Of a stretch of 64,000 bases of DNA, positions 1 through 64,000 are shown one piece after another. Source of the DNA: Diphasiastrum complanatum. Lineage: Eukaryota > Streptophyta > Lycopodiopsida > Lycopodiales > Lycopodiaceae. The stretch spans positions 16,253,353-16,317,352 of the forward strand of contig CM055105.1 in the NCBI GenBank assembly GCA_029204225.1, in the 5' to 3' direction. The stretch's first letter is position 1, and each line of letters opens with the position of its first letter. Position numbers and translations under genes: made by a program. The notes beneath the pieces are model-generated. The model saw nothing but the letters and a program-made list of their open reading frames with translations, searched no databases and was not told the DNA's origin.

Positions 1-334
1 CTGCATTTATGCTAAATGGTCTGTTGAGATAATAAACCTATTCAGTTTCATCCAACATGTCACCCCTTTTCATTGTGGATGGTCAAACATGAGTGCCACA
101 ATTTTTCCTTTGAGGTAGTAAAATCCTGAATTCAGGATGAATTGCTATTTGTGTCTATTGACCAAGAGTGCAAGGCTATGCAAATTTTAAAGGATTTTGT
201 TTAATACAAATTAAAACAGAAAATGTTTTGTTGTTATCACACCTGGTTTGAGTCTGTATTGCAAGTTCTCATTTAATGCTGCAAGCTACTTGTCAAATTG
301 CTGAATCTCATCCAAACACTACCTTTTCATGCAG

Positions 335-643
335 AATATTTGCACGAGCCAAGAAACAGAGAACTACTCGGGCACTTTTAATTCAACCATCCACGTGGTG
401 GTCGGAGGTGGAGGAAGTCATTTATCAGCATTCACTCCTTTGAAAACAACTTGGAGTGTTTACAGGGACATTGACTTCGGCTTTACCAAGTTAACTGCTT
501 TTAATCATTCCACTTTGCTTTTTGAATACAAAAAAAGCAGCAATGGGAATGTCTATGACAAGTTTTGGATTACAAGGGAGTATAAAGATGTCCTTGGCTG
601 TGACACATTGAACAATTGTCCTAGTGTAACTCTTGCTTCATAA
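335..643 (+). CDS. Purple acid phosphatase (PAP1/24/27-like), last exon
   Basis: This is the final exon of a secreted metallophosphoesterase-family purple acid phosphatase; family members hydrolyse phosphate esters, although the PAP1/24/27 group is often labelled 'probable inactive'. The exon opens after a gcag acceptor at 331-334 and reads 102 codons to TAA. It contains the family's C-terminal blocks: YSGT, TIHVVVGGGGSHLS, WSVYRD, FGFTKLTAFN, LLFEYKKS and a closing YKDVL. The metal-binding GHxH block of this family normally sits in the preceding exon, which is off the window, so catalytic competence cannot be judged. Bases 1-334 are its last intron. The frame is intact, so this is probably a live gene. 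Confidence 0.9.
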   Translation, partial: NICTSQETENYSGTFNSTIHVVVGGGGSHLSAFTPLKTTWSVYRDIDFGFTKLTAFNHSTLLFEYKKSSNGNVYDKFWITREYKDVLGCDTLNNCPSVTLAS

Positions 644-735
644 CAGGGTTTCATCATGTCATTGATTGCTTGATCTTGCAAGTATTGAGCTTAGCTTAAT
701 GTCTGGTTATTTGTTGGATGTAATCTTGTTGTGGT

Positions 736-741
736 AATAAA
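736..741 (+). terminator. Polyadenylation signal of the PAP gene
   Basis: AATAAA lies 93 bases after the stop codon, in a T-rich 3' UTR. This is the usual distance for a plant near-upstream element. The cleavage site itself cannot be placed. Confidence 0.5.
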
Positions 742-2008
742 GAACATCTGGCCTTCTTTATCCTGAAGAAGCAAAAAGTAAAAAGAAGTGGTTGTATGTA
801 GGTACATTTATGAAGTCAGTATAATGAACTCATTGTCAATCAGATATGTATATTTGGATTTTGAGTAGACACAACGCTTGAATTAAATGTGCAATGCTAA
901 AGTTCCATCCTGCTATCCTCAAGTGTCCAAGTTTTTTAACCAATTTTGGTGAGCATTGAACCCAATGCAATATAACATCAATCAAATTTAAAAATTAGTC
1001 TAGACAGCACACAACTCAAATAATCTGGAAACACAGGTACGCTTATTCTAGTGTGTGAGAGATTTATTAATGAAGCCCCACAAGAGGCACTATGTAGCTT
1101 GAAAGATACCGACTTAGATTTGATCATATAGCCAAAATTCAAGTTACATTGCTACTTTTTTAGAGGTCAATTATTGAACTCCAAAATTAGAGCCATAGCC
1201 ATATGCTTATTGCCTTGGCTGCTCATATTAATTGACGTATGCCTGATAGGGGCGTTAAATATATGTCAAACAACCCCCTATCTTAATCGTGGAAAGGTGA
1301 ACATGCTAAGTGAAGAAATTGATTCTTCAACATTGCAATACAACAGTTACACATATCTTGATGAAGGCAAAACTATGGAATCTTTGTAAAGCTTCAATGC
1401 AAATTTGAGAAAACAAATTGTCAATCAAGAATGGGGGAGGAAATGGAATTCTCTTAATAGTTCGTCGCCTCATTGTTGTACATGTTTGCATACATTATGG
1501 GACATGTACCTTGAGGTAAAGCATAACTCCGCTCGGAAAATTGTGATTTTTGTCATGTTCTATGTTTTAAGGTGGTCTACCTGCTACCAAATTTCTCTAG
1601 CTAATTCAATGATGTGGATGGATACTTGTAGCCATTGTCTCTTTGTTGTCATGCAAAGTCTCTGTAAAAGAAGTCTAAGAGGACATTATAGGTCATTAGA
1701 GAGCATTGAATGTTCCAATCTCGTGAAAAACTTCTCTACAGGTTTTGGAAGCTAGTTTCATCCAAGCTCCAAAATGGCCTCTAGCAAATTATGTTGGTGT
1801 AGATATTCATTATTAAGCATTGTGAAATTTCTACATAGATTGGGAGGAGAGACAGTTAAAACAACTATGTTATGTAGGCCAATATGTTTATTTTTGCACA
1901 ATTTCATACTTATACACCAAAACAATAAGTATGACATTCATAATCTCCATAGCCCTTATTCAACACAAGATGTTTGTGGTGTGCTAGCAAAGTTTGCCTT
2001 TGATCAAA
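742..2008. other. Intergenic, no gene recognised
   Basis: AT-rich sequence downstream of the phosphatase. Short open frames here (for example 1405-1755) show no domain, codon bias or splice structure that I recognise. Confidence 0.5.
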
Positions 2009-2117
2009 TGTGACAACATCTCGGCCCAAGCCTTTGCCAACAATCCAGTTTTTCATGCACGGAGCAAGCACATCGAAGTTGCACATCATTTTTTGAGAGA
2101 GAAGCTTATGGGAGGCT
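2009..2117 (+). pseudogene. Ty1/copia RNase H C-terminal fragment
   Basis: About 36 codons match the end of copia RNase H: CDNISA, then NPVFHARSKHIEV, then HHFLREKL. The homology stops abruptly, and the usual DIFTKPL tail is missing. It runs within 35 bases into a probable LTR at 2152, so this is the 3' end of an otherwise lost plus-strand element. The same RNase H block occurs at 10.6-10.7 kb in another element. Confidence 0.75.
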
Positions 2118-2151
2118 TTTTAGGAGTGCGAAAATTAGAAAAAGTCATCTA

Positions 2152-2842
2152 TGTTGAGTTTGGGGATGTTGCAAATTTTTTTGTTACCATCTATGTGTAA
2201 GCAGGTGATAGGGCCAATTTTGGCTTAGGAGGAAACTCGAGCTAGTACACTTGTACTTTGATGATTAGGCCAAAACTCTTGTACTTTGATGATTAGGCCA
2301 AAACTCTTTTGTGATGTGGCTCGAGCTAGTTAGGCTCACTACAAGTGTCAAGATTAGGTTTGATGAGTGACTAATTTCAAAGTTTTGGCATGAGGTCAAA
2401 GGACCAATCAAAAGAGAGATTCTCATGTATAAGGTCCAATCAAATTAGAGGAGTCTTAAGTCACTCATCTAATCACATGTAGAGGAGGAGAAAAAGGGGT
2501 CCAATCATATTTGAGCACCCTCTACCACGAGTTCCTATTAGATGGCTTGATACTTTCATTATGTACTTGAGTTAGTGAAAACTAAGTGAGATTTGACAAT
2601 TCTAGCTATTATTGGTTTCTCTCTCTACCCGAGAGCAAGGTGTTTTCATCCTTAGTTTTTTCATGCACTTCTCTCCACACGTGTGAAAGTACTTGTATGA
2701 TGGTTTTATGCATGTAGATGTGTGCTCTTGCCATAGAATGAGATAGATCTTGATTATCAATCTACACGATCTTGTGCAATCACAGAGTCTTAGGATGTCA
2801 TTAGCACACTTTGTGGCATTCCCACACGTGAGAAATTCAACA
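2152..2842 (+). repeat. Probable copia 3' LTR, family A copy 1
   Basis: A 691-bp block begins TGTTGAG and ends TTCAACA, giving 6-bp inverted termini (TGTTGA/TCAACA) with canonical TG..CA. A diverged copy lies at 27803-28475. Both share landmarks such as GGGGTCCAATCAT, CTCTCTCTACC, GAGAGCAAGG, CCACACGTGTGAA, GTGCTCTTGCC and TGAGATAGATCTTG. Similarity continues about 20 bases upstream of both TGTTGAG starts, as expected if both are 3' LTRs preceded by the same internal sequence. Confidence 0.65.
2251..2306 (+). repeat. Perfect 28-bp tandem duplication inside LTR copy 1
   Basis: The 28-bp unit (TTGTACTTTGATGATTAGG continuing to CAAAACTC) occurs twice head to tail without mismatch. The other LTR copy of this family has only one unit, so the duplication is private to this copy. 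Confidence 0.85.
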
Positions 2843-6604
<3,762 letters not shown>

Positions 6605-6622
6605 TTGGCGACGTCGCCGGGG
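6605..6622 (+). promoter_or_regulatory. Possible gypsy-type primer-binding site
   Basis: TTGGCGACGTCGCCGGGG abuts the LTR end. It resembles the TTGGCGCCGTTGCCGGGG primer-binding sites known from plant Ty3/gypsy (Athila-type) elements. Caution: the core GGCGACGTCGCC is a perfect 12-bp palindrome, which could explain conservation another way. Confidence 0.4.
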
Positions 6623-6910
6623 GGCCAAACCTCCCCCCGTTCTAGCTGCCAGTTTTTGGGCATTATTCTACTCTCCATTTTATGCTTGCTACTATTGTTG
6701 ACTTTTCTTGATTTTTGTATGATCTCTAATTTGTTGTGTTTGCATGTAAATGTGGGTGTGTACCTTCTCCATCCCAGCCCGCTAAACATGTATTAAAATC
6801 ACTGAAAAGTCTGAAGTTAGTCCCCCAGCTAAATCAGCTAAAACATTGTCAGAAACTAGAAAAAAAGAGAGTTGTCCACTAGTCTGTCTCTATATCCAAC
6901 TTTGGAAATT

Positions 6911-7548
6911 CCCTACACTTCCAAAACTATCATCCGAGCTCGCCATCTTCACTAAAAATTCTCCTAATCTTGCTCTACCACATATCCAAAGGGTGAACAC
7001 AAATCACAAAAGCTAAAAAAGTTATTGCATTTTGAATACTGGGACTTAAACTAATTTGCAAACTTGTTAATGACAATTTTGTGCCAGTTTTGTTGCATAG
7101 GTTTGAAAATTTTCCTACACTTCTAGAAATATTATCTGAGTTTGCATTTTGAAAGCTAACACTTAGACTAATCTACAAAGTTACTGTCAGTGACAATTTT
7201 GTGCCAGTTTTATTGCATAACTTTTGAAATTTCTCTACACTTCCAGAGATACCATCTGAGTTCACCCTCTTCACTGTACCTTCTCCTAATATTTCTCTAT
7301 TACATGTCCAAGGGTCAAGGGAAGATCACAAAAGTTATTGCATTTTGAAGATTGGCACTTACACTAATTTGCAATTTTGTGCCAATTTTATTGCATAACT
7401 TTGGAAATTTCCCTACATTTCCAGAGAAACCATCTGAGTTTGCTCTCTTTATTGTATCTTCTTCTAATATCGCTATATCACATATCCAAGGGACGAGGAC
7501 AAATCACAAAAGTTGAAAAAGTTATTTCATTTTGAACATTGGCACTTG
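6911..7548 (+). repeat. Degenerate tandem array, four units
   Basis: Four head-to-tail units start at 6911, 7112, 7232 and 7411 (about 201, 120, 179 and 138 bp). Each opens with a form of CCTACACTTCCAGA, then ATCATCTGAGTT. Later come CTCCTAAT, ACATATCCAAGG, ATCACAAAAG, TTATTGCATTTTGAA, GACAATTTTGTGCCAGTTTT and TTGCATAACTTTGGAAATT. Length differences come from internal deletions: unit 2 lacks the ACATATCCAAGG/ATCACAAAAG part. Confidence 0.85.
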
Positions 7549-8180
7549 CTCCAAAATTTCCAAATTCCCCAAATTGTACATTCCCAAATTTTGAAGCTTC
7601 CCACTTTCACATTTCCCAACTTTTTGCTTTTCCAAATATTTGCATTCCCAAATTTTACATTCCCAAGACTTTTGAATTTTTCCCACACATTTTTACCTCC
7701 CAATACCCATCTTCTCAACAGTTTCACTCCATCATTTTTGGCTTCCCAGATCCCACATTCTCCAAGCTGCATTCCCAAGATATGTCTTCCCCAACTTTCC
7801 ACTTTCACATTCCCAAGATCTGCTCCACGTTCCTGCATTCCCAGATCATCCACTTTCCAAATTTTTACATTCGCACACTCCATCCTACATTTCCAAAAAA
7901 TTTCCAAATTCTCCAAATTGTATATTCCCAAATTTTTAGGTTTCTCACTTTCACATTCATGAACTTTTTGTTTTCCCAGATGTTTGCATTTCCAAGATCT
8001 GCTCCACACTCTTACATTTCAAAATCTTACACTTTTCAACTCTTTACTTCTCCACATTTACTTTCCCACCAACCCACATTCCCCACTACTCAGATTTGAA
8101 GACATGAACTCAAAAGTATACTCTCCCAAGAGGTCATATTTTCCAAAATCTACTTTTCCAAGTTGTAGATCTGATTGATC
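7549..8180 (+). repeat. TTCCCAA-rich degenerate repeat, about 342-bp period
   Basis: The stretch is built from variants of ACATTCCCAA and ACTTTCACATT. A longer unit is also repeated: the segment at about 7552 (AATTTCCAAATTCCCCAAAT, then TGTACATTCCCAAATTTT) recurs at about 7894 with few changes, an offset of about 342 bases. Open frames of 150-186 codons on both strands come from the biased composition and are not treated as genes. Confidence 0.8.
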
Positions 8181-8623
8181 TTTGCATTCCCAAAGCTTCA
8201 AAACTTAAAGTATGACCTCCGCAACATGGGATTAGATAAGATCTAAAGCAAGATCAAGCTTCGATCAAACATCTTGAGAAGTGAGAGAACATAAAACTTA
8301 GATCAAGATTAAGATCCACCATCCCCACTTCAATCTTTGTTTTCTATCTGTTTTAGATTATCCTCTCTACATTCTTGATTGATTGATTGTATTTTTTATT
8401 TCTCTTTTATTTTAATTTTCTCTTCTCCTGAAAAAAAAAAGACTCCTGGAACACTGAACTAAAAGTCATCTCTTGAGGAGCTATTCTAAGACCCCATTCA
8501 TTCATCCATCCATCAATAACTTAGTTATCAGGCATTAGCATACAAGAAAAGGAGACAGTTCTACAATACTTTCAAAGAATATATTATTTAGCAAAGGACT
8601 GTCATCCACCAATCCCAACATCA
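8181..8623. other. Intergenic, no gene recognised
   Basis: AT-rich spacer between the repeat array and a gag-like fragment; nothing assignable. Confidence 0.4.
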
Positions 8624-8947
8624 ATGGTCATCAAGAACTTTATCCACAGCTTGAGGAGCGACATTCACCATCGAATGAAGAACCTCACCTCTTATACTAC
8701 ATTGCAACAAGTTCTTGATGATGCCATGAAGATCAAATCCACATTGTTCACATTAAAAGATTCTGACTCAACACATGATGTCAATCTCGTCGCATGTAGT
8801 TATCAACATGTAGCCAAGCTCCCTCTCCAAGGGAGGCCTATGGGTATACTTACACCCTTCAAGGCTTCTCCTTGTGTAGGAGTGAACAATGACACCTTAG
8901 AACAACTTAGTAGCCTAATTGGGCCACATCACCAATTTCTCCAATGA
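8624..8947 (+). pseudogene. Possible retrotransposon gag fragment
   Basis: 107 codons. The first part (FIHSLRSDIHHRMKNLTSYT, then LQQVLDDAMKIK) resembles the C-terminal part of plant Ty3/gypsy gag, where FxxGLxxxIxxxL is followed by an AMKIE-type helix. There is no zinc knuckle and no neighbouring protease or RT. Weak assignment; it may be an unrelated open frame. Confidence 0.35.
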
Positions 8948-9320
8948 GTGACTGCTAGCACCATGCAAATCCACCATTATGGCTTCTAAACCTCCTAACT
9001 ATCAATTATCATAATCATAACTGAATTATGGGTCGAAGTAGGCCCTCTAACCCCCTTACAAGATATAAATCCAAGATCAGAGTTTTGTGGGCATAACATT
9101 CTCAATAATACGAGTTGGCTAGCAATTAGTTGTTTTTTGAAATTTAATTGACACATTATCTTCTCTCAATAGATTGAACCTAAAATTTGGAAAAACATTG
9201 AAAACACTCTTGCTTAAGGTTGAATCTTTCTAGCAAGAGCTTCAATCAAAACTTGAAGAAATTGATGCATTTAATTATATTGAATCAACAAAAAATGATA
9301 TACGAATTATTGACAATTTT

Positions 9321-9494
9321 GCTCACCCACAAAAGGGAACTATCTCATCCATAAGAGGAGCTATGCCCAAGACACAAAGGAGAGCTATGCTCATCCACAA
9401 AGGGAGATATGCTCAACCACAAGGAGATTGTTCATCCATTTAAGGAGAATGTTCATCTACAAGGGGAGCTACACTCAACCACAAGGGAGATTTT
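9321..9494 (+). repeat. Minisatellite, about eight 21-24 bp units
   Basis: Head-to-tail variants of CTCATCCACAAAGGGAGATATG run without interruption. Each carries a CACAA(A/G)GG(G)AG core. Unit length is close to, but not strictly, a multiple of three, so a coding role is not supported. Confidence 0.85.
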
Positions 9495-10172
9495 CACCAG
9501 AAACCATAATCAAAACAATCACTTTTGCTTATCTATACGTCAACAAATAAAGGATTTTTGTGATGAAACATGTGTCTCTTACCTTTCAAAGCTCATAAAT
9601 GGACCTGATCTTCAAGCTATCAAACCACAATCAAGATATTAGTAGAAAAATTGATCATCCCACATCATCATGATAATGATGCTAGATTCAAGTCGCCCTC
9701 GTGAAATGATCACGAATGCAAACATACTATTTTTGAATATCTCAACCTTTGATACCATATGAAATATAAAGATTTAAATCTGATTCAAACATTAGATCTA
9801 GGATAAGAGAGAATGCTCAAGCCTCCACGATCCAAGAGTTAGACAAAACAATCACAAATTTTCTTCTAAGATTAAATAGACATCATGCATGATTAAAATG
9901 ACAAAAATAGGATCTTACGAACATTTTCATCAAATCTAAAATTCTGTGTAAACAACCCATATAGCACTACAAATTTATTAATGCATTCATCAATAGCATC
10001 CAAAACTAGCTACTAAATCAAATACCAAGACACATGTAGAAAAATGAGCAAAATCAAGATAGAATTCCAATAGAATGATCTCCTCTAAATGTTCAATCAC
10101 TCAACCTTCTTCTCCATGTCCTCCTGTGATTTATAGGCATGAGAGATGACTCTCTCTCCTCTCTCTAGAGTC
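9495..10172. other. Intergenic, no gene recognised
   Basis: AT-rich sequence up to the copia insertion site; no feature seen. Confidence 0.4.
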
Positions 10173-10445
10173 ACTTAGAATTTCTTTGCACAGGAAAACA
10201 GATCATGCTACACAGTAACATAGACAGAAAACACTCTCAACAGCAAGCTCACATAGCAACTGTATTTCTCAAAATGAAATTACACTGTACATATAGTTGT
10301 TCACTCAGGCAACCCATGCATGACCTAGGTTGCCGTTGGCGAGACACGTGTCCCGTTGATTTGCCTCGTGGCGAGGCCAACTGATCCTTATCAACTGATA
10401 GGACCCACAGTACAGTAGCACAATGATTCTACTTTAATTCTAACT
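10173..10445 (-). repeat. 3' LTR of the copia element
   Basis: 273 bp. On the element's strand it starts AGTTAGAATT and ends AATTCTAAGT. Those ends are nearly perfect inverted repeats, but they are not the canonical TG..CA. It contains ACACGTGT (a G-box-like core), a small GCCTCG/CGAGGC hairpin and TATATGTAC. Confidence 0.92.
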
Positions 10446-10454
10446 CTCTCCCTT
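10446..10454 (-). promoter_or_regulatory. Polypurine tract of the copia element
   Basis: AAGGGAGAG on the minus strand immediately precedes the 3' LTR, where plus-strand DNA priming occurs in Ty1/copia elements. Confidence 0.8.
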
Positions 10455-10497
10455 AAAGTAGAGTCTACTTTATACAGTCATATACATAGCTTTAATG

Positions 10498-11721
10498 TTA
10501 ACAAACTTTAAGTATAGAAAGCTTTGATCTAAACTTATCAAACTTTTCTCCAACAAGTGGCTTAGTAAAAATATCGGCTAGTTGTTCTTCTGTGTTACAA
10601 TGAACAACTTGAATTTCACGACTCAGCAGCCTCTCACGTATAAAGTGATACTGAATCTCAATGTGTTTAGTTCTCGCATGGAACACTGGATTCTTTGCTA
10701 GCTGAATACCACTCTGACTGTTGCTATGTAATGTCGTGGGATTTTTCTGCTTCATGCCAACTTCTTCCAAGATTTGTCTCAACCATATAGCTTCCTATGC
10801 TGCACTACACATTGCCTTATACTCTGCTTTTGTGGTGGAAAGAGCAATTGTACTTTGCTTCTTACTAGACCAGGAAAAGAAACTACCACAAAGCTGGAAT
10901 ACATACCCTATGTTGGATCTACGATCATCATAGTCACCTCCCCAATCCGCATCCACATAGCCACACAACTCAGGTAAACCATCATGCTTCCTATAAATCA
11001 AGCCATACTCTGAAGTGCCTTTCACATAACGCAAAATGCGTTTAGCTGCCTTCCAATGCGTTTCCGTAGGTGCTGCCATAAACTAGCTTACAATGCCAAC
11101 AACATAGCATATATCTGGTCTAGTTGTGGTAAGGTAAATCAAGCTCACTACTAATTGCCTATACAGTGTAGCATCAAATGACTGTGACTCATCAAGCCTA
11201 GAAAGCTTTTTACCTGGTTCAATAGGAGTATTCACTGGTTTGCAATCCTGCAACCTAAACCTCTGCAACAACTCTTTGACATACTTCACCTGTGTTAAAC
11301 CCACCTCGTGTCCTTTTTGCCACACCTCTACTCCAAGGCAATTATGCATCAGGCTGAGATCTGTCATCTCGAATTGTTCCATGAGGTCTTTCTTGATCAT
11401 ATCTATCATCTCTTGATTATTTCCCATAATAATCAAGTCATCAACATAAAGAGGAATCAAAGCAACCATATCGTCAAAGCATAAGGCATATAGATTTGGA
11501 TCAGAATGTGTTCTCACCATCCCCTTTGAATGAAAGTAGGCATCAATCCTGCAATACCATGCACGTGGTGCTTGTTTAAGACCATAAAGTGCTTTTTTCA
11601 AGCAACATAATTTATTTTCATGTCCCTTTGTTACAAAGCCTTCAGGTTGATCCATGAACACCTCTTCTTCTAACTCACCCCTTGCCTTGTTTTTGGCGTG
11701 TCGCAAGTGCTTGATCATCAA
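10498..11721 (-). pseudogene. Copia RT (C-terminal part) and RNase H, two nonsense codons
   Basis: Translated on the minus strand: EEEVFMDQPEGF, KKALYGLKQAPRAWY, LYVDDLI (the RT catalytic YVDD box), then the RNase H parts DADWGGD, SWSSKKQ, EYKAMCSA, NPVFHARTKHIE and DIFTKPL. One frame runs the whole length but is broken by TAG at 11083-11085 (after VVGIVS) and by TAG at 10795-10797 (before EAIW). The N-terminal half of RT is absent because of the internal deletion. Confidence 0.93.
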
Positions 11722-12319
11722 TATTTTGATGTCTAGCTTTCACCATTTCTCGCCGTTGCTCTTCCTGCATCAAGATTCCTGTGAGCTCATCAAAGGTTGG
11801 CAATCTTTCTCTTGATGCTATTCCCACAAACATCTGATAGGGTTCTGCAATGCCGCACAATGCACTGTGCACCAACTCCACGTCACGTATGCGCTCACCA
11901 ATAGAATGCAGTTCATCCCTCATTGCCTTGATTCTGGTAATGTACGCCTGAATGTGCTCTCCTTGCTCCATGCGGGCACTATTCAGCTTTGACTTCAGAA
12001 ACATGATTCTTGATGGATTTGACGTCTCGAACTGCTCCTTTAGCACATCCCATGCATGTCTAGGTGTAACAACATCACAAATGTGGGTAATGATGTGGTC
12101 CTTCACTGACAAGTTAATGAAGGTCAAAGCTTTCCTCATCTTTTTATTGAACACTTTGATATCCGCTTCATTTGGTGGCCTTCTCTCATCACCTGTGACG
12201 ACTTTCCACACATCTTTCTCCATCAGTATGTTTTTCATTTTGAATTTCGACACTGCATAGTTGGAAATCCCGTCCAATTTGCTACTTTCACGCAAAATGG
12301 ACTCTCCCATGTTTGCCAT
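11675..12319 (-). pseudogene. Copia gag (UBN2-type), truncated
   Basis: 214 codons from ATG at 12319: a MANMGES start, WKVVTGDERRPP, AWDVLKEQFETS, RIKAMRDELHSIG and LMQEEQRRE. These are the helical-core landmarks of the UBN2/DUF4219 gag family. The frame ends at ATRQKQGKG, exactly where the deletion joins it to the RT part, so the CCHC zinc knuckle is lost. The gag frame itself has no internal stop, unlike the pol part. Confidence 0.92.
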
Positions 12320-13612
12320 TGCAAAACTGCTTGAAACTTTCGCCGTAGGCTAAAAGCAGTATGCCGAGGCCAACAGTGATATCAAAAGTTGAAAATAATG
12401 ACCTGCACTTTTTCCCTTACCAGGCCACTCGCCGCTTTCCCACCAATTTGAAAGCCAAATCGGCGTCGCCTTCCGAAATGCACTCAGTCGTCAACTCCCA
12501 ACTACATGCCTAGTGGAATGGTGAAATCACTTATGGCGCACTCCGAACACTTTCTCCGCTGCAATCACTCTGTTTTGCTGTACCGTACTTGTAGGTACAG
12601 TCCGGGTGCCCTTCATTTGGAGGTTATAGCCTTTCGTTTGGGTCAAAACGGGCAAAGGACCCAAAAATAGTTACTTTTCTAGTTTTTGAACTGTTTCTTC
12701 ACCTTGAAGAAACTTCACTCTTCACTTGTGAAAGGTCCCAACTCAACTTTCCATATGAGAATTTTTAATGAAGTTGAAAGCCACAACACACTTCAAGACC
12801 CTTCAACCTTTCATGGGCTCTTTAAGCTGTCATCCAACGGTCACTTAAATCCAATGGTCCACATTGCTTCTCGGAAACACGATCTATACCATTGATTGAG
12901 CCTTAGGTAGATCCCATGGTGGCATGCAACTTTGCGCGTCAAATCAGTTTCCATGGGCCGTTGGGTCCTTCCAGACACAATAGGACTAGTCATGCTTGCT
13001 GCGTGTGACTGTCCGCGCTACCTCCTCCTCTCTTCATCCAAGGTTTTTTGGATATGGCTGCCACGTTCAGGGTTATCACATTTTCTTACCAGCTTGCAGC
13101 TGCACACGGCCACTTCAGATCCTCTAAGACTGATCAGGGCGCCCTCCTTCCAACTTTTACAGCTCCAAAAAGAATTCAGAATGGAGAAAAATCTTTGATT
13201 TTGTGCTCCCAAACCCCAGACCAGGGTTTTTCACACAAATTTGATCTTGGCTTCCTGTTCACAGTTCTTTAACATGCCAATTCTCTTCCTCTGAGGTCGC
13301 CCTACTGCTAGGAGTCTGATGCTTCAAACCGTTTGTCAAACGGTGTTCGATTGATTGCACACTGACTGCAAACACCAAATAGCTTGCTTTGAAATTTCAA
13401 AATTTCGTTTGCTGAGGTTCTGATTCAGCCGACAACCCTTGTCTCTGAATCCTCACACAGTCTCAAGCTCACCAAGCTTCTGTGGGCTAAACTCTCAGCA
13501 TCAGTGTTTCTCCTTCCGTCTTCAACCCACCGTAAACCCCGAACTCTCAGAAGACAGTTCTCCCGAAGCTCTCTTCAACGACGATGCTGTACTGTGTACG
13601 CTCCTTGTACGA
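12320..13612 (-). other. Unusually long untranslated leader of the copia element
   Basis: About 1.3 kb separates the PBS from the gag start; most copia elements have one or two hundred bases here. No convincing reading frame. Part of it aligns with the leader of a second element at 59.2-59.5 kb (see findings). Confidence 0.75.
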
Positions 13613-13623
13613 CTTTGATACCA
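13613..13623 (-). promoter_or_regulatory. Primer-binding site of the copia element
   Basis: TGGTATCAAAG on the minus strand directly adjoins the 5' LTR. It matches the initiator-tRNA-Met complementary TGGTATCAGAGC used by plant copia elements with one change. Confidence 0.88.
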
Positions 13624-13897
13624 ACTTAGAATTTGCTTTGCACAGGAACGTAGATCATGCTACTTAGTAACATAGACAGAAAACACTCTCAACAACAAGC
13701 TCACATAGCAACTGTATTTCTCAAAATGAAATTACACTGTACATATAGTTGTTCACTCAGGAAATCCATGCATGACCCAGGTTGCCGTTGGCGGGATGCG
13801 TGTCCCATCGACTTGCCTCGTGGCGAGGCCAACTGATCCTTATCAACTGATAGGACCCACAGTACAGTAGCACAGTGATTCTTCTTTAATTCTAGCT
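13624..13897 (-). repeat. 5' LTR of the copia element
   Basis: 274 bp, partner of 10173-10445. Long unbroken identity includes ACATAGACAGAAAACACTCT and the stretch from CTCACATAGCAACTG to GTTGTTCACTCAGG on the plus strand. Confidence 0.92.
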
Positions 13898-13902
13898 GAG
13901 TC

Positions 13903-14295
13903 ATATAGCCCAAAATAAAAAAAATGGACCGTACAATATCAATTTTGGCCCACATGGCCAAATTACATCAAATAAAGGTCATTTGTGTATCTTAGTGACC
14001 AAAGGTATTGAGAACCATCTAAAAAAATATTCTAATATGGTTTTACACATGTGAAGAAACCTTAAGAAGTTTATATACAAATCTGGCCTCTAAAATGCCT
14101 AATATAGCCAAGTATAGTTGACAAATTCTCATAGTCGTTGTTTTATGTCTTGTTTTGTCATAGACTCAGAAAATGGATTGATAAATACAAGTAGAGAACT
14201 GTCCAAAAGTAGATTTTATTGATTCCGACATTAGTTTGAAAGAAAGTGTCACTATGTCTATTTCCATGGATCATTGTTTCTTGGGCAAGGTGTAG
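13903..14295. other. Intergenic, no gene recognised
   Basis: AT-rich spacer; nothing assignable. Confidence 0.4.
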
Positions 14296-15800
14296 ATGGC
14301 TCAAGTGATAGATGTTTTATGTTCAAGATGTCTACAATTGCAAGTCTTACATCTGGTGTGGATGTCGTTTGACGTGTACAAAAAGGAAACAATTTGGAGC
14401 ACTCTTGGACATGTTTTGATCATGTGCACAGAGTATGAGATTGGAGTACAATGGGTACCCATGTCTATGATGCTAGGTAATTCCTCTTTGATGTTTCATA
14501 TGTGTTTGATTATGGATGATTGAGCATGATGTTACACTTTATCAGTTTGTAGAGCTTGTAGACAAGTTGTGCGTGAGTTGAAAGTTGAACGTACAATAAC
14601 CCAAACAAAATTTTGTGAGATGTTCAATGAGGTGATGAGGAAACATGAGATAGATAGAGTACAATTTAAAGGATTTATGGTAGATGAGATAGGGGCCAAT
14701 TGGAATGCCATTGGAAAAGTATATGGGGATGGAGAAACTGTATGAATGGAAGGTAGGGAGAAAACATGTCAATTCATTTCAAAGACAACCTTATAAAACA
14801 TACACAATGCATTCTCCAAGAGTTTAGAAGCGAGCACATGTCCTTGTGTGAATCTTCGCATCTAGTAGAAAATGTCATTGATGCTAACACAAAATACAAT
14901 GTGGCGAGGAGTTTTTGGTGTTTTGGGGTTGCATATGCTGCACAAATTTCTATTCTTGGGACATGATTTCCACGATCGCATCTGGATACTCATTGGGGGT
15001 GGTAGATGAAATTTGTAAGTATTTTAGAATTGAATATGTGATGAAATAAGGTTTATTAATTTTTTACGCGATTATTAAATGTAGCTTGGTTTGTTTGTGT
15101 TATTTTCAAAATATTCATGATAATGAGATGGCAATAATGCCTACTATCAAATTATTAGAGTCAGAGCATAGGTGCTAGTTAGTTGTTGATGCATATTGAT
15201 CCCAAATATTGTTATATGAGGCTTGTGTTGGTGACATGGTAGATGCCATTTTGCAAAGCACTCGATATGACTCATATGTGAAAGGCTGTCACATTGGTAT
15301 AGCACCTAGTTTGGAAAAGTTGTTCAAGAGGTTTCTTCCAACAAATCAACTGCCATTCGTGGAACCTTTTTTGTGAATTTAGTGTGTAATGTTGCAAGCC
15401 ATGCTAGTTTGTCATCAAGTTTTTCATCTTTAAGTGGGAATGAGCAAAGCATTCCTCACAAATGTCTAGTTTCACAATAGACACATGACAATCCAAATGT
15501 GTATCATAGGCCAAACATTGAGTAAGTCCATATTCCCAAAGCACGGGTACCAATGGGAGATGTCTCACACCAACAACGCCAAGTGAGCCACATATATAGT
15601 TGATGGGTGCAATTTTGGAGAGAGATGTTCACAAAACAATGTGGGCTATTAAACGGATACCAACTGATAGCAAAATTATTCACATGGGACAAATATCCAC
15701 ATTGGACAAGTGGATGGTAGGAAGAAATGAGGCACCATTGTTACATAGGGGAGTGGTCCATTGCAACAAAGACCAGTTTATGCCAAGATGAGATAGAACC
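14296..15800 (+). pseudogene. Probable DNA transposase relic (MULE-like)
   Basis: Pieces in different frames read like the middle of a plant Mutator-type transposase: CRQVVRELKVERTI, then FKGFMVDEIGANWNAIGKVY (14660-14720), then an HFKDNLIKHTQ block and EHMSLCES (14778-14860). These correspond to the F-x-x-FM-x-D-x-x-x-ANW and C-x-FHW-x-x-x-L-x-KHT pattern I associate with that family. Stop codons and frameshifts are frequent. No terminal inverted repeats were found. The 3' part (15190-15360 and 15600-15790) may continue it but is not recognisable. Confidence 0.45.
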
Positions 15801-18180
15801 CTGCGAACGAAAAAAATTGGTATTCCTTTGTCTCGATCAAGGACAAGAAGAAGTAGCTCAATTTCACAAATAACAAATGAGCATATAAAAAGAGCCCTAA
15901 GTCTTAGAAGCTAGTGTGGCCATATAGGCCATAAGTTATAATTCAATCGATCAAATGTTGTAGAAATATCATTCTAATTAAAAAATTTTCCTCCATTAGT
16001 TCAAATGCACTACCCATGTGTATGAAATCAACCTTACTACTCTTTATTTCATGTGATATACTAAGAAATGATCAACAACTTAATAAGGATTCAATGTCAT
16101 TTAACGTGTGGTGGCTTGATGATGGGCCTCCTTTTCTTTATCAACGTGTGGTGGGTTGGTGATTGTGCTCTTTTTCTTTATTATAGGTAAGCTGACTTTA
16201 ATCAATGACATCATGTAAAAATTTGCTTCTTTTTCCGTTGTGACACCATCAAAGGTTATGTAGTAGCTTTTCATGCTGCTAATAAAATTCTGACTTATAA
16301 ATTAATAAATAAGACAAGTTTTTGCTACATTGTGAAACTGGCTAGTCTCACTATTGATGGGCAAAATTGGCTCAACTCGACCAATTCAACATCACAAAAG
16401 AGGACACATGAGAGAGAAAAGAAGGATTTACGATTGGGGTTTATGGCACATAATACGCCCTACCAAATTCTCATCTACCATAACAATCCATATACATGGC
16501 ATGTCTACTGTTGATTAAATAAGTGGCATGTTTATTAAGCATTTGTTTTTCTACTTGGTTGCAAAAAAGTATTTGACATTAATGTTTACAAAACTTTTAA
16601 AGCACTCATGGAACATGCCTCACGGTAGGATATGAACATTAAGCTTAACGTAAAACTATATCAAGTCACAACATCACAATTAAAGTAAAAATGTAAGTGT
16701 TTTTGTTTAGAAATTTATTTTATGATTATTTAGTCACTCAACAACGTAAATATTATCTCTATGACATTTATCTACTGCAATTCCAAATTATCTAAAATAG
16801 AATATAAAAAACCCTCATTGGCACACCCAAAGAATATTATTATTAATAGAATATTGATAAGAAAACTAGTAACTAGATTTATTAGTAGGCTAAGCCATAA
16901 GCAATGCAAATAAGACAAATAGGTCTCACATTCTCATCATCACAAACATATGTTGTTACAAGGACCAATGCATACAAAAAATATTTCTTTTTAAACTCAA
17001 TATCTAGAAAAGCTCAACCAGATGCACACGTTGTTGTCCCCAACACAACTATGTAAGCAGATTGCATATGTTTGCAATGAGTGAAATTTCCCTTTGCTCT
17101 ATCTCTTGTAATCTTCACAAGTACAAATATGTACTACAAAATGGTTGCATTTGGATTTGATGCGAAGTTGTGGACATGGAATGACACATCTCCCTTCGTG
17201 ATGTTCCTCCTTCGCCAGATGAAAGGAGCTACTCACCAACCCACCAAAAATTAAAGGACATTAAATACTTATAATTTCATATAATACATAAAATAATGTA
17301 GTAAGGTTGATTTTAGACATGTGGGCAATAAGTGCATGAACTTTATACCTCTACCTATCTTCCACCTATTTCCCACATCAATAAGATCACAATACTTTCA
17401 CACAAGGCCTCCATTTAGAGGTATGTCAGTGGACTCCACTGACCTCATATTTGGATAATGTTACAAGGAATTTCATTGGGTATGGGATCTCCATTCCACC
17501 ATTTTTTAGGAGTAAATATGTTTTGTGAATCCTTCCTTGGGAAGTGCACGTCCTCCAATTTTGGCAACATTTCTTGCCACATATAATTTCACCTAGAAAT
17601 AAGCATCCATCCCCATTGAGTTGGAATTGAACATTCATAACCTGAAGATCCATCAAGATCCACCCCATCATGGACCATTGTCGCCATTTGCTAACTTCCT
17701 GAGCCGCCCTTGACTCCCCACAATAGATAGGCAACAATTACAAATTCCCGTCTTCAAAATTTTCTAGTTGGCATACACTCAATGGGCACACCCATTTTTT
17801 AATATCTTGGACTTCACACATTTGCTCGATCTCGAGTTAATGGGGATGGGCCCTAAGTTTCAACTTGTGTGAAAGGTGGGGATTCCAATTGAAGTTGCCT
17901 CAACCAATGGGATTAGAGTATTTGAGTCTTGGCTCTGCTCCCACTTATTAGACTTTGAGTCTCACCTTGTGCAAAAGGTGGAGAGGCCACTTGAAGTAAA
18001 TTGTCATTTAGAGGAAGTAAATTAAAAAAAAAAAACTCATTTATTGCTCAAACTCACCTAGGAGTGATACTTGCGTACATCTTACAATAGCGTAATATCA
18101 TTTTAATTTTTTTTTAAACAAAAAAAAGGGTGATAGCTCCCTCAACAGAATCTCTGCGACAAAAATATTTAGTGCCAATT
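15801..18180. other. Intergenic, no gene recognised
   Basis: AT-rich sequence apart from a small tandem repeat listed separately; no reading frame with recognisable content. Confidence 0.4.
16103..16182 (+). repeat. Two 40-bp tandem units
   Basis: AACGTGTGGTGG(C/G)TTG(A/G)TGAT opens each unit, and each ends CTTTTTCTTTAT-like. Units start at 16103 and 16143 with a handful of mismatches. Confidence 0.85.
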
Positions 18181-18184
18181 TTTT

Positions 18185-18250
18185 TTACATGCACGTTACG
18201 GTTGTCAGAAGGTGCATGTAAAGAAATTTACTTCGTTCACATGCACCTTC
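18185..18250. repeat. Nested inverted repeats of GTGCATGTAA
   Basis: TTACATGCAC (18185-18194) pairs with GTGCATGTAA (18212-18221). The same right-hand block, as GAAGGTGCATGT (18208-18219), pairs perfectly with ACATGCACCTTC (18239-18250). One arm can thus pair with either neighbour. The sequence is flanked by T- and A-runs, as at the end of a MITE or foldback element, but no second terminus was found. Confidence 0.8.
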
Positions 18251-19900
18251 CGCTCAAAAGATGCATGCAAAAAAAAAATGCATAGCATAACAAGAAAAAA
18301 AGAAAAAGAAATTATGTCGTGGAAGATCCTTTCCTTGGGCTCAACCCTGGATATATGTTCACCTCTATATATGTTAAACTTGTCGATTAGTTAGTTTTTT
18401 GTTACTCCTAGGGATTTTACAAACCCAAAAGTGTTATACGTTACTTGTTAACATAATTTAATCCCACATTAAAGAACTTGACTTGAATAAATGTTATTTT
18501 ACATAAATGTGGGTGCGCAACGCTTTAGGATTTAGAGATTCATAAAAATTGCTTTCCAACCCATCGAAAAGGCTTTTATTAGGATATTTTATCAACCCAA
18601 TCTCCATCACTAATCACTACCCCTTAGGTCCAACATAGAATCGTTAATTTATTAGTATTTGTGCAATTCAAGGACTAGCAATTTTTGACTACCAGCAGTT
18701 TGACCAAGGCACCATGGGCCGGAATAACCCATTACTTTTGGTTCAATGTGATGGCCCCATGGAGTGCTGATCAACCAAAGGCACAGTTATCTTCATTGGG
18801 TTGCCAGAGATTGAGAGTCTTTGAGAGGGTAGAGAGGAGCACCCTCTCTGAAAAAATTGAGATTATGGCAACAACAAATATGCTATAGGTCACCAATTGG
18901 TCAGTATGGCACACAGCTCCTCTAGAATCATAGTGAAGTTTGCTTGAACTTGCTCCTCCCGATCACACCTAAAATGTGCATTCCTCCCGTTGTTGAAAGG
19001 CAGTTTTTCATGGGGCCTTCTGTGAGCAAGAAAGACGCATCCAGCTTCCAATTATTGACCAAACATTCGAAAGGGGTTCTTTGGCCCGTTGGGCCCTCCT
19101 CTTGTCCCTATGCATTTGTTAACCCTTGTGTTAGTGATGCTGGGGTATGCATGTGTTAAGTTTTAACCCTCTCTATTATTTAGTTTTCTTGGTCTCCCAA
19201 GGAGTGCTTGGGAAAATCGGCAAACTATAGGAATGAAATCGGCAAATTTTTTTAAAATCCGGCATCATAAAATGTTTAATATGTCTAACGATTTTTTATA
19301 CAAGCACATATACCTTTTTTTAAAGTAAAAGCCTTCAAAAATTTGAGAAGTTCTATAAAATGCAGGTTTTTGAAGATAACTCAAAAGAGGTTTCTAGTCC
19401 CTCGGAACTTGGAAGGATTAGTTATGTGGCCTCCCAGCTCCCTTGTCGGGACTCGCGGCTTTGCCGCCCGCCATTTTAAAGGGGAAGGCCACTAGCCCTG
19501 ATAAAGTGGGCTGAAGGGGTCCACACGGCACACCAAAAACAGGGTCACATCCAAATCTGGTCCACGCGCCCGTCCCTTCACAAGCTTTCTTTTCGCCAGC
19601 TGAAAGCTTTCGCTGACGTCCAATGTCACTTCATGTGACAGCCTTCAGGCCCTTCAGCCCTGCAGAATGAAAAGCTTGCCGCTGCCCGAGTCAAAGATCC
19701 TGCTGCCTAGCTTTAGGGCCGTTCGAGGATTCCTCGGTTTCTATTTGCTTTTTTTAAGATACTTTTCATTTATTGTAATTATTTTGGGTGCTTTTTAATT
19801 TAATATTATTTGGTTAGTCGTGACGTCGTGACTTTATTTAATGCGCGGTTCACATTTTTTAATAAATTAAATAAATTAAAATCTTTAAATTAAATATTAA
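18251..19900. other. Intergenic, no gene recognised
   Basis: No gene recognised. GC content rises after about 19400 towards the protease promoter. Confidence 0.4.
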
Positions 19901-19974
19901 AGGCTCGGTAGGTCGGCTCCGTTTTGTCGCGACTCGCCTGGAGGCTGGCTTTGGCTCTTATCTTAAATGGCCCG

Positions 19975-20310
19975 CTGAGATTCTTGCATCTCCACCGTTG
20001 ACCTTGTGATGAGAGCTGACCAGATTGCGCCGCGTGTCCATTGAAAAGATTCCATGTGGCACGTGGCGAGCATCCAAATGTGGGCGCGCCGGCTATATTC
20101 GCTGTTCCCGCCCCTGGAAATGATTGGTGAATCCCACGCCGCATGCCGAACCCTGCGGACAGATTCCGAGAGAGGTCTTAAGCTCACCACCGTTGGATAT
20201 TCTCAGTTGCGCTAAGATGGTGCCACGTGTTGATTAAAAACACACTCGATTTTGAGTGGCGGTTTCTGACACGTGGCAAGCATCGCAGTGGGCGTATGGA
20301 ATCACTGTCG
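19975..20310 (+). promoter_or_regulatory. Distal promoter of the RD21-like protease: duplicated module with G-boxes
   Basis: Two related modules lie head to tail. Module 1 (from about 19990) runs CCACCGTTG, then CCGCGTGTCC, then GGCACGTGGCGAGCATC and GTGGGCG. Module 2 (from about 20188) runs CCACCGTTGG, then GCCACGTGTTG, then GACACGTGGCAAGCATC and GTGGGCG. Perfect CACGTG boxes lie at 20060-20065, 20224-20229 and 20270-20275. CACGTG and ACGTGGC are recognition cores for plant bZIP and bHLH factors (ABRE/G-box). Control of the protease by abscisic acid or light is inference only. Confidence 0.6.
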
Positions 20311-20564
20311 TGCCGGTAAGCGAGTGCGTCAGAAGAACTCAGTTCCAACGTTATTGCTGTCTTTAAGGTAGTTTGGATGCCCTTCACGGCCACCATTTTG
20401 TAATAGAAGGTCATGAATTTTCATTTCAGCCTTTCCAAAAGAAAGGTGAACCTCTTTCGAAAATGCACTAGTTAGACTTCAAACCAGGGAAAAATTGCAC
20501 TGATGAAATTCCCTGTCGCTTCATGCCCTTCAAGATGAAGGCTTTCCATTCCTCCTTTCTGGCT

Positions 20565-20575
20565 GTATACAAATA
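20565..20575 (+). promoter_or_regulatory. Core promoter TATA-like element of the protease gene
   Basis: GTATACAAATA stands 136 bases before the start codon. A pyrimidine-rich CAGCTCTCTGCTACAACAGT region 25-50 bases downstream could hold the transcription start. The 5' UTR also has a direct repeat of GCGATCAGATCAGAGCTTG at about 20648 and 20679. Confidence 0.5.
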
Positions 20576-20710
20576 AGGGAGCAGATCGTGCGAAAAGCAG
20601 CTCTCTGCTACAACAGTCTCTCTCTGTAGCGAAGAGACAATTCTCTGCGATCAGATCAGAGCTTGCTCGCTGATCTTTGCGATCAGATCAGAGCTTGATT
20701 GCTTGCAGCA

Positions 20711-23860
<3,150 letters not shown>

Positions 23861-24774
23861 CTGGTCAATGGGACAATGTACTACATCACTCTCTTCAATT
23901 CAAGAACATGAATTGGGTTATACAACCATCCATTCATGCTTAAAAAGCCAATGACACATCATTGACCATTGGTTTTCTGCTTATGCCGTATCTTTATCCT
24001 TGTGATATGGCTGGACTGTGAATAGCTGGTTAGGAGTGCAGTAGCTCTACTTTATTATTGATTCTAAAGTTCTACTAATTCTTAGTAAAAGTACGTAGGT
24101 TAGGTCTATTCTATTGAACAAAGTGGTGGATCTCATGATTTCGAAGTTTGATTTCTGTAAAAAGCATTTGTTCCTTGGAGAGGCTGGTTACTCGCTATAA
24201 GTAACTCAGAATCTAGTAAAGCTGATTAATGCTATTTGCAGAATGTCTGCCTTCCTAAGCCTCAAATTTGAGTGCTAGGCAATGTACAGATTTGAAAACT
24301 GAATGGACTTACGCTTGGTATTAAATTCTTGTTCACAAATTTCGACAACTCTTAAACAATATGTGACATGTTATTTGAGCTTGGTATTTCATGGTTGTTT
24401 ACGAATCTTGTCAAAATTTGAAACCTTTTGTGATGGGTGATCAATGTAACCCTCCGTGCTGGTTGTTGAGGTCATTGTGCCTGTGGTGGTATTAGGCTTC
24501 TACAATATCATATAAACCACATTTTCTCAAGGTAAATACTCCATGAGGCTGATCCCAATTTGCAACCAACTATTTATTTTGACGTCCCACCTCCAAATGT
24601 CTTCCAAACCCCGTCTTCTAAGACATCTTGAAGTTCAACCTTCTTGAGATACAAAACCCACACCTTTTTATTAAGGAACCACAATTGTTTTTTTGTTAAC
24701 AACAAAACAAAGTCAGAAATAAAAATTGCTTTAATAATTATTCTTCGATCTTTGATGTCCTTAACCGAAGTCAC
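23861..24774. other. 3' UTR of the protease and spacer
   Basis: No further gene recognised. No clear AATAAA was found close to the stop. Confidence 0.4.
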
Positions 24775-25010
24775 ACGCTCCATAGTCGCTCATGCTGAAA
24801 CTATGAAGCTTGTCTTTGGGGTAGAGTGTTTAACGTAATTGCTTGAATAGATCCCAAGCTTCTGTTGCAGTTTGGTTTCTGTGAGATATGTGGGTCACAT
24901 TATTTTTGACCTTCATGTTGATGCAGACATGTGCCTTTTTGTTTTTATTGTCATTTCACTTTCTTCTCCATCTCTCATTGGGCTTACTGTTGGTACCATC
25001 CAGCTTGCTG
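24775..25010 (-). pseudogene. Copia gag fragment
   Basis: On the minus strand, pieces read SKLDGTN, then NMKVKNNVTHISHRNQTATE followed by AWDLFKQ. This is the UBN2-type gag pattern (KLDGxNY...WR...AWDxL). Stop codons interrupt it. A PBS-like ATGATATCAAAG occurs on the same strand at about 25857-25868, followed outward by TGTCATTG, which would suit an LTR start at about 25869. Confidence 0.45.
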
Positions 25011-26557
25011 TTTTCACTAAGACTTGCCCTCATTAATCATTTCATGCACCTTAGTAAACCTCTCAGAAACTATAAGATGTTTTAGGGTGCTATATCATGC
25101 AACTATCTATAAATGAAAACAACTTGCACAATCGACTAGAACTTCAATAAAAAATTACCAGTATTGATTGTATATGCCCCTGTCTAATATCGTTTTCTTT
25201 TATAAACCTTTAGAGTCTCAAAATAGATGTATTCAAGAGTCAAAATAGCACATATGTAGTATGCATAACCATCTAGCTGAAAATAGCTTTCAAATAAGCT
25301 ATATGCTTGCTTTCTTACATCTCATTTGACTCTTGCTTTGGAGCTGGCTATGGATCAAGTTTGATTGTTTCACTTCAATTTCTTCTTCATGGACATGTCA
25401 ACAACTAATTGCTAAGATAAAATATGGTTGAAAAAACACTCCTTAGATTTGAATTAATATAAATGATGATGACACTTGGTAAGATCTTCAAGCTTGAAAA
25501 TTGCTTATATGACATTAATCATAGACAAATTAATGATCCCTTGAAGTAGTTGATAATTGTCACAGAAGTCTCTAGATATTAAAATATTGGAAAGTAGTAG
25601 GAAATAAAAACTTGCAAATATTTAGATGGATTAGAGGGTCAGGAAGATTTTCTTAGTCATATGGTTATTAATATGGTTGACAAGTTTGGTTAGATAGCCT
25701 TGATTCATGCAAATTCTTCAACAACATTGACATGCAAGCACAACTTTTTTACTTGAAATATGCATGCAAATAGATCATCCTTTGTTAAATTTCTTCTTGA
25801 ATTGGCTCTTAGACCGAAGGGCCAAATATTGCCTCGAATATTAAATCTTCAACTTTGATATCATGTCATTGATAGAAATCAAGCACGGAGTGAGACTCAA
25901 GCTTGCATCACATTGAAAAAACTTAGCTTTTTCTATTCTACTATGCAAAACAATATTGAATCTCTCTTGCAAGTGCAACTCCCTGACCCAGCCCAACGAG
26001 CCCGCCCTTGTGGACGCGACAATGGGACAAATGCTTGGGGCACGAGGCTACTCTGCCACTTACAATACCCCGTCCCATATTTAAATTGTCTGCAAAGAAT
26101 TCATCTCCCCGATCACTTGGAATTGAACTGCAAAGCGCCTGCACATGGCTTCTTCCACCGGCACGGGTGAGCTCTCAACACGTGCTCTTGGGGATGCACG
26201 AGGCATTAAGGATATAAAATGAGCAACAGCTCTTATATGGAAAATCACTCTTAAGTTGTACTTCATCCTAGCTCCAACTAATGACTTTACCCTTACTCAT
26301 ACTCGGATTGGGCCTTCTCCATGAACTCAAAGGTAGGATGGTCTCATGCAAAGAAAATTGGGAATTATCCATGTTTAGAAGTCTAATAATAGTCAAAAGT
26401 AGTGCAATTGATTAGAACCAATGTGATTTTATTGCTTTTGACTATTCTAGGCTAATTGGGGCCTTTATGGAGTTAAATCCATGATGGTTAATAAGGAAAA
26501 TAATTACGTCTAGATCCTCTAGACCTATATACTATTTTCTCTGAGCATTTCCAACAC
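25011..26557. other. Intergenic, no gene recognised
   Basis: Possibly the leader and LTR of the gag relic just described. A GC-richer patch at 25980-26210 has no recognisable content. Confidence 0.35.
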
Positions 26558-27164
26558 GGATCCTTCGTAAAACCTAACAAATACATACTTTGGGCATGAT
26601 AAAGCCTTACATAAAAATCTTGACATGTAAATTCCATTTATTTGGTAGGATGTCAAGAAAAATTAGTTGGGCACGTCTTTCTCATTTTAACAAAAGAACG
26701 GAGAAGCTTTTTGGCACACTAAACTCCTACTTACAACTATTACCCAAAATTATTTTGTGTAAACTTTTCAAAAGTTAACTCTCAGAGCCATTTTTGTAGA
26801 AATGCCAAGCAATCTGTGAAGATGAGAGTACAAGCATTTAGTACCAAGAAGAGTAATTCTCATGTAGTATAGATGAAGTTGGGGATGTTTGTACTCTCAT
26901 CTTCACAGATTGCTTGGCATTTCTACAAAATGGCTCTGTGAGTTAACTTTTGAAAAGTTTACACAAAATAATTCTGGGTTAATAGTTGTAAGTAGGAGTT
27001 TAGTGTGCCAAAAAGCTCCTCCGATCTTTTGTTAAAATGAGAAAGACGTGCCCAACTAATTTTTCTTGACATCCTACCAAATAAATGGAATTGACATGTC
27101 AAGATTTTTATGTAAGGCTTTATTATGCCCAAAGTATGTATATGTTAGGTTTTACGAAGGATCC
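26558..27164. repeat. Long near-perfect inverted repeat, 276-bp arms
   Basis: The left arm 26558-26833 (GGATCCTTCGTAAAACC to GAGAGTACAA) is the reverse complement of the right arm 26889-27164 (TTGTACTCTC to ACGAAGGATCC). The spacer is 55 bases. By eye the arms differ at roughly ten positions (about 96% identity). Pairing ends sharply on both sides: the outer flanks AACAC and ATCTA do not match. It has no reading frame of note. It could be a foldback transposon or the template of a long hairpin RNA. Confidence 0.95.
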
Positions 27165-27802
27165 ATCTAAATAAGAATAATCAGTTTTTAGCACTTACCT
27201 GATCCTTGAGTTCGGTTAGGCTATAGGTGTCTTTAACACATGAAAAGTATGTGGTTTTTGGATGTTTTAACAAATTTTGCATCATGAAAAATCGATTGGA
27301 GCTCCTCCACTCTTGTGAATTTGAGTCATATGATGTTTGATGTGAATTTGAGTCCTATGATGTGAATTTGATGACAATCTCATGCACTTAAAAACAAATC
27401 AAATGTAATTGTTCACTTTTCTACTTATTTCATAGGAAACCAATGGACATTGTGATTGATTTTGCATCTCATACTTAGGTGTCTGTCTCTCTTTCATTTC
27501 TAGATTAATTCTCATAGTTTTGCTATCATCTTCGCTTAAGACATTAAAGTTATCACATTTACTTGATTTTACTTCTTTTTCTTTTTTGTACCTTGGCCTA
27601 GTGTTTGTGAGATCTGAATCTACCTTATTGATTGAATATCCATCTTTTGTTTCATTCTTCTCATGTAAGATAAATTTTTATTTTTTATATTCTAGGTAAA
27701 CAAGGATATTCACATCTTCTACAATAAGATGAGATTTGGATCTTCTTTTGTAATTGAATGTTGGTATTGATATCTAATGTGAAAATTTGTAAAAGTTATC
27801 TA
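27165..27802. other. Spacer before LTR copy 2
   Basis: AT-rich. The last 20 bases share similarity with the sequence in front of LTR copy 1. Confidence 0.4.
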
Positions 27803-28475
27803 TGTTGAGTTAGGGGGTATGTTGACTTTTTTATGTCAATCCACATGTTAGTAGGTGATTAGGTCTATTTTGGCATTAGAGGTAACTCAAGCAAGTACAC
27901 ATGCTAGATGCTGATTAGGCCGATCCAAGAGTAAGTTAGGCACTTGACACATGGCATGATGGTAGAGGGCTAGTGACACCTTCCTATGTGTTATTGAGAT
28001 CAAGTGACCAATCACAAGTAAGATATCCATGAAATTGGTCCAATCAAGTTTGAGGGCCTATATGTCACTAAGCCAATCAAATTAGGAGGAGGAAAAGAAG
28101 GGGTCCAATCATGTTTCACTCTACCTCGAGTTGCTACTTATATGATTGATATATCAATTCTATGATTTTATGGAGATTATGAGAGTTTCTACATTTTGAG
28201 TCTTTTTTGGATTTCTCTCTCTACTCGAGGATGTGTACTTGATTTCTCTCTCTACCTGAGAGCAAGGCTTTTTTACACTTAGTTTTTTTCATTACAAATC
28301 TCCCACACGTGTGAATGTACTTTGGTGAATGATATATGCATGTTTCAGTGTGCTCTTGCCTTAGATTTGTGAGATAGATCTTGGAATTCAATCTATAGCT
28401 TGATCTTTGTGCAATCACCCACATCTTAGGAGATCAATCACACTTTTGGGGTGTCCCACATGTGTGAAATTTAAC
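27803..28475 (+). repeat. Probable copia LTR, family A copy 2
   Basis: 673 bp from TGTTGAG to TTTAACA; diverged partner of 2152-2842 in the same orientation. It lacks the 28-bp duplication of copy 1 and has private insertions (for example a second TGATTTCTCTCTCTACC near 28240). Confidence 0.65.
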
Positions 28476-28864
28476 ATTTAAGGTTTTACATTCAAAGATA
28501 AAGATGAGATGTTCTCATTTTCAATGTCCATGTGATGTTCAAACATTTGTTTTAGACCATAAGGCTATCTAAAATAGTATCTAGTTAGACACTGTACCCT
28601 TATCATCCTCAATATATCTTTGCTTCAAGGGGTACCTGCCTATCGGACTCTTCATATTAACTTCGTAATCTCTATGTATTTTAATCCTTTCTCATTGGTT
28701 TAAGTGTTGAAATCATTGTTAGATCCCCACTACTAGATAGTTTTACCCTCTCCTCATTGGAGAAAACCCGTACTACATGTGATCACCAGTTGTAGATCCA
28801 AACCCTTCATAAGCCTCATTCATAGACCTATGGGAAGAGGCAAAAAAATGGCGACTACAAATTG

Positions 28865-28883
28865 TTGGCACCATTGCCGAGGA
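28865..28883 (+). promoter_or_regulatory. Possible gypsy-type primer-binding site
   Basis: TTGGCACCATTGCCGAGGA, preceded by ATGGCGACTACAAATTG, resembles the LTR-end plus PBS junction of plant gypsy elements (GGCGACTCCAAATT then TTGGCGCCGTTGCCGGGGA). It would place the end of a plus-strand gypsy LTR near 28864, truncated by the copia relic that follows. Confidence 0.45.
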
Positions 28884-28917
28884 GATGATGGCAGACTTCT
28901 TGGAGTTTTTCTGCTTC

Positions 28918-29540
28918 TGTCATTTAGAGCCTTTGTTGACATATAGATCCTGAGAGGAGGAACTAGACGAAGTGTCTTGACTTCTTTGATTGTCTTCTTG
29001 CAGCAACCTAGTGATAACTCTAGTAAGAGTTAAATCTGAGTGTGTCGATATGATCATCACCCAGTTCTCATATGTAGAGGACAAGCTTGAAAGCAATGTC
29101 ATGATTGTGTCTTGATCGTCTACGACTGATCCGACAGCGGCCATCTGTTACAAGAGATTCTTAAACTGGTTAATGTGACTCTGAAGTGAATCAACAACAA
29201 ACATTTTGAATGTGAAGAATTTCCTTCGTAGATGTAACTTAGTAGTTACGTCCCTTACGTCATATAGTGAGTTCAAAATGTCCCAAACATCTCTTGACGT
29301 TTTAGCTTCAGGTATGTGTCCAATCTTTGTATCTGATATATTGAGGATAATAAGCGCGAAAGCTTTACCGTCCTTCGATTTTCACTTTGAGTCGTCGTCT
29401 TCATATTTTATTTCTATACCTGTAACAACATCCCATAATTTGTTGGCAATTAACAAGGTCTTCATCTTAAATTTCCACATATAATAATTGGATCCATTCA
29501 GCTTGTCTATGATAAGACCAACTTTACTTTGAGAATCCAT
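28918..29540 (-). pseudogene. Copia gag (UBN2-type), one internal stop
   Basis: From ATG at 29540: MDSQSK start, KLNGSNYYMWKFKMKTLL, NKLWDVVTG, SRDVWDILNSLYD, INQFKNLLQQM, LLSSLSSTYENWVM and LLQEDNQRSQ. A TGA at about 29379-29381 breaks the frame. The end runs into gypsy-like sequence, so pol is missing. It lies 165 bases from a PBS, the usual spacing. Confidence 0.85.
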
Positions 29541-29705
29541 CTGGAACTTAGTCTGTCGATTGTATCGATGACACTAAGATGTGGTAATGCCAACAATAAG
29601 AAATCAATTCTTTGATACTGAAAAGTTGAAAAGAACAGAAGATATCAAGTATTAGAGCTTTCGCTCTGATATCATGTTGGAATCAGATAAAGAAGTAGTG
29701 AGATT

Positions 29706-29717
29706 GCTCTGATACCA
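29706..29717 (-). promoter_or_regulatory. Copia primer-binding site
   Basis: On the minus strand the sequence reads TGGTATCAGAGC, the perfect initiator-Met type PBS. It follows ...TTTTCGACA, a plausible LTR 3' end. A second PBS-like copy, TGATATCAGAGC, lies about 45 bases further into the element (29660-29675), also after a CCAACA. Confidence 0.75.
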
Positions 29718-30815
<1,098 letters not shown>

Positions 30816-32565
30816 CTGTCATAAATTCCGTGTAATTCTGCAGACTGTGTAAAAACACTTGTACTTCTGCAGACTGTGTAAAGATACGGGAAAATCTGCA
30901 GAACTGGATAAACAATGGATGAAGATTAAAACCGATTAGACAATTGGTAAGAAGGAGAATAATCCAACAACATGCACATATCCCTTTCTATCCATCTAAA
31001 ACCACTCTAGAACAAATGAAATCACATATTAATGCCGACCAAAAAAGGATTCAAGTGTGTTCACACTTCCAAATCTTATCAAACTTGACTACTCTGGAAG
31101 ACACTACATGATGCTTTCAGATGTTCTTGTAGAATTGATTTTCTCTTTAGTTGGAGCCTCCAAGGTCGTGAGTATTTTTATGGCCCATCTCTACAAAATA
31201 GAAGGATGTTCCACACCCTACACCAACCATCACTATGGAGTTTATTAATGATGGAGAGAATGAACCCACATACCCATGTGCTACTCATTTACACTTTCTT
31301 GTTTTATGTACACAATGCATAAATCTTTTGAGATGGAGATTAAGTAACACATACTATATTGATACTAACTAGGTATGGCCATCATGTAGAGTGTTTGAAA
31401 ATGAAATCTTGAACATCTATTTTTGGAAAATAAACAGTATAGATTTTTGGCATTGCCTTGTGAAGGCAAGACTGTGTATTTAAGCTTGCATAGGAAGTTT
31501 GTGAAAAACTAGTTGGTAGATGATGTATATCCAGATTTGAATTTTGATGATTGGTGCTTTATGTGAAGCATAGATTCTTGTCAAAGCATATACAACTTTT
31601 TTGTCTTGGTTCTAGCATTTGGCTGGGCCCTTGCTTTGCAAGGAGGAATTTGTTTTTTCAGTTTCTTTTCTTACATTATTCTTTGTGCTGGAACTGTTTT
31701 CAATTTGTAGATTGAAATTTGCTCCAAGTGTGCTTGGGATTCTTCAATGTCATGCCTTGACTATATGTGCTTGCCAATTGTACACAAATATACATTTAGG
31801 AAGTTGAAGGATATCGGTAAACATTCTACCATTCAACATCAATGATTCGAATAATATCGTCGTGTCTTTTTGTTTCATGATTTCAATGAGGTTTGACATG
31901 CGCCCACTTGATTGAGATGAAGAAAAGGCAATTAGTATCTATTGAATAGGACCAAAAATAGCACCAAACAAGGCATGGCCTGCAATTTTCAATTTCATGA
32001 CAAGTGCATTTGAATGGTAGTGGGTATTGATGCGATTCAAGATAAGTGTAAAAGGTCGGGCACATGGACTTCAACCTTCAAGTGCATTATTTTCATATAT
32101 TAGTATTGCACCTGTTGTGAATACATCTTTACAACTTTGTAGATTGATTAGAAAATGTCATTTTGAAGGTACAAATATATGTAGTTTTTGGTTAGTGGAT
32201 GCAATAATGATGAACTTTGGTCTTCTAAGAAGCAACACTATTTTTATGACTAGCCAATTATCGTAGTACCTCTATAGTAAAAAATTATTTTTCATAACCA
32301 TCATAGTTATGTCAAGATTTTGGAAGTATAATTGTTCATAGTGGAATGTCGCTTAGTATATGATTTATTTTCGAGACATTATGATTCTTTCTATATATGG
32401 TGGGAGTTTTCATATGTAACCTGTAAATAAGTTCTTGTGAAAATTAAGCTTCAAAGTTCATGTAGCCACTCAATGACTTGATAACTAACTTAGGCCTAGT
32501 GAATTCTTGTGTTTTGTACAAATTGGATAATGGACTCCATCCATAGCTGTAAAAATGCATGAAAG
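30816..32565. other. Intergenic, no gene recognised
   Basis: AT-rich, only short unsupported frames. Confidence 0.4.
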
Positions 32566-32639
32566 TTATGTTTTTGGTGAGAAGCCCAAAAAAATTGAAT
32601 GGTGGTAGCATTGAACTGAGTGTGATGCAAGTTGTGAAG

Positions 32640-33600
32640 TAACAACCTGATCCATACAGCTTCTTTTGAAGCTTGACATGGCTGCGATGTACTCTACCTC
32701 GGTCAAAGAAAGCGCAACTGATTTCTGCTTCCTTGAGTTCCACGAAATCGGTCCCCCTGCCAGATAGAAACAGAACCCGGAGGTAGATTTTCTGGTAGAG
32801 ACTGTTCCTCCCCAATCTGAGTTGGAGTAGCCTCGCAGGATGAGTGGGTCGATAACATTTCCATCATAACATAAAATGTGATCTAGACTTCCCTGAATAT
32901 ATCTCATCACTCTCTTTAATGCTTTCCAATGAGAGATCTTAGGATTAGACATGAATTGACTTAACGTGCTAACAGTGTATGCTAAATCTGGTCTAGTACA
33001 CAACATTGCATACATTAAAGATCCTATTAGTGAATGATAAGGGTACTTCGCTATGTCGAGTACGTCATTATCAAAATAAGAACTAGTAGAGTTAGTCAAT
33101 ACTATACTTGGATCCATTGGAGTATCAATTGGTTTGCAATCAGACATATGAAACTTTTCTAAAATGCCTTTCAGATATGCCTACTGGCTAAGATAGATCT
33201 TCTTTTGAAGTCTATTTCTAGTAATGTGAATTCCTAGCAAAGAATGGACAGCTCCTAAATCAGTCATGTCAAATTCCTTTGACAGATCACTCTTAGTAAT
33301 GTGCAGAAGGGAAGTGTCGTTAGACAAAATAAATGCATCATCTACGTAAAGAGCTATGTGAACTGAATTGGTGCCTATATGCTTCGAATAAACATTACAT
33401 TCAGCTGAATTGTTTGCAAATCCCAATTGAATGAGATAAGAGTTGATTCTATCGACCCATGCTCTTGCGGCCTGTTTCAAACTGTAGATTGCTTTGTGCA
33501 GCTTGCACACTTTGTGCTCTTGGCCTTTGACTTCGAATCCTTCCGGTTGGAAGGTATACAGCTCCTCTTCGACGTTGCCGTTGAGAAATGGATCAAAAGC
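32640..33600 (-). pseudogene. Ty1/copia RT and RNase H fragment
   Basis: On the minus strand: AFDPFLNGNVEEELYTFQPE, KAIYSLKQAARAW, ALYVDDAFI (RT active site), GIHITRNR, MSDCKPIDTPMDPS, MYAMLCTRPDLAY, SNSDWGGTVSTRKSTSG, GGPISWNSRKQ and SLTEVEYIA. TAG at about 33181-33183 interrupts the frame, and a frameshift near 32680 garbles the RNase H end (AVWIRLLLHNL in the next frame). It is truncated at both ends and no LTR was found. It is clearly a different lineage from the 10.5-kb copy. Confidence 0.93.
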
Positions 33601-34333
33601 TAGAATTTGACAATTTCAACAACTAGGACCTATGGTAAAAGATTTTGCGATGGGTCCATAAATCCGCTATTAAGTTAGGTGTTTCCTTTATTAGGTAGAT
33701 TCCTCCATTCAATCAAGTATTTTTTTGTCACTTTTTGATTTCTCTACACCTTATGTTGATATCCAACTACTCTCTAAGGTATTAATGCTATCCTACTCTC
33801 ATTTGTACAATTCTGGTGAAACTATTGTTGCAACAATGTGTTTTCTCAAACATCTTTTAATAAATTGGCATGAAAATGGTCATTGGTGATAAATCAAACT
33901 CATTGTTCGAGCACTAGCTCTTAGCAATGCTATCTCGTCTTGGTGCAAGCAACCAACAATGTCGTAACCATGCTCAAATTGAAGATGTGCTCGTATCTAC
34001 AAGGGGCCACCCGTGTACATATTGCCACAATACTTGCATGTCCACCTCTTTGTGCCAAAGGTGCCATATCTTATCCTAATTGCCACATGATTCCAAGCCG
34101 GATTTTTTGCCCTTCCAATCTCTTGCTTTTTTGGGACTCTAGAGTATATTTGAAAGTGGAAAAAAAAGCCTAAATTCTTTACTACTCTGAAATCCTAATC
34201 ATTGTTCCTCATCTCTGACACCTATAATCTACTCTATTTTTTCCAAGTCCTAAAACAATGCCCGATGCCCAATTCCCAATGCTTATCATCCTAAATTCTA
34301 AACATAACTCTCCATTAATGATAATAGGTAGTA
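33601..34333. other. Intergenic, no gene recognised
   Basis: No feature recognised. Confidence 0.4.
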
Positions 34334-34408
34334 GGTAATGGCCATTACCATAAATAATCTGGGACCCGGGCAACGAGTGGCGGATTATTTCTGGTAATGG
34401 TCATTACC
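34334..34408. repeat. Foldback element of two GGTAATGGnCATTACC palindromes
   Basis: GGTAATGGCCATTACC (34334-34349, perfect palindrome) and GGTAATGGTCATTACC (34393-34408) flank ATAAATAATC and GGATTATTT, which also pair. The whole 75 bases can therefore fold into one long hairpin or two small ones. Confidence 0.85.
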
Positions 34409-34476
34409 GTGCGTAATTGTCGTTGGCAAATTTTTACGTTAATTTGACGAGTGAATTTGGCCTGTGAACGGCCGTT

Positions 34477-34477
<1 letters not shown>

Positions 34478-34542
<65 letters not shown>
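34478..34542 (+). repeat. (CT)n microsatellite, 65 bp
   Basis: Uninterrupted CT. Confidence 0.97.
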
Positions 34543-34546
<4 letters not shown>

Positions 34547-34582
34547 AGTGTGTGAAAAGATGGCAGGCCAGGCAATGGCAAT

Positions 34583-34624
34583 TTTTGGGGCCCTATATTA
34601 TGCAATATAATATAGGCCCCAAAA
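34583..34624. repeat. 42-bp imperfect palindrome
   Basis: TTTTGGGGCCCTATATTAT and ATAATATAGGCCCCAAAA pair along 18 bases with one extra C and a 5-base loop. Confidence 0.85.
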
Positions 34625-36264
34625 CGGCCTAAAAATATCGGGCCAATGTCAAATACAGACTAGGTATCATTCATCAGGAGGCGGCCTAGCATGCTGAGCC
34701 ATGGGAGCGGCGAATCCTGCTACAAGCTGTAGCCCACCGTCGGAGTAACGATACTTGAAGGTAGCAGTGGAGAGATAGACGGTCAAGATCTAAATATGTT
34801 TACAAGCTTGCACCATGGAACATAATAAACCTTCTCCGAACCAATGACTTAATGCCATGTTGCATCACCTTCTCCTCACTTTTCTCTCCTCTCAAAATCC
34901 CTCTCAGCATTTTGTACACACAAAGTAAATTAGCCCGCTTTTTTGTCAGCTTCAATTCTAACCAAATTCCAAATCCAGATCCAAATCGCAATTTCATGAC
35001 AATCCAATCAGTGATTCATAAAACATTGTTCATAACTTCGACTCTCTACAATCTACATACATACTATGATACTTCATTCGACACAGTTAGTTGACTTAAA
35101 GGTAGACGGCAGCTTGTTGAGATTTTAACACTGATGCAAGGTGTTGTGCAGTTGAAAAGAAAGTATTGTGTAAATACATCTAAATGCTTGTTATACCTTG
35201 ATTCAGGTTATATAAGCAATTATCGTATCAATCTCTCAGAAAATGTTCAATTCACAAGAGCAAAGTAGTGGAATTTGAAAAGAGTTTATTTTCACAGCTC
35301 TCTAGCAATAAATGGAACATTTCTAGAATCACAAGCACAGCTTCCTGATTAGAGGATATTTGTTTGTTAAGTCCCAGTATCCTTTTATCCTCCGATGCTT
35401 CTAGATTCTTGTTTAAACTGAGAGATTACCAGCCTTCTCATAAAAAGCAAAACAGATGCACTATTGAGCGAGCACTTGCAAGAGAATGAATGGGGATCAA
35501 CTTCTACTGGGCACAATAGACACATCCATGGAGATTCAGTATTAAAACTTTTCCCATAAGCTTACAAAAATGTAGAACTCATTTCGGCCTGTCATAAAAT
35601 AATGAAGATTCATATCATGGCATATTCATGCATAACCACATTCGTCCACTTCCTCGTTTTGGCCTCTTGCAGAAGAGTGAGTTTTTTGCAAACTCAAGAC
35701 CAGAAAGAAAAAATGCTAGCAATAGAGACTACAAAATAATGTTCTTGCTCTGCTATTATGGAATGAATGAGGAGACATCTTTGTGCTCATCAGGAAATTC
35801 AACCAATACTCCAGAGCTAGATAAGTATTGAACGGCTTTATCCATTTTTTTCCATGCCTTTAATGGGGCCAGAAATAGCCTAAATTCAAAATAATAGTCT
35901 ATATGGTTGACAGATATAATGGTAAGTCTTGGATAATACCACACTCAAAAATTAAGTGGCAGCCTTGACTTCAGACTGTTTGAGAAAACAGATCTATTTG
36001 TTTCACAATGAGCTCAAGAAAGAAATTTTGGATCTCAGTATGAAAGCAGCCTTGTTGATAAGCATATGTTCAGTCACAAGATCACCAATCTTGCAATTTG
36101 TAACTAGCATCTTGCAGCTGCAGCTTGCAATGATTTTGCAATCATAAGCTAGCAATCTGGCTTGATCTTGCAAGTAGACACAAAAAAGGATGGTGTTGCT
36201 GTTCGTACAACTGTGAATAAATTAGATACTCAAACTGCAGAGTAGCTGGCCAATCAACCGGTCA
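34625..36264. other. Intergenic, 3' side of the R3HCC1L-like gene
   Basis: No gene recognised. It contains the 3' UTR of the minus-strand gene at its right end, but no confident polyadenylation signal. Confidence 0.4.
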
Positions 36265-36473
36265 TTAATCCAGGCCCCAAGCTTCTTCCCGCAATTTTTG
36301 CCTTGATATTAATCTCTGTCTTCTTTGTTCCTCTCGCTCCTGTGATTCTTTTGTACTGCCTTTCACTTTTGCATGCAGTCTCCTCCCTGTCTCTTGCTTG
36401 CTAAGAGCTCCTGCTATCATTCTTTGGGCAACCTGAGTCGAGGTGGCTGGCCTTCGTACATGAGGTTCCAGAT
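36265..36473 (-). CDS. R3HCC1L-like gene exon 6
   Basis: Starts after CTCTATAG and ends at TAA (36265-36267). Carries the RRPATS block and the basic REEQRRQRLISRQKLREEAW tail. Confidence 0.88.
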
Positions 36474-39400
36474 CTATAGAGGCAAAAACCTTTGTAGTTA
36501 AATAACATAAGAAGCCTCTACAAGGAGAAAAACACTACAGCCTTTGGTGAACGTAAGTGCTACTTTTCCTCCCTGAATGAGAACTAAAATAAATTCCAAA
36601 GTAAGCATCGTGTTCCCTATTGTATAAAAGCATGAATATCCAGGCAAAATTAGAGCACACAAGCTTCAAAGTAGTAGTACCTTTTTTTGAGACTAGATCA
36701 TGCATTAGAACTGCATCATCAAAATTTTGCACCTTGAATTGTGAGCTGTGAGCAGCAGCAAGTGCTTGACAAGCTGCAAACAACATCGCTATATCAAAAC
36801 TCAACTTCTGGTGGAGAATCAACTAGCGATGCATCCTGAAAGCTCATCCAGTTGTGGAAAACTGTCATACAAATTGTTGTAAGGTTCTCTCAAAAGTTTA
36901 CAAAAGCTGGAAGGTACTTTTCATGCTTATTATATACAAAATAAATAAATAGCTATATTTGTAATAAAATGATTGAAAAAAAAAGTCACAGAAGACTTAC
37001 AGTCCGTCCATGCATACCAAAATATATAATTAACCTGTCTACTCGCACCATCTTTTGAAAGGAAGTCTCTGGAAAAATTGACCACAAATAGGGCCTTACC
37101 AAGTTTCGACACTGGTCCTTGCACATCACTGAATTCTACTGAAGGGACTTTTAGTTCAAAATTGCCTTTTCATATTGGAACCCAAAACATATCTTCCCCT
37201 ATTACCTACAGCAATACTACTTCTCAAACATTAAGCATGCTCACACTGAGCCTATACCTATAGCTCATTGAGAATATCTTGGCATTCTGTTCAGCTAGTA
37301 CTGTCCAAGGTTGTGCACTTCAAACTACTTGCATTAGGTAAAATTTGAGTGAATAATCATATTTTCCTGAAGTCTTTCATGACACACTCAACCCTTCAAA
37401 ATTGAGGTCAAAGGTTTGGTGCATTTTCTGTCACAATATTCTCATAAGCTTAGCTGCTGAGGGACAGCAATATGGACTTCAAAACACTAATGAGCCCCTG
37501 ACACATCTCCAGAGAGAAAGTTGAACTGACTAGAACCAAGTATCTATTAGTGGAGACAGACATTAGAGATTTGAGAGTTTTTAAACTCATAACATTGCAA
37601 AGTATGTATCTGAATTTGAACTGAACATATTCCAGCACAAAATTAACCACTATGGTTAAATCATGTCTTGCCAGTTTCATGAGATCCTGCTCTAGACTTT
37701 GCAAATAGAATTCCTCTAAAAATCTCATCCTATAAGTTCTAATAGTTCCCACAAATGTACAGAACCATTCCGAAAGCATCTTAGGAACCGTTCCTTAAAA
37801 GAAAAAAAGTTCTCTGGCGTGTATAGATCCATTTAGAAAAATGACTAGATCATTGGCTTTGGGGTCCCTAAAGTTTTTGCACATAGAAAAAGGGTTTATG
37901 TTCCTGTTCCGAGGTGTATAATCCTAAGTTGAAACCTGAGTTAAAGCTGCTCTTAGAAACATGAACAAGAACAAGAATAGGAACGGAACTTAAGAATAGG
38001 AACAAGAACAAGAACAAGAACAAAAACAGGAACAGTCACATGAAGCTGCTTAGGAACTTAGAACATGAACAAGAACAAGAAGTTAGAAACAAAAACAAGA
38101 ACAAGAACAAGAAGCCCTAGAAACTTAGGAACAGGAAGCTCTAGGAACGTGGGTTCAACATGAACAAGAACGCGAATAGAAACCCTTTGATTTTTTCGCA
38201 AAGACTTGAGAACTTGGGTTTCAATAGGAACACAAATAGGAATCCTTCTTTTCTACATGAACTAGGGGAACAATTAGGAATGGGAACAAGAATAGAAACT
38301 TAGGAACAGGCTCTCAGACCTTCATAAGTCATAGTACATAGGTATATTAGAACCCCAGCTTGTTGAGTACAAACTGGTACATAACATCATGTAGACCATG
38401 CTTTAATATGCCCAAGACAATGATTATGGATACAACACAAAGAAAATTTTACAAACCTCGCCATTTTTAACCAAATGATGTAGCCCAGAATGCTCCAACA
38501 ACAGCTTTTTGGTTTTAAGCAAATTGTATCAACATGAAAAAAGAGGTCATAAAATCAGGTATAAAGGTTTTTTATTTTTGGTACGAAACCATTCCTGTTT
38601 AGGAATGGTTCTGCTCCTAGGAACGGAACCATCACCGAAAATAAAAACCGTCCCAAAGGAACGGCCGTTCCTATCCACAAATGTTAGGAATGGGTATCTA
38701 TGGAACTTCTATGTTATATCCTCCACATGTCAGAGCTTTATCAGCTCAAATGGTGTTTTTCAGCTTGTGGCTCGCTTTGGCGTTGTGTGATATGCCCAGA
38801 TAGCAGAAAATAATTTCGTTTCCCAGTCCGATCGACTTGTTTCTACTATCTTGGTCAAGACCTTATAAATCATTTTATTCGTAGATTCAGTTAATCCATT
38901 ACATCTAGGATAGTACGGGGTGCTCTTTTGGTGTATAACGAAGTAATGAGTCAGTAAACTGTTGATTACTTCATTAAGGAAGTGAGAACCTGGATCACTA
39001 ACAAGCTCGATTGGACAGCCAAATCTAGTGATAATGTTTTCATAGAGGAAGCATGCTACAGATTTTGCATCTGCTTTGCGCGTTGCTCTAGCCTCTATCC
39101 ATTTGATATATCGGGATTGTTTGCTACGTGCTGCTGGACTAATAGGTCCAACAAAATCGATACCCCATTTGTGAAATGCTTCGTTTTCAAGTATTGAAGT
39201 AAGGAGATTGTGGTATTAACCTTCTGTATAATCTTCTCTCAATAAATGTCAAAATCTATCCCCAACTTAAAAGCTTAGTTGCCCGTTCTGGAACTTGAGC
39301 AAAATAAAAATTTTAAAAATACATATATTTTAACAAGAGATTTCTGCAGCCAACGACCCAAGCACAAGTCTGGTAGCAGGTCTTCTACTTCGCGGGGCTT

Positions 39401-42202
39401 ACGTAGTTTTTTTAATTTATTGATAATCATGGCAAGCAAAGAACTAGTTTTCAGATGGGAAATGAGAAAGATGGGAACTAGTTTTCAGAAGGGAATGAGA
39501 ACGATGCTGAAAAAGGGAATTCTGCGGATGTAAAAGATACATCTGCTTTCCGTCTGGCTACCCTAAGCAAACCTGAAGCGTCAGTATTCGTGCTTAGGTC
39601 ATTTGGCTATTATGGAAATAAGGTGATTTATCTTGCCTTTGAATGATCTTTAACATCCAGGTAAGCTCTCGAATCTTTACTTTTTGAATCTATGGCTGAA
39701 AAGCATATGAATTACAACGTTCTTGAGTATAATTCCAGTTGCAGCCTCCAACGTTGTGCACTCGTGCTTCCGTTGTCACACAGCTCTGTTCATAAAGCGT
39801 CCTTCTATTCAAAAACCCGAGAATGGGACTTGACAGTTTTCAGAGCCTCTGGCTTCTCATTTTCTATTGGAAGGATTGTAGTTTCAGGCTTGAATACCTG
39901 TTTTTTCTTTTTTTAATTTAGACCCAGTACGTTCCGACCCAAAAGGGTCGGAACGGGTTTCTAAGCTTAAAAGAGACAGCCCTCTAACTCTTTTGTAAAC
40001 AGCAAGCTATACCTTTTCTTTTGTATTATGTATGGGAGAAGAAATGTACTCTAATATTTAGATTTTGTCATCTACAAGACTGCATATCTAAGCTTGTATC
40101 CAATAAGCAGTAGGCAGAGGTAAAAAAATGTTTACAATAACCGAGTACAAGAATGGCTCTAATCAAACTTGAAATATGACAAGAACATGGCATCAGTTTA
40201 TGGGATGAAAAAATCCAAAGATTTCTCAATAAAAGGTGATCTGGTGGTTGGGACATCACAGAACTAAAAGATAATTCCACCCCAAAAGAGGTTGAAAATG
40301 ATTCCAAATCTGTTCAACATATAGTAACATTGAAAGTATTGCTGTAGCTACTATGTGTTGGTTGCAAATAGAATGAAACAAGAATGCTAACAAATATATT
40401 CCAATCTGAAAAGGACACAGTAGTCAATGTTGAGAAGCTACTAGCGTGTCAGAAAAGGATGAAACAACTTCCCTATTGGAATGCAAACTAGCAAATTATA
40501 GACAGCCACAATAACGGTCTGAACAATGAGCTCAAAATGAGTTGAACAGATCTTTCTGCCCTAACTTCAATACGAGCTTACAAAGAAGATTATGAACCAA
40601 AATGTTCCCCACTGGATATGATGTGTTCTGAAGTTGTCAAAGTTGCACTGCACACAAAAGAGGATCAGCCAACACCCTCTTTTGGCTATTATTGTATGAA
40701 GCGTATGCCGAATCAATCAACACAATGATGAAGATTGAGCATTAAAAAGTAGACATGTAAAAAAATCCAATGCCTTGCAAGAAGTAGACCAGAAGCCCGT
40801 TCTGACCTATTCTGGCCGAAACGAAATGGTTCGAAACAAGATTTTTTTACATTAAAAAAAAGTATATTTCCTATTTCACAATTTGTGAGGCTGAAAAAGT
40901 GCACCTTCATGGAGAATGTAGATGAGCTGAGGCATGAATCTGCTGCCTTTTTGGTCATCATGATTTGTGGTATGTCAGTGTGGTCAGCTGCATGATTGCT
41001 CACTGATCATATTTTCGGATTCTCGTTCCCATTTCGTAAGTTCTTTCCATATCGTTTTTTTTAAAAGTTTTTTCCTACGTGAGCATAGAACGGGCTGTAG
41101 GCATCGAATTTAGCTACGTTTTTGTGCATTCGGTTTCTTTCCGCAAGTATTCATCTGTGTGAACCTGTTTCTTTATGCTTTTTTCAAGTTTTTGTTGATT
41201 TTTTAGAATCCTACTACGTAGGGTATATAGTTAGGATTTTTTGCAACAAACTTTTTAAGGGATTACTGTTTAGGGTTCAGTGTTTAATGTTTGGTGTTTA
41301 GTGTTTGATGTTTTATTGTTTTGTGTTTTGTATTTTGTAAGTTGTTAGAGCTTAGGGTTTATGGATTTACGGTTTGTTGCATAGAAGTCAAAGATTTTTC
41401 CCATCTGAAGCCTTGAAACTTCGGTAGTCCCCTAAACTGACTCATGTGAAAAGAAGGATACCCCCCTGTGCAATAAAGTCTACTAAACCTTCTGCTGCTG
41501 ATGAAGAATGAATGCCATTACAGTTCCATAGCCTGATACGAAGGTGAGGTGGATGTAGGTGGCGTGGGTGAAATGGATGGGGTCTCGGGCTGCTGCTACA
41601 CCCGAGAGCCCCAACTTCCTAGGTGCCGGAGGTAGATGGACCTCGATCCAAATACCGAACCTACTCATCTCAATAAACGGCAAAATGTCCTGATGCTTTA
41701 GCCTCCTAAAATTTTTTTTTACGTTCTTGAACTTGGATATAGGTAAGATCCTCATCCAAGAAAATCTGTTTACCTTTTAATTTAGATTTAAGTCTCAATA
41801 TTTTGGTTCGTTCCCCTTTTGATATGAAGCGGATAATGAGAGTAGAATTGTCTTTTTTGGTTCGCCATGCCTTATCCAATCCAACAGCATTGAAACTCAA
41901 TGTAGCATCTAAAAAGGATTTTGCCTCTTTCATAGCATCTTGAGTGTCGAGAACACCTTGAATTCGGACATTGAGAGATTTGAAGTCACGTAGCTTTTCT
42001 TCAAAGATAGTAGCTGAAATCACCGTAGACATACGAGCAGCATTACCGTCTTCTTTTTGGACAACGAAGCCCACGATTTCGTAGCCTCCTTAAGTTCACT
42101 CAGGTGTCGCTCCAGCTCGTTAATTTTGTTTGTCACTGGAAATGGCATTCCCTCCAAGGTCTGAATTTTCTACTTGAGAAAGTTATCTTGAAGTAACCCT
42201 GC

Positions 42203-42254
<52 letters not shown>

Positions 42255-45200
42255 AGAGTTCGGGCAAGGTTTTAAGTTAATTATATTATGCGTATTGTCT
42301 TTAGGACTGCTCGGCATCGGCATGTGAGAGAAACTGGAGCACCTGTGCACTTGTTCACACGAAAAAGTGCAACAAGCAATCAGTGGAGCAGTGCAAGAGG
42401 AGGTTGTTTTGCAACACCAACAGTAGGTTACTTCACAACGTTTCAAGTTATGAAATTACGAAATAAATAATTGTATTGCTTATGGGCTTTTTGAATGTGT
42501 TAGCATTGTGGATGTACTAACCTTGTCTCCTCGATGTGTAGGAGGATCAACATGCGTGCCCATTAGAGGATGTGGAACATGGGCAGGAGGTTGTAGCAGC
42601 CGGCTTTGACTTCACATACATTTCCCCTACCCCTTCTGGCCCCCGGTATGTCGATCCAGATGCAGACCTAGGAAGAGCCGGATGACGAGACGTTGGACTG
42701 CTTGTTGGAGACGATGTTGAGCACAAAGGGATTTTTTAATGGCAGGTCCACTCGCAACGTACAAGCTAGGGCTACTAGTAGATCCAAGAGTAGGTCCAGC
42801 CTAGCTGACCTGTATGTGCGGCCAGATCAAGAGCCAATAGCATGTGTCACCAACACACCTACCACCCCACCCATACCTAGGGGTACGGGTAGGGCAGACC
42901 TAGAGGATTAGGGGTCAATCTGCTAGAGGTAGAGGCCGACCTGGGTGGCTCGTGGCCCCTTCACTAGATGTTAGAGAGTCTTAGCCTCAGACGATGTCCC
43001 ACCACACCTTAGAATTTTTTTTCACAGTACAATTTTATCAAACATGCAATATTTCTTTATGTATTCGGTGTACAACGACAAATGCAGGACTATTTTATGG
43101 ATGTTATTTTTACATTTATGGCTCATCCAACCCTGTTCTCAATATATGGTGGCTATGCTAGGGTTCTATAATGTTTCATGGTTTTTATATAATTTTATAG
43201 TTTTAATGATAATTTTATGATACTAGGTCGAAACGTAGTCTAAATGACAAAAAAACATCCCATAATTTTGGTAATTGAGCCGAGCATAGTAGATTTTTGA
43301 AATTCAGAGATGACTTGTGAAAAATTTTCTAAACAGGAGAGAAATTTGCATTTGACTCCTAGGTGCAAGCAACTTGTTGTTTGTTTGTAAATGTTTTCAT
43401 TCACAAGAATTGGGTTCTTGAAAGGTTTAGTATAGAATTCAAAAATATCTCTCTTCAAATAATATCTCCCTTCAGAAATTTGGAATCTTATATTCTTAAG
43501 TTAGATATGAGTAGTAGTTAGATATGTTTAGTTACTCCTACTTATTTTCAAGCAATGCTAATTTTTTTATGCATGATCTATAAATCTCCCTTTCTAAACT
43601 AAAAACAAATTTTTTTTTAATTTTTTATGCCGCATTCTAGAATAGAGCGCTTCTAGAACACATTCCGTTCCGGAATGGGCAACTATGGACCAGATTAAAA
43701 AATGAAGGCACCAGAAGTCAGTAATCCATTTCCGGTCTGAGCTAGACAAGATCTAATTGAAAACTAGAGTTATCAAGACTAACGTTGTTCTCCCTTCAAT
43801 AAATACCTACAAATGAATCAAAATAAGGGCTAGCACTTTTTGTTTTCACACAAAACACATTTTCTCTCCTTTTTTCAAAACTATACAAAACTAGGTAAAT
43901 GCCTTGCTAAATGACACAATTATGGTTGTCATATACTCTTTCCCATAAGAAACACAAGGTATCTTTAATCCAATCATGACTATTGCCCTCTTCCCCAAAA
44001 GGAAATCTAACATTCTAGTCTATTCAGTGCCAGGCCCTCTTCTCCAAAAGCTCGCATGATCCTCTAATGTGATTACCCTTGTTTCTACAAGCTCTTCAAA
44101 AAAGACTCTTGTGCCCTAGAAAGTGCTCTAGTGTCAAGCTACAAAAACAATGCACATAATAACACCAAAAAATGGATCATCTAGCAAACCACAATTTTTT
44201 TACACACACTAGAACATGACCAGAACTTGCTAAACATTCACAAGAAGACAAGTACATCATAAGACTCTCTGTTGCCTATGTAGTGCAAGCTCACAACAAA
44301 TGTACAAAGCTCTCTTTGGGTCAAAATCATGGCTCATGGTAGGAAGAATCACAAGAAACACATTGTTGTGCCTAACCTACACCATAAATTTAACTTAAAA
44401 AACCTTCAATGATAAAGTGCATCAGCCCACCCTATTCACCTATGCCAATAACCGTGCCAAGGAACTAGGATTTATGAGCCAGTATGCTCCCTTGCTTTTA
44501 GGTCTAATCATATCAAGTCAAGAAACCAGCCACTCTTGTATTTTATGGTCAAAATTAGCAAAGAAAGCACCAACAATCTTGCACATCATTGTCACATGCG
44601 CTAATGCGCATTCATAGTTTTCTAGTAGAAAACGTATCTGGCCATAATAAATAAGAAGCTTCACTCCCAAAACTAAACTATAAACAACGATCGTGCTTGA
44701 AGTTTAAGGTGCAAAGTCGTTAATAATTACCAGTAGCAGGATTAACGAACACAGCAAGAGCTGAAGTGTCATTTAGCCATCGAATTGCAAATCCAGCAGT
44801 ACTAAAAGGCTTAAAAAGGTCTTCCAGCTCTTTTGTTGTAGTCGTTGAGGGAAATCCATCCACAAGAAGAACATGAGAAGCACCCACTGCCGTATGATGA
44901 ATGTTAGAACTAAACTGAAGGAAATGTAGAACATAGATGTGACACATAATGTTGATCATCCCATGATTTCAATCACATGTGAATCCAACTAGCCCAGAGA
45001 TCCCTCTACAAGTTACAATGAAAACTGAAGTTCAATATGTTTGATATATGCATGTTTTACATTACAATTGGAGCCGACAAGCTGCCTTCTAAGATTATGG
45101 TGACATCCATAGGACTGCAGGCATTAAAAAAATTCAGATGATCTTGCCTAAATATGAAGAGAACCTATTTCTAGTGGCATAGCTAACAATATCAGAAAAA

Positions 45201-48200
45201 AAGGAAGGTGTCTTGGAACTATGGAGCAAAAACGACATGAATAACATTTTAATATATTGCAAAAGGCAATAAATGCAGTCTACAAAGATAAAACATCAAC
45301 CAAGAAAGATTGTGTAAGGTACTGAAGTGAGAGAGGACGTACAATTGCTATTGCCAACATCAGCATTCTTCTGCTCTAGGCCCAGAAGTTCAGCTTCAGC
45401 AACTGCCAAGTCACTTATTCTATCACTGTACAAACCACTGGCTCCAAAAGTAAATGCACCTCTTCCTCGTTTAACTGTGTTCTTTTTGGAAACTGATTGT
45501 TGTTGAGCTACATTTCTGGTGATTGACAGTGAGGATGCACGAGATGGCAGATTATGAAGAACAGCCTCCCAATCTGTTAGAACCGAACACAAAATATTCT
45601 CAAAAACCAGCTGCATACTGAACAGTATTTATCCTGACGTGATTTCTTTTTTATGTCCATATCAGTCAAAGACAATAACCAACATAAACAAAAGACTTGC
45701 AATCTTAGCTCCACAAGTCCCATGCAAAAAGCCATAGGACATCAACACATCCTATGTAGCAGCCATTACATGCTAAATTTCCTTGGTTATATCAACCTAC
45801 AAAGACCAAATAAATATCCCTACTTTGGAGGTGGAGCAAACTCAGCAGTAGTCTGATAAAAAATTTCTAAACCCTAAGGAAACCTTAAGGGAGCATCATA
45901 AACATTGCAGAGTATGACAAATGAATTTTCCTTCTAAATGACCCGATGGAATATCCTATAAATGTTACACATGGTTGCAAGATTAGGATTTGACTTCTAA
46001 AATGGCTGGGATTGCTCTGCTGCCTGGTTGAGAGTAATTGGGGGATGAAATCATTAACAACAGATGGAGAACACATAAGACCTTTCAAGCAAGCATTGAG
46101 CATACTCTATGTGGTCGATTTGTATAGCTTGGCAGGTCCTTATATTAACATTTGGAAGCTACCTCAAATGTTAGGTTGTATGAATTCCACTTTCATGTTG
46201 CAACTTGTAATTTGATATTTATATCTTGTAGCACATTTTTGTGATTTTGGTACACAACATCGACATTTTGTGGTAGCATCTTCGGATCTTCCGCATATAC
46301 CCTTTTTCAATCCTATAATTTGCAACATCTACATCAATTTTGTCTTTCATTTTCAATACATGCATCACTTCCACATGTTGCCAACATTCAGGGAGATGTG
46401 TCATTAAGCAAGCGTATTTATAAGTTGACCCCAATCAAAACAATTCTAAATTGTTCGTAAATTTAACCACCCCAAGAAAAAGAGTTAATTTGAGTTCTTT
46501 TTATTTGAATTTATTCAAAAAGCTTTGAATCATGATTTTTGGAACTATGGAAGAGAGACGATATTACGAGATTTTCATTTGACAACCAAGTCATTATTAT
46601 TCAAATGATCATGTACGACTTGGACCCATCATCCCTATTTTGATTTGTTATTCGATAATCTTTGTCAAGAGGCAGGGTGCAAAGCCTCTTGGACCATGTT
46701 AATATATGCCCTAATCTCATAGCTTCTTGAAAGGTCCACAAAAAACTATCCATCAAATAAATCATAGACATACTATATTTGATGATTCTAATGCTCTTGA
46801 ATTTTTAGTAGAAAATGTAGTTCCTTTGTAGGAGGTCACACACCCCAATGTTGTTGACTTTAGTGATCTCAGTTGGAAGTTGGTACATTATTATCATTTT
46901 GTCATCTTATGTTGTGTTATCTTCTTCATAACTGTTGGCCAAACTGATAATAAGCATCTATAAAGCATGCGTGAAAAAAAATATCATAATATATACAACG
47001 TCGGGCTAAATGGCACCATAATGGACTACAATGATGTCTGATGAACAGTATGAAAACTAATATACAACTAAGACTCCGACTCGTGCCGATAATCCGATGA
47101 GTCTGTGTTGCCTAAATCAAATGAGTCTATTGATGACTCCAAGAATGACATGAGTTGTGGTGAGTCCCCGCCTCTTCCTCTACCTCTGCTGCCCCTGCCT
47201 GCTACCCAGCCTTCTTTGTGGCCTGCCCCTACCCCTGCCCCTGCCTCTCCCTCTCACTCTCCCACCCCCCCTGGCGGCCTCCAACAGCTCCCCCTATGTC
47301 GATCTCTCTAGCTCGGCCTCTCATTTACAATCTGGTGCCTTGATAAGGCACTATGAACTCAAAGTTGGCCTAGCCTACAACCGCTTGTGATGCTCCACTC
47401 CTCCGTACAAACACTAAACCCACCCACCCCCTCTCGTAGAACGTCTTGATCGGGCTCTAGGCCTAAGTGACTGGGTGGCTGACTCCTCTTGTATCTCTGC
47501 ATCGAGGTCCACCAACAGGTCCTTCTATAAAAACCCCCTGACCCTCATCCACCCTCTCGTCCTCCCCCTCAATATCTTCCTCCTCCTCCACCCACTCCTC
47601 CTAGTCAGCCCCCAACTCCTCTCTAACCCCCTCATCATCCGCCTCCTCAGCCCTACTCCACCTCTCCTATTTGCTCTTCGCCAACGACGCAAGGCCTCTT
47701 CCTTTGCCTACCTATACATCTCCCTATAGATCTCCTCGTCTAGCTCATCCTGTGTAGGTGGTGCGCAAGGAGCAGCGGCTACTAAGTCCACCAAGCAAGA
47801 GTTAGAGTTTTCCTGCAATTCGAGTACCACAAGAGTTAGAACCATACATCAAGGAGCTACATATTGAACCATAACAAGCCATTGCATTTCAAGCACGTCA
47901 AAACATTGGCTCACCGATCAGCTTTGCACATGCACGTGCGCGACTCTACATGCATCCGTTGGTGCTCACAAACACCAACCGCCTGCACTGCTCAATGGAG
48001 AGCCTATTCCTCCTCTTCATGTGATGTGTGGCCCATACACAGTTCCACTCACAGGCGGAAGCACGCGGTCTACTAGGCATAGCACATAAAAAGTGGGTTG
48101 CAATATATCCACAAGCTCCATTGCCCGTGTCCAAAAATCCTCTCCAAACACGGTGGTCTGGAAGTGGATGGCATCCGTCGCGCGACCCATGAAGTCTTGA

Positions 48201-51200
48201 AAGCCATCATTGGCCGTCATCCTCTGCAAAGGGTCATGCGCTCTAGAACCACGAAGTAGTAGGCAAAGCGGGTGGGTGCTGGCTTCTTTAGATTCAAGTG
48301 TGAGGAGGTGCAGAATAGGGCCAGCACGCACTTCTGCCTAGCAATGAAGCTGACCACTGGCCTGAGAAGCAATCTGCAAGACAAACATCCAACAAAAGGT
48401 TCAAAGAAAGTCTGACAGTTACATAACACCGGTAGGGTGACCTTCCTTGAAAAATTTCCTTGACTCCTATTATCATTTTGCTCAATTTCCTTTGGTGGTA
48501 GGTGCTCTATTTCATGAGGGAGATGGATCTTGGTTAGATTGTGTATGTTAGATATGAGGATTGTCCCATGCTAGCTCTCTGAGATGTTCTACAGGTTACA
48601 GGCTTTCCATATCTCCTTAATCTTTGCAGGTTGCGAGGTCCTGACAATAAGGGCACGGGTAAATACAAACAAGAGTGATGGAATGGGAAAATGGAGCTAT
48701 GGCTGAGGTGGGGACTAAAAGGACTGAACATCAAAATGAAGACATCATGCAAACATGCAATATAAGGGCCAATGACATCAACAAGGGGAATATCAAAAGT
48801 ATGAGAAAAATCAACAAACTTTTCATCATATTATAAAAGAGTTCTTGTCTGTTCCTGTTGTCGATACTAGTCAATCTGTTGGGGTAGCAATCTACATGTT
48901 GGAGCATCGATCTAGCTTGCTAGGGCAGCGATGGACCTCAAGGAAAATGCAAGGGGGGCAGCAATCAGGAGAAAACAAGCCTATGGGACAATGATGGGTC
49001 ATGGAGCTATGGAGGGCTTGTGGACCAGTGATGACCCAGTGATGAAGCAACAAGATAATGAGAGGGCAGCAAACAGGGGCTGCAATGTTGGGGACGAAAA
49101 GATGTAAAATCGTGATTATCTTACTTTCAAAAGAACTGAAAAAGGGCAAAAGGGGTTACTTAAAATGCTACTAAGTCTTTGGCAAGGGGAATAGATTAAA
49201 ACAAATAAAGGTTGAGGCTAGATGGTGGAGGACCAGCTAGTGCTTACTGCTAAGGTAGTAACAGATATCAGGCTAGGGGCTATTGATAGAAGCAAAAGAT
49301 GTAAAATGACAGGTGAATGCTCAATGTCATAAAGATTCAAACACCTCATTACTTTGCTGTAGCAAGGAGGCCTCCAATGTAAAAAACAACTAGACACTAT
49401 TCAAAATGCAATGTGATCCAAACGTATGAAGCTGAATCACCCTATTTTCTAGACAAATTTTCAAGACGTAGATTTTCCTGTATATGGCTTTATTGAGTTT
49501 CCTTGTTTTCCAAATAAATATTTCAAATTTTACGTCACTTTTTGTCCGTCATAACCTAAAAAGGCTAGCTCAAGTCGGAGAGACTATTTGAGTGCACCAA
49601 TTCTATCCAGCTTTGATAAAAAAATAAAGATCAAACAGTGGTCTCCAATGAAAAAGTTGAAAACAGAAGCATGTATGATTATGATAGGATTGTTTAAAAT
49701 ATTAACATCACAAATAGAAACTATGAAAAGTCCAGAATCAACCTTCTTCAGCTGCTGGGATCTCCACATGTTGACCATCCCTTTTATTTTCACAAGAACC
49801 AAGTTTGCACCTTGAAATGTCGCTTGCTTCTGAATTACAATTTGAGAATAATAGATCCGATTTTTCCTCCCTAAGGATTAAACAAAACAACAATTCAATC
49901 CCAATATGGGGTGTTTTGGAGTCATTCCTTCTAAACCCATTTTATTAAATTGCAAGGGAAGGGAAAGAAAAAGTGTCAACTAAAGCTTTGGAAGAGCAAC
50001 CTTCTTAGATTCAGGGTACAACATCCACAATTCAGAAATAAATAAAAACTGTTTCAAAGCTGGTTTCAGAGCAGATTTACAGAAGCTATGTATGTGGACT
50101 TTCTGCATCCCACATTATATACCCAAGTAGTTGTTTGCAATATATTTTTAAGAAGAGAAAATTGTGACTGAAGAAAACAAAATGCCAATATAGGATCAAA
50201 AAATAATTACAGAGAAATCACCACCAACAAATTAAACAAACCTCAAACATTGTCATCCTATCTTTCTAAAAGTCTAACACTTTTCACAGCTCACAAGGAC
50301 AAGCCTTTTGAGCCCATGCATCTTCCAGCTAGAAAAAAGTAGCTAGTAAGGAAACCACCCTTGTGAAAATCGCATTATATCAGGCTTTTTAAGAAAGAAA
50401 AGCTAGGACCAAAGAAAAAGAAGTCAGCACTTTCAAGAGGGCAACATTTTGGGACTTGCAAATAGTTGCTTAATTTTTGTGTAAGTCACTTACAATGCCC
50501 CCAATCTTCGACAATATGTAAATCTACTCATTTGTTGATGCAGTATTTAGTGAGACTTTATCTTAGTTGAATAAGCCCACAAATATCTTGGAAATTATAC
50601 ATTCATGTGGCACTATTAGAAGCTAATATTCCCCCAGTTTAAGGCATCACATCAGTTAAAGAATAACAACAAAAAATAATAGGGTTCTCATCTTCCCTTT
50701 CAACAGTTTCCCATTTTCATCATACCTCCAATAGAAAGCTTACAAAATCTCATCTTAGATTTCCCTTTCAACAGTTTCCAAAATACGTCCAATAAAAAGC
50801 TTACAAAACCACCAAGTAGCAATTGCCAAAGAAAAAATAGAATCAGTAAATTCAAAATTTGACCTCCAATAGATTCAAGCTTTGACATCCAGTGAATTCA
50901 ATGGAATGCAAACAAAAGCTTTATTTTACAAGTTGCCTTATTGATTCTCTTGATAATAAAACTATCTCACTAAACTTTAAATATTCAGAGTCTCTTTCAA
51001 CGTATATAGATTTCAAAGTAAAGTTTGCCAACTTTAGACTACGATTTGAAGGACTAATTAAAGCCCTTGCAATGCTTTGATCAATGTTAACTCAAAATTG
51101 AATGGCTTTAGCATGAAACGTGTGAACCTATTGATAATCTCAGCATTTGATACACGAACTATACCCAGTATTTAAAACATTAAGAATAAATTTTATCCTC

Positions 51201-53586
51201 TGAATTTAAACTACTATGTCACAACCTGGGACTCCAAAACTAATCAAGCTCCTGCTCCCTCTTCATTTTGCAATGCTCATAAAGCGACTGGCAGTCCTCG
51301 CCATTCAATGATTTTATGGAGGTGATCGCAATGAGAAGCACACCTTCCACCCTCCCTCCCCAACATGGAAGCATAATAGCTTAGTCAAAGAAGATCGAAT
51401 CCAACAAAAGAGATACTAGAAATCAGTAATAACCATTCTCCCTTCCTCGCAAGCCTAGAAAAGGATCTTAGCCAAAGATCCAAGGAGAAGTGACCCGTGC
51501 CTCTTTTCCATGCCACTCACAAGAGAACACACCAAGGACCACCCTTGGACTAGTGTCTCCCTCCTCCATGCCCTTTTATATGTTTAGGGGAGTGAGATAA
51601 GCATGTTTGGGAGTCATTAAGTGTAACAAAAGGACCTCAGGAGCTTAGTGCATGCTTGATAATAATCAAAAGGAAATTCCCAAAATCAAAATTATTCCCA
51701 TACATGTAATCATAGGCTCATATCGATGTTGGTCAGAAACTAGTTATATTGTAAGAAATCTCTCAACAAGGAAGGTTTCCAGAAGGCTAATCCTTCATTG
51801 TCTCAAGTCTATACCATTGTTGATATATAAATCGGTTGTTCTCTTCTGTTAGAGTATTGACCTTCAAATTAGTTCTTTTGATGAAAACATTAAAATCTTC
51901 AACCATCATCGCTAGTGATCTTGGCCGTTAAACTCTCCACAACTCCTTGCATCTTAACAAGGGATGCTATAAATTTCTCTTCCACAAATGGAAGATCAAA
52001 TTTAGGAACATATATTGATGTTTTGTTTCCCCATTTCTGGTGTAAAAACATACATAAATGTAACAACAAACAAGCACAGTACATGCACACACCAAGCCTC
52101 ATCAGTTTCATTTATTATCGGGGACGGTCTCTTATTTCAAGTGTGGCCTGCATCAGTGTTTCCACAAAATCGAGCAGTTCTGAGTTGTATGAATCGGCAT
52201 GAATCAAGGCTCAGCGCTGATCGTAAAAGAATCGGGCAGGAAAAAAATTTGCAGATTCTTTCAGATATAGTGCTAAAATTATCTGATTCTATAATGTTTT
52301 TTATAGGTATGATATTGCTAATGGATACATACAATTCACTGTTCCTTTTAGAAAGTTAAACCTTAATTAGCGTTGACAGAGTCACACTGCAAATGACAAT
52401 GGACGCAATCACACTTCACAAACTGCAATAATCAACTTTATTGTCTAGACTCTACAATGTTCCATCATCTACATTCCATGTTCCAACTTCCACTTAACAA
52501 TATAATTTATAATTTATCTATGATCCATCATCAAACATCATCACACAGTACCCTGGGTAAACATTTGAATACAAATTAAACCACTGAAAGGCAAAATCAA
52601 AGAACCGTTCATGATTAGCAATATCAAAGAACTCCTCCTTGAATGGGTTTATGTTGGAAGGCTTAACAATGCAGGGAAAGGAAACGGCAATAACTGGCGC
52701 TTACTTGCCCATGGAACTATAGACAATCAGTTAGGTTCTACATGAAACTAAGAAGTTCCTGCAGTTCGAAAAGCAGTAATTGTTCGCTATACAGAAAAAA
52801 TCATCAAGAATGCGCGCCATCACGCAGCACTTTTCCTTTAAGCCAACAACTTGGGCGCACCTATGTGTAGAAATAACTAATACATGAAGGTTTGAAATAA
52901 AGAATCTCACTAACTCTTGAGATCACAGTTGCAGCTCCCAATTGAGCTGATAATCTAAACCGCAAGTATTTGTGAGATCGCAATATATCCAGATTCACAG
53001 CTATGGTTAGCACATGACATCGTTTAACTGATTTGCATTAGAATTGGTGGCTTGACCATTTGCTAAATTGTGGAGTCAGCGATGTCAATTAGAAGAAACT
53101 TTGAAAATCGTGCATGCGACTAAAAAACTATAGATCGGCATACAATGGCTAAAAGGTACCACTTTAGCTCTGCTCTAGATCAGAATAATTCAGGCATCAA
53201 ATAAGACGGATCAAGAAAATCGAATCAAAGAGGAATATGTTGCTTTCAAGCTCATGCAACCAGTTAAACCAACAGCTCCTTGTTGTAGAGCATACATGAT
53301 GCAATTCTTACCAGGGACCGCTCTCGTCTGCATCCTGGGCTCTCTGCTTGATAACTAATTCCCAGCTGCGCAAATTATCGGCCTTCAGAGAAAGCCCTTG
53401 CCGATCCAACAACATTGCCAGGTCATGCAGAGCGGGTGCAAGGGAAAGGTCGGTGGCAGCACTACCACTCTTCTCAAGGCTCGCTATCACTTCCTCCAAA
53501 AGCTGAATAGCGCCTTCCTGGTCGCCATCATCTAACAAATCCTCTACTCTGGACGACCAATTCTTCAGAACCTTGCTTTCTGCCAT
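36265..53586 (-). CDS. Plant TPR-like / R3HCC1L-like protein (six exons, 17.3 kb)
   Basis: Exons in transcript order are 53586-53312, 49810-49743, 45573-45343, 44886-44731, 36773-36681 and 36473-36265. Splice phases agree at every junction and sum to 1032 nt (343 aa). Residues 1-85 form a TPR-like helical pair (NWSSRVEDLLDDGDQEGAI, LAPALHDLAMLLDRQGLSLK, RSWELVIKQRA). Next come a linker and DWEAVLHNLPS, KRGRGAFTF and LYSDRISD. An RRM-like domain spans about 192-262 (SHVLLVDGFPS, ELEDLFKPF, FAIRWLNDTSALAVF). The C-terminus is basic (DLEPHVRRPATS, AQRMIAGAL, RQKLREEAWGLD). This order matches the plant proteins annotated as TPR-like or R3HCC1L-like as I remember them. The biochemical role is not established; RNA-associated function is inference from the RRM-like fold. 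Introns of 3.5, 4.2 and 8.0 kb hold transposon relics. Confidence 0.88.
36681..36773 (-). CDS. R3HCC1L-like gene exon 5
   Basis: 93 bp finishing the RRM-like domain (ACQALAAAHSSQFKVQNFDD). Acceptor GTTTGCAG, donor GTACTACT. It lies 8 kb from exon 4. Confidence 0.85.
37784..37797. repeat. AGGAACCGTTCCT palindrome in intron 4
   Basis: An odd-length palindrome, one of several GGAACG/CGTTCC hairpins scattered in this intron. Confidence 0.6.
37940..38300 (+). repeat. AAGAAC/GGAACA hexanucleotide-like repeat
   Basis: Runs of AACAAG, AGGAAC and related hexamers, densest at 37955-38170, with interspersed longer words such as GAAACTTAGGAACAGG. Lies inside intron 4 of the minus-strand gene. Confidence 0.8.
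38587..38672. repeat. Two perfect hairpins in intron 4
   Basis: AACCATTCCT (38587-38596) pairs with AGGAATGGTT (38601-38610) across a 4-base loop. AGGAACGGCCGTTCCT (38657-38672) is a perfect 16-bp palindrome. Confidence 0.85.
38770..39205 (-). pseudogene. Ty3/gypsy integrase core fragment, nested in intron 4
   Basis: On the minus strand: FHKWGIDFVGP (first catalytic Asp), RKADAKSVACFLYENIITRF, GCPIELVSDPGSHFLNE (second Asp), STPYYPRCNGLTESTNKM (Glu) and SDWETKLFSAIWAYHTT. The DDE triad is intact, but a short segment after SRYI is missing and the frame degrades at the 38.77-kb end (KTPFELI in another frame). It shares the transcription direction of the host gene. Confidence 0.92.
39930..39955. 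repeat. Perfect 11-bp-stem hairpin
   Basis: CGTTCCGACCC, AAAA loop, GGGTCGGAACG: a GC-rich hairpin in an AT-rich intron. Confidence 0.9.
41267..41370 (+). repeat. Telomere-like degenerate TTTAGGG/GTTTAGTG stretch
   Basis: Contains TTTAGGGTTCAGTGTTTAAT, then GTTTGGTGTTTAGTGTTTGA and AGGGTTTATGG. It may be an interstitial telomere-like remnant or merely GT-rich sequence. Confidence 0.35.
41700..42165 (-). pseudogene. LINE ORF1-like fragment, nested in intron 4
   Basis: The minus strand reads a coiled-coil part (NKINELERHLSELKEATKSW), then a frame change, then 122 codons with NVRIQGV, SFLDATLSF, STLIIRFISKGERTKILRLK and LKGKQIFLDEDLT. The last block is the C-terminal landmark of L1-type ORF1 proteins (KxxLKGxxIFxxEDLT). 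No ORF2 is present nearby. Confidence 0.7.
42206..42253 (+). repeat. (AG)24 microsatellite in intron 4
   Basis: 48 uninterrupted bases immediately beyond the LINE ORF1 relic. Confidence 0.97.
43655..43673. repeat. CATTCCGTTCCGGAATG hairpin
   Basis: 7-bp stem (CATTCCG/CGGAATG) with a TTC loop; another member of the CGTTCC palindrome group in intron 4. TAGAATAGAGCGCTTCTA lies just before it. Confidence 0.6.
44731..44886 (-). CDS. R3HCC1L-like gene exon 4
   Basis: 156 bp encoding nearly all of the RRM-like domain. Acceptor ATACGGCAG, donor GTAATTAT. Confidence 0.88.
45343..45573 (-). CDS. R3HCC1L-like gene exon 3
   Basis: 231 bp with the DWEAV, RGRGAFTF and LYSD conserved blocks. Acceptor TTCTAACAG, donor GTACGTCC. 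Confidence 0.85.
48017..48375 (-). pseudogene. hAT-family transposase fragment, nested in intron 2
   Basis: On the minus strand: VVSFIARQKCVLALF, LKKPAPTRFAYYFVVLERM (the TRFASxFxxLxRx block of hAT transposases), then after a frameshift near 48240 DPLQRMTANDGFQDFMGR, FGEDFWTRAMELVDILQP and LCLVDRVLPPVSGTVY. The order matches the middle of plant hAT transposases (DUF659-type neighbours). No terminal repeats found. A GC-rich strip at 47160-47720 next to it may be more of the same element. Confidence 0.72.
49743..49810 (-). CDS. R3HCC1L-like gene exon 2
   Basis: 68-bp linker exon (CKLGSCENKRDGQHVEIPAA). It completes Trp92 and leaves the G of Asp115. Acceptor TTTCAAG, donor GTTGAT. It was found only by demanding phase agreement between exons 1 and 3, so it is less certain than the others. 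Confidence 0.7.
53312..53586 (-). CDS. R3HCC1L-like gene exon 1
   Basis: ATG at 53586, codons 1-91 plus two bases of Trp92; donor GTAAGAAT. Encodes the TPR-like N-terminus. Confidence 0.88.
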
Positions 53587-53676
53587 CGCCAGCCAGGCGC
53601 GCTGCTCCTCCTCCTCCTAATCCTGTATTTCTCCCCTCTTCTTATTTGTTGATGGATATTCGACAAAGCGAGTAGC

Positions 53677-53682
53677 TTTATA
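53677..53682 (-). promoter_or_regulatory. TATA box of the R3HCC1L-like gene
   Basis: TATAAA on the minus strand (context AATATAAAGC) stands about 90 bases before the start codon. Confidence 0.45.
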
Positions 53683-53722
53683 TTTTGAGGACCACTTATC
53701 CAGGCCCGCCGCCCTACGGAAT

Positions 53723-53808
53723 TTGGAGTGTGTTCACACACGCAGCTCTCAACTAGTAGTAAGTGGCTTAGCCCATTTCAGTTATGGACTTGTGTAGCTA
53801 GAGAGTCC
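53723..53808. repeat. Direct repeat A bracketing the reverse-transcriptase relic
   Basis: Shares GTGTTCACA, AGCTCTCAACTAGT(A/T)GTAAGTGG, TAGCCCATTTCA(G/C)TTAT and AGAGAGTCC with 57060-57138, same orientation, about 80% identity by eye. Confidence 0.85.
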
Positions 53809-53950
53809 ATGTTGGAGTACTCACCAACTTATAAGGACTAGGTAGCGGCGTGAGCAGGCCCGCTTCCGTGTGTAGCAGGTGGCCTTCACGCACCGAGCCG
53901 CCCTGCGGCGAGGTGCGTTGAAGGCTGGCATAATTTGTCATTTGGGCCCT

Positions 53951-54006
53951 TCAACTGCCTTTCAGTTGACAACTTGTTGGCTCTGAACGTCTGTGTTCAG
54001 AGCCAA
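53951..54006. repeat. Two adjacent perfect hairpins
   Basis: TCAACTG/CAGTTGA (53951-53969, 5-base loop), then TTGGCTCTGAAC/GTTCAGAGCCAA (53977-54006, 6-base loop). They lie downstream of the reverse-transcriptase frame on its strand. Confidence 0.9.
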
Positions 54007-54097
54007 TGAAAATGTGCTAGCTGTCCACTATCAACCCAAATGCAAATTATGTTTATATAACTAGCATTCTAGATATATAAATAAATCCTCTCGTGCA

Positions 54098-54103
54098 TTT
54101 ATT
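54098..54103 (-). terminator. AATAAA downstream of the RT frame
   Basis: A poly(A)-type hexamer about 150 bases past the stop codon on the minus strand. Between them CCCCTTCGGGG (about 54150) can form a C(UUCG)G tetraloop. Confidence 0.35.
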
Positions 54104-54251
54104 CATAAGAAAAAGTAGAAGGTACATTGATGAAAAAGATATATACACCCCGAAGGGGAAGTTTAAACAAAAGTAGGTTCAAACAAGAGCGAAGCTTGCA
54201 GTAAAGCTAAGATTAATTTCAATTCTGGCATTAAAAATAAAAGTGCATAAA

Positions 54252-57013
54252 CTATGATGATGTTCGTGGGAGTTTGCCAACTGACTGCAGCAGATCAGAA
54301 AAGTGAAGAGGTGGTGAGTCGGCTAATGAAGGGAGATGAGATGTAGCAGACCCAGACATCGTTGCCCGTTGCAGAATAGATAGGGCCTGAGCACGTTGCA
54401 GGGCAATGGAAACACGTCGTTTGAAAGAAGCCACGAGAATAGAACCAGGAATACCTTGACGCTCTGCCGCCTGATGAGAACACATGCGAAGAAAATCCTC
54501 AAAGCGTCGATGCAAGGTGCCATAAGTCTCAATTGCCAAGGGAAGGAAAGCATCAGTGGGGTGTCTGTCGGAGTAGTTTTTTTCCTTCTCTTGTGCTGCC
54601 ACGCCTGCCGCTTCTCCTGGTGTGAAGGCAGAGCGAGGCAATAGGTCACCACGCATGGGATCAACAGCAACAACATCTGCCAAAGTACGAAGCCCATCCC
54701 AAGAGAGGACAATGTCAACACGCTTGCGGGAAGAGTGGGACGTGGAAGAAGGAAGGACATGAGACTGTTCTTTGAGGACATGGAATCCTCCATCTCTGGC
54801 TATAGCGGCCGCTGCATCTCTGACAGCATCATGTGTAGCTGTGCGCTTACTCCCAAAAGGACAGCGAAGGAGGTGGATGGATAGCAAGAGCATCAATAAG
54901 GTGACCACAAACACACCTGGAGAGATCCAAGACCGAAGGATGAGGAAGCCCCAAGCGAAGACGAAGAGCAGTGGTGAAGATGGCCGAAGACAACCAAAAG
55001 GAAGGAATAACAGGCCGAGCTGACAGCCAAACCCCCACACCAGGACCCGCACAAAAAAGAAGCCGAGCTCGATGCAACACCGAAGGAGCCTCGGAGAGCG
55101 TGCTGGAAAGGATATGCTTGTGCACGCGCTCCAAGAGGGTCTCTTGCAGGTGATCTAAGCTAAAAGTGTTGAGTTGCTCAAAAGGAGGAAGACAAGTTTG
55201 GGCAGAGAGGGGGAGGAGCTCTCGCACAGCGATGAGGAGGTGCTGAAAAGACAGAGAACCGCTATCCACATGAGCAATGCAATCCACCAAGAGAGAGCGG
55301 AAGCCAGAAAGGAACCAAGCAGACAAAGCAGGGGCAACAAGAGCCCAGCTCCCAAGAAAAGCTGCAGTTGGAGAAGAAACCATAGAGAGAAGACCCACAC
55401 CTCCACAAGAAATGGGTAACCGAGTCTGGTTCTGAGCTGAAAGGGTCTCCACACCATCCAAAGAACCTGGTCCCAAAAGGCGGACAAAAACATTCATAAG
55501 AGAGTTGTCAAAGGAAGAGAGGAGATGCAAAAAAAGTCCGGAGGGGGAAAAGTCCGCAGCAAATAAGAAGGACGCTGGATTAAGCAAGACGTCAAGATGC
55601 CAAACGCGACCTGAGTGTCGCCCAACCGGGGAAGCAGATCCGAATGAGCAACATCCTCTTGGAGAGCCTCACCAAGAAAAGCAGAGCTGAAGGAAGCAGG
55701 CCCAAAAGAAACACCCATAATGCGAATGTCATCCAAAGGAGTAAGGTAACCTTGAGGAGGAACAAAGTTCGGGGAAAGACCTGCTGGAGACCACACTGAA
55801 TACTTGCGAGGTTGAATAGACAAACCAAGAGAAGCCAGCTGCTCAGAGAAATGATGAAATGCGTGGAGCACCATAGGAACGTGATCAACAATATGAGTGT
55901 CATCAGCAATCGAAGGACATAAGCAGGAGGGAACTACAGAAGCTCGAAGTGCACAGAAATGAGCTAGAGAGAAAAGAGGACCAGCCAAAGGATCACCTTG
56001 ACGAGTACCTGCTACAAACTGGATAGTAGAAAGATCCCCAGAGCGCACATGGTAACTGTAAAAGAGAGGAGTCTCAGTAGCATAGAACAACCGCACAAAT
56101 GGGATAAGCTGAGCCAACTCACCACCAGCCGCGCGAGCTCCTGAAAGATCGCAGCTGTAGAAATAGAGTTAAAAGCATTGGAAACATCCACTTGGAGAAC
56201 AACCAAGTCTGGATGGAGATCAAGGGTGGCACGCAAACCATGAATAACAACTTCACAGTCGCCAAGAGTAGAGATGCCAAACTGATGAGGGGAGAGAAGA
56301 GAGGCGAAAATTTGTCGAAACTAAAAACAAATAGAGTGACTAACAAGACGAAGGTGGACTTCGCCAATAGCGATGGGATAGACGCCATCCGAGGCTTTAG
56401 ACATGGCGATCAAATGAGACGCGGACAAAAGACATGCGACAGAAGAAGGAATGTGACCAGAGGCGATAAAAGAGCAGACCTGAAAAGCAATCATGAAGGT
56501 GTTCATAGACCAAACCGGAGGGACCACCAACAGCAAGACGAGGACTACGATGGAAGGCACGAGGGAAAGAATCACGATCAAGCACCAAGTCAACATCAGA
56601 CACAAAGTCCTCCACAAACAAGGGAAAAATGCCTTCAGAAGCAGGATGTAAAGCTTCGAGAGCAGCAACAATATCAGTAGAAGAAGGAGCATGTGTGAGA
56701 GGAGCTAAAGCTCGAGCTGCACGAGAATACTCACCAACTTGCCCAAGATGTAGGGTGCGACGAAGGCGATGGTGGAGAGGTGAGGTGCCTTGAGGTTGAG
56801 AGTCTTGTGAGTTGCAAGCAGCAAGTGCCTGACAACGTGCAAAGTGTTCATCATGAAGCATTTCTTAGTCTCCCAATAGAAAGCGACGAAGGCGAGCACG
56901 GGGGATAGGACTAGACACCAAAGAGGAAAAAGAAGAAACATATTCCAAGCCGCAATGTCAAAGGGGTCAATAGCCAAGCGATCAAGAAGCTTGGCTATTG
57001 ACCGCTTTGACAT
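54252..57013 (-). pseudogene. Non-LTR reverse transcriptase with CCHC and restriction-like-endonuclease-type C-terminus
   Basis: One decayed frame of roughly 900 codons. In order on the minus strand: AAWNMFLLFPLWCL; ARALAPLTHAPSS and AALEALHPASEG; GGPSGLVYEHLHDC; motif A VVLQVDVSNAFNSI (Asp at 56186-56188); motif B GTRQGDPLAGPLF (from 56009); motif C SIADDTHIV (DD at 55899-55904); GLSIQPRKYSVWSP; RLPISCGGVGLLS; CVCG...AIHLLRC (C-x-C-x9-H-x3-C, near 54863-54910); THDAVRDAAAAIA; and RVDIVLSWDGLRTLADVV, where D at 54714 and D at 54675 are 12 residues apart. CCHC followed by D-x12-D at the C-terminus is the layout of R2-clade LINEs with a restriction-like endonuclease. At least five frameshifts (about 56.87, 56.46, 56.12, 55.59 and 54.88 kb) and a TAG at 56321-56323 inactivate it. 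The N-terminus is missing. Confidence 0.8.
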
Positions 57014-57052
57014 TGGATTGTGTTCACAAGGAGCTCCTTGTGTTCACAATCC
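56953..57052. repeat. Consecutive long hairpins at the upstream edge of the RT relic
   Basis: CAATGTCAAAGGGGTCAATA...CCAAGC (56953-56979) pairs over 27 bases with 56989-57015, one mismatch, 9-base loop. Directly after, 57015-57052 is a 38-bp palindrome (GGATTGTGTTCACAAGGAG and its complement, two mismatched pairs). Confidence 0.9.
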
Positions 57053-57059
57053 AAGAGGC

Positions 57060-57138
57060 TTGGATTGTGTTCACAAAGAGCTCTCAACTAGTTGTAAGTG
57101 GTAGCCCATTTCACTTATCGACTTTGGCCAGAGAGTCC
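57060..57138. repeat. Direct repeat B bracketing the reverse-transcriptase relic
   Basis: Partner of 53723-53808. It starts TTGGATTGTGTTCACAAAG and ends CCAGAGAGTCC. Confidence 0.85.
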
Positions 57139-57236
57139 TTCACTTTAGTCAAGGTAGTTTCAGTTTACCCCTTTCACACGTTAATCAACCACTATGCCCA
57201 ATCGTAAGCCCCCTTTCACCCAATAACCTTTCCAGT

Positions 57237-57359
<123 letters not shown>

Positions 57360-57479
57360 GTATGAGATTTATTGTGGAGATAGGGTCTTCCACTTTGGCC
57401 AGGCAATCTCACTTACCATTTTCACATGGTGATTAGGCCCCATGCCAAATTGCGGGCACCTTTTGCCAATGGCCTTTCC

Positions 57480-57593
<114 letters not shown>

Positions 57594-57876
57594 AAGGGAG
57601 GAGGGGTCTGAGATTAATTATGGAGCTAAGGATCGCCAATGCAAAGCCCTTTCAAAAAGCCATTGCATGTTTATTTTGCAAAGACATGAAGATTTTGAGC
57701 TCTAAAGAGTCGTAGAAGACTTGTATTCAGGCCCAAACAAACGACGTATTTCTCAAACTCAAGGAAAAGTACAAGCCTCTATCTAAATCCAGAATTAATG
57801 AATGGTTCAAGAAGGTTAAAATATTCATTCTTCATAACCATGCTCACTACACTTTTATGAAACTCACTATGATAAA

Positions 57877-58312
57877 TGTTAAGGAAAGATCAGTTGTTTA
57901 GAGAGTTAGAAATAGTAAGCTCAACTGTGATTGTAGTTTACAGTTATGTATTGTTTCAGTTTAGTAGGCTTTAGTTAAAAAGCCAACTCGGGGGCTTGTC
58001 CCGGGTCAATAACAGGAGTTTACTTGTATATATTCTAAAATGCCACGTAGAGGCCAATAGTAAATTTCATGCATTTATTAGGTCTATGCCACGTGGTGTC
58101 CCCATGCAAAGGGGACCTTTACTTGTATATGTATCAGTCTCTTTGTAATAAAGATGCTTTTGCTTTGTGAGCTCTTTGCTTGATGTGAGCTCCTCCATCA
58201 CTCTGTTACTTGTGGATGTTGTTCATGGTTTCGATGGTTGGCAATTAGTCAGTGATTGCATCTCTAATCTGTACTCTCCACTAGATCAGAATTTCCGCAT
58301 AGAATGTTAACT
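57877..58312 (+). repeat. Copia 5' LTR
   Basis: A 436-bp block from TGTTAAGG to GTTAACT stands directly before a perfect PBS. The terminal inverted repeat is TGTTAA/TTAAC(T). It contains GCCACGTGGTG, TGTATATGTATCAG, and an AATAAAG polyadenylation-like word at about 58147. The 3' LTR is not in the window. Confidence 0.72.
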
Positions 58313-58324
58313 TGGTATCAGAGC
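58313..58324 (+). promoter_or_regulatory. Copia primer-binding site
   Basis: TGGTATCAGAGC, a perfect match to the initiator-tRNA-Met type PBS, immediately after the LTR. Confidence 0.85.
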
Positions 58325-60800
58325 TGATAGGCTATGGAGGAATGCATGATCGAAGCTCTTGGAAGAGCAGTTCCATCGACGGTAGCATCAGAACCAAGCA
58401 ACGGTAAGGACACCATACGGGGTACATGATGGTCCGAGGCGATTGGTGACGCAAAGCCCTTTGATTCAATGCATACGAAGTCGATTTGCAGAATCGAAGT
58501 TAAGAAAATTCCATAGCAGACAGGCTATGAGGCAGCCCACAAGAAATACTGACAACTGGAGGAATTCTCAGTGAATTGACGAACGATGTGGTGCCGGGAA
58601 GAGCTGACAACGGTGGTTTGGACAGACAGGGCAACCATAGCAATTGGATTCACGATATTTGGATCAGAAACAACTGCAAAAGCATGCAAGAAAGGTTGAA
58701 ACTGTCAACCGGGGTTTCAAAGTAGAAACAAGAGGATCTTGCACTGTAGCAAGTTTTTTTTGCTACTGTAAAAGGCTACATTAGTTCGCTGGAGCAGCAA
58801 GATAATGACTGCAAGAATCCAGGCTCAGCCATGAATCCATGGAAGAATGATTCTCAGTTCTCCGAGGTAGCCAAATAGGCTGGCTAGGATTTGAAGTGGT
58901 AAAACTGTGTATCTTACACTGTGGAAAGACTTTCTTGAAGTTGTAAATTCATAGAGAAGGGCGCCCTGCTAGTGTGGATCTAACCACAGGAGGCCGTGGA
59001 CTGCCACAGATCAGAGGAGGAGAAGGAGAACGTTCAGATCTTAGAAGGGTGGCCATTAGCAAGGGCAGAAGAAGACATGGTTGCAAAGTAAAAGATGGAA
59101 GAGGAGGAGCCTGCGGCAGCCCGCGCGCGCCCAACCAGCAAAGGGCTTTAGCAGCTAGAGGTGGTCCGTGGCCAGATGAGTCACATTCGGTGCACAAAGA
59201 GGCTGGGAAATCATCGGATCTAGGTCCATTCAGATCAACTGCCAGGATCAAGACTTCTCGAAATGACACAGATCGTTAGATTGGAGGCCAAAGTTGGATG
59301 GAGAGTGAAATGGGCCTAAAGGCAATTGAAGGGCATTTTGCCAGGCAACTTCATTAAAAATCTTCATACTGAAATGTAAGAAGGGGCCCGTCTGGTGAAA
59401 GTCGTTTTGAAGCCCACAGATTCTTCAAAATGACATTTCAGTTCATTTTTGAACTATTTTGCTAAAGAGAGTTTAGCAAAGGCTATTTTTGGCTAGAAAG
59501 GAGCTTTTGGGGTCAAACAAGGGCAATTTTGATTGTTCGCGACACTTGTCTGTTTGTGACATTTTTGTCTTTTGTGAATTGTTCGCGATGGATGACAATT
59601 CTTGAACTTGAAAAAGAAATCTAGAATATTTCGCGAACTGTTCGAGATAATTTCTCGACAGGTGAGCTTGAAGAACAGTCCAGAAGATTTCGCGAATTGT
59701 TCGCGACAATTTCGCGACATCTGAGGCTTGAACAAGAAACAGAATATTTCGTGGCAAGATGCTGTTCGCGAATCTTTCAAGCCTGCACAAAGTTGATGGA
59801 CAGAGTGACGACATCGTCAAGGGAGAAATGCATTTTGATGCATTCTTCACACCATTATATGGAGCGGGAGACGAGTGACCCAATGAGGTACGAATTTGGC
59901 TATTTGGTGACCTATGTGCCAAATTAAGCCCAATTTTTGGCTGAAAGTCTACGGGGCAGGCTAGAAAAAGGGCGTGTGCCTATAGCAAGGAGCTCTAAAG
60001 CGGTTCTCAAGCAGTTTTGAAGAGCCTAAGCACAGTATATTGTGAGGGAGAGCGGAAAGGGTGGAATTGCATTGGAGAAAGCTAGGAGATGCGGAAAACT
60101 TGCAATCAGGCATCGTGAAACTCTTAATTGGCAAAAATTGAGAGAGGGAAACCAACCACAGGAGAGAGCCAGACATGGTGCCGCATTATGTCGACAGACA
60201 TGGTGAAATAGTTCATATCTACTGGTTCAACTTTTTGGAAGTTCGAACTAACCAAGCTCAAGGGACGCTTGGAGGGGGCCTCTCAAGGTGAAAATCGACA
60301 AGGGCATTGTCATATTCGGTGGTTGCGGTTGTTTCATATGCTTTTGCAAGGGAGAAATGTCTTGGTTGAGGAGACATTCACACTAGATTAATGGTGGCAA
60401 TGCAATGGTGGCGGTCACAAGGTGAAGGATGTCAATGGTAAGGTCAGCTGGATGAGCCAAAGAGAAAAGTAAGGAAGCAAATCTAGTAGCTTGCATGAAG
60501 GGGCAAAGATGCAGAGAGGGTAGTCTATTATCATAACAGAATTACAACCACGTAAAGTGCATGTAGCAATCATTTAAGTACGTAAAGTTATCGAAGACGG
60601 GATAGCTAAACCAGCGATTGACTTGTTGTAGTATTAACCAGAGGGTGGATATAGTATGCTTTCAAGTATGCTAATATATCAATAGTATTGATAAGTATGA
60701 GCAAAAAGTGAGAGTGATTGTAGGCATATCATAAAGAGAGCTTCATAAAGAGGAATGGAGAGTAAGACTTTTAAAGTGTTAGTGGTGTAGCTATCAAGCT
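58325..60800 (+). other. Long non-coding leader or internal region of the copia element
   Basis: About 2.4 kb with no recognisable gag or pol. The part at 59.27-59.50 kb aligns with the leader of the 10.2-13.9 kb element. The open frames at 58974-59279 (+) and on its opposite strand have no domain. Confidence 0.5.
59520..59777 (+). repeat. TTCGCGA-rich 60-bp tandem repeat
   Basis: Units at 59603-59662, 59663-59721 and 59722-59777 open with TGA(A/G)(G)CTTGAA and carry AGAA(T/G)ATTTCGCGAA, then TTCG(A/C)GA. A looser copy precedes them. TCGCGA palindromes recur about eight times in 250 bases. Confidence 0.85.
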
Positions 60801-61717
<917 letters not shown>

Positions 61718-62029
61718 GGGCTCTGTTACGTACATACATCGCTTTATTCGCTTCGCAAACCTCTGTGGAATGTAAATGTCGCATACTAACCTTATTTGCT
61801 AGTGGTGGCAAAAAAATGCCTTACTATGATAAAAGATCCCACTTAATAGAAAAAGTTTTTTTTTTAAAATATGGTGGGAAAGTTGTGAATCTTTCAATGG
61901 CCAGGATCTATGCACATTATGGATAGTCAATCTAACGGTGATTAGCAATTTGCACTTAATCGTACACCTAAGTGTCCTCTGGTTCTATAAAGAGGGAATT
62001 CACACAACCCAATTCACTTTCCCTCGTGT

Positions 62030-64000
<1,971 letters not shown>

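Follow-up and report, generated by a model that had tools for sequence, protein, structure and literature searches.

The segment at positions 53723-57138 of the window, by which we mean the whole 64,000-nucleotide stretch of Diphasiastrum complanatum DNA analysed here, carries a reverse transcriptase (RT) reading between direct repeats and long hairpins, which raises the question of which of these parts belong to a mobile element and what kind of element it is. We read the RT-bearing part, at a probability of about 0.82, as an inactive copy, truncated at its 5' end, of a dispersed non-LTR retrotransposon (LINE) of the restriction-like endonuclease (RLE) type.

A decayed LINE copy in the window

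The window corresponds to C14:16253353-16317352 of its own genome (G000, 1.74 Gb, 5,176 contigs). Matches in that genome and comparison with 14 other insertions set the boundaries of the LINE copy, which is 5'-truncated and frameshifted and occupies 54086-56987 on the minus strand, with its 3' end at about 54086 and its 5' end at 56987. Six-frame reading of this interval gave an RT split over several frames and carrying in-frame stops. The N-terminal RT region, with the stretch GPSGLVYEHL, lies at 56397-56864 (frame 2) and is followed at 56012-56320 (frame 0) by a piece containing motif A, LQVDVSNAFNS, near 56188. This piece is the only one of six from the window to match Pfam RVT_1 (E = 0.0019, below Pfam's cut-off), and the window pieces alone score weakly. 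The B region TRQGDPLAG and the ADD of motif C (SIADD, 55904-55899) are found in a frame 2 piece at 55494-56168 that was aligned to a longer reading from another copy, P0001.

Downstream, a frame 1 piece at 54847-55668 contains the thumb or linker and the first part of a zinc knuckle (C-x-C..H, 54915-54877), and the piece at 54255-54878 contains the end of the knuckle and the probable RLE domain. The complete knuckle, C-x-C-x9-H-x3-C, reads RCVCGHLIDALAIH plus LLRC (54915-54861), with a frameshift between H and C, and is followed by RVD-x12-D, with Asp at 54716 and 54677 and candidate Lys at 54587 and 54581. The six-frame reading thus confirms the succession of RT motifs A, B and C, knuckle and D-x12-D that an earlier note had described on the minus strand.

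Genomic copies and insertion ends

We found at least 52 matches to the window element in its own genome among the 40 scored of 2,822 candidates, some of these places being near-duplicates. Eighteen of the 52 span query positions of about 372-400 to 3260-3288, equivalent to about 54071-56987 in the window, and the others are shorter or in pieces. Leaving aside the window and its duplicate contig, the longer copies are 87-93% identical. Twenty copy regions were compared, and merging of near-duplicates (L014/L015, L016/L021, L020/L023, L022/L025 and L024/L026, with L009 a near-duplicate of the window locus) left 15 insertions including that of the window.

These insertions share a 3' end and differ beyond it. 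The sequence GAATAAATGC is present near the 3' end in 14 of the 15, and in 12 the terminal bases are ..GGTG, with unrelated sequence immediately beyond and no poly(A) between; the last bases deviate in the window (GAGAGGA) and in L014. Poly(A) is absent from 14 of the 15. The 3' flanks differ among all 15 insertions and the 5' ends vary, and one further copy has an inverted 5' part and lacks its middle (C2:49857913-49859656 plus 49857221-49857701, within C2:49857221-49859656). A common 3' end, variable 5' truncation and 5' inversion are marks of target-primed reverse transcription, and the family shows what is expected of a non-LTR retrotransposon: dispersed copies, a common 3' end, variable 5' truncation or inversion, and no LTRs. 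No short target-site duplication was recognised in 14 of the 15 insertions, shared words reaching at most 9 nt versus at most 10 nt in mismatched controls, in a test that used approximate 5' ends and left out L012, whose 3' end is off pattern. Values of dN/dS between copy pieces ranged from 0.38 to 1.60. Of the 34 pairs printed (of 36), 28 gave values under 1, though often near it, which points at most to past constraint diluted by decay. No relatives of the LINE were found among viral contigs.

Two features of individual copies may be added. In L012, near 5937, an A/T-rich (A-rich) end, AATAAATAAATA.., replaces the common 3' terminus. A Ty3/gypsy element (97.8% identical; L010:1-2891 and L011:68-2958) adjoins two LINE copies at different LINE positions.

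Alignments with the other copies end at about 54086 and 56987 and do not reach the direct repeats. This comes close to what the earlier note had named as a sign of coincidental bracketing, namely copies that end inside the direct repeats. A genome-wide look at the copies therefore bears out the dispersal of the family, whereas the hairpins and direct repeats are not common to its members.

Hairpins and direct repeats at the window locus

The long hairpins that had been described inside each direct repeat are real and far stronger than chance. Both the left block (53820-54090; fold z = -9.4) and the right block (56945-57090; fold z = -12.3) were more stable than every one of 200 shuffles. The left block contains a dispersed hairpin-forming repeat, GGACTAGG...AAATTATG, at 53834-54051, which the genome search identifies as separate from the LINE: with 40 of 604 candidates scored, it occurs in at least 38 places beyond the window and its duplicate contig. 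Six of the seven copies compared (L033-L039) span approximately GGACTAGG to AAATTATG, and L039 has the right half alone. The repeat is 218 bp long in the window and up to about 265-280 bp elsewhere, and copy L033 has a probable 8-9 bp target duplication, seen by eye.

The right block has a different make-up. At 56953-57015, the first bases of the truncated LINE are joined to an inverted copy of themselves (27-nt arms, 96%), and at 57013-57083 folding and self-comparison reveal a second fold-back, in which the start of the right direct repeat recurs in alternating orientation. No fold-back was found within 400 bp upstream of the LINE in the 14 other insertions; the window alone has one. We read the right hairpins as the scar of a fold-back where the LINE was cut short at its 5' end.

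Self-comparison of the window likewise upholds the direct repeats at both edges. The left (53723-53808, 86 bp) and right (57060-57138, 79 bp) repeats, both on the plus strand, show 82.6% identity in a gapped alignment of 86 columns (E = 4e-18 to 7e-18 within the window). When the right repeat and its surroundings were searched against the genome, with very common words skipped, matches came just from the window locus and its duplicate contig; the uniqueness of the left repeat rests on this same search. Repeats from flank to flank, sought within 1.5 kb of the ends, were found in none of the 14 other insertions, L024 having an unrelated flank repeat 0.75-1 kb away. With LINE matches ending at about 54086 and 56987, no other insertion bracketed in this way and the left hairpins forming an independent repeat, we do not retain the claim that the direct repeats and hairpins are part of the element's structure.

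How the direct repeats arose is less easily decided. They might already have been present as a local duplication when the LINE and the hairpin repeat landed in it by chance, a reading to which we give even odds. In its favour, the repeats do not abut the ends of the LINE, and other insertions have no long duplications near their ends. Against it, the repeats are found at the window locus alone, and they have diverged as far as would be expected since the insertion. The pair distance is 0.109 ± 0.039 (79 sites, 8 mismatches), or 0.054 per copy, and the divergence of the window copy in a tree of 16 sequences is 0.055 (stem 0.047 plus tip 0.008). With its wide error, this agreement between repeat divergence and insertion age would fit repeats formed when the LINE inserted. 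In a plain target-site duplication the left repeat would have to abut the LINE end, and the roughly 59 bp and the hairpin repeat that lie between the two count against so simple an origin. We regard the direct repeats as a duplication peculiar to this locus, which nicks set far apart may have produced as a long target-site duplication. A long stagger is on record for an RLE LINE, R9 of rotifers, for which 126 bp between nicks is cited (PMC6895275).

Other repeats are present elsewhere in the window. A pair of 265-nt direct repeats with 93% identity, separated by 3.45 kb (10181-13897), encloses Copia-type coding pieces read by eye on the minus strand (11083-12349) and probably represents the LTRs of a Copia element. 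A long fold-back of about 600 bp in all (26558-27164) has 199-nt arms that are 94% complementary, with further nested arms, and 2127-2737 and 27778-28365 are two diverged copies of one repeat, about 25.6 kb apart. At 20699-23465, reading by eye picked out pieces of a cysteine protease of the papain type that ends in a granulin-like tail. This gene and the Copia and Gypsy pieces, likewise judged by eye, would be in keeping with a plant genome. Rfam gave one sub-threshold snoRNA match in the window (E = 0.25), which we take as chance.

Protein architecture and RT kinship

In longer copies a frame runs from MASDIS.. to ..TSS, about 1,100 codons apart (L019: 2507-5809). It is open throughout in none of the 20 compared copies, the longest open part being the 839 aa of P0001, from L013. 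Upstream of about 2300, at least three different 5' leaders precede the common frame start (L013/L022, L014/L018 and L016/L017/L019). L013 and L022 have no stop-to-stop frame of at least 200 aa ahead of the RT frame, and the true 5' end may lie beyond the copies compared. By eye, L017 and L019 have an N-terminal C2HC finger, C-x2-C-x12-H-x3-C (CHACGRFFSPRGGLARHQHSC), ahead of the RT; Pfam gave no zinc finger or Myb match in the N-terminal piece of L017. Together, the other copies indicate a predicted single protein of about 1,100 aa with the order zinc finger, RT, CCHC knuckle and probable RLE.

P0001 matches Pfam RVT_1 at 1.9e-17 and otherwise just RdRP_1 below threshold (E = 0.049). An RVT_1 match by itself does not separate LINE clades. 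The best relatives of P0001 in the PDB are R2 proteins (1.7e-6, 2.1e-6 and 2.8e-5). Group II intron RTs come next, at 0.016 or weaker, and the PDB matches listed include no L1 chain. NCBIfam gave sub-threshold matches alone, to a group II intron RT for P0001 and to an unrelated model for the C-terminal piece of the window.

The aligned C-terminal pieces share CVCGHPIDALAIHLLRC, a TH position, an E, RVD-x12-D and, 30-32 residues after the second Asp, K.K; one Cys of CVCGHPIDALAIHLLRC is lost in L010 and part of it is missing in the window piece. The catalytic residues of R2Bm are Asp996, Asp1009 and Lys1026 (PMC10499050), so that the D-x12-D spacing is equal, whereas the Lys follows the second Asp by 17 residues in R2Bm. 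Local hhalign comparison with three R2 nuclease stretches placed the residues collinearly (E = 0.017 for one comparison, probability 2.7%), and global alignment was weaker (E = 0.11, probability 0.3%). An R2 nuclease HMM scored two of the seven pieces at 10.0 and 6.7 bits, versus 6.2 for the best of 5,000 shuffles of the L013 piece (2,394 reported with a score); the other five, including that of the window (0.6 bits), stay at or below that shuffle. A motif pattern drawn up once the sequence was known fits five of the seven pieces and none of 20,000 shuffles. A C-terminal profile matched nothing in the PDB at E ≤ 10, and single-sequence folding of the window RLE piece was poor, with a pLDDT of 45. 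Weak statistics such as these, taken with the domain order and the RT kinship, make it likely that the C-terminal domain is an RLE.

L1 and RTE elements are recognised by an apurinic endonuclease, a C-terminal RNase H or zf-RVT in plant L1, and a poly(A) or short tandem tail; none of these hallmarks was found in the LINE copies. Pfam showed no apurinic endonuclease family in pieces of L013, L028, L017, L032 and L011, and no RNase H, zf-RVT or endo/exonuclease family in P0001 at E ≤ 10, where HMMER filters drop most weak matches. A 2013 table gives L1 (233) and RTE (7) as the LINE families of flowering plants (PMC3747384). This, with the inability of RVT_1 to tell clades apart, would favour a plant L1 or RTE LINE whose C-terminus has been misread. 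We consider that reading very improbable, given the Pfam results for the C-terminus, R2 as the best solved relative, the terminal knuckle and D-x12-D, and 14 of 15 insertions without poly(A), L012 alone having an A-rich end. The earlier note's assignment to an RLE-type LINE rather than to L1 or RTE is supported by the RT kinship, the knuckle and D-x12-D, with the nuclease itself on weak statistics, and the L1-type RNase H or zinc C-terminus that the note had named as refuting it was not found in the L013 copy.

Proposed mechanism

The copies, their ends, the motif order and the RT kinship are described above as observed; for the RLE activity, the target-primed mechanism and the origin of the direct repeats, we infer the following course. 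The LINE RNA, mostly integrated without poly(A), would be translated into one protein of about 1,100 aa, whose RLE would nick one target strand. The RT would then copy the RNA from its 3' end, frequently stopping early and leaving 5'-truncated or 5'-inverted copies. At the window locus, strand-switching may have closed the 5' junction, producing the fold-back of LINE end and adjacent target DNA, and the hairpin repeat adjoining the LINE 3' end would be unrelated. The direct repeats would have arisen as a duplication specific to this locus, perhaps when nicks far apart gave a long target-site duplication.

Unclassified RT proteins that resemble this one are known in non-seed plants. We found no description of such a plant RLE family in open PMC papers. 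On RT trees, RLE LINEs form the more ancient type of LINE (PMC4640811), and the 2013 table lists L1, RandI and RTEX for green algae beside L1 and RTE for flowering plants (PMC3747384). If our reading is true, RLE elements dispersed through a plant genome would widen the known range of RLE LINEs. They would also provide a relative of R2 that is seemingly not tied to one site, R2 being an enzyme that now attracts interest for inserting genes. The locus also teaches that repeats bracketing a single copy should be compared with copies from the whole genome before they are taken as part of an element.

Comparison with known systems

Penelope-like elements combine a GIY-YIG nuclease with LTR-like terminal repeats; no GIY-YIG family was found in P0001 by Pfam and no terminal repeats surround the 14 other insertions, and we reject this assignment. 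That 53723-57138 is one mobile unit of LTR-like or Penelope-like kind, with terminal direct repeats and subterminal hairpins, is scarcely credible: the repeats and hairpins are real and contig C1830 has the same arrangement at 97%, but C1830 also matches the outer flanks (a 3,968-column alignment, window 53400-57289) and is a duplicate of the locus, the right direct repeat is found nowhere beyond these two places, none of the 14 other insertions has comparable brackets (the L024 flank repeat being different), and genomic copies end inside the unit.

A close likeness is to R2 of animals (R2Bm, R2Tg; PDB 8gh6, 9nl3, 9dou, 9nl2), which is also a single protein of about 1,100 aa (1,114 aa in the 8gh6 chain) with the order zinc finger, RT, CCHC and nuclease, has D-x12-D and gives the best RT match. 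The LINE differs in having RVD where R2 has KPD, in its knuckle spacing (C-x-C-x9-H-x3-C), in a Lys further from the second Asp, in the absence of a Pfam zinc finger or Myb from the N-terminal piece, and in flanks that are not shared rDNA. Rfam found no rRNA match at E ≤ 0.5 and no ribozyme match in four LINE loci. The C-terminal domain order is thus R2-like, as the earlier note had it, whereas membership of the R2 clade in the strict sense is not upheld, the 15 insertions sharing no 28S rDNA target.

Dualen/RandI of green algae has a PD-(D/E)XK-like nuclease (PMC3636483), and Dualen differs in also having an apurinic endonuclease, not found in the LINE copies, whose 5' ends may be incomplete. 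RandI has 3' repeats in all eight green-algal families tabled (PMC3747384), which are absent from the LINE here. R9 of rotifers, which is rDNA-specific (cited in PMC3636483), offers a precedent for a long target duplication through its 126-bp stagger (PMC6895275), whereas here one locus alone has the repeat, at some distance from the LINE ends. It is a speculative and rather doubtful proposal that these RLE LINEs form an abundant plant lineage of their own, which has lost site specificity, inserts without poly(A) and sometimes leaves target duplications of at least 80 bp with strand-switch scars at the 5' junction. HERO and NeSL/Utopia are likewise of the RLE type, and precise 3' ends with varied 5' ends are known in Utopia, target duplications are rarely recognisable in crocodilian Utopia, and HERO includes non-specific families (PMC4640811). 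Oomycete Utopia has an RNase H, unlike the LINE here. The LINE here may belong to HERO, to NeSL or to a separate plant branch.
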